Shown one piece after another: positions 1-64,000 of a DNA stretch of 64,000 nt; positions within the stretch are counted from its first letter, which is position 1; each line of letters starts with the position of its first letter. The notes under the pieces are model-generated. The model saw only the letters and a list, made by a program, of their open reading frames with translations, searched no databases and was not told where the DNA came from. The position numbers were made by a program, and so were the translations under genes. Source of the stretch: Planctomycetota bacterium (GTDB lineage Bacteria; Planctomycetota; UBA11346); contig JACDEI010000027.1 in assembly GCA_013816485.1 (NCBI GenBank), forward strand, positions 1 through 64,000, read 5' to 3'.

Positions 1-116
1 GAGCTGGCGGCGGCGGACGGCCCCCGCGTCGCGAAGGCGGCGGTGGTGGCTACGGCGGCGGAGCTGGTGGCGGTTACGGCGGCGGAGCTGGCGGCGGCGG
101 CGGCGGCCGTTACTGA
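1..116 (+). CDS. C-terminal fragment of a glycine-rich protein (probably RRM-type RNA-binding protein tail)
   Basis: Frame 3 reads AGGGRPPRREGGGGGYGGGAGGGYGGGAGGGGGGRY* ; truncated at window start. Confidence 0.6.
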   Translation, partial: AGGGGRPPRREGGGGGYGGGAGGGYGGGAGGGGGGRY

Positions 117-202
117 GCTGAACTAAGCTCGCACAATTTTCGGATTCACGTCCACGGCGCTTGGTTTACCAAGCGCCGTTTTGTTGTTGGGTCGTGCATC
201 AG

Positions 203-303
203 GCTACGCGCTGCGAGGTCGCTGCGCTCCCGCGGCGAAGCCTCGTAGCGCGGGCAAAGCCCGCTCGCAGCGCGAAGCTCGCAGCGCGGGCAAAGCCCGC
301 TCC
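203..303. repeat. Inverted/direct GC-rich word repeats between convergent genes (two GCGGGC-AAA-GCCCGC hairpins, 36 bp apart)
   Basis: GCGGGCAAAGCCCGC at 250-264 and 286-300; GCGCTGCGAGGTCG... opposed by CCTCGTAGCGC / GCTCGCAGCGC. Confidence 0.75.
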
Positions 304-304
304 C

Positions 305-1630
305 TCAGCGGCAGGCGCGCACGGCAGCAGCCGCAGCGCTGAACACGCCTGGAATCTGCGCTTCCGTCAGGCAACTGAAGGCGACACGCAGTTCGGTCTG
401 GCCGAGCGCGATCGCGCCGACGCCATGCGCTTCGAGCAGCTTCTGGCGCACAGTCTCGGCCAACACACCCTTCACTTTCAGGCACATGAAGTACCCGCTG
501 TTGAAGGGGTAGACGTCCCAGCAATCGGCGTATTCCGTCTTGCGGCATTCGATCGCGGTGACCGCCGCGCGCTGGCGCAGGATCTCGACCTTCTCGGCCT
601 GCTGCTTGCGAAAATCCGGCGCGTGGAGCGCCTTGAGCACGATCGACTGGCCGGGCATCGAGACGTTGCTGATCACCGCGCGAATGATGCCGCCGGTCTT
701 CTGCTCCAGCGCGTCGTAGAGCGCCTTGGTGCCGCCCTTCACGCCATAGGTGATGAAGCCGACGCGCAGACCCCAGACAAATTCCTCTTTCGTCGCGCCG
801 TCGATCTTGATCGCCAGGAGATTCTGGTGCGCCTGCGCCAGACGACCGAAGAGCGATTCCTTTTCGCAGGCATCATCAAAGAACATGCCGTAGTAGGCGT
901 CGTCGCAAACGACAACCAACTTGGTGCCGGCTTCAGCGGCGGCGATCAACGCATTGATGATCGCACCGGCTTCGGCCTTGGTCGGCGAGTAACCCGACGG
1001 ATTGTTGGGGAAGTTGAGCGCGACGACGAGCTTCCTGCCCTTGCGCGAGAACAGCGCCTGGGTGAAGGCTTCCATGTTGAAGCCGGTGAGCTTGTTGTCG
1101 AAGAAGGCGTAGGTGCTGATGCGCGCGCCGAGGCGCGTCTCCCAGGACAGGTTATAGTTTTCCCACATCAAATCAGAGGACAGCGCCTCATCACCCGGGT
1201 CGAGGAAGAGGTCGCCGACCACCGCCAAGCCGTGCGTCAACGCATTGGTCACGATCGGCAGGCTGGTCAGCGCTTGGCCGAGCGACGGCGTCTCGTCGCG
1301 CTGCTTCTTCGCCCACGCCGCGCGCAGGTCGGGTTTGCCGAACGACGGCGCGTAGTCGTAGATCTCGGCGGGCGTCAGACCCTGGTAGTACTGGCCGACC
1401 ACCTGCAGGTGCATGGGCGCGCCGTTCTCGGTGGCGATGCCGACCGTGGCGTTGGCGGTCTTGGCCTTCTGCTTGGCCTCGGCGCCCTGCGCCAGGATGC
1501 CCTTGGCGGGGAAGAAGAAGCGTTTGCCGCGCTCGGACAGCAGGTCAAACACCGTCGCGTTCTCCGCCTTGATCGTGGCGTTGGCGGCCTCGGCCAGGGG
1601 ATTGAGGACGGGTTGCGGCTGCGTGGTCAT
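305..1630 (-). CDS. PLP-dependent aminotransferase, class I/II
   Basis: ORF with NFPNNPSGYSPT and CDDAYYG motifs; start placed at MTTQPQ with upstream GGAG. Confidence 0.85.
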   Translation of the reverse strand: MTTQPQPVLNPLAEAANATIKAENATVFDLLSERGKRFFFPAKGILAQGAEAKQKAKTANATVGIATENGAPMHLQVVGQYYQGLTPAEIYDYAPSFGKPDLRAAWAKKQRDETPSLGQALTSLPIVTNALTHGLAVVGDLFLDPGDEALSSDLMWENYNLSWETRLGARISTYAFFDNKLTGFNMEAFTQALFSRKGRKLVVALNFPNNPSGYSPTKAEAGAIINALIAAAEAGTKLVVVCDDAYYGMFFDDACEKESLFGRLAQAHQNLLAIKIDGATKEEFVWGLRVGFITYGVKGGTKALYDALEQKTGGIIRAVISNVSMPGQSIVLKALHAPDFRKQQAEKVEILRQRAAVTAIECRKTEYADCWDVYPFNSGYFMCLKVKGVLAETVRQKLLEAHGVGAIALGQTELRVAFSCLTEAQIPGVFSAAAAAVRACR

Positions 1631-1719
1631 TGGAGGCTCCAGGCGCGGTATTTCCGTCACCGCGCGGGGGGCCGACTTATGGCTGGAAGGCCATCAAGGC
1701 AATCGAAGACTCCCCCGCC

Positions 1720-2079
1720 ATGCGTCATTCCGCCGTCCTGATCATGCTCGCCCTGCTGCTCGCCGGATGCGACAGCCCGCGCACCACCATGATGGACAAG
1801 ACCGAGGCCAAACGTGACGAGCGCGTGCTGCGGGTCCGGGTGGTCAAGGTCTACGACAACCGCAACCTCGACTACGTCCGTGAGCCCAACATCTCGCACA
1901 TCGTTGATGTCGATGTGCTCGACGGCCCGACCGAGCTGATCGGGAAACCGTTGGCGCTGCCGTTCGACATGTTCTACACCGCCAAACCGCCGCCCCAGGT
2001 TGGCGAGGAAGTGGTGACCACTCCCGCCGCCTGGGTCACGCGCAATTCGGGCGGCAAGCAGCGGGCTTTCGGCCAGTAA
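1720..2079 (+). CDS. Small putative lipoprotein
   Basis: MRHSAVLIMLALLLAGCDS lipobox signal peptide; short hypothetical. Confidence 0.6.
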   Translation: MRHSAVLIMLALLLAGCDSPRTTMMDKTEAKRDERVLRVRVVKVYDNRNLDYVREPNISHIVDVDVLDGPTELIGKPLALPFDMFYTAKPPPQVGEEVVTTPAAWVTRNSGGKQRAFGQ

Positions 2080-2255
2080 TGTCAGCCAGCCGGCTTGCCT
2101 GCCTGCCATGCTTCCCTAGCGTGCCGCCCATGCGTCAGCCAGCCGTCGTCGTAGTGGTGGTCACCTCCTAAGCCCAGCGCCGGCCTGCAGTCAAGCGTGC
2201 GGGGCGGCCATCCGGTCGCCCCGTTTGCGTTGACGGCGTCTTCCAAGGAACTCCG

Positions 2256-5051
2256 ATGAGCCTCGATCTGCCGAAATCCTACGACGCCAAGCTGGTGGAA
2301 CCCGAGGTCTACCAGCGCTGGGAGAAAGCCGGCTGCTTCAAGGCCGGTGCCGGCAAACGTGGAAAAACGCCGTACACCATCGCTATCCCGCCGCCCAACG
2401 TCACCGGCGTGCTGCACATGGGCCATGCGCTCAACAACACGCTCCAGGATACGCTGATCCGTTGGCGTCGCATGCAGGGCCATGACACGCTCTGGCAACC
2501 CGGCACCGACCATGCCGGCATCGCCACCGAGTCGGTGGTGGCCAAACAGATCCAGGAGAACCAGGCGTTCGTCGATGAGTTGAAAGCCGCCAGCATCAGC
2601 GCGGAGAACCCGCCCGATGCCGCCGCGTCAAAGACGCCGACCGGTTACGACCGCGACCGTTTCGGCCGCACGGCGTTCCTCAAAGCCGTGTGGCATTGGA
2701 AAGCGAAGTCCGGCGGCGCGATCACCCATCAGCTGCGCAAGCTCGGCTCGTCGTGCGACTGGTCGCGCGAACGTTTCACCATGGACGAGGGCCTGACCAA
2801 GGCCGTACGCACCATGTTCGTGAAGCTGTCCGATGCCGGCCTGATCTACCGCGGTACGCGCATGGTGAACTGGTGCCCGGTGCAGAAGACCGCGCTGTCC
2901 GACGATGAAGTGGAGGCGAGCGAAAAGAACGGCCACCTGTGGCAGTTGAAGTACGAACTCGTCGATGGCTCGGGCCACATCGTGGTGGAGACCACCCGTC
3001 CCGAGACCTTCTTCGGCGACACCGCGGTGGCGGTGAATCCCGCAGATCCGCGCTACCAGGCGATGATCGGCAAGCAGGTCCGCCTGCCGATCATCGGGCG
3101 TGAGATCCCCATCGTCGGCGATGAACACGCTGATCCCGAAAAGGGTTCCGGTGCGGTGAAGATCACGCCTGCGCACGATCCCAACGACTACGAGGTCGGC
3201 AAACGCCATAACCTGCCGCTCATCCGCGTCATCGACTTCGATGGCACGATGACCAAGGAGTGCGCACACTTCGCCGGCATGGACCGTTTCGTCTGCCGCA
3301 AGGCGCTGCTCAAGGAACTGGAAGCCAGCGGTGTGCTGCTCGGCGCCACCGAGATCGTGCACAGCGTCGGCCACAGCTACCGCTCCGGTGTGCCGATCGA
3401 ACCGATGGTGACCGAGCAGTGGTTCGTGAAGATGGGCCCCCTCGCGGAACGCGCGGTAAAGGAAACCCAGGAGAACCGCCTGCACTTCCACCCCGAACGC
3501 TGGGGCAAGGTCTACGAACACTGGCTGGTGAACGTGCGCGACTGGTGCATCTCGCGTCAGATCTGGTGGGGCCATCGCATCCCCGCGTGGCACTGCGCAG
3601 CATGCCAAAAAACCACGGTGGCGATCGACGCACCGACGGCCTGCAAGCACTGCGGCTCGGCCAAGATCACGCAGGATCCGGATGTCCTCGACACTTGGTT
3701 CAGCTCGGCCTTGTGGCCGTACTCCACGCTGGGCTGGCCTGACTGGGAGGCCGCGGCGAAACATTACTTCCCGACCTCGACGCTGGTGACCGACCGCGGG
3801 ATCATCTTCTTCTGGGTCGCGCGCATGGTGATGACATCGCTGTTCGCCAACGACGTGCGTCCGTTCGACGACGTGTACATCCACGGCACCGTGCTCGACG
3901 AGCGCGGCGACAAGATGTCGAAATCAAAGGGCAACGGCATCGACCCGATCGTGATGATCGAGGGCGGTTCGCAGATATACCTCAAGAAGCAGTACGATTG
4001 TCCTGGGTACGGCGCCGACGCGGTACGCTACACGTTGCTCGACATGACGACCGAGGGCCAGGATCTGAAGCTCTCGCCATCGAAGTTCGAGACCGGCCGC
4101 AACTTCGCCAACAAGGTGTGGAATGCCGGGCGCTTCGTGCTGATGAACCTCGGCGAACGCACACTGCCGACCGCACCGACACCAGAGTCGTTGGCGACAC
4201 TCCCGCTCGGATTTCCCGAACGCTGGATCCTCGACCGTCTGCAAGGCGCCATCGACGACTGTACCGGCGCGCTCACCGCATGGCGTTTCAACGACTACGC
4301 CAACGGCGCCTACCGCTTCTTCCGCGACGACCTGTGCGACTGGTACCTCGAGTGGGCCAAACGCGCATTCAAGACTGGCGGCGCTGCCGCCGACACCGCC
4401 GCGCAGGTGCTGTCCTACTGTTTCGACCGCGTGCTGCGCCTGCTGCATCCGGGCATGCCGTTCGTCACCGAATACCTCTGGCAGCTCCAGCAACCGACCG
4501 TGGGCGGCACCGCCTGGTCAGGGAAATACCTGATGACCGAGGCGTGGCCGGAAGCGATCTCCACCTTGCGCGTCAGTGACGCCAGCACCCGCATGGGCGA
4601 ACTCCAGGCGATCGTCACCGCCGTGCGCAACGTGCGCAACCTGGTCAGCCTCGCCGACGGCGTGGCTCTTCAGGCGATGGTCGTAACGACTGAGGGTGCT
4701 AAGGTCGAAACACTAACTCGCGACAGTGACTTTATATTAGACCGAGCGAACCTTTTTGAATTGATGATTCGTGAGAATGTCGAAAAGCCACCTGGAGCCG
4801 TCACCACAGTGGTTGGTGCGCTGAAAGTCCACATCCCGCTCAGCGGCCTAGTCGACCTGGGCAAGCTCAAGGACCAGCTCAGCAAACGCGCCATCGCCGT
4901 GGAAAAATCCATCTCCGGCAAACAAGGCCGCCTCGGCAACGCTGACTACATCGCACGCGCACCAGCCCAGCAAGTCACCGAAACCCGCGAGATGCTGGCC
5001 AAGGAAGAGATCGAACTGACGAACCTGAAGGACACGCTGGCCGGACTCTGA
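2256..5051 (+). CDS. valS: Valyl-tRNA synthetase
   Basis: PPPNVTGVLHMGHAL (HIGH-like), DKMSKSKGNGIDP (KMSKS), C-terminal coiled-coil arm. Confidence 0.98.
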   Translation: MSLDLPKSYDAKLVEPEVYQRWEKAGCFKAGAGKRGKTPYTIAIPPPNVTGVLHMGHALNNTLQDTLIRWRRMQGHDTLWQPGTDHAGIATESVVAKQIQENQAFVDELKAASISAENPPDAAASKTPTGYDRDRFGRTAFLKAVWHWKAKSGGAITHQLRKLGSSCDWSRERFTMDEGLTKAVRTMFVKLSDAGLIYRGTRMVNWCPVQKTALSDDEVEASEKNGHLWQLKYELVDGSGHIVVETTRPETFFGDTAVAVNPADPRYQAMIGKQVRLPIIGREIPIVGDEHADPEKGSGAVKITPAHDPNDYEVGKRHNLPLIRVIDFDGTMTKECAHFAGMDRFVCRKALLKELEASGVLLGATEIVHSVGHSYRSGVPIEPMVTEQWFVKMGPLAERAVKETQENRLHFHPERWGKVYEHWLVNVRDWCISRQIWWGHRIPAWHCAACQKTTVAIDAPTACKHCGSAKITQDPDVLDTWFSSALWPYSTLGWPDWEAAAKHYFPTSTLVTDRGIIFFWVARMVMTSLFANDVRPFDDVYIHGTVLDERGDKMSKSKGNGIDPIVMIEGGSQIYLKKQYDCPGYGADAVRYTLLDMTTEGQDLKLSPSKFETGRNFANKVWNAGRFVLMNLGERTLPTAPTPESLATLPLGFPERWILDRLQGAIDDCTGALTAWRFNDYANGAYRFFRDDLCDWYLEWAKRAFKTGGAAADTAAQVLSYCFDRVLRLLHPGMPFVTEYLWQLQQPTVGGTAWSGKYLMTEAWPEAISTLRVSDASTRMGELQAIVTAVRNVRNLVSLADGVALQAMVVTTEGAKVETLTRDSDFILDRANLFELMIRENVEKPPGAVTTVVGALKVHIPLSGLVDLGKLKDQLSKRAIAVEKSISGKQGRLGNADYIARAPAQQVTETREMLAKEEIELTNLKDTLAGL

Positions 5052-5098
5052 TCAAGCTAGGTTGTCTGACTTCGACGGGGCAGCGCCGGAGGCGCGTT

Positions 5099-5175
5099 GT
5101 TGGGGTGCCAGCCCTGCTGGCGCACCCCAACTTAACAAACAGCCCTGCTGGAGCACCCCAACTTAACAACCACCC
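5099..5175. terminator. Hairpin plus 31-bp direct repeat between convergent genes
   Basis: TTGGGGTGCCAGC-CCT-GCTGGCGCACCCCAA followed by second copy CCCTGCTGGAGCACCCCAACTTAACAA. Confidence 0.7.
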
Positions 5176-5179
5176 CAGG

Positions 5180-6049
5180 TTAAACAGCAGCCTTGTCGAG
5201 ATACTTGATCGCCACCACGCGATTGCCCCGCGCATTGTAGATCAGCTTGTCCATCAGGTGCTTGATCAGGTGGATTCCATAACCACCGAGGCGTTTGCCG
5301 GCGGCCTTGCGCTGTTCCAGGTGGGCGATCGGGTCGACGCTCGGATCGGGAACGTGGTTGGGGTCGAAGCCGTCACCTTCGTCTTCGATATAGACGATGA
5401 TCTTGCCCGGCAGGATACGACAGCCGAAGCGCACCTTCTTTGAACGATCGTTGTGGTTGCCCCACTCGATGGCATTGCGACCGAGTTCCTCCAGCGCCAG
5501 ACGCACCTCGCTCGCGGCGGGTTCGGCGATCTTGAACTTATCGAGCAGGCCGAGGAAGCGGCGGTACTTGTAGAGAATCGACGGATCGCTTTCGCCAGCG
5601 ACCTCGAACCAGCCGTGCGGATCGTATTCGACCTCCAACGCATGACCAACCAGCGGCATATGTTGCAGGGCCTTGGCCGCCGCTGCGGTCAATTCGTCGA
5701 TGCCGACCGGTTTGACCAGGTAGTCGCAAGCCCCTTGCCGCAGGCAGCGCACGATCATGTCGTCCTGTCCCAGGGCGGTGAGCATGATCACCGCCGCAGG
5801 ATAGTTCCGCCGACGTAGTTCCGTTAGCACCGACTCACCATCAAGCCGCGGCATGATGATGTCGCACATGATGAGATGATAAGGTTCGCTCGCCTGGTCG
5901 ATCATCTGGAGGGCTTCACGACCATCGTTGGCCTTGTGGACCACTACGGAGTCGCCGAGATCCACCAGCGTTTCCGCGATGTGGGCCTGCAAGGCAGGCA
6001 TGTCCTCAACCACCAGGATGCGATGCACGTCGGATGTGGTGCCGGTCAT
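5180..6049 (-). CDS. Response regulator receiver fused to RsbW-like HATPase domain
   Basis: RILVVEDMPALQ...MCDIIMPRLDGESV...VMLTA...LVKPVG receiver; C-terminal LEELGRNAIEWGNHND and DEGDGFDP ATPase motifs. Confidence 0.85.
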   Translation of the reverse strand: MTGTTSDVHRILVVEDMPALQAHIAETLVDLGDSVVVHKANDGREALQMIDQASEPYHLIMCDIIMPRLDGESVLTELRRRNYPAAVIMLTALGQDDMIVRCLRQGACDYLVKPVGIDELTAAAAKALQHMPLVGHALEVEYDPHGWFEVAGESDPSILYKYRRFLGLLDKFKIAEPAASEVRLALEELGRNAIEWGNHNDRSKKVRFGCRILPGKIIVYIEDEGDGFDPNHVPDPSVDPIAHLEQRKAAGKRLGGYGIHLIKHLMDKLIYNARGNRVVAIKYLDKAAV

Positions 6050-6078
6050 GTACGATTTTCCCTGGGGGCCATAGGTGG

Positions 6079-7050
6079 TCAGCGTCGTCGATCAGGAGCC
6101 GCTGCAGGTACCGGATCGGAAGTCTTCTGCTCCGCCCTGCTCAGGTCCGGGAGCAGCACTTTGAAACGGCACCCTTTGCCGATACCGCTATCAAGTTCGA
6201 TACTGCCGCCGTGGCGATCGACAATACTTTTCACAATCGCGAGTCCAAGGCCCACACCATGAGCGTTGGTCGCCATCCCCCCGCTCGGTCGTTGATAATA
6301 CGGGGCGAAAATGCGGTCCTGCTCGCTCTTCGGAATGCCTGGGCCGTTGTCGGCAACTACCAAATGGACCCCGTGGGAATCACGGTCCATCTCCACCGAC
6401 ACCACCCCTCCACGCGGGGTGAACTTACGGGCGTTGTCGACTAGGTTCACCAGCACCTGGACGATCCGGCGGCGATCGACCAGCACGGTCTTGTCCTTCA
6501 CGCTGTTGACCTGCGGCCAACGCGTTTCGATCCCGGCATTTTCCAGCACCGGCACGGTTGCGTCCTGGAGATCCTCCAACAACACCTGCAAAGGAACCTG
6601 ATCGAGGCGCAGCTGCACATGCCCGGATTCCAGGCTGCTGAGGTCGAGCAGTTCGTTGATCATCGCCAGCAACGCATGGCCATTGCGGTTGATCGCCGCG
6701 ATGAACTCCGCGTGTTTCTTGTTTATCCGCCCACCGACCTCGCTGGTGATGAGGTCGGAAAAACCGATGATACTGTTGAGTGGCGTACGCAGATCGTGGC
6801 TGATGCGCGCGAGGAATTCAGTCTTTAGCTGGTCGAGTTCGAGCAGCCGCCGACGCTCGAGGTCGAGACGTTCGTTCTCTGCCAACAGGTCCACGTTGGC
6901 CTGAAGCACATCGAAGGTCACAGGATCGTACGTGTTCACGACGGCAGCCTCGCACAGCCCCCGTTCCGGCACGAGCCGGACGGATGGACGGTTGAGTCTA
7001 CCCCATGATGCCAACGTTGCGCAAGAACCGCTGGGACACTCTATCGGCAC
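6079..7050 (-). CDS. Sensor histidine kinase
   Basis: FLARISHDLRTPLNSIIGFSDL H-box; VNLVDNARKFTP, DNGPGIP, GVGLGLAIV; start uncertain. Confidence 0.85.
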   Translation of the reverse strand: MPIECPSGSCATLASWGRLNRPSVRLVPERGLCEAAVVNTYDPVTFDVLQANVDLLAENERLDLERRRLLELDQLKTEFLARISHDLRTPLNSIIGFSDLITSEVGGRINKKHAEFIAAINRNGHALLAMINELLDLSSLESGHVQLRLDQVPLQVLLEDLQDATVPVLENAGIETRWPQVNSVKDKTVLVDRRRIVQVLVNLVDNARKFTPRGGVVSVEMDRDSHGVHLVVADNGPGIPKSEQDRIFAPYYQRPSGGMATNAHGVGLGLAIVKSIVDRHGGSIELDSGIGKGCRFKVLLPDLSRAEQKTSDPVPAAAPDRRR

Positions 7051-7086
7051 GGCAACGGCGACGGCTGCAACGATCGAATCGCTTGT

Positions 7087-8736
7087 CTAGGCGGGGGCCA
7101 GGAAACTCCGCTCATAACCCTCGGGAGCCTGGTAGCCCATCAGGAACAAGGCGGTTGCGGCGACGTTGGCCAGCCCAGGTTTGGCCACGCTGGCGTCCAG
7201 GCGGTATTCGCCGGTGAACTGCGGGTCGTAGATGATCGCCGGCACCTGGTTGAGCGTGTGGCTGGTCTTGGACTTGGGGCGGTTGTTCTCGACCTTCACA
7301 CCGCCCTTCTTGTCCATTTCGTACATCTCATCGGCGTTGCCGTGGTCGGCGGTAACGATGGCGATGCCGCCCAGGGCTTTGATTGCCGGCAGCAGACGGG
7401 CGAGGGCAAGATCCACGGTTTCCACCGCAAGGCGCGCGGCGTCGAAGTTGCCCGTGTGGCCAACCATGTCGGCATTGGCGTAGTTGAGGCGCGTGAAGCC
7501 ATACGGCTTGGCCTGGAGTTCTGCGATCACCGCGTCGGTGATCTCCGCGGCCTTCATCCATGGACGCTGATCGAAGGATATGCGATCCGATGGGACTTCA
7601 ATGTAGGTCTCCAGCGACTTGTCGAGGTAGCCGCTGCGATTGCCGTTCCAGAAGTAGGTCACGTGGCCGAATTTCTGCGTTTCGCTGCAGGCAAGCTGAC
7701 GTACGCCGCTGGCTACCAAGTATTCACCCAGCGTGCGATCGATGAGTGGCGGGGTGACCAAGATGCGCGGCGGCAGATTGGTATCACCATCGTAGGTCAT
7801 CATGCCGGCGTAACACACGTTCGGAATGCGCACGCGATCGAAGGGCACCGCGCTGGGAGACAGGCCGACGAACGCCTTGCTGATCTCCACCGCACGGTCG
7901 CCACGGAAGTTGAAGAACACCACCGAATCGCCATCGACGATCGGGGCGAACGGCTTGCCGCCGCGCTCGACGACGAATCCCGGGAGATCCTGATCGATGG
8001 TGCCGGGTTTCTCCGTACGGAACGCTTTCACCGCCGCGCTGGCAGAGGGAAACTGCCGACCTTCGCCAAGCACGTGGACCCTCCAGCCGCGCTCGACCAT
8101 CGACCAGTCCGCATCGTAACGGTCCATGGTGATCTGCATGCGACCACCACCGGAGGCGATGCCGTAGTTGGTATCAACCGAGCTGATCCATGCTTCGAAC
8201 GGCTCGGTGTACTCGAGTGCCGAGGTCTCACCGACATCACGTCCATCGATCAGGGCGTGGACCGCGACCTTGGTGACACCACGTTTCTTGGCGTCAGCGA
8301 CCAGCGACTTCACATGGTTGATGTGGCTGTGGACATTGCCGTCGGACAGCAGGCCCATGAGGTGCAGGGTCGACTTCTTGGCCAAGCAATTGGCGATGAT
8401 CTCCTGCCAACCCTTGCCCGCGAACAACGCGCCGCTGTCGATCGCCTGCTGCACCAGTTTGGCCCCCTGATCGAACACGCGACCGGCGCCGAGCGCATTG
8501 TGGCCGACCTCCGAGTTACCCATGTCGGCGTCGGACGGCATGCCGACCGCCATGCCGTGCGCGTTGAGGCGCGTCCACACGCTGGAGGCCATCAGCCCAT
8601 CAAGCGTGGGCTTGCAGGCGGCTTTCACGGCGTTGCCCGCGTAGTCAGGTCCCAAGCCAACGCCGTCCATGACCACCACTACCACCGGGCCTGTACGCTT
8701 GCCGTGGAATGCGGTTTTGATCAGGGACTTGCTCAT
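7087..8736 (-). CDS. gpmI: 2,3-bisphosphoglycerate-independent phosphoglycerate mutase
   Basis: VVVVMDGVGLGP, DADMGNSEVGHNALGAGRV, VTADHGNADEM; GGAGG upstream. Confidence 0.95.
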   Translation of the reverse strand: MSKSLIKTAFHGKRTGPVVVVVMDGVGLGPDYAGNAVKAACKPTLDGLMASSVWTRLNAHGMAVGMPSDADMGNSEVGHNALGAGRVFDQGAKLVQQAIDSGALFAGKGWQEIIANCLAKKSTLHLMGLLSDGNVHSHINHVKSLVADAKKRGVTKVAVHALIDGRDVGETSALEYTEPFEAWISSVDTNYGIASGGGRMQITMDRYDADWSMVERGWRVHVLGEGRQFPSASAAVKAFRTEKPGTIDQDLPGFVVERGGKPFAPIVDGDSVVFFNFRGDRAVEISKAFVGLSPSAVPFDRVRIPNVCYAGMMTYDGDTNLPPRILVTPPLIDRTLGEYLVASGVRQLACSETQKFGHVTYFWNGNRSGYLDKSLETYIEVPSDRISFDQRPWMKAAEITDAVIAELQAKPYGFTRLNYANADMVGHTGNFDAARLAVETVDLALARLLPAIKALGGIAIVTADHGNADEMYEMDKKGGVKVENNRPKSKTSHTLNQVPAIIYDPQFTGEYRLDASVAKPGLANVAATALFLMGYQAPEGYERSFLAPA

Positions 8737-8787
8737 CGGGAACCTCCGTCGTTTGGGAGGCGAGAGCGTAGGGAGGCGTCTGGCGAC

Positions 8788-8958
8788 GCTAGTAGCTGCG
8801 GGCTACTGGCTGCGAGCTACGAGCTACGAGCTACGAGCTACGAGCTACGAGTCCGACTGCCAATTTCTGTAGCACTGGACACCAACGACAAACCCCGGTG
8901 GCAACCACCGGGGTTTGTTGACGAACTCGCAACTCGTAGCTAGCAGCTCATAGCTCGC
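8788..8958. repeat. Inverted heptamer-word element (GAGCTAC) enclosing a perfect 13-bp-stem hairpin
   Basis: Left (GAGCTAC)n 8788-8851, right AACTCGCAACTCGTAGCTAGCAGCTCATAGCTCGCGG 8924-8958; internal hairpin CAAACCCCGGTGG-CAA-CCACCGGGGTTTG 8889-8917. Confidence 0.9.
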
Positions 8959-8977
8959 GGCGCATCGCGCCGCGTCA

Positions 8978-10231
8978 TCACGACGCTTGCGCACCGAGCT
9001 GTTCGATCAGCTTGATCAACGGCATGAACAACGCGATGACGATGAAGCCGACCGCGCCACCCATGAAGACGATCAGCAGCGGTTCGAGCAACGACATCAT
9101 CGCGGCCACGGCGGAGTCGACCTCTTCGTCATAGTTGTCGGCGATCTTGATCAGCATCTTGTCGAGTTCACCGGTCTCTTCACCGACCTTGATCATGTTC
9201 ACCACGATGTCGTCGAACACACCAGAGCGGCGCAGCGGCTCGTTGATGGTCTCGCCTTCCTTCACCGAGTCGCGCACGGCCTGGATGGCGTTGCGCACGA
9301 CGATGTTCGGGGTGGCGGATTTGGTGATGTCGAGCGCATCAAGGAAGCCGACGCCCGAGGTCACCAGTGTACCAAGCGTACGGGTGAAGCGCGCGACCGA
9401 GCTCTTCTTGATGATGTTGCCGAATACCGGGGTCTTCATCATCACTCGGTCGATGAAGTTACCGCCCTTCTCGGTCTGGCGGAGCATCTTGATACCGATG
9501 ATGGCGAGGATGAGGGCCAGAAGCAGCGAGGCGCCCCACCACGAGCCAATGAAGTTTGAAAAGTCGATCAGGGCGATGGTGACGCCCGGCAACTGCACAC
9601 CGAGTTCCTTGAAGATCTGTTCGAACTTCGGAACGATGAAGACCATGATGAAGGTCAGGATCGCACCGGCGATGGTCATCACCGCTGCGGGATAGACCAA
9701 CGCACCGATGACCTTTTTCTTCAGCCGTTCGGCCTTCTCGCGGAATTCCGCGAGACGACGCAGGATGACGTCGAGCGCACCAGCAGTCTCGCCGGCCTTC
9801 ACCAGGTTGGTGTAGAGCTTGTCCCAGATCTTGGGGAAGCGGCTCATCGCATCGGAAAGCATCGTACCGCTCTGCACCTCTTCCGTCACACCACCGAGGG
9901 AGGACTTGAACTTCCCCGGGCGCTGCATGTCGGTGAGGATCTGAAGCGACTGCACAATCGGCAGACCGGCGTCCTGGAGCGTCGAGAGCTGACGGGTGAA
10001 CAGCGTGACGATCTTGGGTTTGACCCTGCCGAAGCTGAAACCACCGCCGGCCCTGGCCGCGCCACCGGCCTGCGACTTGCCGGTTTTGGCCTTGGCTTCC
10101 TTAACCTCGATCGGCAGCAGACCCTGGCGTTTGATGGCGGCGATGGCCTCCATCTGCGACGACGCTTCGATGGAGTCGGAGATCTCCTTGTTCGAGCGCT
10201 TGTCGTGGGCTTTGAATTGGAAGACCGGCAT
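8978..10231 (-). CDS. pilC: Type IV pilus / type II secretion inner-membrane platform protein
   Basis: T2SSF family: LFTRQLSTLQDAGLPIVQSL, repeated domain, three TM segments. Confidence 0.95.
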   Translation of the reverse strand: MPVFQFKAHDKRSNKEISDSIEASSQMEAIAAIKRQGLLPIEVKEAKAKTGKSQAGGAARAGGGFSFGRVKPKIVTLFTRQLSTLQDAGLPIVQSLQILTDMQRPGKFKSSLGGVTEEVQSGTMLSDAMSRFPKIWDKLYTNLVKAGETAGALDVILRRLAEFREKAERLKKKVIGALVYPAAVMTIAGAILTFIMVFIVPKFEQIFKELGVQLPGVTIALIDFSNFIGSWWGASLLLALILAIIGIKMLRQTEKGGNFIDRVMMKTPVFGNIIKKSSVARFTRTLGTLVTSGVGFLDALDITKSATPNIVVRNAIQAVRDSVKEGETINEPLRRSGVFDDIVVNMIKVGEETGELDKMLIKIADNYDEEVDSAVAAMMSLLEPLLIVFMGGAVGFIVIALFMPLIKLIEQLGAQAS

Positions 10232-10271
10232 GGCCAGCTCCGTGGTTCAGGGGGACGAAACGGTCAGAAAC

Positions 10272-12032
10272 TCAGTCTTCAGCCGCCAAGGTCTCGCGGA
10301 TGACTTCTTCGATGGTGGTGATGCCGGCGTAGATCTTGGTGATGCCAGCGTCGCGCAAGGTACGCATGCCTGCACGTTGGGCAGTGATGCGGATCTGTGC
10401 CGCCGATGCCCGGCTGAGCATCTGCTCACGGATGGCATCGTTGACATCAAGCATCTCATGGATCGCCGTACGACCACGATAACCGGTGTTCTTGCAGTTC
10501 TCGCAGCCCTTGCCGTAGTAGAAGCGCTGCGACTCGGCGTCGCGCGACTTGATGCCCAGGGACATCAGTTCTTCCTCGCTCGGCTGGTAGGGCGCCTTGC
10601 ACTTGGTGCAGATGGTGCGTACCAGGCGCTGGGCGACGATGGTTTCGAGCGTTGCCGAGAGCAGGAACGGCTCGATGCCCATGTCGAGCAGACGCGTGAT
10701 GGCGGTCGGCGCGTCGTTGGTGTGCAGCGTGGTGAAGACCAAGTGACCGGTCAGCGACGCCTCGATGGCGATCTTGGCCGTTTCTTGGTCGCGCACCTCA
10801 CCCACCAGCAGGATGTCGGGGTCCTGACGCAGGATGGCGCGCAAGCAGTGGGCGAACGAACGTCCCACCGAATCGTCGACCGGCACCTGGATCAGACCAT
10901 TGATCTCGTATTCGACCGGATCCTCGGTGGTGATGATCTTGACCGAGTCCTCGTTCACCGCCGACAGCGCCGCATAGAGCGTGGTGGTCTTGCCCGAACC
11001 AGTGGGGCCGGTGACGACCACGATGCCGTTAGGTTCTTCGATCACCTGTTTGAATTGCGCCAGCAGGTCATCGGTGAAGCCGACCTTGTCGATGTCGAGA
11101 CTGACCACCGAACGATCGAGAATACGGATCACGACCGATTCGCCGAACATCGTCGGCAGCGAGCTCACGCGCAGGTCGACCTCCTTGTCGCCGATGCGGA
11201 TGGGGATCTTGCCGTCCTGCGGCAGACGACGTTCGGAGATGTCGAGGTGCGACATGACCTTGATGCGTGCGACCAACGCGGGCGCCAGGGTCTTGGGCAC
11301 CGGCAGCATCTCGTAGAGCACGCCGTCGATACGGTTGCGCACGCGGAAGATGTCTTCGAACGGCTCGAAGTGGATGTCCGAGGCCTGGGCCTTCACCGCG
11401 GTGAGCAGGATGAGATTGAGCAGTTTACGCACCGGCGCGGATTCCGCCGCCGCCGCCGCATCACTGGTGTCGACGCCGGCGAAGGCGTTGGCGTCGATGG
11501 AGAAGGTCTCCTGTCCACCCTGACCGGTGTTGGAGGCGTCCTCATCGCCGATGGTGTCCATCAGGTCTTTGACCGTCTGGGCGTTCTTCTCGCGTTCCTG
11601 CGAGTAGTACTGCGTCAAGGCCTCGGTGATCGACGCCTCGCTAGTCAGCGCCGGACGCACCTGCGCAACACCGAGCATGAACTTGAGGTCATCGAGCGCG
11701 GCGAGATTGTCGGGATCCGCGGTGGCGATCACCAGCGTCTTGTCCTCCATGCGTACCGGGATGATGCGGTAGGAGTTGGCAACGTTGCTGGGGATCTTGT
11801 CGATCAGGCCCTGCGGCAGCACCAGCCCGCTGAGCTGCACCGGCTCCAGGCCGAGCAGTTGACCACAGGCGTACATCACCACCGATTCGGGGATGCCGTG
11901 TTTCTGGCAGGCCTCGATGATGTCGAGGCCGCCTTTCTTGTGGTCGTTGTAAATGTTCTGTGCGGTCGCCTGATCGACCTCCTCCATCTTGTGGAGGAGT
12001 TTCAGCAGCGCCTTGGGATCGACCCGGATCAT
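10272..12032 (-). CDS. pilB: Type IV pilus assembly / GspE-type ATPase
   Basis: MshEN N-domain, Walker A GPTGSGKTTTLYAAL, CxxC zinc motifs (CTKCKAP, CENCKNTGYRGR). Confidence 0.95.
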   Translation of the reverse strand: MIRVDPKALLKLLHKMEEVDQATAQNIYNDHKKGGLDIIEACQKHGIPESVVMYACGQLLGLEPVQLSGLVLPQGLIDKIPSNVANSYRIIPVRMEDKTLVIATADPDNLAALDDLKFMLGVAQVRPALTSEASITEALTQYYSQEREKNAQTVKDLMDTIGDEDASNTGQGGQETFSIDANAFAGVDTSDAAAAAESAPVRKLLNLILLTAVKAQASDIHFEPFEDIFRVRNRIDGVLYEMLPVPKTLAPALVARIKVMSHLDISERRLPQDGKIPIRIGDKEVDLRVSSLPTMFGESVVIRILDRSVVSLDIDKVGFTDDLLAQFKQVIEEPNGIVVVTGPTGSGKTTTLYAALSAVNEDSVKIITTEDPVEYEINGLIQVPVDDSVGRSFAHCLRAILRQDPDILLVGEVRDQETAKIAIEASLTGHLVFTTLHTNDAPTAITRLLDMGIEPFLLSATLETIVAQRLVRTICTKCKAPYQPSEEELMSLGIKSRDAESQRFYYGKGCENCKNTGYRGRTAIHEMLDVNDAIREQMLSRASAAQIRITAQRAGMRTLRDAGITKIYAGITTIEEVIRETLAAED

Positions 12033-13114
12033 TCCGCGGCTCCCGGTGCGCCGCCCATCTCCTGGACCTTGCGCTGGAGGAAGGTCTGGTCTTTGCAGTA
12101 GCCCATCATCTGGGCGAAGTCGATGGTGCCGGCTTGGTAGAGTTTGAAGAGCCAGTCGTCGAGCAGGATCATGCCCTGGTTGGCGCTGGTCTGGATGGTC
12201 GAATCGATACGGAAGGACTTGTTCTCGCGGATGAGGTTCGAGATCGCCGCGTTCATGATCATGATCTCGAAGGCGGCCACGCGGCCCTTCTCTTTCTTCG
12301 GCACCAGGGCCTGCGAGATCACCGAGATCAGGTTGCCGGCAAGCTGCGTGCGCACCATCTCTTGCTGGTTGGTCGGGAACACGTCGATGATGCGGTCGAC
12401 CGTGCGCGAGGCGCCAGTGGTGTGCAGCGTGCCGAACACCAAGTGGCCGGTTTCAGCCGCGGAGATCGCCGCGCTGATGGTGGCCAAGTCACGCATTTCA
12501 CCGACCAGGATGACGTCGGGGTCTTCACGCAGCGCGCGGCGCAGACCTTCTTCGAAGGACGGCACGTCGATATGCAGCTCGCGCTGGTTCACGATCGATT
12601 TCTTGTGGTTGTGGTAGTACTCGATCGGGTCTTCGATGGTGATGATGTGCATCTCTTCCTCAGTGTTGAGGAAGTCGATCATCGTCGCCAGGGTGGTGGA
12701 CTTACCCGAACCGGTCGGGCCGGTGACCAGGATCAGACCGCGCGGACGGGTGATGAGATCTTTGATGTGCGGCGGCAGACCGATCTGGTCGAAGGTCAGG
12801 ATCTCCGACGGGATCAGGCGCAGCACCATGGCGATGCGGCCCTTCTGCTTGAACACGTTGACGCGGAAACGCGCCTTGTCGAAGTAGCCGATGGCGAAGT
12901 CGGTGGAGCCCATTTCCGCGATCTCGGCCTGGCCGCGTTCGCTGGTGATCTGCTTCATCAGCATGGCCGTATCGTCGGCCGTCAGTGCCGGCATCTTGAG
13001 GCTCTTGATCGAGCCGCTGATGCGGAAACTCGGGGGTCGTCCGACGGTGATGTGGATGTCGGAAGCCTTTTGCTGCAAACAGACTTCCAGCAATTGATTC
13101 ATGTCTAAGGCCAT
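12029..13114 (-). CDS. pilT: Twitching motility ATPase
   Basis: MNQLLEVCLQQKASDIHITVGRPP, GPTGSGKSTTLATM, AIRE-like region; start at MALDMNQ. Confidence 0.95.
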   Translation of the reverse strand: MALDMNQLLEVCLQQKASDIHITVGRPPSFRISGSIKSLKMPALTADDTAMLMKQITSERGQAEIAEMGSTDFAIGYFDKARFRVNVFKQKGRIAMVLRLIPSEILTFDQIGLPPHIKDLITRPRGLILVTGPTGSGKSTTLATMIDFLNTEEEMHIITIEDPIEYYHNHKKSIVNQRELHIDVPSFEEGLRRALREDPDVILVGEMRDLATISAAISAAETGHLVFGTLHTTGASRTVDRIIDVFPTNQQEMVRTQLAGNLISVISQALVPKKEKGRVAAFEIMIMNAAISNLIRENKSFRIDSTIQTSANQGMILLDDWLFKLYQAGTIDFAQMMGYCKDQTFLQRKVQEMGGAPGAAE

Positions 13115-13248
13115 GTGGTCACCTACCGGCTGATGATCATGGACCAGCCCCCTCACCAGCAATCAAGCCGGACTCAGCGCATCAGCGGGGTGTGTGACCA
13201 AGCCTTGCAGTGCCGCACACGCGCGGCGACATGCGCTGGTGCGTCGGC

Positions 13249-14805
13249 TCAGGGAGCGACGGGCGCCGCTGGTGGTGGAACCTCGACCGCGGGCGCTGCG
13301 CCCGGCGAATCCGGCGGCAATGCCGGTGGCAATGCCGGTGGCAATGCCGGTGGCGATTCCGGTGACGATTCCGGTGACGATTCCGGTGACGATTCCGGTG
13401 ACGATTCCGGTGACGATTCCGGTGACGATTCCGGCGGCAATGCCGGCGGAATCGCCGACGGCAATGACGACGGCAGGCCGGCATCACTGACACGCTGCTC
13501 AATCAGCGCCGGCAGACTGCGGTAGTCGATGACCGACGCCCGGCGCAGATCGTCGAGCACCCGTTTGGTGCGCGGCGCCAGATCGCTGTCGACGATGTCG
13601 GCGACCACCTGGGCCCGGACCTCGGCGAAGACCGGTTCCTTGCCCGCACGCCGGCCATGCACCAGCAAGAGCTCGATGCCCTGATCGGAAATCACCGGCG
13701 ACAACAGCATTGGATACGGCGGCTGGGCCGCGAAGACATCGTCCATGGCCCGTTGAGCCACCTTCCGGGTGCCCTTGATCGGACGGCTGCCGTCACGATT
13801 GACCCAACCGAGCCGGCCACCGGCGTCGGCGTTCTGCTCGAAGGGACGGCCGAATACCTGGAAGTTGCGTTCGAAGCTCACCTGGCGTTTGAAGATCGAT
13901 TGATGGAGCTGGATCATCACGCTCATCAGGCGGTCCTTCTCCGCCTGCGTCACGCGTTCCTTGCCGTCGGGTCCCTTGCTCGTTTGGTACGGGATGTAGA
14001 TCACGCTGAGGTCCGCTGCTGCCTGCACGCGATAACGCTCGATGTGACTGGTGAACCACTCGTTGAGCTTCTCCTCGCTGAGCTCCGCCGCGGCGCGCCG
14101 TTCGACCAGCGAGCGGATGCCGGCACCCATGCGGAAACCTTCCTGACGGACGTACTCGTCGAACGGCACCTTCTGGGTCTGCTCGATGAAGGCGCGGAAG
14201 TCGACGTACGGCTGTTTGCGCGCTTCCAGGCCCTCGTAGTGCCGTTTCTCCATGCGCTTGATCTCCTTGGCGATCAGCGCGTCATCTACCACCACGCCTT
14301 CCTTGGCCAGGGCGTTACGCACCAGGGCGATGCCGATGAGGTCCTCGCGCGCATCACCGGCTTTTTGCTTGAGCAGTTGCGCCGCAACGCTCACCCGGCT
14401 AACGCGCCACGAGTTGGTCTGCACCAGGGTGTCGTGATCGCCGAGTTTTTCCCAATCGGTGCGCTTGAACTCCTCGTCAAGCATGGTCATGAGCTGCTGC
14501 ACCCCCTCCTGTTTGAGCAGCGCGTTCTCGACTTCGCGCAGGGTGATGACGTGGCCATCGACCACCGCGACTGCCAGCGCGCCACCGGCGGGCACCGCGC
14601 TGGATGGTGGCGTAGATAATGGTGACGTGGATGACGCCGGCTTGGCAACCGGTCCCCAGGCGTTGGTCGACGGTCCACCGGGCGCAGTCGCCGTCGACGT
14701 GCTAAACGACGGGCGCAGGCCATAGACCAGCGCCGCGCCGGCCAGCAAACCGATGACCAGGTATTTCACCCGCGTTCCCAGCGGGACCTCGGCGGCATCG
14801 CTCAC
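13249..14805 (-). CDS. SurA/PpiC-type peptidylprolyl isomerase-like protein with repetitive Pro/Ser/Glu C-terminus
   Basis: N-terminal TM, SurA_N-like helices, rotamase-like region; C-term (SPES)n and PPALPPALPP. Confidence 0.75.
   Translation of the reverse strand: MSDAAEVPLGTRVKYLVIGLLAGAALVYGLRPSFSTSTATAPGGPSTNAWGPVAKPASSTSPLSTPPSSAVPAGGALAVAVVDGHVITLREVENALLKQEGVQQLMTMLDEEFKRTDWEKLGDHDTLVQTNSWRVSRVSVAAQLLKQKAGDAREDLIGIALVRNALAKEGVVVDDALIAKEIKRMEKRHYEGLEARKQPYVDFRAFIEQTQKVPFDEYVRQEGFRMGAGIRSLVERRAAAELSEEKLNEWFTSHIERYRVQAAADLSVIYIPYQTSKGPDGKERVTQAEKDRLMSVMIQLHQSIFKRQVSFERNFQVFGRPFEQNADAGGRLGWVNRDGSRPIKGTRKVAQRAMDDVFAAQPPYPMLLSPVISDQGIELLLVHGRRAGKEPVFAEVRAQVVADIVDSDLAPRTKRVLDDLRRASVIDYRSLPALIEQRVSDAGLPSSLPSAIPPALPPESSPESSPESSPESSPESSPESSPESPPALPPALPPALPPDSPGAAPAVEVPPPAAPVAP
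13309..13455. repeat. In-frame 12-bp tandem repeats CCGGTGACGATT/CCGGTGGCAATG
   Basis: Six CCGGTGACGATT units flanked by CCGG(T/C)GGCAATG units. Confidence 0.95.
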
Positions 14806-15683
14806 AATGGCACTCCTTCTTCGCCTGGCACGGCGGTGTTCGCGGCAACCGTGCCCACAGCCCGGTGCAACGCCAGCAGCTCCGGCGCATCAAGGCCTTC
14901 CAGCCTGCGGTCCGCCGCGATGCCGCAAGCATGGCAGGCAGATTCCGCGGCCGCGCGTTCCACGCCGTGATCGCGCAGCGCACGCACCACCACCTTGCGC
15001 CGGGCGGCGAACACCGCGCGGCACCAGCGTCCGAAACCATCCGGCAGCGCCGCCAACGGTTCCCAGCGCAGGATCGCACTGTCGACGCGCGGACGTGGAT
15101 AGAAACAGTCCGGCGGCAGCTTGCGCAACAGCCGTGGCCGACCGGCGGCTTGCAGCACCGCCGCACTGGCACCCCAGGCATCCTGCCCGGGACGCGCGCA
15201 CAAGCGCTCGGCGGCCTCCCACTGCACCGTCACCACCGCCAGTTCCGGCGGGCGTGGCAGCGCGGCGGCATTCAACAGCACCGGCAGTGCGACATCGTAC
15301 GGCAGGTTGGCACCGAGCCGCCAGGGACCGCTGGCCGCGGCAGCGATGATCGCCGGATGCAGCCGGTTCTTGTTCACGAGACAATCACCATGCACCAGCG
15401 TCAGCCTGGTCGGGATCAACGCGCTGAAACGCGCGGCAAGCAGATCATGCAGACCATGATCGATCTCCACCGCGGTCACCCGTGCGTCCGCCGCCAGCAG
15501 GCGTTCGGTCAACACGCCGGTGCCGGGACCCACCTCCACCACCATGCCGTCGGCCGTCAACGCCAGCTCCGCCACCAGCGTCTGCAACGCTGCGGCATCG
15601 ATCATGAAGTTCTGGCCGAAACGGTGCAGCGGCGAGAGGCCCGCACCGGTGAGCGCCGCCAACACCTCCTGTTTGAGGCTCAT
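14802..15683 (-). CDS. rsmA: 16S rRNA dimethyladenosine transferase
   Basis: FGQNFMIDAAAL, VVEVGPGTGVLTERLL, LGANLPYDVALPVL. Confidence 0.93.
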   Translation of the reverse strand: MSLKQEVLAALTGAGLSPLHRFGQNFMIDAAALQTLVAELALTADGMVVEVGPGTGVLTERLLAADARVTAVEIDHGLHDLLAARFSALIPTRLTLVHGDCLVNKNRLHPAIIAAAASGPWRLGANLPYDVALPVLLNAAALPRPPELAVVTVQWEAAERLCARPGQDAWGASAAVLQAAGRPRLLRKLPPDCFYPRPRVDSAILRWEPLAALPDGFGRWCRAVFAARRKVVVRALRDHGVERAAAESACHACGIAADRRLEGLDAPELLALHRAVGTVAANTAVPGEEGVPL

Positions 15684-17857
15684 GGGGCGACCTGCGTCGC
15701 CGGAGCGGCGAGGAATTGCCGCAGTGGTGGCAGCAATCCCGCCTGCTGATCCAGCGGCAGGAACTGACGACCACTGACGATGCTGCGCAGGCCGGCGCCA
15801 TCGACCAGCACCGGCAGCTGTCCGTCACGCGGTTGGCCAAGATTGAGCGTCACCCGGATGTTCGCCTCGCCAGCGCTGGGATAGGCGAAGACCACCGAGC
15901 CGCTGAGTTGGTCCGGCGGAAAGGCACCGGCTTCCGCTTCACGGCGCACGGCGCGCAGAGCGGTGACCAGGCGCAGGAAGCGCCGCACCTCCACCGCGTC
16001 GGCCGGCTGCGGGTCGCCCTGCGCTCGGCCAGTGGCATCGAGTGGCTGCGCCAGCCACAGGTCAGCACGTTGGATCAGGGCGAACCGTCCACCCGGACCG
16101 GTGAACTCGATGCGCATGACCTGGCTCGGCACCAACGGCAGCACCAGATCATCGGTCAGCGGTGCCTGCAACAGGTCGAGCAACTCGGCGTCGACCAAGT
16201 GGCTGATGCCGCTCTCCTTCTCGACCGCACGCCAGCGCTCGCCTTCGGGAGCGAAGGCGAAACCCAGATCCTGATCGGTGGTGTCACCCAGGCGCGTGTG
16301 GTCATTGGACAGCCGCACCTGCGCCTGGGCAAAACGGATGTCGAGTTCGAACGCCGGATCGGCGATCACTGCGCGATCAGCCGCGGTGGGCAGCCGTACC
16401 GCCACGCTGCGAGCGGTACAGAACGCGCGCGCCAAGCGATCGATCGCCAGCGGACTGACGCCGCCGCCGGCATCCTTCGGCCACGTGCGACGCCAGACGC
16501 CCTCGGCTGTGCCAGAACCGGCGGCGACCGCGACCACCTCGGCTCGGCCCGCATCGTCGCCACGATGCCACTGACGCTGGATCTTCACCACGCGTTCGGC
16601 ACCGCGCAGGGTCAGCGCGTGGTCGAGCATGTCATCGGGCACCAGCCGACGCAGCAACTCCGGCATGGCGATCGCCGTCGCCACGTGGGTCGGACTCCAG
16701 ATGCGGTCACCATCGATGGCGACCTCCAGGGTGCGCTGATCAACGCGGAAGACGAACGTCAGACGCCGGGCGTCCGCCGGGGGCATCTCGCCGGGCTGGC
16801 GTCGTTTGGGATCGCGCACCGCGGTCTCATCGAGCGTCATGGCGATGAGCGCGGCGGCGGTCTCGCTCGCGGCTTCACGTCCGCCCGGCCACACCACGTC
16901 CCATTGGCTGCGTCCGTGGGCGACGTCGTTCAGGCCGTGTTTTTCCAGGCGGAAGCGCAAGCCTTCCTGGTCGTGTACGCGGATCTCGCCGAGTGGACGC
17001 AGGCCGAATTCGGTCTCCAGATTGAACAGGTAGTCGCCGGTGAAGCGCGCAAGAGTGGTCTTCCAACGCGCGAGCGCGTCAGCGCTCAGACGCTGGACCG
17101 GCAGGTTGTCGACCTGGATCAGGCCGCCATCGCCATCCGCCCACAGACGTACCAACTGCTCCGGTTCGGTGAGGTCCTGATAGCTGAGGCGCACCTGATG
17201 CAGCGGCGGGGCGAGCGGCGCGGTGCGGCGTCCCAGATCGTCCAAGCGCAACTGCTCGAGTAGATCGTAGAGGCGGTTGATGCGGCGGTTGAAATCCGGC
17301 CGTTCGCTGTGCAACGGATCACGCCAACCACCGGCGTTCAGGCGCAGGCTCACACCATCGATGTTCACCCCGTGGATCGGTGACAGGTCGAGCAACAACG
17401 CGCGGTCGAGCCGCACCGCCAAGGCAGCGAGACGGTCGGTGATATCCTTGCCACACGGGATCAGGCGGTGGCCATCCCAGACGTAGAAGTCGTTGCCGCT
17501 TCCGCCCCAGCGCAGGCGTTGTCCGTTGCCCGCCACCTCGCGATCGCCGTTGATGCCATAGTCGGCGAGGCGGTCCTCGGGCGTCACGATGGCGACGCGC
17601 TCGTTGATGGTCAGCGAGGTGATGAACGACCACAACATGCGGTGGCGATTGACGTCGAGCGGGCGCTCGATGCCGTCGATCACGACCTTATTGTCGTCGA
17701 CCTCTTGGGTCGTTCCGCCAGCCACCACACGGTACCGCGTCGGCGCCTCACCGCGCCAGAGCGGCGGATCACGTGTCTCTTCGGCCGCCGGCCAGAACAC
17801 GTACAAGGCGCCGGCCACCAGCACGCACAGCAGAACGAGGTATCCGAGACGTCCCAT
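15680..17857 (-). CDS. DUF4340-like protein
   Basis: N-terminal TM followed by long beta-rich repeats resembling DUF4340; family call is tentative. Confidence 0.55.
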   Translation of the reverse strand: MGRLGYLVLLCVLVAGALYVFWPAAEETRDPPLWRGEAPTRYRVVAGGTTQEVDDNKVVIDGIERPLDVNRHRMLWSFITSLTINERVAIVTPEDRLADYGINGDREVAGNGQRLRWGGSGNDFYVWDGHRLIPCGKDITDRLAALAVRLDRALLLDLSPIHGVNIDGVSLRLNAGGWRDPLHSERPDFNRRINRLYDLLEQLRLDDLGRRTAPLAPPLHQVRLSYQDLTEPEQLVRLWADGDGGLIQVDNLPVQRLSADALARWKTTLARFTGDYLFNLETEFGLRPLGEIRVHDQEGLRFRLEKHGLNDVAHGRSQWDVVWPGGREAASETAAALIAMTLDETAVRDPKRRQPGEMPPADARRLTFVFRVDQRTLEVAIDGDRIWSPTHVATAIAMPELLRRLVPDDMLDHALTLRGAERVVKIQRQWHRGDDAGRAEVVAVAAGSGTAEGVWRRTWPKDAGGGVSPLAIDRLARAFCTARSVAVRLPTAADRAVIADPAFELDIRFAQAQVRLSNDHTRLGDTTDQDLGFAFAPEGERWRAVEKESGISHLVDAELLDLLQAPLTDDLVLPLVPSQVMRIEFTGPGGRFALIQRADLWLAQPLDATGRAQGDPQPADAVEVRRFLRLVTALRAVRREAEAGAFPPDQLSGSVVFAYPSAGEANIRVTLNLGQPRDGQLPVLVDGAGLRSIVSGRQFLPLDQQAGLLPPLRQFLAAPATQVAP

Positions 17858-17902
17858 GTGCCGGTCAGCTCCGTCGCTTCGTACACGCCGGAGCCATGTG
17901 GC

Positions 17903-18691
17903 TCACGCTCCGAATTCGTGCCGGCGCGGCAGGTCATCGACCCGACCCAGACCGAAACGGCTGAGGAACGCGTCCGTGGTGCGGTACAGCAGCGGACGCC
18001 CGAGGGCCTCCTCGTCGCGGCCGCTGACCAACACCAGCTTGAGATCCATCAACTGACGCAGCACGGGGCCACACTGCACGCCACGGATGTCCTCGATCGC
18101 ACCACGGGTGATCGGCTGCTTGTAGGCGACGATCGCCAGGGTTTCGAGTGCGCTCTTCGACAGCTTGGTCGGCAGCTCGCGCCGTTCGAGCTGACGGACC
18201 CACGGATAGAGTTCCCGGCGCGTGAGCAGTTGCCAGCCGCCGGCGATGTGGCGCAGTTCCCAACCGCGACGTTCACGTTCGTACCGCGTGGCCAGGCCGG
18301 TGAGGAAACCCTCAAGATAAGCCGCGCTGGTGCCCGGCAGCACACGTTGCAGACGTTCGATGGTGAGTGGACGGGTGGCAACGAAGAGCACCGCCTCGAC
18401 CGCGGCGCGCAGTTCCGCGGGCGGCAAATCGCTGACATCCGGCGCGACCGGCGGTTCGTCGCCCGCCGGAGCCTCGCCGCTCTTGAGCTCGGCGGCATCG
18501 ATGGTCTCGACCAGCGGATCGCTGAGCGTTTCGCCAGCGGTGGCCTCGGCCGACAGCGACGCAGCCGAATCCGCATCCGCCAGCGACGCAGCCGCATCCG
18601 CCAGCGGCGCCGCCGCATCATCGGGCACCGTTGTCGGCGTGGTCTCCACGTCAGCATCGTCGAGCACCTGATCGTCGTCAGGAAGGTTCAT
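17903..18691 (-). CDS. scpB: Segregation and condensation protein B
   Basis: [25 protein letters not shown] and [24 protein letters not shown]. Confidence 0.93.
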
Positions 18692-19260
18692 CGCCGGCCC
18701 TCAAGGAAGTTGCGCAGCATCTGGTGGCCGTGCTGGGTGAGGAAGCTTTCAGGATGGAACTGCACACCTTCGATCGGCAGTTCCTTGTGCCGCAGGCCCA
18801 TCAATTCGCCGCGATCGACCGTCCACGCACTCGGCTCCAGGCACGCCGGCAGCGCATCGTCGACCACCAGGCTGTGGTAACGCGTGGCGGTGAACGGTGT
18901 GGGCAGCGACGCGAAGACGCCGTGGCCGTCGTGACGGATCTCGCTGGTCTTGCCGTGCATCAGGCGATCGGCCCGTCGCACCACGCCACCGAACGCCTGC
19001 CCGATCGACTGGTGTCCCAGGCACACGCCGAAGAGCGGCACATGGTTCTTGGCCGCCGCGAGGATCAGCTCCAGGCTGATGCCGGCCTCGGTCGGTGAAC
19101 ACGGACCCGGCGAGATCAGCAAGCGCTCGGGTTTCTTCGCCATCACCTGATCGACCGTCAGTTCATCGTTGCGATAGACCTCGACCTGCGCCCCAAGTTC
19201 CCACAGGTACTGGACGAGGTTCCAGGTGAAGCTGTCGTAATTGTCGATGACGATGAGCAT
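18688..19260 (-). CDS. Anthranilate/aminodeoxychorismate synthase glutamine amidotransferase subunit
   Basis: [57 protein letters not shown] (TrpG/PabA family). Confidence 0.93.
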
Positions 19261-19524
19261 GTGGTCGTTGGAGGCGCGGCAGCCTAGGCCGGTCCCCCAA
19301 CAGGCAACCCTAGGCGCCGCACAGATCACCCCTCTCCCGTCAACCACCTGCCTCCCTGGAGCAGCCTCGCAGGAGCTTCAAGGTTAACCGCCACCGGCGA
19401 CCGCTGGTGCCGCTCGCCATGAGGCGCTCCCGGCCCGAATCCCACGGCCTTGGACCTGGCCTCCTGGGAACTTGACGACGGAACCATCACCCTATGCTGC
19501 GCGCCCACGTTTGACGTAGGATCT

Positions 19525-19600
19525 GCGCTGGTAGCTCAATGGATAGAGCATCTGACTACGGATCAGAAGGTTAGTGGTTCGAGTCCACTCCGGCGCGCCA
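19525..19600 (+). tRNA. tRNA-Arg (anticodon ACG), CCA encoded
   Basis: Cloverleaf by eye: acceptor GCGCTGG/CCGGCGC, anticodon arm TCTGA-CTACGGA-TCAGA, T arm AGTGG-TTCGAGT-CCACT, discriminator G plus CCA. Confidence 0.95.
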
Positions 19601-19602
19601 AT

Positions 19603-19639
19603 AAAGCCCTGCAAGGTCACCCCTTGCAGGGCTTTTCTT
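19603..19639 (+). terminator. Rho-independent terminator downstream of tRNA-Arg
   Basis: AAAGCCCTGCAAGG-TCACC-CCTTGCAGGGCTTTT then CTTT. Confidence 0.9.
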
Positions 19640-19735
19640 TGGCGGACCGCGGCCCCGATCATTCGTCGTTTTGAATGGTCCAGGTGGACTGGTGCACGGG
19701 TTGTGTGCCCAATCCACGGTGATGTACTTCCCATC

Positions 19736-19984
19736 GTGACTCCGCGTCGCCCGCTCTACCAACGTTTACTCCTCCCGGTGCTCGGGCTGGTGCTTGTCGC
19801 CCTGGGCATCATCGGGGTGATCCTGCCCTTCGTTCCTGGCCTCCCGGCGCTCATGCTTGGACTCATCTTCTGCAGTTGCGCCCATCAACCCGCTGAGGTC
19901 TGGATGCGGGCGAAGACCAAGGCCCTGAAGAACCGGCTGTTTCCGCCGAAGAAACCAGACGCTGGAAACGAATTCAAAGAATAG
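19736..19984 (+). CDS. Small membrane protein, DUF454/YbaN-like
   Basis: GTG start VTPRRPLYQRLLLPVLGLVLVALGIIGVILPFVPGLPALML. Confidence 0.5.
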   Translation: MTPRRPLYQRLLLPVLGLVLVALGIIGVILPFVPGLPALMLGLIFCSCAHQPAEVWMRAKTKALKNRLFPPKKPDAGNEFKE

Positions 19985-20123
19985 CAACCGCAGTCGTGCC
20001 GCCATCCAGCGGCATCCACTGGAATGGTGGCGTAGGTGTTATCGCGACCTGGCTAATCCCCGCGACGGAAGTCCGCCAACTGTTTGAGGCGACCGCAGCA
20101 GGACGTTAAAACGCGTCTGCTGA

Positions 20124-21659
20124 TCAACGCCCGACGCGTTCGCTGATCGGTTTCTCCCCGTCGCCGCCCCACGGGACGCTGGTCCACACCCCGCTGGTGC
20201 GAATGCGCGCGTTGCCGCCGGTACGGCAGATCTGCGGCAAGCGCAGCTTGAACACGCTGCCGGTCGGTCCGCTGCTGTGCAGAGTCACCGTGCCGCCGAA
20301 GAGTTCAGCCAACTGCCGACAGATGTAGAGCCCGAGTCCCGCGCCACCGGCCGCGCGGGTGGTGGCATCGGCCGCCTGCCAGAAGGCCTTGAAAAGATTC
20401 TCGCGTTGGCTCTCGCTGATGCCGCAACCGCTGTCGGCGATGGTGAACTCGATAGTCTCCGCCTGGTACTCCAGACGCACCTCGATCTTGCCCTTCTCGG
20501 TGAACTTGACCGCGTTGCTCAGCAGGTTGTCGAGCATCTGTCGCAGGCGCAGCGGATCGCAGGTGCACCCGGTGGGCGTGCCCTTGGTCGCGTGGCGGAC
20601 GAATTTGATGCCGCGTACGCCGGCGCGTTCCTTCCAACTGCGCGACACCAGATCGAGCACCTGCTCGGGATCAACTTTCACCGGACGGATATCGAGGGTG
20701 CGCGATTCGATGCGCGAGAAGTCGAGAATGTCGTTGATGATCGCCAGCAGCGAGTGCGACGAGTCGCTGATCAATTGCAGATATTTCACCGTCTGCGGAT
20801 TGCCATCGCTCTTCTCCAACTGGAGCAACTCGCAGAAACCGATGATGCCGGTCAACGGCGTGCGCAGCTCGTGGCTGGTGATGGCGAGGAACGCGGACTT
20901 CGCACGGTTGGCCGATTCGGCTTCGGCCTTGGCCTGCGACAACGCCTGCAAATGCATCAGGCGTCGGCTGTCGTCATGCGCGGTGACCAGGATCACCAAC
21001 TCATTGCTGAGCCGGTGCGGACGCATGCTGACTTCGACCGCATGTTCGCCTCCACCGTGATGGAGATGCCAGGCGTTGTAGCGCAGCATCCCGTTCTTCA
21101 CCACCTCGGCCAGACGCTTGCGCAGCTCGGCGGGCGCCACCGGTTCACGGTTCAGGTAGGTCGCATCGCAGGTTTTTTCCAGCTCGGCGAGGTTGATGCC
21201 GACCATGCCGCCGGCCTCGTAGCGGCGCTCGCGTTCGCAATACTCGTTGGCGTAGCGGATCACGCCCTGCTGGTCGACGACCAGGAACGCCTCATGGCTG
21301 TGCGCGAGGAAGCTCGCTTCCTCAGCCAATTGGGCGCGCAGACGCAGTTCGGCACTGTTGTCGCTGACCAGCCACAACAGGCCGCCGTCGGGCACCTCCT
21401 GCGCCTCGACCTCCAGCAGTTTGCCGCTGACCGGCACGACCATGCGCTGACCGGGTTTGAGCAGCACCAATCCGGCGCAGCTCTCACCCAGCCGCAGCAC
21501 CAGCGCCTTGCGCGCTTCGTCGCGCGGCATCGGCGTATCGAACAGACGACGCACCACGGCATTGGCGAAGTGCAGGCGGTCATCGGCGGCAAAGGCGCAG
21601 ATTCCCAGCGGCAGACGTTCGGCAAGATCGTGTGGTAGCTGCGACACCGGACGATCCAT
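20124..21659 (-). CDS. PAS-domain sensor histidine kinase
   Basis: FLAITSHELRTPLTGIIGFCELL; NLLSNAVKFTEKG; DSGCGIS; GGAGLGLYICRQL. Confidence 0.92.
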   Translation of the reverse strand: MDRPVSQLPHDLAERLPLGICAFAADDRLHFANAVVRRLFDTPMPRDEARKALVLRLGESCAGLVLLKPGQRMVVPVSGKLLEVEAQEVPDGGLLWLVSDNSAELRLRAQLAEEASFLAHSHEAFLVVDQQGVIRYANEYCERERRYEAGGMVGINLAELEKTCDATYLNREPVAPAELRKRLAEVVKNGMLRYNAWHLHHGGGEHAVEVSMRPHRLSNELVILVTAHDDSRRLMHLQALSQAKAEAESANRAKSAFLAITSHELRTPLTGIIGFCELLQLEKSDGNPQTVKYLQLISDSSHSLLAIINDILDFSRIESRTLDIRPVKVDPEQVLDLVSRSWKERAGVRGIKFVRHATKGTPTGCTCDPLRLRQMLDNLLSNAVKFTEKGKIEVRLEYQAETIEFTIADSGCGISESQRENLFKAFWQAADATTRAAGGAGLGLYICRQLAELFGGTVTLHSSGPTGSVFKLRLPQICRTGGNARIRTSGVWTSVPWGGDGEKPISERVGR

Positions 21660-21751
21660 GCGCGGGATGATGGGGGCGCATCGCAGAATACCAGCCCAGC
21701 CGACACACACGCGGCAGCGTGCGGTACAGATGCAGGACAGCCATCTGACAT

Positions 21752-21840
21752 CCCGCAGTGGTATGCGGCAGTGGCATGCAGCAGTTGCGAGCAGCAGTTG
21801 CGAGCAGCAGTTGCGAGCAACAGTGGCGAGCGGCAGCAGC
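21752..21840. repeat. 13-bp tandem repeat (AGCAGTTGCGAGC)n and degenerate GCAGTGG words
   Basis: Three near-perfect units at 21779-21820 plus degenerate flanks. Confidence 0.85.
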
Positions 21841-21868
21841 TAGCGAGAGCGGCGACGGCGAAACGCGC

Positions 21869-22507
21869 TCAGCGCCGGGCGAGCGCCGCCAGACGGGCGC
21901 CCAACGCCTCGATCAACGCCGCGCGGTCGACACAACGTTGTGGACCACGCTCATCGACCAGGGCCTGGAGCTGTCCACATAGACTGTTGGCCACCACCAG
22001 CGCGGCATCGACCCGGCGGCGCAGGGCCTCGGCAGCGGCGAGCACGCTGTCGCGCGCCTCGTATTTGAAACCGACGATCGGCCCGGACAGGCCCCAACCA
22101 CGCAGTTGTTCGATGATCTTGCCCGCCGGTTCCAATCGAATGGTGACCGCGCCGGCACGCGACGGCAGCTTGGTGCCGACCGGCACCACCTGCGGGCCAT
22201 CGGGTTGTTCGATCGCCACCTGCGCCACCTCATAATCGTTCACCGCCGCCGACATCACCACCACGCCGGTCGGATTGACGGTGATCCATTGCCTGAGCGC
22301 ACTTTCGAGTCCACGGCGGTCGACATAACGTTGGGCCGGCGCGTTCGGACTAGCATCGATGCCGAGCAGCAGATCGGCTGACAAACCCTGATGATGCAGA
22401 CAGTCCTTCACCTGGAGAGCGGTCGCGCCGCTCGCGGCGACGCTGATGAAGCGCACTGCGTCGACGGCCACACGGGGCGCACCACCTACCAACAGGATCG
22501 GACGCAT
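21869..22507 (-). CDS. CoaB-type (phosphopantothenate-cysteine ligase) domain protein, stand-alone
   Basis: PILLVGGAPRVAVDAVRFIS, VVMSAAVNDYEV, IVGFKYEA; DFP C-domain-like. Confidence 0.7.
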   Translation of the reverse strand: MRPILLVGGAPRVAVDAVRFISVAASGATALQVKDCLHHQGLSADLLLGIDASPNAPAQRYVDRRGLESALRQWITVNPTGVVVMSAAVNDYEVAQVAIEQPDGPQVVPVGTKLPSRAGAVTIRLEPAGKIIEQLRGWGLSGPIVGFKYEARDSVLAAAEALRRRVDAALVVANSLCGQLQALVDERGPQRCVDRAALIEALGARLAALARR

Positions 22508-22556
22508 GCGCGCAGTGTTGTGCTGATCACGCCGCCGCAATGGCCGGCAGCGACGT

Positions 22557-23018
22557 TCACGTCGAAGGCGCGGGTATCACCGTGATGGTGATGTACGACT
22601 CGCGGTAACCGGTGGCATAGGTGCAGAGGCAGTAGTCGTAATCGTAGTTGGTGTAGTACCAGGTGCGGTAACGCACGACATAGGTGCCCACGCTGGTCGG
22701 TATCAGGGTGGCATCGCGACCGTCATCATAAAAGGTGAACACCGCGCCGGCGGGAGCCGAGGTGACGCTCCAATCCTGGTCGTCGATGTAGACCGTGACA
22801 TTGTCGAAGTCGTATTCCGAGGTCAGCGACACCGGAGTGGTGCTGATGACGGTCTGGTTGTCCGCCACCGCCGTGACCGAGATGCTGTAGCTGTAATCCG
22901 CATGGTAATAGCAGCCGGACAGCAGCAGCACGCCCGCGATCAGCACGGCCATCAGCGACCGGCGACCACGTGACGCTCCGACCGGACCGGACGATGGGGA
23001 AAGGAGCGACCAGGACAT
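22557..23018 (-). CDS. Putative lipoprotein
   Basis: SLMAVLIAGVLLLSGCYY lipobox; no recognised domain. Confidence 0.55.
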   Translation of the reverse strand: MSWSLLSPSSGPVGASRGRRSLMAVLIAGVLLLSGCYYHADYSYSISVTAVADNQTVISTTPVSLTSEYDFDNVTVYIDDQDWSVTSAPAGAVFTFYDDGRDATLIPTSVGTYVVRYRTWYYTNYDYDYCLCTYATGYRESYITITVIPAPST

Positions 23019-23153
23019 GCGGTTCTCCAGGGTACCTGCTACCTCCTGGAAGGTTACGCACCGTCCCGGTGTTCCAACGGGCGGGATGCAGGACCTTGGC
23101 CGGGTAGCGGACGGCGGGTCAATGCTGCAAAGCAAACGAAGAAGGGAGGAAAT

Positions 23154-23246
23154 CTAGCCACAGAGCCCACAGAGCCCACAGAGAGCACCGAGGAGAAGAA
23201 CAATGCCTTCCTCTGTGCTCTCCGTGGGCTCTGTGGCTAGTTTTTT
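23154..23246. repeat. Inverted CACAGAGCC-word element ending in T6 (terminator-like)
   Basis: CTAGCCACAGAGCCCACAGAGCCCACAGAGAGCACCGAGG 23154-23193 vs CCTCTGTGCTCTCCGTGGGCTCTGTGGCTAG 23210-23240 followed by TTTTTT. Confidence 0.95.
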
Positions 23247-23328
23247 CTTCCTGTCGAGTCTGCCGTCTTCGCTTCCCCCGCTTTGACGGCGGGATTGCAG
23301 CCCCGCCGCGAAAGCACAGGGTGCGGAC

Positions 23329-23886
23329 ATGACAGCGGTTTGTGTCTTCTGCGGCTCGTCGAACGGCGGGCGGCCATCCTATACCAAGGCAGCCAGGGAA
23401 CTTGGCGATCTGCTCGGACGACACGGCGTGCGCCTGGTCTACGGCGCGGCGAACTGCGGGCTGATGGTGGCGGTGGCGGATGCCACCCTGACGGCGGGCG
23501 GCACGGTCGAAGGCGTGGTCCCCGAAGTTATCGACCGCATGGACCTGACCCACGCGAAGCTCACCCGGCTGCACAAGGTCGGCACCATGCACGAGCGCAA
23601 GGCGCTGATGGCGGAGATCTCCGACGCCTTCATCGCCCTGCCCGGCGGTATCGGCACACTCGATGAGTTGTGCGAGATCATCTGCTGGGCCCAACTCGGC
23701 CTCCACGCCAAGCCGATCGGCATACTCAACACCGACGGCTATTTTGACGGCCTGCTGACGTTCATGCACCATGCGGTGAACGAAGGGTTCATGCGCGTGA
23801 GCGATGTATCGCGGCTGATCGTAGCGAATGAACCGGGGGAGTTGCTGACGCGGATGGAGCTGATGGGAATGGGGAACAGAGGATAG
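23329..23886 (+). CDS. LOG family protein (cytokinin riboside 5'-monophosphate phosphoribohydrolase-like)
   Basis: VCVFCGSSNG; LPGGIGTLDE (PGGxGTxxE). Confidence 0.93.
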   Translation: MTAVCVFCGSSNGGRPSYTKAARELGDLLGRHGVRLVYGAANCGLMVAVADATLTAGGTVEGVVPEVIDRMDLTHAKLTRLHKVGTMHERKALMAEISDAFIALPGGIGTLDELCEIICWAQLGLHAKPIGILNTDGYFDGLLTFMHHAVNEGFMRVSDVSRLIVANEPGELLTRMELMGMGNRG

Positions 23887-23940
23887 GGGATTTCACACCC
23901 CAGCCGCTAATCCCTAATCCCAAATCCCCGATCCCTAGCC
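23882..23940. repeat. TAATCCC heptamer-word element between convergent genes
   Basis: GATAGGGGATTT opposed by CTAATCCCTAATCCCAAATCCCCGATCCCTAGCC. Confidence 0.8.
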
Positions 23941-23945
23941 CGTAA

Positions 23946-25040
23946 TCATTCACCGACTCGCACGGCCACGCGCTGCGCTTCCAGACACAGTTCCGCACTC
24001 ATGAAGATGTGCGCCTGAGTCATCGCGGTCTCGGTGCCGTCAAGGCTGTCGCGCACCAGTTGGCCGAAGAACGGGAAACCGATCTTCCCGGCGAGTTCGA
24101 CGTGGCGTTCACCCTGGTGGTCGACCAGGAAGAGGTGATCGCCAGCGGTGTCGGTGCCGACGTTGATGTACTTGCGCAGTTCGATGTAGCCGTCGGTACC
24201 GAGGATGATCGTCCGTCCATCACCCCAGGTCGCGAGGCCCTTCGGATTCAACCAGTCGACGCGGTGGTAACCGGTCGCGCCGTTGGCACCAATCAGCGTC
24301 AGGTCGCCGAAGTCCTCCAGTTCTGGGAACTGTGGGCAGTTGTAGTTGGCGACCTTGGCTGCCTGGATCTTCGCCGTGGTGTTGTTGGTGTAGGCGAGGA
24401 ACTGCTCGATCTGGTGGCTGCCGATGTCGCAGAGGATGCCGCCGTACTTGGCGCGCTCAAAGAACCACGCCGGCCGTTTTCCCGGATCACCCAGGCGATG
24501 CGGCCCGAGGCCGAGCACCTGCACTGGACGACCGATGGCGCCGGCGGCGATCAAGCGACCGGCCTCGACCGCGCATTCGACGTGCAGGCGTTCGCTGAAG
24601 TAGACGAAGTAGCGACGCCCGGTGCGCGCGAGGACGGCACGGGCCTGGGCCAATTGCTCCAGCGTGGTGAAAGGTGTCTTGTCGGTGAAGTAGTCCTTGC
24701 CGTGTTCCATCGCCCGACAACCGAGCGGACCGCGGTCGCACGGGATCGCGGCGGCGGCGATCAAGCGGATGGTGGGATCTTCCAGGATCGCACGTTCATC
24801 GGCGACCACCGTGGCCTGCGGGTAGGTCTTAAGGAAAGCGGCGACGCGTTCGGGTTGCGAGTCGTAGACCGCCACCAGTTCACCACCCGCCTCGATCAGG
24901 CCATTGCACATGCCGTAGATGTGGCCGTGGTCCAGGTGCATGGCGGCGAAACGGAATTGTCCTGGCCCGACTACCTGGGCGGCTTTGCCCTTGGGAGCGT
25001 AGGTCATGCCGTCGGCCTTCTGCACCATGAGATCCTCCAT
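23946..25040 (-). CDS. Gfo/Idh/MocA-family oxidoreductase
   Basis: NAD-binding N-domain (HIYGMCNGLIEAGGELVAVYD), DKTPFTTLEQLAQA; start uncertain. Confidence 0.85.
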   Translation of the reverse strand: MEDLMVQKADGMTYAPKGKAAQVVGPGQFRFAAMHLDHGHIYGMCNGLIEAGGELVAVYDSQPERVAAFLKTYPQATVVADERAILEDPTIRLIAAAAIPCDRGPLGCRAMEHGKDYFTDKTPFTTLEQLAQARAVLARTGRRYFVYFSERLHVECAVEAGRLIAAGAIGRPVQVLGLGPHRLGDPGKRPAWFFERAKYGGILCDIGSHQIEQFLAYTNNTTAKIQAAKVANYNCPQFPELEDFGDLTLIGANGATGYHRVDWLNPKGLATWGDGRTIILGTDGYIELRKYINVGTDTAGDHLFLVDHQGERHVELAGKIGFPFFGQLVRDSLDGTETAMTQAHIFMSAELCLEAQRVAVRVGE

Positions 25041-25216
25041 GAGCGCGGCATGGTGTCCGGGACCAGCGCAGGCTTCAAGTCGGAGGTCTGCTCGCATGCC
25101 GATGATGCGCGCAGCTTTTGACACACACCGATCGCCGCCCGATCGCTGCCCCATCGCTGCCCTGCAACGGGCGCGACGCGGGATGGACTCAAGGTGGCGG
25201 GTGGTAGGGTCTAAGC

Positions 25217-27163
25217 GTGCCGGATACCGACTCTCCCCTACCTGCTGAAAGTTCTGGGAAGAGCACTCCTGAGCAGAGTCCTGATGAAGCCAGCTTCTTC
25301 CGGCTGATCGATTCCTCGGCCGTCGGATTCTGGCATATCGGCACCGATGGGCTGACGCGCTACCTCAATCCCGCAATGTGCCGCATGCTGGAAATCGCTG
25401 ATCAATCAGCGATCGCCGGGATGACCTTCCAGCGCTTCTTCACGCCCGTGAGCCTGGAGGTGATGCAGCGGGAGCACCACAAACGTGCCGCCGGTACCAC
25501 CTCCACCTACGAGGTCGAACTGATCGGCATGTCGGGGGCACGGCGCAACGCGATGATCTCCGGCTCCCCGGTGATGAACGCCGCCGGCGCTCTCGATGGG
25601 CTGATCGGCACCTTCACCGACATCACCGGCATGCGCCAGGCCGAGGCCCAGGTTCGTGCACGTGACCAGCGCCTGCACTCGTTGTTTGACGCCTCCATGG
25701 ATGCAGTCGGCGTGTCGTGTGCCGGTACCCACGTTCTGGTCAATCCGGCCTACGTGCGCTTATTCGGCTTCACCACCGCCGAGGAGTTGCTGGGGACCTC
25801 GATCCTCGATCTCATCGCTCCCATTGAACGTGCGGTGGTGCTCGACCGCGTCCGTCGCCGTTCGCTGGGGGAAGCGGTCCCGAACCACTACCTCACGCAA
25901 GGCCGACGCCGCGACGGCAGTGAATTCCAGATGGAGGCCAGCATCTCCTCCTATGAAGAGCATGGCACGGTGTTCACCGTGGCGATCCTGCGCGACATCA
26001 GTGCCCGCCTGAGCATGGAGGAGCACCTGCGTCAGGTGCAGAAGATGGACGCCATCGGCCTGATGGCCGGCGGCATTGCGCACGACTTCAACAACCTGCT
26101 GACCGTCATCATCGGTTGCAGCGAACTGCTGGTGCGACGCCTAGGCAACGACAGTTCGGCGGCCAGCAATGCCGCGATGATCCATTCCACCGCCGAACGC
26201 GCCGCGGCACTGACCCGGCAAATGCTGACTATCAGCCGCAAGCAAGTGATCGCGCCACAGACCATCGGGCTCGGCGAGCTGGTGGTGGAACTGGCGCCGA
26301 TGCTGCGGCGGATGGTCGGGCCGGGCATTGATCTGCGCATCGACCACGCGCAACGCACGCCCACGATCCGCGCCGATCCCCAGCAGATGCAGCAGGTGGT
26401 GATCAACCTCTGCATCAACGCGCGCGACGCGATGCCGGATGGCGGCAGCCTGATCGTCAGCAGCGCACCAGCCCAGGTCGCCGAGGGCACCCTGCATGGG
26501 ACCGTGGCCGGCACCTACGTCGAACTGGCGGTCATCGACACCGGCACCGGCATGGATGCGAAGACCCAGGCGCGCATCTTCGAACCGTTCTTCACCACCA
26601 AGGACCTGGGCAAAGGCACCGGCCTGGGACTCAGCACGGTCTACAGCATCGTGACCCAGGCCGGCGGACGCATCAGCGTCAGCAGTGCTCTAGGCCAGGG
26701 CACCACCTTCCGCATTCTGCTCCCGCTAGCGGGCGAAACCGAACAACCGCTTGAAGCGGCATCCACCCCCCTGTCGCCGATCACGCCGCAGCGCAGCAAT
26801 CGCATCCTGGTGGTGGATGACGACGAGACCATCCGCAGCCTGGTGTGCGAATCACTGGAGGATGCTGGTTACCTGACGACGTCGTTTCCGGGGCCGGCCA
26901 CTGCCCTGCACTACCTGCGCACCGAGGAAACAGCACCCGACCTGGTCATCAGCGATGTGGTCATGCCCGAGATGAACGGCTGGGAATTCGCCCGCGCCGT
27001 CGACCGTCTGTTTCCAGACATCCGCGTGATCCTGATGAGTGGATTCAGCTCGGAAGGCATGCCGCCGGACATCGCGTGCCGAGCACACACCACGTTTGTG
27101 CCCAAACCATTCACGACCAGCGTCCTGATCAGCGCGATGCGCGCGTTGCTGGAGCAGCGTTGA
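25217..27163 (+). CDS. Multi-PAS hybrid sensor histidine kinase with C-terminal receiver
   Basis: GIAHDFNNLLTVIIGCSELL, GTGLGLSTVYSIV, C-term RILVVDDDETIRSLV...VISDVVMPEMNGWEF. Confidence 0.95.
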   Translation: MPDTDSPLPAESSGKSTPEQSPDEASFFRLIDSSAVGFWHIGTDGLTRYLNPAMCRMLEIADQSAIAGMTFQRFFTPVSLEVMQREHHKRAAGTTSTYEVELIGMSGARRNAMISGSPVMNAAGALDGLIGTFTDITGMRQAEAQVRARDQRLHSLFDASMDAVGVSCAGTHVLVNPAYVRLFGFTTAEELLGTSILDLIAPIERAVVLDRVRRRSLGEAVPNHYLTQGRRRDGSEFQMEASISSYEEHGTVFTVAILRDISARLSMEEHLRQVQKMDAIGLMAGGIAHDFNNLLTVIIGCSELLVRRLGNDSSAASNAAMIHSTAERAAALTRQMLTISRKQVIAPQTIGLGELVVELAPMLRRMVGPGIDLRIDHAQRTPTIRADPQQMQQVVINLCINARDAMPDGGSLIVSSAPAQVAEGTLHGTVAGTYVELAVIDTGTGMDAKTQARIFEPFFTTKDLGKGTGLGLSTVYSIVTQAGGRISVSSALGQGTTFRILLPLAGETEQPLEAASTPLSPITPQRSNRILVVDDDETIRSLVCESLEDAGYLTTSFPGPATALHYLRTEETAPDLVISDVVMPEMNGWEFARAVDRLFPDIRVILMSGFSSEGMPPDIACRAHTTFVPKPFTTSVLISAMRALLEQR

Positions 27164-29017
27164 TCACCCGAAGCCGGAATGACCACGCAGGTCGGCGAGC
27201 TGCTTGCGGATGTCGCTCAATTCCTGGTTGAGTTCCCTGATGCGGGCGAAGTCGCGGGCGCGTTCCGCCTCGGCAACGTTGAACTTCAACTTCTGCGTCC
27301 GTTCCGTGAGTGCGTTGCAGCGTAGGTCGATGATCGCCCGCGCCATCGCTCCAGACGCGTCGGTCGCGTCCGACGACCGGGTCTCCAACCCACTGCTGGC
27401 CCAGCGGTAGACCGCCGCGTGCAGGCTGGGGTGCTGCTGCACCACGTCGAGCATGCTGAGCGCGTGCAGATCGGTCGCGTGATCCATCAACAGGTGACTG
27501 GCGATATCCCGCCAAGGCTCGGGGAAGGCACTGGCTTCCAGATGATGCTCATCCGCCGCCGGAGCGCGCAACTCAGGACATTGCATGAGCACATGCAGCA
27601 GGAGGTCCTGTGCCGGCGACAACGTCGCGATCGGCACTTCACCATCAGCCGCGTCGTTGTCCGCCGTTGGTGCGGTTTTGCCCTCACCGGCCAGACGTTT
27701 CTCCAGGCGCACCCGTTCGATGCCCAGCCAATCGGCGATGTCGCGCAGGTGCAACGCGCGCAGCTCCGCGTCCGGCATCGGGCGCACCGCGTCGAGCATC
27801 TGATCAGTGACCGCGACCTTCGCGCGATTGTCGAGTTCGAATGGTCGCGGGGCCAAGGTGCGCAGCAGGTGGTCGATGTCGGCGCGTGCACCGCCCAGCA
27901 CCTGTTCCATCACCTGCCGGCCTCGTTCACGTTCAGCCGGATTGCCGAGCAGTTCCGCCGGATCGAGTTCATCCGGCAGCATTGCCACGCGCACCGGCAC
28001 GCCGGCTTGCAGGCAGGTGCGGATGGCCTTGAGACTGTTGGCCTGACCTGCACGGTCGCCGTCGAGCAGGATGATCAGCCTGCCGGTCGCACCGACGAGG
28101 TTGCCGAGCTGCTTGGCATGGTCGGGAGTCAGCGCGGTGCCGAGCACGGCGACACATTCCTGGTAACCGGCCTCGTCCGCCGCCATCACGTCGGTCGGCC
28201 CCTCCATCACGATCAAACGACCACGATCACGGCTGACGGTGCGCGCACGGTGGAGATTGAAGACCGTGCCGCCTTTGTGGTAGAGCGGCGTGTCGGTGTT
28301 GTTGACGTACTTGCCCACCCCGCGGCCTTCCTCCTTGGCCTTGCGCTCCGCCGCTGGCAGCAGCCGACCACTGAACGCGATGGGCTGACCGAAGCGGTCA
28401 CAGATGGGGAACATCACGCGCTCGAAAAAACGATCGACCGAACGGCCATCACGATCGACCGCGAGGTCGGTGGCCAGCAGCGCCTTCACCGGCAGGCCAT
28501 TGCGGCGCGCTTCGTCGATCAGGCGGCCACGTCCCGGCGACCAGCCGACGCGGAAGCGTTTGCACGCCGCCTGCGTCAGGTGCCGGCTGGCGAGGTAGTC
28601 ACGGGCTTCGGCGGCCTCCGGTGTTTCCCACAACTGCCGTTCGTAGAATCCGGTGGCGAACTCCACCACTTTCATCAGGTCTTCGCGCTCGCCGCGCGCC
28701 ATCTGGTTCTTGCCGGTGTTCTGATAGGTGATGGTGATGCCGGCGCGCCGGGCAAGGAACTCCACCGCATCGGAAAACTCCAGGTGCTCTTTCTCACGGA
28801 TGAGGGTGATCGCATCGCCGTGCGCACCACAGCCGAAACAATGGTAGGCCTGCTGCTCGACGTAGACATACATCGACGGCGTGCGTTCCTGATGGAACGC
28901 GCAACAGCCGGTGAAGTTGCCGCCCGACTTGCGCAACGGCGTGTACTCGCCCATGAGCTGCACCAGATCGATGCGCGTTTTGATCAGGCGAACTTGATCG
29001 TCACCGATGAAGGACAT
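27164..29017 (-). CDS. dnaG: DNA primase
   Basis: CHC2 zinc finger CAFHQERTPSMYVYVEQQAYHCFGCGAHGD; TOPRIM EGPTDVMAA. Confidence 0.97.
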   Translation of the reverse strand: MSFIGDDQVRLIKTRIDLVQLMGEYTPLRKSGGNFTGCCAFHQERTPSMYVYVEQQAYHCFGCGAHGDAITLIREKEHLEFSDAVEFLARRAGITITYQNTGKNQMARGEREDLMKVVEFATGFYERQLWETPEAAEARDYLASRHLTQAACKRFRVGWSPGRGRLIDEARRNGLPVKALLATDLAVDRDGRSVDRFFERVMFPICDRFGQPIAFSGRLLPAAERKAKEEGRGVGKYVNNTDTPLYHKGGTVFNLHRARTVSRDRGRLIVMEGPTDVMAADEAGYQECVAVLGTALTPDHAKQLGNLVGATGRLIILLDGDRAGQANSLKAIRTCLQAGVPVRVAMLPDELDPAELLGNPAERERGRQVMEQVLGGARADIDHLLRTLAPRPFELDNRAKVAVTDQMLDAVRPMPDAELRALHLRDIADWLGIERVRLEKRLAGEGKTAPTADNDAADGEVPIATLSPAQDLLLHVLMQCPELRAPAADEHHLEASAFPEPWRDIASHLLMDHATDLHALSMLDVVQQHPSLHAAVYRWASSGLETRSSDATDASGAMARAIIDLRCNALTERTQKLKFNVAEAERARDFARIRELNQELSDIRKQLADLRGHSGFG

Positions 29018-29026
29018 GGACGGACC

Positions 29027-29695
29027 TTACGACCGTCCGGAAGTCCGGAAGTCCGGAAGTCCGGCAGGAGGCAATCCCTGCTTCGCACAGAACCGCGCCA
29101 CCGGGCAGCGCTCGCAGCGTGGCTTCTGCCGCCGGCAGCAATCGCGACCCAGACGGATCAACTGATGGCAGAGGCGCACCCAGTACTCCGGCGCAAAACG
29201 CCGCACCAACGCGACCTCGGCATCGGCAGGATGTTCGCGCGCAGCCCAGCCCATGCGGTAGGCGATGCGCTGGACGTGCACGTCGGCGGCGATGGCCGGC
29301 TGGCCGAAGGCATTGCCGAGTACCACCGCGGCGGTCTTACGCCCGACGCCAGGTAAAGCCGACAGTGAAACGAGGTCGCGCGGCACCAAGCCGTCATGCA
29401 AGCGTAGAACGGAACGCGCCGCCTCGACGATGGCGCGTGCCTTCTGACGGTGCAGCGGCACATGGCGGATGACCCGATCAAGTTCGCGGTGGTCGAGGTC
29501 GGCGAGCGCCTGCGGGCCGACGTAGTGTTCGTTCAGCACTGCCATGACCTTGTTGACCTGCACGTCGGTGGTGCGGGCCGAGAGGATCGCCGCCACCAGC
29601 AGCTCCCACGCATCACGCGCCAACAGTTCACAACGCGCATCCGGGTAGGCGTCCTGCAACGCGTGACCGATGCCGGTATCGGCGAGGTCGTCCAT
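29027..29695 (-). CDS. nth: Endonuclease III
   Basis: HhH LPGVGRKTAAVVLG; 4Fe-4S CCRRQKPRCERCPVARFC; C-term PDFRTSGRS encoded by the tandem repeat. Confidence 0.94.
   Translation of the reverse strand: MDDLADTGIGHALQDAYPDARCELLARDAWELLVAAILSARTTDVQVNKVMAVLNEHYVGPQALADLDHRELDRVIRHVPLHRQKARAIVEAARSVLRLHDGLVPRDLVSLSALPGVGRKTAAVVLGNAFGQPAIAADVHVQRIAYRMGWAAREHPADAEVALVRRFAPEYWVRLCHQLIRLGRDCCRRQKPRCERCPVARFCAKQGLPPAGLPDFRTSGRS
29035..29064. repeat. 9-bp tandem repeat (GGAAGTCCG)n inside the nth 3' end
   Basis: GTCCGGAAGTCCGGAAGTCCGGAAGTCCGG. Confidence 0.95.
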
Positions 29696-29836
29696 GGGCG
29701 CAGATGATGGACGCATCTCCAGACAAGAAAGCTGCGAGCTCGCCTGGTGGGACAACTGCAAATCACTGGCGCAAAGAAGCGCTGGACCAATGGCGTTTAG
29801 TCAAGCGACGTGGGACAGTGAATTGGACGAGAGAAA

Positions 29837-30808
29837 CTAGGAATGAAGCATGCGCGCCAGGCCATGATAGAGCGGAATGCCAAGTGCGAGATTGAAGGGA
29901 AAGGTGATCCCGAGCGACACACCGAGCGAGAGCGCGTGGTTAGCTCCGGGGTTGGCGATGCGCATGGCCGCGGGTGCCGCGATATAGCTGGCACTGGCGG
30001 CAAGCGTACCCAGCACGGTGGCACCGCCGATGCTCAGGCCCGCAGCATAACCAACGAGAACGCCAAGCACGCCATGCAGCAACGGCAGGAGGATGCCGAA
30101 CGGCAGCAGGAAGCGCCACCGCTCGCGCAGATCGCCCAGACGCGCGGCGGCAACCATGCCGAGTTCGAGCAGGAAGAGGCACAGTACTCCTTTGAATGGA
30201 TCGACGAAGAACGCCTTGACCTCGGTCATGCCTTCCATGCCGGCGGCCCACCCGATCGCCATGCCACCGATCAGCAGCAGGATACTCTTGCTCGCCAGCA
30301 CATGGCCCGCAGCGGCCCACAGGCTGCCACCCGCCGCCGCGCCGCCGGCACGGCGCAGCAGCAGTAACGAGATGACGATGGCAGGCACCTCCATGAGGGC
30401 GAGCAAAGCGGGCATGAAGCCTTCTGCGGGATTGCCGACCTTGGCTAGGAATGCCACGGCAGCGAGAAAGGTGACCGCCGAGGTCGAACCATAATGCGCC
30501 GCCAGTGAGGCGCTGTCCTCACGTGAGAAGCCACCAAACCGCCGCGCGATGGCATAGGTCCAACACGGTACTGCCGCGCCAATGGCCAGGGTCGCCAACG
30601 CTGCCCATCCGACCTGCGCGAAGCTCGTCTGATCAAGCGCCGCTCCGCCCTTCATACCGATCGCCAGCAACAGAAAGATGGCCAGCGTCTGTGATAACGC
30701 CTCGGGGAAGCTCAGATCACTGCGTACGAGCTTGGCCACCACGCCCAAAGCAAAGCTGAGAATGACCGGCGACAGCAGGTTGTGGGCGAGGAGATCAAGG
30801 GGATCCAT
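29837..30808 (-). CDS. SbtA-like sodium-dependent bicarbonate transporter family permease
   Basis: About 10 TM; LLAIGMKGGAAL, HYGSTSAVTFLAAVAFL resemble the SbtA family. Confidence 0.75.
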   Translation of the reverse strand: MDPLDLLAHNLLSPVILSFALGVVAKLVRSDLSFPEALSQTLAIFLLLAIGMKGGAALDQTSFAQVGWAALATLAIGAAVPCWTYAIARRFGGFSREDSASLAAHYGSTSAVTFLAAVAFLAKVGNPAEGFMPALLALMEVPAIVISLLLLRRAGGAAAGGSLWAAAGHVLASKSILLLIGGMAIGWAAGMEGMTEVKAFFVDPFKGVLCLFLLELGMVAAARLGDLRERWRFLLPFGILLPLLHGVLGVLVGYAAGLSIGGATVLGTLAASASYIAAPAAMRIANPGANHALSLGVSLGITFPFNLALGIPLYHGLARMLHS

Positions 30809-30932
30809 GCTGGCGTTTCGTTGGTTGGGCGATCAATCGTGGGTGATGGTCGCACAGTGCTGTTGAATCGCCAGTGGATGACGCGCATCGGCACGCGGGA
30901 TGACGCGTGGACAATGCGTCTGCAACCGCGCG

Positions 30933-31844
30933 CTACATGTAGCCATCGCGGCGCAGTTCTTCGAGGCCACCGCGGCCCTCGTGATCCTGGAGTCGTCCGC
31001 TGCGCTCGGCGATCTCCTTCAGTGCTCCGGATTCCAGTTCGGCGATGACCTCACGCACGGATGTCGAGCGACTGGCGATGGGTTCCTGGCAGGGCCAACA
31101 GCCCAGGCTGCGGTAGCGCGATCCGTCCCCGCGATTGAAGTAGAGCGAGATCAAAGGAATCGACTCCCGCTCGATGTATTCCCAGATGTCGAGTTCGTTC
31201 CAGTCCAGCAGCGGATGGATGCGCACGTGCGTGCCCGGGGCGTAGTCGGTCTTGAACTGGTTCCACAATTCCGGCGGTTGATCGCCGACATCCCATTGGC
31301 TGTGACGATCGCGCGGACTGAAATAGCGCTCTTTGGAACGGCTGCCTTCCTCGTCCGCCCGGGCGCCGACGATCACGCCGTTCCACGGCAGACGATCCTC
31401 TTCGTCACGCCAGTGACCGGTGGCGAGGTCGAGCCGAAAGCGCGGACCGGTTCCATCAAGCGTCTGCTTGAGCGCCGCCGTACGCAGGATGGAACAGCAT
31501 TGCTTGCGTGCCAGACGGCGCGGGTCGCCGTCTGGAAAATCCTCGCGGGTATGGACGTAGGTCCGGCGCTCGGCCAACGCCACGTCGTGGCGACCGACGA
31601 TCATCGTCAGCTTCAGCTCGCGGGCGATCCGATCACGGTACTCCAGCGCTTCAGGGATCTCAAAGCCGGTGTCGATGTGGACCAGGGGAAGCGGCACATG
31701 CCCGAAGAAGGCTTTGCGCGCCAGCCACAGCAACACGGTCGAATCCTTGCCCATCGACCACAGCATGCACAGGCGATCAAAGTGACGGAACGCCTCGCGC
31801 AGGATGTAGACCGACTGGGCTTCCAGTTGTTGGAGTTTATCCAA
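30933..31844 (-). CDS. cysD: Sulfate adenylyltransferase subunit 2-like (CysD family)
   Basis: [19 protein letters not shown]...[53 protein letters not shown]. Confidence 0.88.
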
Positions 31845-32958
31845 GGGTGCTGCTCGTCATGTGCGCAGGAATGGAGATGCCACCGGAGCGCAGACGTCCC
31901 AGCCGTTCGTCGAGTTCATCCGCGGACGGCGCGGTGATGGTGAGGTGTCCGACCTTCCGTCCTGGGCGCGGGCGTTTTCCGTAATCATGCCAGTGCACAC
32001 CGGGAACGCGCAACGCCCGAGCCCGCTCGGGCATGGCTCCGATCAGATTCACGACCGCGCTCGCACCGCGTAACGCGGTCGATCCCAGCGGCCAGCCCAG
32101 GATGGCGCGCAGGTGGTTTTCAAACTGGCTGCACTCGGCACCTTCGATGGTCCAATGCCCAGAGTTGTGCACGCGTGGTGCCACTTCATTGATCAGCAGC
32201 CGCTCGCCGACGCGAAAGAATTCCACACACAGTACCCCGATGTAGCCGAGCGCGTCGGCAATGCGGCGTGTGATCGCCTCTGCCTGTACTTGAAGCGCGC
32301 CAGCCGCAGACATCGGTGATGCCATGGCCAGTACACCGTCCACCTGATACGTGCGGACGAGCGGCCAAGCGGAAAATTCGCCATTGGATCCGCGCACGGC
32401 GACCAGCGCCAATTCTTCATCGAAGGGCACGAACCGTTCGACCACCAGGTCGGATGCGGATAGCTCCGTCCACGCCCACGCCGCATCGGCGGCGCTGCGC
32501 ACCACGCATTGGCCGCGACCGTCGTAGCCATCACGGGCGGACTTCACCACCACTGGCAGACCCATATCGGCCAGCGCTCGCCGGTAACTGTTCTCGTCCG
32601 TGGGGAAGGCCACCTTGGGCTGCTCCAGACCCAGACGGGCGAGGAAGCGCCGCTGATCGCCACGGTGTTGCAGGCATTGCAGCGCCTCGGGACCGGGACG
32701 CAGGGGAACGAGCTGCGCCAGTTCCGTCACCGTGGACAACGGCAGGTGTTCACGCTCAAAGGTGGCGACCGTGGCACCGGCGGCCAACCTGCCCACGGCC
32801 CGGTGGTCATTCCACGGCGCGTGAATCGATTCTGCCACCGGTGAGGCCGAAGACTCCGCCTCCGGATCGAGGGTGCGACACTGCACCCCCAGCCGATGTC
32901 CCGCGATCGCCAGCATACGCGCAAGTTGGCCACCACCCAGGATGGCAACCGTGGTCAT
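31837..32958 (-). CDS. purK: 5-(carboxyamino)imidazole ribonucleotide synthase
   Basis: [27 protein letters not shown]-grasp; [30 protein letters not shown]. Confidence 0.96.
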
Positions 32959-33509
32959 GCCGGCACCCGCGGATCCGGTTGTGCCAAGACCCGTGCGGTC
33001 TGCTGCGTACGATACCGTTCCCACGCGGCGGCAATCGCCGGGAACGATGGAGCGAGGATGGCCGCCGCCAACAGCGCGGCATTGATCGCTCCCGCGCGAC
33101 CGATCGCCAGCGTTCCTACCGGTACGCCCGCCGGCATCTGCACGATCGACAGCAGGCTGTCGACGCCGCGCAACATCTGGCTTTCGATCGGCACACCCAG
33201 CACGGGCAATGCGGTTCCCGCGGCACACATGCCTGGCAGATGGGCCGCTCCACCCGCGCCGGCGATCACCACGCGCAGCCCGCGTCCCGCCGCTGACGCC
33301 GCGTACTCGCTCAGCAGTGCCGGCGTGCGGTGTGCACTGACCACGCGCACCTCATGGGCGATGCCGAGCGTGGTTAGCGTGTCGGCCGCGTGCTGCATGG
33401 TCTGCCAGTCAGAGGCCGAACCCATGATCACGCCGACCAGCGGCGTTGCGCCGGACTGGTCGCAGGCCAGCGAAAGCGGTGGCTGGTTACTCGGGTATGG
33501 TTCGTTCAT
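32955..33509 (-). CDS. purE: 5-(carboxyamino)imidazole ribonucleotide mutase
   Basis: [41 protein letters not shown] overlap with purK. Confidence 0.96.
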
Positions 33510-33630
33510 GGATACCTAGAGGTGGTCATGATTTCCTCAGGTTGCGGCCAACGTTTTAGCGCTCGCTGCTTGTGTCGGCCAATCAGAAGGCCACACCCAT
33601 CCATCGGCTATGCCGATGAATGGAGGCGCG

Positions 33631-34548
33631 ATGCTCAACCCCGACACTCTGAACTACCACCACCTGCGCTATTTCTGGATGGTGGCGCACGAAGGGACCA
33701 TTGCCCGTGCCTGCGCGCGGCTGCATGTCTCGCAACCGACCGTCAGCGGGCAGTTGCGTGAACTGGAGCGCAACCTTGGGGGGCCGGTGTTCGTGCGCCG
33801 AGGACGCCTGCTCGAAATCACAGCCTTGGGCCGATCACTCCTGCCATTTGCGGACGACATCTTCGCCACTGGCCAGGAAATGGTGCGCTCGCTGGCCGCA
33901 GGCGGAGCGCTTGGCCCGGCAATGCGTCTGACCATCGGCATCAGTGATCACCTGCCCAAGATCGCCGCGTACCGCTTGCTTGAACCAGCGCTTAGCGGTC
34001 CTGAACCGGTGCGGATGATCTGCATTGAGGACCAGCCACGCCGGTTGTTCGCCGAATTGGCAGTGCATGCGCTTGATGTGGTGCTGAGCGACGTGCCGCT
34101 CGACAGCTCGCTCGGCGTACGCGGCTACAACCATCTTTTGGCCGAAAGCGGTATCTCCTTCTTTGCCGCACGCGCGTTGGAGCCGTCCGTCCTGCGCCGC
34201 ACCTTTCCACGCTCGCTGGCGAATGTGCCACTGTTGTTGCCAACCGAGGATTCCCCACTGCGACGGGCACTGGATGACTGGTTGATGCGCAACGACCTGA
34301 CCCCGCGCATTGCCGGAGAATTCGGCGACAGCGCGCTGCTCAAATCCTTTGGTCAGGCCGGCGTCGGCGTCTTCGCCGCGCCAACTGCCATCGCCAACGA
34401 GATCGAACGCCAGTACGAGGTCGCTCAGATCGGCAGCATAGACGAAATTCGTGAGCGCTGGTATGTGGTGTCACTCGAACGTCGCCTCACCAACCCCACG
34501 GTGTTGGCCATCACCCGTGCCGCCCGCCGATCATTCGCAAGTCGCTGA
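33631..34548 (+). CDS. LysR-family transcriptional regulator, NhaR-like
   Basis: LNYHHLRYFWMVAHEGTIARACARLHVSQPTVSGQLRELE; start at ATG after GGAGGCGCG. Confidence 0.9.
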   Translation: MLNPDTLNYHHLRYFWMVAHEGTIARACARLHVSQPTVSGQLRELERNLGGPVFVRRGRLLEITALGRSLLPFADDIFATGQEMVRSLAAGGALGPAMRLTIGISDHLPKIAAYRLLEPALSGPEPVRMICIEDQPRRLFAELAVHALDVVLSDVPLDSSLGVRGYNHLLAESGISFFAARALEPSVLRRTFPRSLANVPLLLPTEDSPLRRALDDWLMRNDLTPRIAGEFGDSALLKSFGQAGVGVFAAPTAIANEIERQYEVAQIGSIDEIRERWYVVSLERRLTNPTVLAITRAARRSFASR

Positions 34549-34623
34549 GCCGCACGCGTGCCGCTCTGGCGCCGGGGTGGCGAACGATGTACCAGAACGT
34601 GGTAGCTCAACCGGTCGCACTTT

Positions 34624-34782
34624 TTAGAAGCTGTCTGGAAAGGCAGGATCTGACATGGAGGACCGGAGGACCGGAGAAAAACCGAGAGGGAAACCCTCTG
34701 TCTTTTCGGCTTTCTGCTTCGCCGTTTTCTTCGGTTCTCCCGTCCGCCATGTGAGAAGTGGTCCTTCCCGACAGCTTCTTAT
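34624..34782. repeat. MITE-like imperfect palindrome, copy 1 (TIR TTAGAAGCTGTC.. / ..GACAGCTTCTTA)
   Basis: TTAGAAGCTGTCTGGAAAGG vs rc of CCTTCCCGACAGCTTCTTAT; inner ACATGGAGGACCGGAGGACCGGAG opposed by GGTTCTCCCGTCCGCCATGT. Confidence 0.85.
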
Positions 34783-34808
34783 CTCTCCACCAACCATAAG
34801 GTGATTCG

Positions 34809-35855
34809 ATGACCCCTGAACGTCTGACCTTGGTTCGCCCTGACGACTGGCACGTGCATCTGCGCGACGGCCACATTCTGAGCAAGGTGCTACCGGACAC
34901 GGCGCGACGTTTTGCGCGCGCCATGGTCATGCCGAATCTCAATCCACCGGTGACCACCACCGAGCATGCGCGGGCCTATCGTGAGAGAATCATGGCGGCA
35001 GTGCCGAGCGGAGCGTCCTTCGCACCATTGATGACGCTTTTTCTCACCGAAGCCACGCAAGCCGATGAGATTGTGCGGGCCAAGGCCAGCGGCTTCGTCC
35101 ATGCCATCAAGTATTATCCGGCAGGTGCGACTACCCACGCCGAGCGCGGGGTGCGTAGCCTACAGAACTGCTACCCCGTGCTTGCCGCCATGGAACGACA
35201 TGATGTGCCACTGCTCATGCACGGTGAGGTAACCGACCCAACGGTGGACATCTTCGATCGCGAGGCGGTGTTCATCGAGCGCCACCTGGCGCCGCTGGTA
35301 CGTGACTTTCCTGGCTTGCGCATGGTGTTGGAGCACATCACGACCCGTACGGCGGTGGATTTCGTCCGTTCGTCGCCGGGCAATGTCGCCGCCACCATCA
35401 CGGCACATCACCTGTTGCTCAACCGCAACGCCATGTTCATCGGCGGCATTCGTCCGCATCACTACTGCTTGCCGGTCTTGAAACGTGAGACCCACCGCTT
35501 GGCGCTGATAGAGGCCGCGACCAGCGGAAGTCCGAAGTTCTTTCTTGGCACTGACAGCGCTCCGCATTCCCGTCGCGCCAAAGAATCGGCCTGTGGCTGC
35601 GCCGGCATGTATACGGCGCATGCCGCCCTCGAATTATACGTCGAGGCGTTTGAGCAGACGGGCGCACTGGATCGGATCGAAGCGTTTGCGAGTTTCCATG
35701 GCGCGGACTTTTACCGACTGCCACGCAACCAAGACACCGTGACATTGGTGAAACGTCCCTGCCCGGTGCCGTCGGAGATCGACCTGGGCGATGACACCCT
35801 GGTGCCTTTCCGCGCTGGCGATCAGGTCGCGTGGGGATTTCCAGAGGTTTGCTGA
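34809..35855 (+). CDS. pyrC: Dihydroorotase
   Basis: [46 protein letters not shown]. Confidence 0.95.
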
Positions 35856-36014
35856 AGGCAATGCGACGCGGCGGTACTCCGCTGCCGGGATCAGCCAGGA
35901 TTGCCGCTGTGGTCCGGTGTCACGAATGGCACCAACCCGTTAGCTTAGCCGATGCGGCACCAACGATGAGATGGTGAACGCCGGCAGAATCGACTCGCTG
36001 CTCGCTGCTCGCAG

Positions 36015-36593
36015 TCAGAGCCGCGACTGGTCCAGATGCAGATCGATCGACAGATGGCCGTCAGCGACTCCCAGGATGCTCGACTGGTCGCCGAACTGCC
36101 GCGGTGTGGTCGCCTGCGGCGCCTGCATGCGCGGACGGGCGTCGGCTCCGAAGATCGCGCCGAGCACGGCATGGGCCAGGGCACTAGTGAGGTCCTTGGC
36201 TGCCTCCACCGGGTTGAGCGGATGGCCATCGAGATCGACCATCGCCGCCATCGCCGCTCCGACCTGACGCGTCAGTCCACGGCTGAAGCCGATGGTCAGG
36301 CGACCACTACGCACCCCGGCGAACACCACTTCGACCAGCAGCTCATGGCCACCACGTTCGGTGGAGACCGACTCGCTCACCGGCAGACCAGCGATCTGAT
36401 GCACTACCTCGGCTGCGGTGCGGTGGGCGATGGCGCGGTGCTCCAGCGCGGCGTCGACCTGCGCGGCTTGCAATTCACGCCGTCGTTTGGGCGTGGCACG
36501 CCGCACGTGGATCCCACGGGTGACCCGCGGAGGCTTTGAGAGGTCACCAGAACGGGCGGTGGAGATGGTGTTCACGCACATCACTATGCACAT
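36015..36593 (-). CDS. Hypothetical protein, possibly CheC/CheX-like phosphatase domain
   Basis: VEVVFAGVRSGRLTIGFSRGLTRQVGAAMAAM...VEAAKDLTSALAHAVLGAIFG, CheX-like topology; N-terminus uncertain. Confidence 0.45.
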   Translation of the reverse strand: MCIVMCVNTISTARSGDLSKPPRVTRGIHVRRATPKRRRELQAAQVDAALEHRAIAHRTAAEVVHQIAGLPVSESVSTERGGHELLVEVVFAGVRSGRLTIGFSRGLTRQVGAAMAAMVDLDGHPLNPVEAAKDLTSALAHAVLGAIFGADARPRMQAPQATTPRQFGDQSSILGVADGHLSIDLHLDQSRL

Positions 36594-36647
36594 GCCATGC
36601 CTGGGAATGCGATCGCCGCCTGTCAGTACTTAGGGCGGAAATGCACG

Positions 36648-36729
36648 GTCACCTGTCGCCGTCCGGTGACGGGCATTTCAGGAAAACCTGGTTTTCACCG
36701 CATAATCGCCTGTCGCTCACCTGCGACAG
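36648..36729. promoter_or_regulatory. Cluster of small hairpins in the intercistronic region
   Basis: GTCACC..GGTGAC; GAAAACC-T-GGTTTTC 36682-36696; CTGTCGC-TCACCT-GCGACAG 36710-36729. Confidence 0.5.
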
Positions 36730-36750
36730 ACAAACACCGGAGTGCGCCAG

Positions 36751-38079
36751 TCAGCGCAACCCGTACTTGTTGATCAAACGCAGCAGTGCGGTGCGGCTCA
36801 TCTTCAGGATGCGCGCCGCTTCCGAGGTGTTGCCGCGCGAACGCGTCAGCGCGTTGCGGATGGCGGTACGGGCCCAGTCCTCGGCCGCGCGTTCACGCCC
36901 CTGCTTGAAGGCCATCGGCATGGAGCCCATCGGCTGCGGATCGAGGTGTTCGACCGAGATGGTGAGCGGTGCAGACGCCGGGGCACCAGGGTTGCTCACC
37001 GCCGCGCGCGCCAGGGCACGTTCCAGCGCGTTGGCGAGTTCACGGACATTGCCCTGCCACGGCCGCGCAATGAGGTTCGACAAAGCGTTGGCGGTGATGC
37101 TGTGCCGTTCCTGGCCACCGGCCGCACGGATCAGCAACGCGTGGACGATCTGCGGGATGTCCTCCGGGTGTTCCTTGAGCGAGGGCAGGTCCACATGCAG
37201 GACGTGCAGGCGGTAGTAGAGATCCTCGCGGAAGCGGCCTTCACGTACCAGGCCATCGAGCCGCACATTGGTCGCGGCCAACAGGCGCAGATCCGTACGT
37301 TCCGCCGCCTCGGCGCCGACCGGCCAGATCTCGTTCGCTTCGAGCGCACGCAGCAGCTTGGGTTGGAGGTCCAGCGGCAGCGAGTTGATCTCGTCGAGGA
37401 ACAACGTGCCGCCACGCGCCAACGAGAAGCGTCCGCGTTTGCGTCCCTGCGCGCCGGTGAAGGAGCCGGGTTCATGGCCGAACAGTTCGCTCTCGATCAG
37501 GTCGCGTGAGATCGCGCCGCAATTGACCGCGATGAACGGCCCCTGCGAGCGACGGGAACCCTGATGGATGGCGCGGGCCGCCAGTTCCTTGCCGGTGCCG
37601 GTCTCGCCAGCGATCAGCACGGCGGCATCGCTTGTCGCGGCGACATCGATCTCGTTGTAGACCCGCCGCATCGCCGTACCCGAGCCGACCAGACCGCCAC
37701 GACCCGAGGTCGCCGCCTGTCGCAGGCGCTGGACGGTCTCGACCTCGCGCAGATGCAGCAGCAGTTCGTCGGTCTCGAATGGCTTGGTCAGGTAGGCGCG
37801 CGCGCCCAGGCGCATGGCTTCGACCGCCGAACTGATCGAGCCGTAGCCGGTCATGACGATTACTTGCAGGGCCGGCCGGCGCAGACGCGCCTCGCGCAGC
37901 AGCGACAGGCCGTCGAAACCGGGCATGCGCAGATCGGTCACCAACAGGTCGGCCTCGTCGACCGCTTTGAGTCCGGCAGCGCCATCGGGACAACTCGATA
38001 CCTGATGGCCGGCACGTTTGAGCAGTTCGGCCAGCGCTCCGCGCAAGGCGTCATCATCATCGACCAGCACGACCTTCAT
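36751..38079 (-). CDS. Sigma-54-dependent response regulator (NtrC/AtoC family)
   Basis: Receiver VVLVDDDDALRGAL; AAA+ GETGTGKELAARAIH, GSFTGA; Fis-type HTH NTSEAARILKMSRTALLRLI. Confidence 0.95.
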   Translation of the reverse strand: MKVVLVDDDDALRGALAELLKRAGHQVSSCPDGAAGLKAVDEADLLVTDLRMPGFDGLSLLREARLRRPALQVIVMTGYGSISSAVEAMRLGARAYLTKPFETDELLLHLREVETVQRLRQAATSGRGGLVGSGTAMRRVYNEIDVAATSDAAVLIAGETGTGKELAARAIHQGSRRSQGPFIAVNCGAISRDLIESELFGHEPGSFTGAQGRKRGRFSLARGGTLFLDEINSLPLDLQPKLLRALEANEIWPVGAEAAERTDLRLLAATNVRLDGLVREGRFREDLYYRLHVLHVDLPSLKEHPEDIPQIVHALLIRAAGGQERHSITANALSNLIARPWQGNVRELANALERALARAAVSNPGAPASAPLTISVEHLDPQPMGSMPMAFKQGRERAAEDWARTAIRNALTRSRGNTSEAARILKMSRTALLRLINKYGLR

Positions 38080-40859
38080 GTCGCCTCCACCATCATCAGA
38101 GCCGGCAGCACCACGCGGAAGCGGGCACCACCATTGTCCACGTTCTCTGCCGTGAGACGTCCACCATGCGCGACACAGATGCGTCGCGCCACTGACAATC
38201 CGAGACCAGTGCCGTTGACCTTGGTGGTGTAGAAGGGCGTGAACAGCCGTTCCGGCTCCGGTCCCAGTCCAGGACCGTCGTCCTCGACATCGATCTCCAG
38301 GCTCTGGCCACGGACGGCGGCGCGCACGATACAGTGCCGTCCGGCGCTGAGCGCCTGCGAGGCGTTCTCCAACAGGTTGATCAGCACCTCCTGCAACTGG
38401 TCGTTGTCGCCATGCACCGCCGGCAGGTCGTCGGGGACGTTGATGGTGAACTCGATCCCGCGCGCGCGCATACGGCCCTGGAAGAGCGTTGCGACCGTGC
38501 GGATGAGGGCGGTGGCCGGCACGCGTTTGTCGCGGCCCTCACGCTGACGGGCGAATCCGAGCAGGTTGCGCACCGTGCGCGCGATGCGGTCGACCTGTTC
38601 GGCGATCATGTCGAGGTTGGTACGCGCTTCCGGCACCTGCGACAGATCGCTGCGCAACAGGCCGAGCCAAGCTTTGATCGCCGCGAGCGGATTGTTGACC
38701 TCATGTGCCACCACCGCCGCCATGCGACCGACGGTGGCATCGCGCTGGGCAGTGGCGAGCGCCGCCTCCGCACGTTTACGGCTGGAGATGTCAGCCAGCA
38801 TGGCGATCACTCCGGTGATGCGCCCCTCGGGATCGGTGAGCGGTGCGGCGGCCATGTTGAGATCGATGGTGCTGCCATCGCGATGCGTACGCTGGATCTC
38901 GACGTCGGTGAAAATCTCGCCACCCAGGACACGCGCGATGAACATGCGCGCCTCGGACTGCTTGTCGGGCGAGACGATCGGCAACGGCCGGCCGACGACT
39001 TCGGCTTCGCTCCAGCCGAACAGTTTCTCCGCCGCCTGATTCCATACCGCGCCAATACAGCCGCTGATGTCGAGGGTGAAGATCGCCAGCGGCGAGGCCT
39101 TGATCAATGCGCGCAAGGCATCGTGGGCGTGGTGCAGCGATTCTTCGGCCAGCCGGCGGCTGGTGATGTCCATCATCACGCCATGGATGAACTGCGGCCG
39201 GCCAGATTCGTCGCGCACGACCTTGGCTTCGTCGCGCACCCACACGCTGGCGCCATCGCTGGCGAGCAGGCGGTATTCGGCGGCCAGCGGCGCGGCACCG
39301 TCCTTGCAGCGCGCCAGTTCATGCAGCACGCGCACGCGATCCGCCGGGTGCAGGTGGTTGACGAAGAATGCCGGGTTCGAGATCCAGCGCTCGGGATGAA
39401 AACCGGTGAGCGTGGCGATCTGCGGGCTGAGGTACAGCCGGCTGCCAAGATCGTCGGCCGCCGCGACGTACGTGACGATGGGGATCTGTTCGACCAGCGC
39501 GCGGTAACGCGCCTCGGCCTTGAGCAGGTCCTGTTCGACCCGCTGGCGTTCGCTGCGTCCACGCAGCGCCAGCAGTCCATAGGACAGGTTCTGCGCCAAC
39601 TCGCGCAGCAGTTGGACCTCGTCCGCACCGAAGGCGTCGCTTTCCGTGGCGTAGATGGTCAGCGCACCTACCACGCGATCACCGGATTTCAGCGGCAGTG
39701 CGATGCCGGAGGCATAACCGCGTTTGGCCGCCTCCATGCGCCAGTCGCTGAACCGTTCATCCGCCAGAATGTCGCGGGCGATGGCGACCTCACCGCTGCG
39801 GATCGCTGCGCCGGTGGGACCCTCGTCACCGGCTTCGTTGCCCCACGTCAGGTGCACCTCTTCCAGGTAACGATCGCGGTAGCCCGCCTGCGCCAGCGGC
39901 TCGACTGTGCGTTCACCGTCATGGCGGGCCATGCCGATCCAAGCCAAGCGGTAGCCGAGTGCGACCGACAAGCGGCAGACCTCCTCGAACAGTTCGGTCT
40001 CGCTGGTGGCGGATTGCAGCACACGCGAGGTCTCGCTCAGCACCTTAAGCGCGCGGCTCATACGTCGGACATCGTCTTGCAGACGACGACGGTCCGCTTC
40101 ATCGAGCGTGCGGGTGGTCAGGTCATGCAACATCACCACGGTCGAGGCCGTGCGGTGGCCAAGCCCGGAGGTCGGCGCGATGGCGCAGCGCACCACGCGG
40201 ATGGATTCTTTGGTGTGCAAGGTGACGGTGCGTTCGACGGTGCCATCGGCCAGCAGCCGGCTCCACGAACCCGCCGGATTTCCCTGCTCATCAAGCGGCG
40301 GTGGCAGGATCTCATCGAGCAGCCGACCTTCGGCGTCATAACGTTCACGCCCGCATAGCCGCTCGGCTGCGGAGTTGAGAAAGGTCACGTGCCCTTCGCT
40401 GTCGAGCGCAATGACCGCATCGGCGACCACGTCGAGCACGGCGGCAAGGTTCTCCTGCGAACGGCGCGCCTGGCGTTCGAGCTCATGGCCACGCAACGCG
40501 ATGCCGATGGCGGTGCCGAGTTCCTCCTCGCCGGGCGGTTTGATCAGGCAGCCGAACGGCATCGAACTGCGGATGCGCTCCATGGTCGCGTGGTCGTTGC
40601 GCGCGGTCAGGAACACCACCGGCATCGCATGACCCGAATGCAGCAGTTGTTTGGCCGCTTCGACGCCATCCATCGCACCATTGAGCATCACATCCATCAA
40701 CACCAGATCGGGCCGGCGCAGGGCCGCCAGGGACAGGGCCGCTTCGCCGCTCGCGACCGTGCCCATGACGCGATACCCCAGCGCCTTGAGTTGGATCTCG
40801 ACCAGCATCGCGGTGGTCGCATCGTCCTCGACGATCAGGATTTCGGGAGGATTGCGCAT
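38076..40859 (-). CDS. Receiver-PAS-GAF-PAS-PAS sensor histidine kinase
   Basis: ILIVEDDATTAMLVE receiver; PAS/GAF blocks; AAVVAHEVNNPLAAIKAWLGLL; GTGLGLSVARRI. Confidence 0.94.
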   Translation of the reverse strand: MRNPPEILIVEDDATTAMLVEIQLKALGYRVMGTVASGEAALSLAALRRPDLVLMDVMLNGAMDGVEAAKQLLHSGHAMPVVFLTARNDHATMERIRSSMPFGCLIKPPGEEELGTAIGIALRGHELERQARRSQENLAAVLDVVADAVIALDSEGHVTFLNSAAERLCGRERYDAEGRLLDEILPPPLDEQGNPAGSWSRLLADGTVERTVTLHTKESIRVVRCAIAPTSGLGHRTASTVVMLHDLTTRTLDEADRRRLQDDVRRMSRALKVLSETSRVLQSATSETELFEEVCRLSVALGYRLAWIGMARHDGERTVEPLAQAGYRDRYLEEVHLTWGNEAGDEGPTGAAIRSGEVAIARDILADERFSDWRMEAAKRGYASGIALPLKSGDRVVGALTIYATESDAFGADEVQLLRELAQNLSYGLLALRGRSERQRVEQDLLKAEARYRALVEQIPIVTYVAAADDLGSRLYLSPQIATLTGFHPERWISNPAFFVNHLHPADRVRVLHELARCKDGAAPLAAEYRLLASDGASVWVRDEAKVVRDESGRPQFIHGVMMDITSRRLAEESLHHAHDALRALIKASPLAIFTLDISGCIGAVWNQAAEKLFGWSEAEVVGRPLPIVSPDKQSEARMFIARVLGGEIFTDVEIQRTHRDGSTIDLNMAAAPLTDPEGRITGVIAMLADISSRKRAEAALATAQRDATVGRMAAVVAHEVNNPLAAIKAWLGLLRSDLSQVPEARTNLDMIAEQVDRIARTVRNLLGFARQREGRDKRVPATALIRTVATLFQGRMRARGIEFTINVPDDLPAVHGDNDQLQEVLINLLENASQALSAGRHCIVRAAVRGQSLEIDVEDDGPGLGPEPERLFTPFYTTKVNGTGLGLSVARRICVAHGGRLTAENVDNGGARFRVVLPALMMVEAT

Positions 40860-40944
40860 CGGATGTGTAAAGCGTCACCCACCGGAGGGAGGGTCAAGAT
40901 AGCATTTGAGAAGCTGCGTTGTGCTGATGCGGCGCGGGCTGCGC

Positions 40945-41946
40945 TCAATCCATCCGGACAACACGTTTCCCGAGCAGGAACAGCGGCAGCAGGCAGAGGA
41001 TGGCCACGCCACCGAGTGGATGTGCGGTGGTCGCGACCAACGCATCCAGGAAGATGATCCCGCCCAACGCCGCGCCAACCACCGGACCAACCTGTTCACT
41101 GCGGCCAGAACGCAGCGCTGCCAACCAGGGCCACCAGATACGCCATACCAGCAGACCGAACAACACGGTTCCCATGACCGCCGACAAGCCGACTCCGACG
41201 ACATACAAGGTGCTGTCCCCGTGCGAAAGATGGGTGATCCAGCGCGCCGTCGCGAGCAGCCAACCACCAGCGGCCACTGCTCCGAACATGCAGGCACCAC
41301 CGATCAGCAATTCGATGCGTCGTCCCGGGCGGCTCTCCAGTTCGCTCACCAAGGTGACGCCGAAAATGTACACCCCGAGAATGACGGGATAGGCGATCAG
41401 CGTCGTATGCCGCGGGCCGTCGCCACCAACCACAGCCCAGCCGAGGTAGTCTGATCCCAGCAGGGAGAGCGCGAAGATCGCGTGCGAGAAACGCACCGCC
41501 GCCATGGTCAGGCTGCCGATCCACGGGATATCCTTGGTCACCAGATCGTAGAGCATGATCAGGCTGAGCACCACGCCGGCGGCGTGGAAGACATGGACAT
41601 CGACCATCGCCGCACTGACCAGCGCCCCGACCGCCAACAACACGCCAACTAGGTAGGCCGTTCCCAGGTTGATGCGACCTGACGGCAGCGGACGACGCGG
41701 ATGTAGCACGCGGTCACGTCCAACGTCGGCCAGGTCGTTCCACAACATCCCGGCCATGTAGAGCAGGGAGCTCGCGGTGACCATCCACAGGATGTGGGCG
41801 ACGCCCTCCTTGTGCAGGCGGTCGAACAACCACTTGGGGTTCAGGCCTTCGTTGGCGTAGACCGCCATCACCACCACCGCGGTGATGTTGGTGTAGATCG
41901 TGACCAGCCCGGTCGCGCGCACCAACTTCAGCCAGTCGAGGAGCAT
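40945..41946 (-). CDS. UbiA-family prenyltransferase
   Basis: MLLDWLKLVRATGLVTIYTN; MLWNDLADVGRDRVLHPRRPLPSGRI (NDxxDxxxD); multi-TM. Confidence 0.9.
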   Translation of the reverse strand: MLLDWLKLVRATGLVTIYTNITAVVVMAVYANEGLNPKWLFDRLHKEGVAHILWMVTASSLLYMAGMLWNDLADVGRDRVLHPRRPLPSGRINLGTAYLVGVLLAVGALVSAAMVDVHVFHAAGVVLSLIMLYDLVTKDIPWIGSLTMAAVRFSHAIFALSLLGSDYLGWAVVGGDGPRHTTLIAYPVILGVYIFGVTLVSELESRPGRRIELLIGGACMFGAVAAGGWLLATARWITHLSHGDSTLYVVGVGLSAVMGTVLFGLLVWRIWWPWLAALRSGRSEQVGPVVGAALGGIIFLDALVATTAHPLGGVAILCLLPLFLLGKRVVRMD

Positions 41947-42007
41947 GGTCGCCCTATTTAGCCCGACCGGGGAGCGAACCAAGGGGGATGTGCGACATGT
42001 GCTGTCT

Positions 42008-42048
42008 GACGTCCGGTGTCTGGTGTCGGACACCGGACACCGGAGACC
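42008..42048. repeat. GGTGTC-word palindrome (7-bp period)
   Basis: GACGTCCGGTGTCTGGTGTC / GGACACCGGACACCGGAGACC. Confidence 0.9.
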
Positions 42049-42058
42049 GGAGGTCTTA

Positions 42059-42220
42059 GCTTAGAAGCTGTCTTGAAAGGCAGGGCCGACAGGGAGGACC
42101 GGAGGAAGACAGAGCTGCGGAACCTCGGATGTTCACCGACACTTCGTTTCTCGCCTCTCTCCGGTTCTCCGGTTCTCCGGTCCTCCATGTAAATTTCGGT
42201 CTATCAAGACAGCGTCTTAG
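42059..42220. repeat. MITE-like imperfect palindrome, copy 2 (TIR CTTAGAAGCTGTCTTGA / TCAAGACAGCGTCTTAG)
   Basis: 17-bp TIR with 2 mismatches; inner GGAGGACCGGAGG opposed by CCGGTTCTCCGGTTCTCCGGTCCTCC. Confidence 0.88.
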
Positions 42221-43350
42221 TCGTCCTCGACCACCACGGGTTCTTCGCCCGGTGCCAGCACCGGCGGTCGCCGCAGGCGCAGGCAGATGGTGTCGCCCAG
42301 GACCAGTGGACGGTCCTCGTGTTGCCAATGGCGGGCATCGTTCATCAGTTCGGCACCGATGCCGGCGGCCACGCCGATGCCGCCGCCGACGGTCTGCGCC
42401 CCGACATAGAGTTCGAGCCGGTCATAGAGCCCGGCGCGCAGGTAGGCGCCGTGGATCTGCGCCCCACCTTCAACTAGGACCTCATTGAGGCCGTAACGAC
42501 CGAGCGCGGCCGCCACCGCGACGGGATCATGGGGTTTGGCCACTTCCCACAGATCGATGCCATGGCTGGCAAGTGCCGCACGGTTGCCGGCGGGGGCCTC
42601 CGGCCCGTGGATCATCAACACCGCCGCCTTGGCCCGTGTCGCCACCAGCATGGAGTTCTCGCGCAGTTCGGCGTTCCGGCTGATGACCACCCGCACCGGC
42701 GTGCGCTCACCGACCAGCGACGACAACAAACTGGGATCATCGTGATACGCGGTACCGGCCCCGACCATGATCGCATCGAACACCCGGCGGCGACGGCGGC
42801 TGAAATTCAGCGCCGCGGTGCTGGAGATCCAGGTGCTGTCGCCGGTGTGGGTGGCGATGCAGCCGTCGAGCGTCATCGCCCATTTGCCGGTCAGACGCGG
42901 ACGCCCCAGCCCGACGCGACTGAGGAAGCCGCCGTGGATCTGCGCCGCAGCGAGTGCGAGGCAACCTTCGTCGTAGGTAATGCTGGCCTCGGCCAATGGA
43001 ATCGCCGGATCGTCCTGATTGGGATCGCTGACTGCCGCCACCACACGCGCGATGCCGGCGGCGATCAGCGCAGTGGTGCACGGTGGCTGTTTGCCATGCC
43101 GGGTGCACGGCGCGAGCGTGACATAGGCGGTGGCACCGGCCGTATCGTTTCCGAGCGCTTGGCACTGACTGAGCGCGTTGACTTCCGCATGCGCCTGACC
43201 GAACACCGCGTGACGGCCTTCGCCGAGCAACCGTCCATCACGGACGATGACGCAACCGACACCTGGATTCGGCCAGGTACGGCCAAGACTAAGCGTCGCC
43301 AAGCGCAAGGCGCGACGCATCCAGCGGATGTCCTGCGAGGGATCAGTCAT
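42217..43350 (-). CDS. ribD: Bifunctional diaminohydroxyphosphoribosylaminopyrimidine deaminase / reductase
   Basis: PNPGVGCVIV, HAEVNAL, ATAYVTLAPCTRHGKQPPC; C-term reductase domain. Confidence 0.93.
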   Translation of the reverse strand: MTDPSQDIRWMRRALRLATLSLGRTWPNPGVGCVIVRDGRLLGEGRHAVFGQAHAEVNALSQCQALGNDTAGATAYVTLAPCTRHGKQPPCTTALIAAGIARVVAAVSDPNQDDPAIPLAEASITYDEGCLALAAAQIHGGFLSRVGLGRPRLTGKWAMTLDGCIATHTGDSTWISSTAALNFSRRRRRVFDAIMVGAGTAYHDDPSLLSSLVGERTPVRVVISRNAELRENSMLVATRAKAAVLMIHGPEAPAGNRAALASHGIDLWEVAKPHDPVAVAAALGRYGLNEVLVEGGAQIHGAYLRAGLYDRLELYVGAQTVGGGIGVAAGIGAELMNDARHWQHEDRPLVLGDTICLRLRRPPVLAPGEEPVVVEDD

Positions 43351-43354
43351 CGAT

Positions 43355-43472
43355 TTGGTCCGATGTCCGATGTCCGATGTCCGATGTCTGATGCAGGCGC
43401 CCGGCGATGTCCCTGCGATAACCATCGTTCACGCGGGACATCGGACATCGGACGTCGGACATCGGACCAACC
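43355..43472. repeat. TGTCCGA heptamer-word inverted element filling the ribD-nusB gap
   Basis: TTGGTCCGATGTCCGATGTCCGATGTCCGATGTCTGATG vs rc of GGGACATCGGACATCGGACGTCGGACATCGGACCAACC. Confidence 0.95.
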
Positions 43473-43994
43473 TCAGTCTTTTTTCGCCGGACTCCGCACA
43501 TCGCCGGCCCGATGCTCGCGTGCGATCTTGTCGAGCACCGCATTGACCAACTTCGGCGTCTTGGCTTCGCTGCCATACCGTTTTGACAGTTCGATGTACT
43601 CGTTGATCGCAACTTTCGCGGGCGTGTCGGCGCAGTAGAGGATCTCGTAGGCGCCCAAGCGCAGGATCGCGCGGTCAGCTACCGCCAAGCGATGGATGGT
43701 CCAGTTCTCCAGACGCTTGTCGACCGCCGCATCGATCGACAGGCGTTCCTTGGCGAACCCGGCCTGAAGCGCCTGCGCGAACGCGACACTCTCCGGCTCC
43801 ATGCCGTCCGTCGCGTCCGCCGGCAGCAGCATGCCGTCGTCGATGAACTTGTTCTGTTCGAAGCTGTAGAGCAGTTGCAGGGCCAGTTCACGTCCGCGAC
43901 TACGCAAATCGCTGCGTTTGGCCCCGGATCTGGCTCGGTCTTTGGCCGCCGTATTGTCGGACGCGCTCTGGTCGGAAATCACCTTCTCCGACAT
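43473..43994 (-). CDS. nusB: Transcription antitermination factor NusB
   Basis: SRGRELALQLLYSFEQNKF; ADRAILRLGAYEILYCADTPAKVAINEYIELSKRYGSEAKTPKLVNAVLD. Confidence 0.94.
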   Translation of the reverse strand: MSEKVISDQSASDNTAAKDRARSGAKRSDLRSRGRELALQLLYSFEQNKFIDDGMLLPADATDGMEPESVAFAQALQAGFAKERLSIDAAVDKRLENWTIHRLAVADRAILRLGAYEILYCADTPAKVAINEYIELSKRYGSEAKTPKLVNAVLDKIAREHRAGDVRSPAKKD

Positions 43995-44464
43995 CAGAGC
44001 CGTCCCAGCAGATCAACCATCTCAATCGCTGCGAGCGCCGCATCGACGCCCTTGTTACCGGCCTTGAGCCCGGCGCGCGCCTGCGCCTGCTCGGTGGTGT
44101 CGGTGGTCAGCACGCCGAACGACACCGGCACGCCGCTGGTCGCCTGCGCGGCAGCGAGGCCCTTGGCACATTCACCAGCGACGAAGTCGAAGTGCGGGGT
44201 CTCACCACGGATGACGCAGCCGAGCGCGATGATGGCGTCAGGCTTCTTCTTGCCGTTGTCGATCACCTGACGCACCACCAGCGGAAGTTCCCAGGCACCT
44301 GGGCAACGCACGACCAGGATGTCCTGGTCGCGCACGCCATTGCGGATCAGGGCATCGACCGCACCGGAGATCAGGCTCTCGACAATCGCGCCGTTGAAGC
44401 GCGCGGCGACGATGGCGAACTTCTTGCCGGTGCCGGTGAGGTGACCATCGATGGAGGTAGGCAT
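43994..44464 (-). CDS. ribH: 6,7-dimethyl-8-ribityllumazine synthase
   Basis: [60 protein letters not shown]. Confidence 0.96.
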
Positions 44465-44533
44465 GGGTTCTTCCGCAAACGGTGGGTGGCGCAGCCTATG
44501 GCTGATTCTGGCGGGGCCAGGGGCGAACGACTT

Positions 44534-44919
44534 CAGGTCCGAGGGGTCCGAGGGGTACGAAGGGTACGAAGGGTACGAAGGGTACGAAGGGTACGAAGGG
44601 TACGAAGGGTACGAAGGGTACGAAGGGTACGAAGGGTACGAGGGGTACGAGGGGTACGAATGGTCCAGGCTTCCGGACCCCTCGTACCCCTCGTACTTCT
44701 CGTACTCTTCGGACCAGGACGTCAGGCCGTCGCCGTGGTACGAAGGGTACGAAGGGTACGAGGGGTACGAGGGGTACGAGGGGTACGAATGGTCCAGGCT
44801 TCCGGACCCCTCGTACCCTTCGTACTTCTCGTACTCTTCGGACCAGGACGTCAGGCCGTCGCCGTGGTACGAAAGGTACGAAGGGTCCGAAGGGTCAAGA
44901 CTTCCGGACCCGTCGGACC
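44534..44919. repeat. Large GGGGTACGA/GGGTACGAA 9-bp tandem array with inverted arms, duplicated as 129-bp higher-order units
   Basis: 12 consecutive TACGA units (plus 2 TCCGA) then TGGTCCAGGCTTCCGGACCCCTCGTACCCC...; second copy of the TGGTCCAGGC core 129 bp downstream (44661 and 44790). Confidence 0.97.
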
Positions 44920-44926
44920 GCGCCGA

Positions 44927-46588
44927 TCAGGCGCTCGCCGTGCGATAATCCAACCGGCCCATCTGGAATGCCACGCGGTTGACCGCGTCCAGGTAGGCCA
45001 AGGCGCTGGCGTGCACGATGTCGGTCGAGAGGCCTTTGCCGCCGACCACAGTGCCTTCGCCGCTGGTATCACCGACGGCTTTCAGGCGCACGCGGATGGA
45101 GACCTCACCCTGGGCATCGCCGCCCTTGGTCACCGCGCGCAGGCGGTAGTCCTCGACCGTGCCGGTGTACCCACAGATGCGGTTGACCGCTTGGACCACC
45201 GCGTCGACCGGACCGTCGCCAGTGGCCGCATCGGTGACCAGATGTTCGCCCTTACGGATGCGCACGGTAGCTGTGGCCATCGCGCCGCTGCCGGCACCTT
45301 CGCCAGAGGCCGACGCGGTGTGCAGGTAGTCCAACACCCACGCGTCGACGATGCGACCACGCACGACCTCTTCGACCAACGCAATCAGGTCGCCGTCGTA
45401 GATTTCTTTTTTCTTATCGGCCAGGGTTTTGAAGGCGTCGAACAACTTGCCCATGTCGGCGTCGGTGACCGCCAGGCCCAAACCTTCCAGGCGCTTCGAC
45501 AACGCCGCGCGACCCGAGTGTTTGCCCAGCACCAGGTTGGTGGTCGGCACGCCGACCGAGGCCGGCGTCATGATCTCGTAACACTCGGGGTTCTTCAGCA
45601 TGCCGTGCTGATGGATGCCGCTCTCGTGGGCGAAGGCGTTGTCGCCGACCACCGCTTTATTGCGCTGCACCATCAAGCCGGTGATCGACTGAACCAGGCG
45701 GCTGGCACCGTACAGGTGTGACGACTCGATGCCGGTGACGATGTTTTTGAACATGTCCTTGCGCACGCGCATGGCCATGACCACCTCTTCCAACGAGCAG
45801 TTGCCGGCGCGTTCGCCGATGCCGTTGATGGTGCATTCCACCTGACGCGCACCAGCGCGCACGGCAGCCAGCGAGTTCGCCACCGCCAAACCCAGGTCGT
45901 TGTGGCAGTGCACGCTGATGACCGCCTGATCGATGTTCTTCACGTTCGCGCGCAGGTAGGTGATCAAATCGGCGTAGTCATTCGGATACGCGTAGCCGAC
46001 GGTGTCGGGAATGTTCACCGTGCGCGCGCCGGCTTCGATGACGGCCTGTACGACTTCGGCCAGGAACTCTGGCTCGGTGCGCGACGCGTCCTCGGGGCTG
46101 AACTCGATGTCGTCGATCAGGGTCTTGGCGTAGGCCACCGCTTCGCGCGCCTGTTTGAGGATTTCCTCCTTCACCTTGTTCAGTTTGAACTGCCGGTGGA
46201 TGGCGCTGGTGGCCAGGAAGATGTGCACACGTGCGCGACTGCCGGCGGGTTTCACCGCTTCGGCGGCGCGATCAATGTCACCCTTCAGCGCCCGGGCCAG
46301 GCCACAGATGCGTGCGCGCGTCGACTGTTCGGCGACGGCCTTCACTGCGGCGAAGTCGTCGGGCGAGGCGATGGGAAAACCGGCTTCGATGATGTCGACG
46401 CCCAGCGCTTCCAGCGTGCGGGCGACTTCCAGCTTCTCGGCCAGGTTCATCGACGCCCCAGGCGATTGCTCGCCGTCACGCAAGGTGGTGTCGAAGATCA
46501 GCACGCGTTCGGTGCCGGCGGGAGTGGTCATCTGGGAAGCGGAGCCGGCACGAGGTTCGGCAACGCGAGTGGTATCTGAAGGATTCAT
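44927..46588 (-). CDS. leuA: 2-isopropylmalate synthase
   Basis: [36 protein letters not shown]-terminal LeuA allosteric domain; start MNPSDTT. Confidence 0.96.
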
Positions 46589-46653
46589 CGGGTAGGTCCT
46601 GCCACGGCCATCGGCCATGTGCTTGCTGAATGGTTTGATTGAGAGGGCATCTG

Positions 46654-46731
46654 GTGGGGCGGGCAACAAGCCCGTCTCCCCACTGTAGTGCTCCACAAAA
46701 GTGCTCCACAAAAGTGCTCCACAAAGTGGAG
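46654..46731 (-). promoter_or_regulatory. leuA upstream region: hairpin plus three 13-bp direct repeats (candidate leader/operator)
   Basis: GTGGGG..CGGGC/GCCCG..CCCCAC hairpin 46654-46683; (GTGCTCCACAAAA)x3 46688-46726 ending in GCTCCACAAAGTGGAGC palindrome. Confidence 0.6.
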
Positions 46732-46902
46732 CGGGGGGTTCGACTCGCCAATGTCATTCAGACAGGGCGAGGAACCCCGGCGTAAGTCGCGCAGCAAGCA
46801 GCAGGATGTTCTGCGGACGACACATGATGAGCGGGACTATGGTGGAAGGCCACCAAGGTCAATCGTTTGGACCGTCGCTGTTCGGCAGGCTCATTCGAAA
46901 GG

Positions 46903-47015
46903 ACAGGAGGCGCGGAGACGCGGAGATTGGATGAGGACCACAACAAACAGCAGGAGTGCCAGATGGTTCCCCTGCTTTTCTCCTCCTCCCACCTCCGCGT
47001 CTCTGCGTCTCCTGT
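46903..47015. repeat. GCGGAGAC octamer-word inverted element
   Basis: ACAGGAGGCGCGGAGACGCGGAGAT 46903-46927 vs rc of ACCTCCGCGTCTCTGCGTCTCCTGT 46991-47015. Confidence 0.92.
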
Positions 47016-47111
47016 GGATGTCGTTTTGTCGCCCAACCGGCTGACCGGAAACCTGGGACCACCAGCCGCCCCCTCCTTGCCCCGCACCCGCAAAGCGGTT
47101 ACACGCCAGGG

Positions 47112-48641
47112 ATGGAACTCGTCCAACTCAGTGCCGGCACCGTTGAAGGCGTCGATGGCTATCTCGTCCAGGTCGAGGTCAGCCGCAGCGAACCCAGCAC
47201 CGGCACCGGCCGCACGACGGTCGTGGGACTGCCGGACGCGGCGGTACGCGAATCGATCGATCGGGTGACGCCGGCATTGTTTTCCAGCGGACTGCGCCAT
47301 CGGCCGGCCGATCACCTGGTGATCAACCTCGCGCCCGCCGACCGGCGCAAAGAAGGTCCGGCCTTCGACCTCGCCATCGCCATCGGTCTGGCCAGCACCA
47401 TGCCCGAGAACAAACTGCCGCCACCGCCAGTCGATACGGTGTTCCTCGCCGAGTTGGCGCTCGACGGGACGCTGCGCCCCTGTCGTGGCGTGTTGGCCTG
47501 TGCCATTGCGGCGCGGGATGCCGGCCTCAAACGCATGGTGGTGGCAGCCGGCAATGCCGGTGAAGCTTCCGTCGTCGCCGGACTCACCGTCTACGCGCCC
47601 ACCACGTTGACGGATCTGGTGGGGTGGTTGCGTGAGGGACTCGCCAGCGCGCCGGTCGCGGCACCCGAAGCGGTGACGTACCTCGCGCCGGAGATCCCGG
47701 ATCTGGCCGATGTGCGCGGACAGGAATTCGCCAAACGTGCGCTGCTGATCGCGGCTGCGGGCGGGCACAATCTGTTGATGCTTGGTCCGCCGGGTTCGGG
47801 AAAAACCATGCTCGCCCGCCGGCTTCCTGGATTGCTGCCGGAACTGACCCTCGACGAAGCGCTTGATGTCACGCGCGTCCATTCGGTATCTGGGCTATTG
47901 CCGGCAGGCATCGGTCTGCTGCGCACGCGCCCCTTTCGCAGTCCGCACCATAATGTCTCCAGCGTCGGACTGATCGGTGGCGGTTCGGTGCCACGCCCGG
48001 GTGAGGTCTCTTTGGCTCATCATGGAATTTTATTTTTGGATGAGTTGCCGGAGTTCAACCGCGCCACGCTGGAAACATTGCGCCAGCCGCTCGAAGACGG
48101 CCACCTGACCATCAGCCGCGGCGGTGGACGCCTGAAGTTCCCGAGTCGCTGTATGCTGGTGGCGGCGATGAATCCGTGTCCGTGCGGGTACCTTGGTCAT
48201 CCCACGCGACGCTGCACCGACAATGCCGATGCCATCCACCGCTACCGTGGACGCATCAGCGGCCCGTTGCTCGACCGCATCGACCTGCATGTCGAAGTGC
48301 CGGCGCAGAAACCGGAATTGTTGAGCAAAGGTCCTGACGGCGAGACCACCGCCGATGCGCGCGTCCGCGTGGTCGCCGCCCGCGAACGCATGCTGCAACG
48401 CCAGGGCCGCGCCAACGCCGCCCTTGATACGCGCGGCCTGCGCAAACATCTGCACGCTGCCGCGGACGCCATCGCCCTGCTCGATCAGGCAGTGAACGAT
48501 CTCGGTTTCAGTGCCCGCGCGTATGACCGCATCCTCAAGGTCGCGCGCACCATCGCTGACCTCGACGCACGTGAAGACGTCTCGCTTGATGATGTCAGCG
48601 AAGCGATCGGATATCGCGTGCTGGATCGACCGGTCGGGTAG
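47112..48641 (+). CDS. YifB/ComM-family Mg-chelatase-like AAA ATPase
   Basis: VGLPDAAVRESIDRV, GPPGSGKTMLARRLPGLLP, FRSPHHNVSSVGLIGGG, MNPCPCGYLGHPTRRCTD. Confidence 0.95.
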   Translation: MELVQLSAGTVEGVDGYLVQVEVSRSEPSTGTGRTTVVGLPDAAVRESIDRVTPALFSSGLRHRPADHLVINLAPADRRKEGPAFDLAIAIGLASTMPENKLPPPPVDTVFLAELALDGTLRPCRGVLACAIAARDAGLKRMVVAAGNAGEASVVAGLTVYAPTTLTDLVGWLREGLASAPVAAPEAVTYLAPEIPDLADVRGQEFAKRALLIAAAGGHNLLMLGPPGSGKTMLARRLPGLLPELTLDEALDVTRVHSVSGLLPAGIGLLRTRPFRSPHHNVSSVGLIGGGSVPRPGEVSLAHHGILFLDELPEFNRATLETLRQPLEDGHLTISRGGGRLKFPSRCMLVAAMNPCPCGYLGHPTRRCTDNADAIHRYRGRISGPLLDRIDLHVEVPAQKPELLSKGPDGETTADARVRVVAARERMLQRQGRANAALDTRGLRKHLHAAADAIALLDQAVNDLGFSARAYDRILKVARTIADLDAREDVSLDDVSEAIGYRVLDRPVG

Positions 48642-48701
48642 CTACGAGCTGCGAGTCTCGAAGCTCGAAGCTCGAAGCTCGAAGCTCGTAGCTCAAAGCT
48701 A
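48639..48701. repeat. 63-bp palindromic (TCGAAGC) word element carrying both flanking stop codons
   Basis: TAGCTACGAGCTGCGAGTC(TCGAAGC)nTCGTAGCTCAAAGCTA. Confidence 0.92.
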
Positions 48702-51700
48702 CTGCGCCGCAGTAACCACCGGCTGCCCACCCTGCGGTGTACCGTCGTCCTTGCCGATGCGCGCCAGACCCTGGCGTGCGACGGTGACGAAACCGCTGCC
48801 GTCGACCAGCAACATGCGGTAGATCTCCGCCGCATCGTCGAACTTGTTATTGGTCTCGGCGATCCAACCGGCGATGGCGGTGAGCGGCAGAGCTTCGATG
48901 CCTTCCTGCACCTTGCTCAGTCCATCGACCATCAGGTCCCACGGCAGGTAACCGAGGCCATAACAGCCCATGCGCGCGGCGTAGAGCATCACCAGCGAGG
49001 TGCGTTCGATCTCCACCAGGTCGGTCAGACGGAAACACCATTCGAGGTCGATCTTGGCCAGGTCCGGCTGGTTGTTGCGGATCCACAGTCCCGCGCGCAG
49101 CAGGCGTTCGATCGGAGTGACGTCCTCGCCGTTGAGCGCGGCAAGGAGCTGTTCCTCGCAACCGAGCGAGAGCAGGACGAAGAAGTCGCGCACGTAGTCG
49201 TAGAGCAGGAACGGATCGTCATCGGCACGTCCGATGTAGAGCACGGTCTCGGTCGGATCGTTGACCGACATCAGGTGGCGTGCGAGCGAGAGGTCGTCGG
49301 CCTGGGTCCGCGGATCACGCAGGTTGAGTTTGAAACCAAGGGCACGGCAACGCTGCACCGCGGCGCGGAACGCGGCGATGTGGGCGTTGTCGTTGTGGTC
49401 GTAGAGGTGGCTGAGGTACATGCACAACCTGAGCGAGATGGTCTGGGCGTAGGACCCCAGGATCACCTGCTCGTCCGGCGAACCGCGGATGAGCTGTTTG
49501 ATCAGTTCGAGTGCACGTTCGAGGTTCGGCGACAGGCCATCGTAACGTGCGGCGTCTTCGAGTTGCGGCAGCAGCCACAGACAGAAACGGCTGCGCACGT
49601 AGTCGCCGGATTCCTGGTACGACAGGATCTCGCGCACGGCGCGTTCCAGGCCATCGGGACCGGACAACGCGCGCAAACGCGCCAACTCGAAGATCGCGTC
49701 CTGCGCCAACGGATGATCGAGGTGGTGCGAAAGGAACTGCCGCATCTCTGCCTCGGCGGCGCTGGTGAGTCCGGCGCGCTGGTAGGCAAGGCACAGCATG
49801 AAGTGCGCTTCGGCGGCCTCGGCCGCATCCGCGTGTTCGGTCATGAAGCGCCGGTAAGCATCGATCGCCAGCGTGTGCATACCCTGACGCAGCAGTTCAT
49901 TCGCCACCGCGTGGCTGGGGATCATCAGCGGCGAACGTCGGCGTTCGATCGAGAGCTTGCGTACCACCAACTGGGTTTTCCAGGTCGCCAGGGCGATCTG
50001 CGACGAGGCCGTGCCGGAGGGCACCAACACGTCCTGGAACACCAGCGGCTCCTCGGTGCCGATGGTCAGCGCCAGACGTGAACCGATGACTTCGACGGTG
50101 ATCTCTTTCACGCGTTCGTTCGACACCTCGCGCGAGGTGGTGCCGTTGACGCGCATCGGACGCATGGTCAACCATTCCGGCCACAGCACTTCGGCATCGT
50201 TGCCCTGACCACGCGCGATGGCCATCCATTTGCCGTCGTAGGAACCGATACGGAACTGATAGGCCTGCCCAGGCGGAAGACCGCGCACGAAGATCCAGAA
50301 CTCGGTGCCGCGCACCACCTCGACCGAAAAGCGTACGCGCAGGTCTTCCGCCAACGGCGCGTTGAAGGGATAGATCTGCAGGCCGTTGCCGCCCACCAGC
50401 AGGCCGCCCATCTCCGGGTGCATGACCTGACCGACCACGTCACCCAGGATGGCGAACGACGGCAGCGCGAACGGTCCCAGATCCGGGTTCGCGGCGAAGT
50501 CCCAACTTCCGGCCGGCAACCACGCGCCTTCACGTTCCTTGGCCAGACGCTGACGTTCAATCTCGCTGAACGAGGCCGAGAGCTGCGACAACAACGTGCG
50601 CAGCTCGCCAGCGAACACTTCGCAGTCGGGATAACGATCCTGTGGATCGAGGGCCAGGGCCCATTCGCTGATGACGTGCACTGCCTGCGGGGCATCGGGC
50701 CAGAAATCACCAAGTTTGCTGCGTTCACCCAGCTGCACCCGTTTGATGAACTGCAGGACGTTATCCGTCGGGCCCATCTCGCAGGGCGTGTGCAGGGTCA
50801 GCAGTTCGAAGAGGATGACGCCGAGCGAGTAGATGTCGGTGCGCTTGTCCGCCGCGCCAGCATGACCGCGCGCCTGCTCCGGCGACATGTAGGCCGGCGA
50901 ACCGAGCACCTGACCGAATTGGGTGCTGCGCACTAGGCGTTGGCTGCTGGAGGTCTTGTTTGCCAGCGGATGATGGGTCTCGCTGGTCTTGCGCTGGGCG
51001 GCACGCATGCGCGAGGAGTCATTGCGGCGTTCCTGCTCACGCCGCTGGATGATGGTGGTGGAGATGACCTTCGGACCTTCGTTCTCCGACGGATCGTTCG
51101 CTGACGAATCGCTCGCCGGGATGCCCGCGCCCGTACCCATGATGACGGTAGCCGCCTCCGGCCGCTGGGTCTCGTCGAAGATCTCGTCGTAGGAGCGTTC
51201 CATCTCCACCGGCACCGGTGCCGCCGGCTGATCATCACGCAGACAGCGCGCCAAGCCCCAGTCGAGCACCCAGACTTCACCGTAGGCGCCGAGCATGATG
51301 TTGGCCGGCTTCAGATCGCGGTGGACGATGTCCTGGCTATGGGCGTAGCTGATGACTTCGAGCAGTTTGAGGAACAACGTCAGGCGTTCGATCAGGGCGA
51401 AGTGCCGCCAGTGGTCGGGCGAGTTCTTGAGCCGGTCGATGTGCGATTCGAGGCTCGCCCCGCGAGCCAGACTCATGAAGTAACAACCCGCGCCATCGGG
51501 CATGCGCCCGGCTTCGAACATCGCCACGATGCCCGGATGGTTCAAACGCGCGGTGAAGCGGATCTCCTGCTGGAAACGCGTGACGATTTCGCGGTCTTCC
51601 GCCAGGCTCACATCCAGGACCTTGACCGCCACTTCGCGTTCAAGCGCATGATCCCAGGCAGCGAATACCCGGCCCGTGGAGCCCCGTCCGATCTCACGCA

Positions 51701-51749
51701 ACAAGGCGTACCGGCCGTTGATCAACTTCGAGTCAGAATCTGCGGGCAT
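48699..51749 (-). CDS. Serine/threonine protein kinase with long C-terminal TPR-like region
   Basis: LLREIGRGSTGRVF, VAVKVL, IVHRDLKPANIMLGAYGEVWVLDWGLAR, SPAYMSPEQARG. Confidence 0.93.
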   Translation of the reverse strand: MPADSDSKLINGRYALLREIGRGSTGRVFAAWDHALEREVAVKVLDVSLAEDREIVTRFQQEIRFTARLNHPGIVAMFEAGRMPDGAGCYFMSLARGASLESHIDRLKNSPDHWRHFALIERLTLFLKLLEVISYAHSQDIVHRDLKPANIMLGAYGEVWVLDWGLARCLRDDQPAAPVPVEMERSYDEIFDETQRPEAATVIMGTGAGIPASDSSANDPSENEGPKVISTTIIQRREQERRNDSSRMRAAQRKTSETHHPLANKTSSSQRLVRSTQFGQVLGSPAYMSPEQARGHAGAADKRTDIYSLGVILFELLTLHTPCEMGPTDNVLQFIKRVQLGERSKLGDFWPDAPQAVHVISEWALALDPQDRYPDCEVFAGELRTLLSQLSASFSEIERQRLAKEREGAWLPAGSWDFAANPDLGPFALPSFAILGDVVGQVMHPEMGGLLVGGNGLQIYPFNAPLAEDLRVRFSVEVVRGTEFWIFVRGLPPGQAYQFRIGSYDGKWMAIARGQGNDAEVLWPEWLTMRPMRVNGTTSREVSNERVKEITVEVIGSRLALTIGTEEPLVFQDVLVPSGTASSQIALATWKTQLVVRKLSIERRRSPLMIPSHAVANELLRQGMHTLAIDAYRRFMTEHADAAEAAEAHFMLCLAYQRAGLTSAAEAEMRQFLSHHLDHPLAQDAIFELARLRALSGPDGLERAVREILSYQESGDYVRSRFCLWLLPQLEDAARYDGLSPNLERALELIKQLIRGSPDEQVILGSYAQTISLRLCMYLSHLYDHNDNAHIAAFRAAVQRCRALGFKLNLRDPRTQADDLSLARHLMSVNDPTETVLYIGRADDDPFLLYDYVRDFFVLLSLGCEEQLLAALNGEDVTPIERLLRAGLWIRNNQPDLAKIDLEWCFRLTDLVEIERTSLVMLYAARMGCYGLGYLPWDLMVDGLSKVQEGIEALPLTAIAGWIAETNNKFDDAAEIYRMLLVDGSGFVTVARQGLARIGKDDGTPQGGQPVVTAAQ

Positions 51750-51883
51750 CAGGAATGGGAACGTACTCCGAAACGCTGGCGGTAGCAACTGTGGCAATTG
51801 CCCCAAGTGGCCTGGGGGCTGGGAGTTGCTGCCACACCGGTGTGCCAGGGCGGAGACAGGTGGGCCGGCCCGGTGGACCGGCC

Positions 51884-51997
51884 AATGCAGAATGCAGAAT
51901 GATGAATGCAGAATGATGCCCGCAGGCGTAGGCTGGGGCGTCAGATCCCCCGTCAGGGCGGCGCAATTCTGCATTCATCATTCTGCATTCTGCATTT
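51884..51997. repeat. GCAGAAT heptamer-word inverted element
   Basis: AATGCAGAATGCAGAATGATGAATGCAGAATGATG vs rc of AATTCTGCATTCATCATTCTGCATTCTGCATTT. Confidence 0.97.
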
Positions 51998-52043
51998 CGC
52001 CGACCCCGTCTTGCGACTCCACGGTGAAGAAGATGCTGCCGCC

Positions 52044-54935
52044 ATGATCGACGCCGCCCGTTTCAGCCTCGCCTCCAGCCAGCCGGTTCCCGCACTGGGT
52101 GTTACGCTTGAAACGTGGCGCCATCCGTGTGGTGCGGTGCACCACCACCTGGCCTGCGACGACGACCACCGCGCGTTCGTGGTCGGGTTCCGTACGGTGC
52201 CGGAGGATTCGACCGGCCTGCCGCACATCCTGGAGCACACCACGCTGTGCGGCTCCAAGCGTTTCCCGGTGCGCGATCCGTTCTTTCAAATGTTAAGACG
52301 CTCGCTGCAGACCTTCATGAACGCCATGACCTTCCCGGACATGACGGCTTACCCCTTCGCCAGCCAGGTGGCCAAGGATTATGACAACCTCACCGGCGTG
52401 TACCTCGACGCGGTCTTCGCCCCCTTGCTCAATCCGCTCGACTTTGCCCAGGAAGGGCACCGCCTGGAACCCGCCGGCACCAGTGGCGAACGCAAAGGTG
52501 TGGTCTTCAACGAGATGAAGGGCGCGATGGATGGCACCAGCGAACAACTGTCGATGGCCACCGCGCGTTCGTTGCTGCCGGCAACCTGCTACCGCCACAA
52601 CTACGGCGGCGATCCGAGCGACATCCCGGCGCTGACGCATCAGGACCTGCTGGACTTCCACCGCCGTTGCTACCGGCCGGCCAACGCCTGCTTCATCACG
52701 TATGGCAACCAACCGGCGAGCGAACTGCATGCGCGCCTGAACGACTACCTGGCGGGTGATCCTGGGCAGGCATTGGCGTCACCGACCATCCAGCCGGTCC
52801 AGGACACACCGGTCACGCTCGACGTGCCGGTGCCCTGCGGCTCCGGCCAGGACATCCTCGACGTTTCGGCGGTAGCGCTCACCTGGGTGTGGGGCGATGT
52901 GGCCGATCTCGACGAGGTGTTGACCGCAGAGCTGCTCGATCGCGTGCTGCTCGGCCACGCCGGCGCACCCCTGCGTCTGGCGCTCGAAAACAGCGGCCTC
53001 GGACGATCGATCAGCGGCAGCGGATTCAGTGCCGGGTATCGCAGCGGCATGTTCACCGCCGAACTCTCGGGCATCGATCCCGCAGATTACCCCAAGTTCG
53101 AACCGTTGCTGTTCGACACCCTGCGGACGATCGCCGAAAAAGGTGTGTCGCAGGCGGAGCTTGATGCCGCCTTGCATCAACTCGAACTCGCCCGCCGCGA
53201 GATCACCGGCGATCACTACCCCTACGGCCTGGAACTCTGTTTTCGCCTGCTCGCGCCTTGGAACTACGGCGTCGAACCGCTGCCGTTCCTCGACCAATCA
53301 CAGGCCATCGCGCGCCTGCGGCAGCGCGCTGGTGCAGCCAACTTCATCCAAAACGAGGTCCGCCGTCGCCTGCTCGACCATGGTCACCGGGCGTTGCTGC
53401 TGGCACGTCCCGATCGCGAATTCTACCCGCGCGCACAACAGGCGGAAAAACTACAGGTCGAACGCGACCTCGCCGCGCTCGACGCCGCTGGCCGTGAAGG
53501 TCTCGCCACCCTGGCGCAGGAATTGGCCAAACGCCAAGCGAGCGTCGACGACCCGGAGGTTTTGCCTGACCTCGCGCTCAGCGATGTACCGCTCGAACGG
53601 CGCTTCCCGACGGGAATCGACCAGCAGGGCGTGACGATCTTCACCGCCGGCACCAACGGCCTGATGCACCACCTGGCGGCGATCCCGTTGCCGGAACTCG
53701 ACGATCAGGACCTGGATCTGCTTCCACTGTTGGCACAGACCATCGGCAACCTTGGCGTCGGAAGACAAGATTACACCGCACGTTCAGCCGCGATCAATGC
53801 GCGCTGCGGCGGTCTGTATGCCTGGACCGACCTGAGCGCCGACATCGATGATCTGGCGCGCTTGCACGGCCTGCTGTTCATCGAAGTCAAAGGGCTCGGC
53901 AGCCGCCATGCGGAGTTCACCGACCTCATCGCTGAAACCCTGCGCGATCAGCGTTTCGACGAACATGATCGCCTGCGTGAACTGATCGAGCAGAGCGTCC
54001 AACGCCTGAGCGACCGCGTGTCGAGCGCGGGCAACGCCTTCGCCTCCCGTGCCGCCAGTCGCGGCATGGGTGGTGCCGCGGCAATCGGCCATCGCCTGAG
54101 CGGTCTCGGTCGGTTGGCGTGGCTCAAACGTCTCGCCGCCAGCATCGGCGAAGATACCGCCGGCGCCGACGCCGCGTTGGAAAAACTCGGTGCCGCACTC
54201 GGCTCGTTGCGCGCTCGTCTGCTGAACCAACCGCGACAGCTCGCGCTGATCGGCGACACGGTGAACGACGCCCCGGTGCAGCAGCAGATCCGCAGGGTGT
54301 GGGATGCCCTCGGCCAGCCGACCGGAGCGCGCCAACCCTTCCGTTCACCGCTCGCCCGCAGTGAGCCACCGACCGCGTACACCACTTCCACCGCGGTGAA
54401 CTACTGCGCGTTGGCATTCCCTGCCGTGCCGCTCGGTCACGCCGACGCGCCGGGACTTGCCGTCGCTGGTCGTCTGTTGGTGAACAACGTGCTGCACCCG
54501 AAGATCCGCGAACGCGGCGGCGCCTATGGCTCGGGCGCAAGTTTCGCTCCGGCAACCGGTACCTTCACGTTGTCGAGTTACCGCGATCCACGCCTGACCG
54601 GCACCTACGATGACTTCCGCGAAAGCCTGCGTTGGCTCAGCGACTGCCCGAACGATCAACGCCTGTTGAAGGAGGCGATCCTCGGCGTCATCGCCGGGCT
54701 TGATTCGCCAGGCAGCCCTGCAGGCGAAGCGCGCTCACGTTTCACCGGCGACCTCAAGGGCTCGTCGCCCAAACGCTTGAACGCCTTCCGCGCACGCATC
54801 CTCGCCACCACGGTCACCGACGTACGGCGCGTTGCCAATTCCTGGTTGCCCGCCGATGGCGGCATCCCGGCAGTGGTGACCAGCGTGAATGAACTCGCGG
54901 CCAGCGGACTGGGGTGGGCGACGGAAGCGGTTTAG
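52044..54935 (+). CDS. M16C (presequence protease-like) metallopeptidase
   Basis: LPHILEHTTLCGSKRFPVRDPFFQMLRRSLQTFMNAMTFPDMTAYPFAS (HxxEH), two-lobed M16 architecture. Confidence 0.93.
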   Translation: MIDAARFSLASSQPVPALGVTLETWRHPCGAVHHHLACDDDHRAFVVGFRTVPEDSTGLPHILEHTTLCGSKRFPVRDPFFQMLRRSLQTFMNAMTFPDMTAYPFASQVAKDYDNLTGVYLDAVFAPLLNPLDFAQEGHRLEPAGTSGERKGVVFNEMKGAMDGTSEQLSMATARSLLPATCYRHNYGGDPSDIPALTHQDLLDFHRRCYRPANACFITYGNQPASELHARLNDYLAGDPGQALASPTIQPVQDTPVTLDVPVPCGSGQDILDVSAVALTWVWGDVADLDEVLTAELLDRVLLGHAGAPLRLALENSGLGRSISGSGFSAGYRSGMFTAELSGIDPADYPKFEPLLFDTLRTIAEKGVSQAELDAALHQLELARREITGDHYPYGLELCFRLLAPWNYGVEPLPFLDQSQAIARLRQRAGAANFIQNEVRRRLLDHGHRALLLARPDREFYPRAQQAEKLQVERDLAALDAAGREGLATLAQELAKRQASVDDPEVLPDLALSDVPLERRFPTGIDQQGVTIFTAGTNGLMHHLAAIPLPELDDQDLDLLPLLAQTIGNLGVGRQDYTARSAAINARCGGLYAWTDLSADIDDLARLHGLLFIEVKGLGSRHAEFTDLIAETLRDQRFDEHDRLRELIEQSVQRLSDRVSSAGNAFASRAASRGMGGAAAIGHRLSGLGRLAWLKRLAASIGEDTAGADAALEKLGAALGSLRARLLNQPRQLALIGDTVNDAPVQQQIRRVWDALGQPTGARQPFRSPLARSEPPTAYTTSTAVNYCALAFPAVPLGHADAPGLAVAGRLLVNNVLHPKIRERGGAYGSGASFAPATGTFTLSSYRDPRLTGTYDDFRESLRWLSDCPNDQRLLKEAILGVIAGLDSPGSPAGEARSRFTGDLKGSSPKRLNAFRARILATTVTDVRRVANSWLPADGGIPAVVTSVNELAASGLGWATEAV

Positions 54936-54939
54936 GGCA

Positions 54940-55093
54940 GGCCACAGACTACGGGCTACAGACCACAGGTTCGTGAGACGGAAGCGGTGACCGTGATATC
55001 CGTTCCCGGTGGGAATTCGCCCGGAGCTGGTGCCCTCTGCTTCACTGACACACGTGCCTGCGACCGGTGGTCTGTAGCCTGTAGCCGGTAGCC
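54940..55093. repeat. GGCTACA-word (7-bp period) inverted element
   Basis: GGCCACAGACTACGGGCTACAGACCACAGGT 54940-54970 vs rc of ACCGGTGGTCTGTAGCCTGTAGCCGGTAGCC 55063-55093. Confidence 0.9.
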
Positions 55094-55132
55094 ATTCCCA
55101 GCTACGACATCGCCCCAACCCGCGAGGTCCGC

Positions 55133-56182
55133 ATGTCCGTCCGCACATCCGCTTCCTTCACCCGCCGCACGGTCATCGGACTCGGTGCGCTCGCGCTCGG
55201 ACTCGGCCTGTCCGCCTGTGGCGGTGGTGACACCGAAGCCAAACCCGGCGTGGCGGTGAGCAACGCCAAACCCATCGTCATCGCCGTGATCCCCAAAGGC
55301 ACCACCCACGAGTTCTGGAAGACCGTGCATGCGGGCGTGATCAAGGCTGAACGCGAACTCAACGCCGCCGGCACGCCGGTGAAGGCGATCTGGAAAGGTC
55401 CGCTCAAAGAGGACGACCGCACCTCGCAGATCAGCACGGTGCAGAACTTCATCGCGCAAGGCGTGCAGGGCATCGTGCTGATGCCGCTCGATCGCACCGC
55501 GCTGGTCGCGCCAGTGGAACTCGCGATCAGCTCGAACATCCCGGTGGTGATCGCCGACTCGGCGCTCGAATCGGACAAACCCGCGAGTTACATCGCGACC
55601 AACAACAAGGAAGGCGGTCGCATCGGCGGCAAACACCTGGGCGAACTCCTCGGCGGCAAAGGCAAGGTCATCCTGCTGCGCTACATGGAAGGTTCGGCCA
55701 GCACCGAGGAACGCGAAGCCGGCTTCATGGAGGCGATCAAGACCTTCCCCGACATCACCGTGATCAGCAGCGACGTACACGCTGGAGCGACGCACGAAAC
55801 GGCGCTCAAGGCCAGCCAGAATCTCATCAACCGCTTCAAGGACGAGGTCAACGGCGTGTTCTGTCCGTGCGAGCCGGTGACCACCGCCATCACCCAGGCG
55901 CTCACCGAACAGGGCATCAACAAGAAGGTCAAGGTCGTCGGCTTCGACAACACCCCGCGCCTGGTCGAGTGGCTGAAGGCCGGCGACATCCACGGCCTGG
56001 TGCTACAGGATCCGCTGAACATGGGCTACCTAGCGGTGAAGGCCGCGGTCGCCGCCGCGCAGGGCAAGCCAGTCGACAAGCGCAACGACATGGCGCCCAG
56101 ACTCGTTACGCCGGAGAACATGGATCAGCCGGAGTTCAAGGCGTTGCTGAATCCGCCATTGGCGGAGTATTTGGGGAAGTGA
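55133..56182 (+). CDS. Sugar ABC transporter substrate-binding lipoprotein (RbsB-like)
   Basis: LSACGGG lipobox; periplasmic-binding type I fold: AVIPKGTTHEFWKTVHAGVIKAERELNA, KVVGFDNTPRLVEWLKAG. Confidence 0.9.
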   Translation: MSVRTSASFTRRTVIGLGALALGLGLSACGGGDTEAKPGVAVSNAKPIVIAVIPKGTTHEFWKTVHAGVIKAERELNAAGTPVKAIWKGPLKEDDRTSQISTVQNFIAQGVQGIVLMPLDRTALVAPVELAISSNIPVVIADSALESDKPASYIATNNKEGGRIGGKHLGELLGGKGKVILLRYMEGSASTEEREAGFMEAIKTFPDITVISSDVHAGATHETALKASQNLINRFKDEVNGVFCPCEPVTTAITQALTEQGINKKVKVVGFDNTPRLVEWLKAGDIHGLVLQDPLNMGYLAVKAAVAAAQGKPVDKRNDMAPRLVTPENMDQPEFKALLNPPLAEYLGK

Positions 56183-56184
56183 TT

Positions 56185-56299
56185 CGGACCGTCCGAAGGG
56201 TACGAGGGGTACGAGGGGTACGAGGGGTACGAATGGTCCAGGAAAATCACGGTCGCCGTAACGGACCCTTCGTACCCCTCGTACCTTTCGGACCCTTCC
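56185..56299. repeat. GGGGTACGA 9-bp inverted element between rbsB-like and rbsA-like genes
   Basis: CGGACCGTCCGAAGGGTACGAGGGGTACGAGGGGTACGAGGGGTACGAATGGTCC opposed by ACGGACCCTTCGTACCCCTCGTACCTTTCGGACCC. Confidence 0.96.
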
Positions 56300-56300
56300 C

Positions 56301-57821
56301 ATGACTACGCGTCTCACCGTCACCGGCATCGCCAAGGCCTTCGGCGCGACCAAAGCCCTGGTCGGTGTCGATCTGTCGGTGAATGCCGGTGAATGCCTCG
56401 CCCTCATCGGTGAGAACGGCGCTGGCAAATCGACGTTGATGAAAGTGCTCACCGGCGCGCATCGCGCCGATGGCGGCAGCATGACACTCGACGGAGCACC
56501 CTACGATCCGAGCGGTCCGCTCGACGCGCGATCACGCGGCGTGGCGATCGTCTACCAGGAACTCACCCTCGCACGACATCTGGGTGTGGCGGAGAACATC
56601 CTGCTTGGCAACCAGCCGAGCCGCTTTGGCATCGTCGACCGCAAGAGACAAAACGCCATCGCGCGTGAGGCACTTGAACAACTCGGCCTCGGTGATCTCG
56701 ATCTCGACCGGCCTGCCGGTTCGTTGCCGATCGCGCAGCAGCAATTGGTGGAAATCGCCCGGGCGCTCACCGCCAAGCCGCGCCTGCTCATCCTCGACGA
56801 GCCGACCTCGTCGCTTACCGCTGCCGATGTCGAACACCTCTTTTCCGTCATCCGTCGGCTGAAGACCCAGGGCGTCAGCGTCATCTACATCAGCCACTTC
56901 CTGGAGGAATGCCGCGCCGTCGCCGAGCACTACGCCGTGCTGCGTGATGGCGCGAGCGTCGCGAGCGGAGCGATGGCAGATGCCAGCGAGACCGACCTCA
57001 TCCGCCACATGGTCGGCCGCGACGTGGCCGAGATCTATCCGCGCATCCCGCATGACATCGGCGATACGGTGCTGGAACTACGTGGCATCGCCGGCGAAGC
57101 CAAACCCACGGACGCCACCTTGGCGCTGCGTCGTGGTGAAATCCTCGGCCTGTTCGGTCTGGTCGGTTCCGGTCGTTCGGAAACGCTGCGTGCCTTGTTC
57201 GGCCTGGATCGCATCGCCCGTGGCATGGTGCTGATTGGCGGCCAACCACAGACCCATCGCAGTCCGCGCCAACGCCTGCTCGCTGGTATGGGACTGGTGA
57301 GCGAGGACCGCAAAAGCGAAGGTCTGCTGCTCAACCTGCCGATCGCCGACAACCTGACACTCACCTGCTTGGGACCGTTCACCACCGCCGGCCTGATCAA
57401 TCGTGGACGACAGGAAGCCTCCGCCCGCTCATTGATGGAGCGCATGCTGGTGAAAGCCGCCGGTCCAGCCCAGGCAGTCGGCGAACTCAGCGGCGGCAAC
57501 CAACAGAAGGTCGCCATCGGTCGCCTGTTGCACCACGGGTGCGACATCCTGCTGCTCGACGAACCGACGCGCGGCATCGATGTCGGGGCCAAGGCGCACA
57601 TCTATCGCCTGATCGGCGAGCTCGCGGCGCAGGGCAAATCGGTGATCGTGGTCAGTTCGTACATCCCCGAACTGCTCGGCATCTGCGACGCCATCGCGGT
57701 CATGTGCCGTGGCGTATTATCGCCAGCCCGACCAGTGGCGGAATGGGACAGCCATACGATCCTCAGCGCCGCGATCGGCGCTGAGGAGAATGCAGAGTGC
57801 AGAATGCAGAGTGCAGAATGA
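56301..57821 (+). CDS. Sugar ABC transporter ATP-binding protein, duplicated ATPase (RbsA-like)
   Basis: Walker A GENGAGKSTLMKVLTG; second half LSGGNQQKVAIGRLL...LLLDEPTRGIDVGAK; C-term EENAECRMQSAE encoded by GCAGAGT/GCAGAAT repeat. Confidence 0.94.
   Translation: MTTRLTVTGIAKAFGATKALVGVDLSVNAGECLALIGENGAGKSTLMKVLTGAHRADGGSMTLDGAPYDPSGPLDARSRGVAIVYQELTLARHLGVAENILLGNQPSRFGIVDRKRQNAIAREALEQLGLGDLDLDRPAGSLPIAQQQLVEIARALTAKPRLLILDEPTSSLTAADVEHLFSVIRRLKTQGVSVIYISHFLEECRAVAEHYAVLRDGASVASGAMADASETDLIRHMVGRDVAEIYPRIPHDIGDTVLELRGIAGEAKPTDATLALRRGEILGLFGLVGSGRSETLRALFGLDRIARGMVLIGGQPQTHRSPRQRLLAGMGLVSEDRKSEGLLLNLPIADNLTLTCLGPFTTAGLINRGRQEASARSLMERMLVKAAGPAQAVGELSGGNQQKVAIGRLLHHGCDILLLDEPTRGIDVGAKAHIYRLIGELAAQGKSVIVVSSYIPELLGICDAIAVMCRGVLSPARPVAEWDSHTILSAAIGAEENAECRMQSAE
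57786..57820. repeat. GCAGAGT/GCAGAAT heptamer tandem forming the 3' end of the ATPase gene
   Basis: GAGAATGCAGAGTGCAGAATGCAGAGTGCAGAATGA. Confidence 0.92.
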
Positions 57822-57894
57822 ACAGCCAACCGCTCACGATCGTCATGCCGTTGCGATGGAAGTACACGTCGCTCCTGAGCATCGGCATTAACCC

Positions 57895-58905
57895 ATGAGT
57901 ACCCCAGCCATCGCCTTGCCGAACCGGGCGCTCCGCCTGCTGTCCAAGCTCGGGCCCTTCATCGCGCTCATCGCCTTGCTGGTGATCTTCCGCATCGCCC
58001 TGGGACTCGGGGATTCGCCGTCGGATTTCTGGTCGGCGACCAACCTGCGCATCATCCTGGTGCAGACCAGCATCGTTGCGATCGCCGCGTGTGGGATGAC
58101 CATGATCATCGTCTCCGGCGGTATTGATCTGAGCGTCGGCTCAGTCATCGCGTTGTCGTCGGTGGTTGCTGGACTGACGCTCCATCACGGCGGCGATCCG
58201 TTGCTCGCCATCGCCGCGGCGATCGCTGCCGGCATGGTCGCGGGTGCGCTCAACGGTTCACTGATCGCCGCCTTCGGACTGGCGCCGTTCATCGTCACGC
58301 TGGGGATGATGGGCGTCGCCCGTGGCGCCGCCAAACTGTTCGCCGACAGCAGTACCGTCAGCTTCCCAACCAACTGGCTGGGGAAGCTCATGCAGCCCAT
58401 CCCCTTTCCGGGCGATCCGACGATCATAAAGGCGCTGGTGGTCGCCCCGGGCGTCTGGCTGGCCGCACTGACAGCCGTCGGCATGGCGCTGCTGATGCAC
58501 AAGTCGGTGTTTGGTCGCAGTGCCTACGCCATCGGCTCGAACGAAGCCGCCGCGCGCTTGTGCGGTGTGCGTGTGCGGACCAACAAGATCGCCATCTATG
58601 CCCTGGCTGGTGCCTTGTTCGGTCTGGCCGGCCTGCTCATGACCTCGCAGCAGGGCCAGGGCAATCCGACCATCGCCCTCGGCATGGAACTCGACGTCAT
58701 CGCCGCGGTGGTGATCGGTGGCGCGTCGCTCAGCGGCGGAACCGGCACCGTGCTCGGCACCATCATCGGTGCGCTGATTATGAGCGTGCTGCGCAGTGGT
58801 ACCGATCAACTCGGCTGGCCAACTGCCTGGCAGGAGATCCTCATCGGCGCGATCATCGTGCTCGCCGTCGGCATCGATCGCCTGCGCAACCATCGCGCAG
58901 GTTGA
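57895..58905 (+). CDS. Sugar ABC transporter permease (RbsC-like)
   Basis: MIIVSGGIDLSVGSVIALSSVV, GSNEAAARLCGVRV, VVIGGASLSGGTGTVLGTIIGALI. Confidence 0.94.
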   Translation: MSTPAIALPNRALRLLSKLGPFIALIALLVIFRIALGLGDSPSDFWSATNLRIILVQTSIVAIAACGMTMIIVSGGIDLSVGSVIALSSVVAGLTLHHGGDPLLAIAAAIAAGMVAGALNGSLIAAFGLAPFIVTLGMMGVARGAAKLFADSSTVSFPTNWLGKLMQPIPFPGDPTIIKALVVAPGVWLAALTAVGMALLMHKSVFGRSAYAIGSNEAAARLCGVRVRTNKIAIYALAGALFGLAGLLMTSQQGQGNPTIALGMELDVIAAVVIGGASLSGGTGTVLGTIIGALIMSVLRSGTDQLGWPTAWQEILIGAIIVLAVGIDRLRNHRAG

Positions 58906-58917
58906 AGGCTCAATTAC

Positions 58918-59466
58918 TTACTTCAGATCGATGATCAAACGACTGCGTCCCAGGCTGGCGATCGCCGCGTCGAATTCGGCCTGCCACGTGGCCATGCCGT
59001 CTGCCGTGCTCGAACAGGTGATGCAGATGCCAGTGCCGTCGATGACGGTGGCGTAGAGCACCTGCGCGAAGGTGAACTGGCCAACCTGCATCCGGTACGG
59101 TTGTTTGGTCCAGCTGCGTCCTCCCAGCACTAGGTCTTCCGCTTTGCCGAGCTGCAATCCGGTGGCCGTGCGTTCCAGATCCAGACGACAGCGCACCGCG
59201 AACGCCAACGGACCTTCGTCCTTCACCGGTTGCAGCGCCACCGCGATGATGCCGCGCGCACGTTCCGCCTCATCGCCGGTGCGGCCTGCGGGCAGGCCAC
59301 TGCGCACGACCAACACACTCCCAGCATGTTCTCGGATCGCGGTCCATGCCGTCGGAACAACCACCGCCAGTTGGGTCCCAGGGATCGGCCAGGAGCGGGT
59401 ACCAGCGTCCTCCGCCCAGACGGCGGTCAGCGACAACATCAGGAGCAGCAGCACACGCATGGACAA
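58918..59466 (-). CDS. Secreted hypothetical protein
   Basis: MSMRVLLLLMLSLTAVWAED signal peptide; no recognised domain. Confidence 0.6.
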   Translation of the reverse strand: MSMRVLLLLMLSLTAVWAEDAGTRSWPIPGTQLAVVVPTAWTAIREHAGSVLVVRSGLPAGRTGDEAERARGIIAVALQPVKDEGPLAFAVRCRLDLERTATGLQLGKAEDLVLGGRSWTKQPYRMQVGQFTFAQVLYATVIDGTGICITCSSTADGMATWQAEFDAAIASLGRSRLIIDLK

Positions 59467-59538
59467 AAGCTAGGACCTCTCACCGCCGACGGAATGGCCA
59501 GTCCTGGGGGCACAACGCTAACCAGCATGAGACAGCAA

Positions 59539-59625
59539 ATTGAACAAGAGAAACGGAGGAACGGAGGAGCAGGCATGAGAAACGGTCCCCTGTCTTCCTC
59601 CGTTCCTCCGTTCCTCCTGTTCAAT
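59539..59625. repeat. GGAACGGA octamer-word inverted element
   Basis: ATTGAACAAGAGAAACGGAGGAACGGAGGA 59539-59568 vs rc of CCTCCGTTCCTCCGTTCCTCCTGTTCAAT 59597-59625. Confidence 0.95.
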
Positions 59626-59657
59626 CTGGTTGCCTTGGCTTTGTCCCCATTGGGAAC

Positions 59658-60845
59658 TCACCCGCTGACGGTACGAGTGATCACGTCGCCGATGGCGCGG
59701 GCAGCGGGGATCTCGCTGAAGGCGAAACCGCGGGCGAGGAACAACGGATGCGCAGCGATGCGGGTGTCCGCTTTCATCAAGGTGCGATCGACCCCGATTG
59801 CCAAGTGCGATGCCCAGCCGGCAGCGAGTTGATCCAGGCGACGATGCACGGCGTAACCGTGCCAACGATGGAAGAGTTCGACCGCGATGGTTTTTCCCGC
59901 CACCACGACTTGCAGATCCGGCACCACCACCTCGCCATCGGGATGCGGCAACAACTGCGGATCTTGCCATATCCAAGTAGGGTACTTTTCCGTCAGCGTG
60001 TTTTGCACCGCCTGGATCTCCTCTGGCACGTAGCCAAGGAAGGCGTTGTCCCCTAGCAGTGAGTCCTCATTGCTCAGCATCAAGCGCGCGGGACCGCCAC
60101 GTGGCAGGGCCAAGGCGATCTCCGCCGTCCACGAACGGCAGCACGCTAGCGCCGGCAGGAACAGGGCGAGGTGCATGCCATAACGGCTGTGCTGGTCGAG
60201 CACGCTGCCGGGGCCTGAAATCTCCAGCGTGAGCGCTTGGCGGTCATCGCCGCGGATCTCCGCCAGCAGTCGTCGGAAGCGCAGCGCTTTCAGCAGGCGC
60301 CGACGCAGGCCGGTATCAGCGTCAGTGATGGTCACCGTCAGCGAGCGGGCGAACAACAGCAGGCCCTGCGTCAGCGCGAGGTTGTAGCGCGGAATGAGCT
60401 GCGTCGCGGTCCACGCCGGAACGACGGCGAGCACCGCCTGATCGGGATGATCGGCATACAGTCGATCACGCACGTCGTCACCGTGCAGACCAAGACGTTC
60501 CGCGACCGCGCTGCGGTGATCATCGCTGGTGCGTCCCGGAGCGGCGAGCAGCGCCGCCGACACCGCGAAGGCCTCTTCACGCAACGTCGCCGCCGACGGC
60601 GGCTCGGCAAAGGTGCAGGCATCGAGGATCAGTTTTTGCAGGCCACGTCCGACCACCAGCGCACGGCTGCGGTGCAAGATCGGCATCGCTGCATCTTCCA
60701 GTTCTCCCAGTCGTCCTCCGACACCGCCTTGCCAATGGGCGAGCAATGCCTCGGTCAGGTCGCGGATCGCCGGCGTCGCTTTAAGGAACGATGGTTTCAC
60801 CAGGTCACCGTCCAGGCGGTAACGCAGCAGGTCACGATTCAGCAT
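59658..60845 (-). CDS. DUF790 / Bax1-like nuclease (XPB partner)
   Basis: MLNRDLLRYRLDGDLVKPSFLKATPAIRDLTEALLAHW N-term; C-term VVPDLQVVVAGKTIAVELFHRWHGYAVHRRL; overlaps the XPB ORF end. Confidence 0.82.
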   Translation of the reverse strand: MLNRDLLRYRLDGDLVKPSFLKATPAIRDLTEALLAHWQGGVGGRLGELEDAAMPILHRSRALVVGRGLQKLILDACTFAEPPSAATLREEAFAVSAALLAAPGRTSDDHRSAVAERLGLHGDDVRDRLYADHPDQAVLAVVPAWTATQLIPRYNLALTQGLLLFARSLTVTITDADTGLRRRLLKALRFRRLLAEIRGDDRQALTLEISGPGSVLDQHSRYGMHLALFLPALACCRSWTAEIALALPRGGPARLMLSNEDSLLGDNAFLGYVPEEIQAVQNTLTEKYPTWIWQDPQLLPHPDGEVVVPDLQVVVAGKTIAVELFHRWHGYAVHRRLDQLAAGWASHLAIGVDRTLMKADTRIAAHPLFLARGFAFSEIPAARAIGDVITRTVSG

Positions 60846-62250
60846 GCTGACCGTCCATTCCCGCTTCCAGGTCGAAGACCTCCTGTTCACCACCAAACGC
60901 CACGTGGCTACGCCGACGCTCAGAGGTGTACGCTTCCGCCGTATTCGCCGAGAGAATTTCGTAGAGCACCGCGACCTTGCCCACACCCGGACGCAGCAGG
61001 CGACCGAGGCGTTGCACGTGTTCGCGTACGCTGCCGCTACCGCTGACGATGATGCCGACGGCGACCTCGGGCACATCGACGCCTTCGTTCAGTACCTTGC
61101 TGGTGATCAGCAGCGGCCACGCGCCGGAGCGGAACCGTTCGAGCATGCGCTTACGTTCCGGTCCCTTGGTGTGGTGCGTCATCACAGGAGCGACGAAGCG
61201 GCGGCCGATCTCGTAGGCGGTGTCATTGTCCTCGGTGAACACTAGGCAGCGTTCGCCGGGATGGTCGCGCACCAATTCCCAGACTGCGCGCAGTTTCGCC
61301 CGGCTAGCGCGCGAGAGGCGTTTCTGTTCGCGGTAACAGCGCATCGCCGCACGACCCTGCGGATCACGCGCGGCGGCAGCGATGAACTGCTGCCAACCAT
61401 CCGGCTTGCTGAAATCAACGCCCGATTTGCGGGCGAAGGCGAGGTACTCCTTACGGTTGGCGGTGTAGGATTCCTGCTCGTCCGGATCGAGCGCGACGTG
61501 CAACACCTCGACCTGGTAGTTGGCGAGGAAATTTCCTTCCAGTTCCGTGATCTGCGAGCGGTGGACCTCTGCGCCGAGCAACTCGTCGAGCCGCGCATGC
61601 ATGCCATCAGTGCGCTCCGGCGTCGCCGTCAGTCCCAGACGGAACGGCGCCAGACACGCTTCCGCCACGCTGCTGGTCACGCCTGCAGGCAAGTGATGGC
61701 ACTCATCGCAGATCAGCAGGCCGAACTTGTCGCCATGCCACGGCATGATCAGCACGCCGGAATCATAGGTCGCCACGGTGATGGGTTTGAGATCCTTGTC
61801 GCCGCCACCGTAACGGCCGATTGGACAGCCGAGTCGCGCTTCCAGATCGCTCGCCCACTGCTGCACCAGGTCAATGGTTGGCGCCAACACCAACGTCGAA
61901 CGCTGGGTGGCGAGGATGCACTTGAGTGCGACGTAACTTTTCCCTGCGCCGGTCGGCAGTACCACCACGCCGCGCTTTTTTGCCGCCAACCACGCGTCGA
62001 TCGCCTGGGTCTGGTACGGACGCAGTGGGCGCGCATCGCGCTCGACTACATCGAGCACCTCGTACTTCTTGGCTTCGTCGGCGTACTCGACCTTGCCATG
62101 CAGCCGACGAAGGATCTCGGCGTACGCACAGGCCTTGGCGCGATGGCGTTTCACCCGGCCATCGAACACCACCAGACCATCGAGCAGCGCGGCGTGCTCG
62201 CCGAGATCGTCCAACGTCAAAGTTCCATCAGCAAAACGCAGGGTGAGCAC
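60832..62250 (-). CDS. XPB/Rad25-type SF2 DNA helicase
   Basis: LRPYQTQAIDAWL, VVLPTGAGKSYVAL, CDECHH, GLTATPERTDG, HVQRLGRLLRPG. Confidence 0.88.
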   Translation of the reverse strand: MLTLRFADGTLTLDDLGEHAALLDGLVVFDGRVKRHRAKACAYAEILRRLHGKVEYADEAKKYEVLDVVERDARPLRPYQTQAIDAWLAAKKRGVVVLPTGAGKSYVALKCILATQRSTLVLAPTIDLVQQWASDLEARLGCPIGRYGGGDKDLKPITVATYDSGVLIMPWHGDKFGLLICDECHHLPAGVTSSVAEACLAPFRLGLTATPERTDGMHARLDELLGAEVHRSQITELEGNFLANYQVEVLHVALDPDEQESYTANRKEYLAFARKSGVDFSKPDGWQQFIAAAARDPQGRAAMRCYREQKRLSRASRAKLRAVWELVRDHPGERCLVFTEDNDTAYEIGRRFVAPVMTHHTKGPERKRMLERFRSGAWPLLITSKVLNEGVDVPEVAVGIIVSGSGSVREHVQRLGRLLRPGVGKVAVLYEILSANTAEAYTSERRRSHVAFGGEQEVFDLEAGMDGQHAES

Positions 62251-62274
62251 GGGGCGGGATCATGGGAGGGGAAA

Positions 62275-62393
62275 TGGGTACGAAAGGTACGAGGGGTACG
62301 AGGGGTACGAACGGTCCAAAGATAGTCGTACCCTTCGTACCCCTCGTACCCCTCGTACCCCTCGTACCCCTCGTACCTTTCGTACCTTTCGGA
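62275..62393. repeat. GGGGTACGA 9-bp inverted element in the divergent XPB/lysA gap
   Basis: TGGGTACGAAAGGTACGAGGGGTACGAGGGGTACGAACGGTCC vs TCGTACCCTTCGTACCCC(TCGTACCCC)nTCGTACCTTTCGTACCTTTCGGA. Confidence 0.97.
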
Positions 62394-62431
62394 CTTGTCC
62401 CCTCCCCCGCACCCCCACGCTCCCGCGCTCC

Positions 62432-63640
62432 ATGCCGCCCACGCCCCATGATCTCGTCGCCCGTTTCGGGTCACCCCTCTACGTCTACGACCTCGCGGTG
62501 GTGCGCGCCCGCGCGCGTGCGCTTAAGGACGCCATCACCTGGCGACCGTTCCAGCCGCTTTATGCGGTGAAGGCCAATCCCTGCCCCGCAGTGGTGAAGA
62601 CCATCGCGGCGGAGGGTTTCGGTATCGACGCGGTGAGTCCAGGTGAAGTCGCCCTCGCGCTGCGTTGTGGCGTACCGGCGGCGAAGGTGCTCTACACCGA
62701 AAACAACATGACCGATGCCGAACAGGCGGAGGCTTTGGCGCAAGGTGTACTCATCAACTGCGGCAGCCTCGACCGCCTGGAGCGTGTCGGTCGTGCCGGA
62801 GGAAAAGAAGCCTCGGTACGTTTCAATCCCGACGTCGGTGCCGGCGCGCATGAGAAGATCTGCACCGCCGGGCCGCTGACCAAGTTCGGCGTGCACTACA
62901 CCCAGGTCGATCAGGTGCTCGCCATCGAACGCGCCACCGGCATCAACGTCGTCGGCTGCCACATGCACATCGGCTCGGGCATCCTCGACGCTGACGTCTA
63001 TGCCAAGGCCATGACGGTGATCTTTGATGTCGCGGCGAAGCTGCCCAACCTCCGTTTCGTCGATGTCGGCGGCGGCATCGGCATCCCCTACCGTGCGGAC
63101 CAACGCCATGTTGATCTGCGCGCGCTGGGCGCGAAGGCGTCGGAGCTGATGAGCGCGTTCTGCACGCGCTACGGCCGTCCGCTCGAACTGCGGCTGGAGC
63201 CGGGACGTTTCCTGGTCGCCGAAGCCGGCACCCTGCTGACCACCGTCACCAGCGTGAAGACCAATCCGGACACCGCCGAAGCCAAGGGACGCACCTACGT
63301 CGGCTGCGATACCGGCTTCAATCACTTGGTGCGCGTCGCCATGTACGATGCCTACCACCGCATCGACAACCTCAGCCATCCGGAAGCCGCGCCACGCGAA
63401 GTCGACGTGGTTGGCAACATCTGTGAAAGCGGCGACGTGTTCGCCCGCGCACGCACGTTGCCCATGCCACAACTCGGCGATCTGCTCGCCCTACGTGATG
63501 CCGGTGCCTACGGCATGGCGATGGCATCGACCTACAACACCCGTCCATTGCCGGCGGAGGTGGTGGTCGATGGCGACGACGTGCGCGTGGCACGCCCGCG
63601 CACCAGCGTCGATGCGCTGCTCGACGCGTACGTCTGGTGA
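62432..63640 (+). CDS. lysA: Diaminopimelate decarboxylase
   Basis: YAVKANPCPAVVKTIAAEGFGIDAVSPGEV, HMHIGSGI, VDVGGGIGIPY, EPGRFLVAEAG, CESGDVFA. Confidence 0.95.
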   Translation: MPPTPHDLVARFGSPLYVYDLAVVRARARALKDAITWRPFQPLYAVKANPCPAVVKTIAAEGFGIDAVSPGEVALALRCGVPAAKVLYTENNMTDAEQAEALAQGVLINCGSLDRLERVGRAGGKEASVRFNPDVGAGAHEKICTAGPLTKFGVHYTQVDQVLAIERATGINVVGCHMHIGSGILDADVYAKAMTVIFDVAAKLPNLRFVDVGGGIGIPYRADQRHVDLRALGAKASELMSAFCTRYGRPLELRLEPGRFLVAEAGTLLTTVTSVKTNPDTAEAKGRTYVGCDTGFNHLVRVAMYDAYHRIDNLSHPEAAPREVDVVGNICESGDVFARARTLPMPQLGDLLALRDAGAYGMAMASTYNTRPLPAEVVVDGDDVRVARPRTSVDALLDAYVW

Positions 63641-63677
63641 ACCAGAATCCGCGCCAACCCACCCGATTGGAGTCCCC

Positions 63678-64000
63678 ATGCGCTTCCTCCTCGCCTGCCT
63701 CCTCCCCCTCTTCCTCCTGGTGCTAACCATGGCCCCGATGAGCGCTGCCGATGGTGATGAACGCTGCTGGGAAATGCGCACCTACGTCACGCCAGCAGGC
63801 AAGCTGCCGGCGCTGCTGTCGCGCTTCCGCGACCATACCTGCACACTGTTCGAGAAACACGGCATGACGCTCATCGGCTTCTGGACGCCGACCGATGGCG
63901 AGGCCGCCAACAACACGCTAATCTACGTGCTGTCGCACAAGACCCGCGCCGCAGCGACCGAGTCGTGGAAGAATTTCCGCGCCGATCCGGTGTGGGTCGA
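63678..64000 (+). CDS. NIPSNAP-family secreted protein (truncated by window end)
   Basis: Signal peptide MRFLLACLLPLFLLVLTMAPMSAAD then CWEMRTYVTPAGKLPALLSRFRDHTCTLFEKHGMTLIGFWTP. Confidence 0.8.
   Translation, partial: MRFLLACLLPLFLLVLTMAPMSAADGDERCWEMRTYVTPAGKLPALLSRFRDHTCTLFEKHGMTLIGFWTPTDGEAANNTLIYVLSHKTRAAATESWKNFRADPVWV

Follow-up and report, generated by a model that had tools for sequence, protein, structure and literature searches.

The element between leuA and ribH

The window, i.e., the whole 64-kb stretch of DNA that was analysed, belongs to a 5.2-Mb planctomycete MAG of 101 contigs that is 87% complete. In it, leuA is followed by ribH and then by nusB and ribD. The gap between the first two, bounded by ribH at 44464 and by leuA from 44927, holds a repetitive element at 44534–44919, which takes up 386 of its 462 bp (84%); the original prediction, that the element fills most of this gap, is thus correct. 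The features of the locus are the following.

44927–46696, minus strand: leuA, 2-isopropylmalate synthase (NF002086/TIGR00973 above cut-off), upstream of the element in transcription
43994–44464, minus strand: ribH, lumazine synthase (TIGR00114 above cut-off), downstream of the element in transcription
44536–44661, plus strand: purine-rich (5') arm of 14 tandem 9-bp units, the first two GGTCCGARG and the other 12 GGTACGARG
44662–44679: loop or core GGTCCAGGCTTCCGGACC, closed by GGTCC..GGACC
44674–44715, minus strand: pyrimidine-rich (3') arm of inverted units with the final letters TTCGGACC, based on the repeat finder and the fold
44608–44736: 129-bp higher-order unit, copy 1 (arm, loop, arm and the spacer AGGACGTCAGGCCGTCGCCGTGG)
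44737–44865: 129-bp higher-order unit, copy 2, with 98% identity to copy 1
44866–44919: third hairpin, short and diverged, with a compact stem at 44884–44919 (-26.5 kcal/mol with flanks)

The twelve consecutive 9-bp units that had been noted are found at 44554–44661 by direct inspection of the sequence, by repeat finders and by TRF; they are of the GTACGA type and are preceded by two GTCCGA units, at 44536 and 44545. The same three sources place the end of the core TGGTCCAGGCTTCCGGACC at 44679, from which inverted units continue up to 44715, and the recurrence of the whole hairpin at a distance of 129 bp, also noted before, is borne out by the two copies listed above. Regarding folding, which had been proposed as a check, the RNA of 44617–44715 forms a very stable stem, with an energy of -71.5 kcal/mol compared to -32.8 +- 3.4 for shuffled sequences. 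The compact hairpin 44884–44919, GGTCCGAAGGGTCAAGACTTCCGGACCCGTCGGACC, which had not been noted before, is separated by 7 nt from the stop codon of leuA, which it follows on the leuA (minus-strand) transcript. A search of the element against Rfam gave nothing above the gathering score, only sub-threshold matches, mostly microRNA precursors, that occur because of the long stem.

The ribH–leuA element is a non-coding, lineage-specific intergenic hairpin repeat of the form (GGTMCGARG)n, a locus-specific loop, and the complementary (CYTCGKACC)n. A repetitive protein-coding ORF (EGYEGYEGY..., 44451–44948 on the plus strand) was also considered, as the 9-bp units keep all frames open, the ORF reaches 165 codons, and it has a weak match to Collagen. 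This match, however, is below the cut-off, and the ORF would run antisense over the start of ribH and the end of leuA. Moreover, 15 of the 42 elements of this type discussed below have all six reading frames open, which simply follows from the unit length, and their relatives built on 7- and 8-bp units could not encode repeats of this sort. Given this six-frame openness and a match that is only sub-threshold, the coding reading was rejected, its probability being close to nil.

A genome-wide family of 9-bp hairpins

The original prediction treated the element as a local feature; in fact, the element belongs to a family spread over the genome, and this family is one of several. The array pattern GTACGARRGGTACGARRGGTACGA has 344 matches in the genome, compared to none for the reversed-pattern control. 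At least 42 elements of the 9-bp family are present in the stretches of this genome that were read, 426 kb in all and the source of the element statistics; every stretch except the window was picked for holding elements, so that densities derived from them are biased upward. Two other members lie within the window.

56185–56293: 9-bp family member, filling a 118-bp gap between ABC-transporter genes
62277–62394: 9-bp family member, between lysA and a helicase gene, which are divergent

Described beforehand as the largest element, the leuA–ribH repeat is so in the 64-kb window but not in the genome, where five whole-hairpin copies (locus L157, C45:119788–120327) extend over 540 bp. Expansion does proceed at both levels that had been recognised, since arms are strongly unequal and whole hairpins are duplicated at four of about 42 loci, namely the window, L149, L157 and L169.

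All assessable 9-bp elements have the same order, i.e., a purine-rich array, a loop, and a pyrimidine-rich array, while two elements with the second arm only sit at contig starts. The hairpins of this family are stable when folded on both strands, with a median z of about -11. Their loops have a median length of 31 nt and, beyond the closing GGTCC/GGACC, share no sequence between different loci; for seven longer loops no copy was found elsewhere in the genome. The possibility that loops are captured gene fragments was rejected, as none of these seven occurs elsewhere in the genome, and the uniqueness of the loops also makes a simple copy-and-paste mechanism awkward.

As for the arms, their likeness is slightly higher within than between elements (p=0.006), and the unit counts of the two arms are uncorrelated (rho -0.16), which indicates that pairing is not tightly maintained. 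The GTCCGA variant accounts for 51% of the terminal units versus 14% of the units inside the arms, and from this pattern the arrays look as if they were growing between fixed GGTCC ends. In two elements (L152 6556–6709 and L166 3889–4072) the tandem unit has incorporated flanking sequence, GCGCGCTGCGCGCTG and TCGCTTCGCTG, respectively; these flank-derived units are a possible record of how units grow.

Sister families with other words

The same genome contains families with the same anatomy built on other words, two of which are represented in the window.

43357–43469: 7-bp sister family, unit GTCCGAT, between nusB and ribD
59541–59625: 8-bp sister family, unit GGAACGGA

The GTCCGAT family has 206 matches in the genome and occurs also in one species of the same genus, G002, and not in another, G001; the hairpin at 43357–43469 is absent from the matching gaps of both. 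This repeat translates into spurious SDVRCPMSDVRC-type peptides. Another short-word family is seen in the 7-bp AGCTCGA/AGCTACG arrays at 48657–48700 and 8794–8851 of the window, the former in a gap between two convergent genes that in G002 contains a short hairpin of GTCCGGA type. In addition, 8-bp GTCCGGAA arrays occur at 29035–29064 of the window and, in a more distant planctomycete, after leuA (L032 2882–2916). A 7-bp GTGCGGA hairpin repeat (L159 7266–7413) is built on a word with more than 100 matches in a third species of the genus, G003, so that this word is shared across species. Longer tandem repeats of 12–24 bp, at 36–300 (G-rich) and 13304–13475 of the window, are unrelated to the hairpin families.

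Position relative to genes

Genes were called with a home-made codon-based caller, hence approximately, and 87% of the sampled DNA is coding. Even so, no 9-bp element lies truly inside a gene in the sampled stretches, and two apparently intragenic ones correspond to ORF calls that were over-extended 5' through the always-open repeat. In tandem gaps, a stop codon is found no more than 35 nt away from each element of the 9-bp and 7-bp families, and elements lie closer to the gene on the stop side (median 10) than to the one on the start side (median 17; p=0.0008); many copies end 6–20 nt ahead of a start codon. The orientation of the host gaps matches the background (chi-square p=0.22), with no general preference for gene 3' ends, and the depletion between divergent genes expected of terminators was not seen among the sampled elements. 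For these two reasons termination cannot be the general role of the family.

Distribution among related genomes

Among the 297 genomes of the phylum that were searched, the 9-bp word was found in one, namely the source genome, and in none of the 40 relatives. The genomes compared within the genus are all draft MAGs. In the 322 kb sampled from G001, neither the 9-bp nor the GTCCGAT family occurs. Two sites that hold elements in the source genome are 2-bp gaps in G002. In G003, two gaps with 9-bp elements in the source genome contain GTGCGGA 7-bp hairpins, and a third gap matching a source-genome element contains a GGAGGCGC hairpin; the remaining gaps compared in the sister species are plain. 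Finding different words in the same gap may in part be a consequence of the number of occupied gaps in G000 and G003. Empty sites in the sister species do exist, with flanks too diverged to resolve junctions or a target-site duplication. With the repeat absent, different or plain in all three relatives of the genus, the earlier description of the element as dynamic stands as a statement about differences between species. A viral origin was also considered and rejected, as the one match in 2.9 million viral contigs is in an A+T-rich unrelated contig and has the reversed layout.

In the leuA–ribH gap itself, G001 and G010 have simple GC stems, G015 has a textbook terminator (a stem plus a T-run), and G002 has a long expanded hairpin of GTCCGATCGCCTTCGGCTT units. 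That relatives keep a hairpin at this place suggests, from sequence comparison, that the repeat was probably grafted onto the leuA 3'-end hairpin or developed out of it. In G003, GGCTGAC/GACTGCT 7-bp arrays are present in the gap upstream of ribH, there beside a different gene (L115 1215–1396).

The leuA–ribH hairpin resembles an intrinsic terminator in its GC-rich stem, placed a few nt past the stop codon of leuA, and in the simple stems that relatives have in this gap. It differs in its stems of about 40 pairs, in its multiple hairpins, in belonging to a family found also in divergent gaps, and in the U-tract: no U-tract or terminator-like site was found within 43300–45300. Therefore, it is not a canonical intrinsic terminator, and any termination would be non-canonical or Rho-assisted; protection or processing of the 3' end appears as likely a role as termination.

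A different explanation, possible but considerably less probable than the one developed in the last section, is that these repeats are neutral or selfish oligomer satellites, which expand where non-coding DNA tolerates them and whose position near stops reflects the avoidance of coding and promoter sequence. It would account for host gaps oriented like the background, for unequal and uncorrelated arms, for the fast turnover between sister species, and for a congener, G001, that does well without elements. Taken alone, however, it leaves unexplained why nearly all elements are inverted pairs in one fixed order, and why a hairpin is kept between leuA and ribH across relatives.

Comparison with known repeats

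To our knowledge, arrays of short words between genes are widespread in bacteria, without a consensus on how they arose or what they do. The cyanobacterial STRR are intergenic heptanucleotide arrays whose words are restricted to certain lineages and which are mostly direct, without an inverted partner. The TAACTGA repeats of Beggiatoaceae form intergenic arrays immediately ahead of start codons and in a single orientation (PMC4679880). The planctomycete elements share with both the intergenic tandem arrays of short, lineage-limited words and, unlike these mostly direct arrays, have an inverted partner.

The closest precedent is found in the inverted GGGAATC arrays of Xanthomonas. The GGGAATC / GGGGA(C/T)T heptamer arrays of Xanthomonas and Nostoc occur at about 180 intergenic sites per genome (Rehm et al. 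2015, PMC4692102), mostly between aligned genes, near stops on the sense strand and near starts on the antisense strand. In Xanthomonas, 70–75 sites per genome are convergent inverted pairs capable of forming stem-loops (70 pairs in Xcc), the lengths at matching sites differ between sister species, and transcript starts and ends are commoner at quadruplex-capable copies, although the authors found no function (PMC4692102). The similarities include a short G-rich tandem unit at many intergenic sites (at least 42 here), convergent inverted pairs, with the G-rich arm first in all elements assessable here, and the location near stop codons. The differences are that divergent gaps are not depleted here, that the unit is 9 bp (7–8 bp in the other families) rather than the heptamer GGGNATC, that nearly every element is an inverted pair, that one genome has several unrelated words, some without G-runs, and that a word is replaced by another in the same gap between species. 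Given also the patchy quadruplex motif (29 of 42 elements, and 0 of 17 in the sister family), the 9-bp repeat is a variant, not a member, of the Xanthomonas class.

The same motif, G3-N1-7, bears on the idea that (GGGTACGAA)n of the purine-rich strand adopts a G-quadruplex at which polymerase pauses. The same was proposed for GGGAATC, for which CD spectra and transcript ends offer a direct precedent (PMC4692102). The complete absence of the motif from the sampled elements of the 7-bp family, which have the same anatomy and position, and the great stability of the competing duplex hairpin make the quadruplex idea very improbable. Six-base loops, moreover, make weak quadruplexes.

Like REPINs (PMC3116915) and BIMEs, the elements are dispersed extragenic inverted pairs with a variable spacer and a stable hairpin, occasionally forming tandem clusters of whole hairpins with their flanks. 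These similarities raise the prospect of REPIN- or MITE-like hairpins moved by a genome-encoded Y1 (HUH) transposase of the IS200/RAYT superfamily, and the ten PF01797 genes of this genome, versus 0, 1 and 2 in the relatives of the same genus, roughly track repeat richness. Yet the loci read around the ten Y1 genes contain no 9-bp element, and hence no RAYT was found beside one; G007 and G011 lack 9-bp words in spite of 5 and 13 Y1 matches, respectively; the arms consist of a variable number of tandem 9-bp units instead of one conserved REP; and, with loops that differ between loci and are absent elsewhere, there is no conserved internal sequence as in a MITE. Mobilisation by Y1/RAYT was rejected for lack of adjacency and for a distribution that is only loosely parallel, and we regard it as improbable.

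Possible origin and role

The explanation that we favour, and consider somewhat more probable than its alternatives combined, is that of a REPIN-like hairpin family that spreads to gene borders, grows in place, and is transcribed here as a stable leuA 3' hairpin. The family would spread as a hairpin, either in a REPIN-like manner or through arrays recombining into existing gene-end hairpins, and elements would then lengthen through slippage inside the arms and through entire hairpins being duplicated in tandem. Between leuA and ribH, the starting point would have been the compact stem at 44884–44919. The leuA transcript would end in, or be processed at, the very stable stem, which would protect the transcript at the 3' end and might also reduce read-through into ribH. 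For most of the other copies, the tolerance of intergenic DNA may be a sufficient explanation. A 2026 survey reports that inverted repeats are enriched immediately downstream of stop codons across all bacterial phyla (PMC13155455).

A more speculative and rather doubtful extension is that the genus keeps "hairpin slots" at gene borders, where an array-spreading process, independent of any adjacent transposase, replaces the stem sequence with a new 7–9-bp word particular to the species; the order of purines, then pyrimidines, would mark either this process or a shared function at the RNA level.

These repeats carry a warning for annotation, since the long ORFs that they make (EGYEGY..., SDVRCP...) are not genes. 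Beyond this, the genus offers a natural experiment in four related genomes, of which G001 is nearly repeat-free whereas the others are rich in repeats with different words. With the same gaps empty, plain or filled across the genus, both the route by which the repeats spread and the question of whether they function as 3' hairpins become directly testable.
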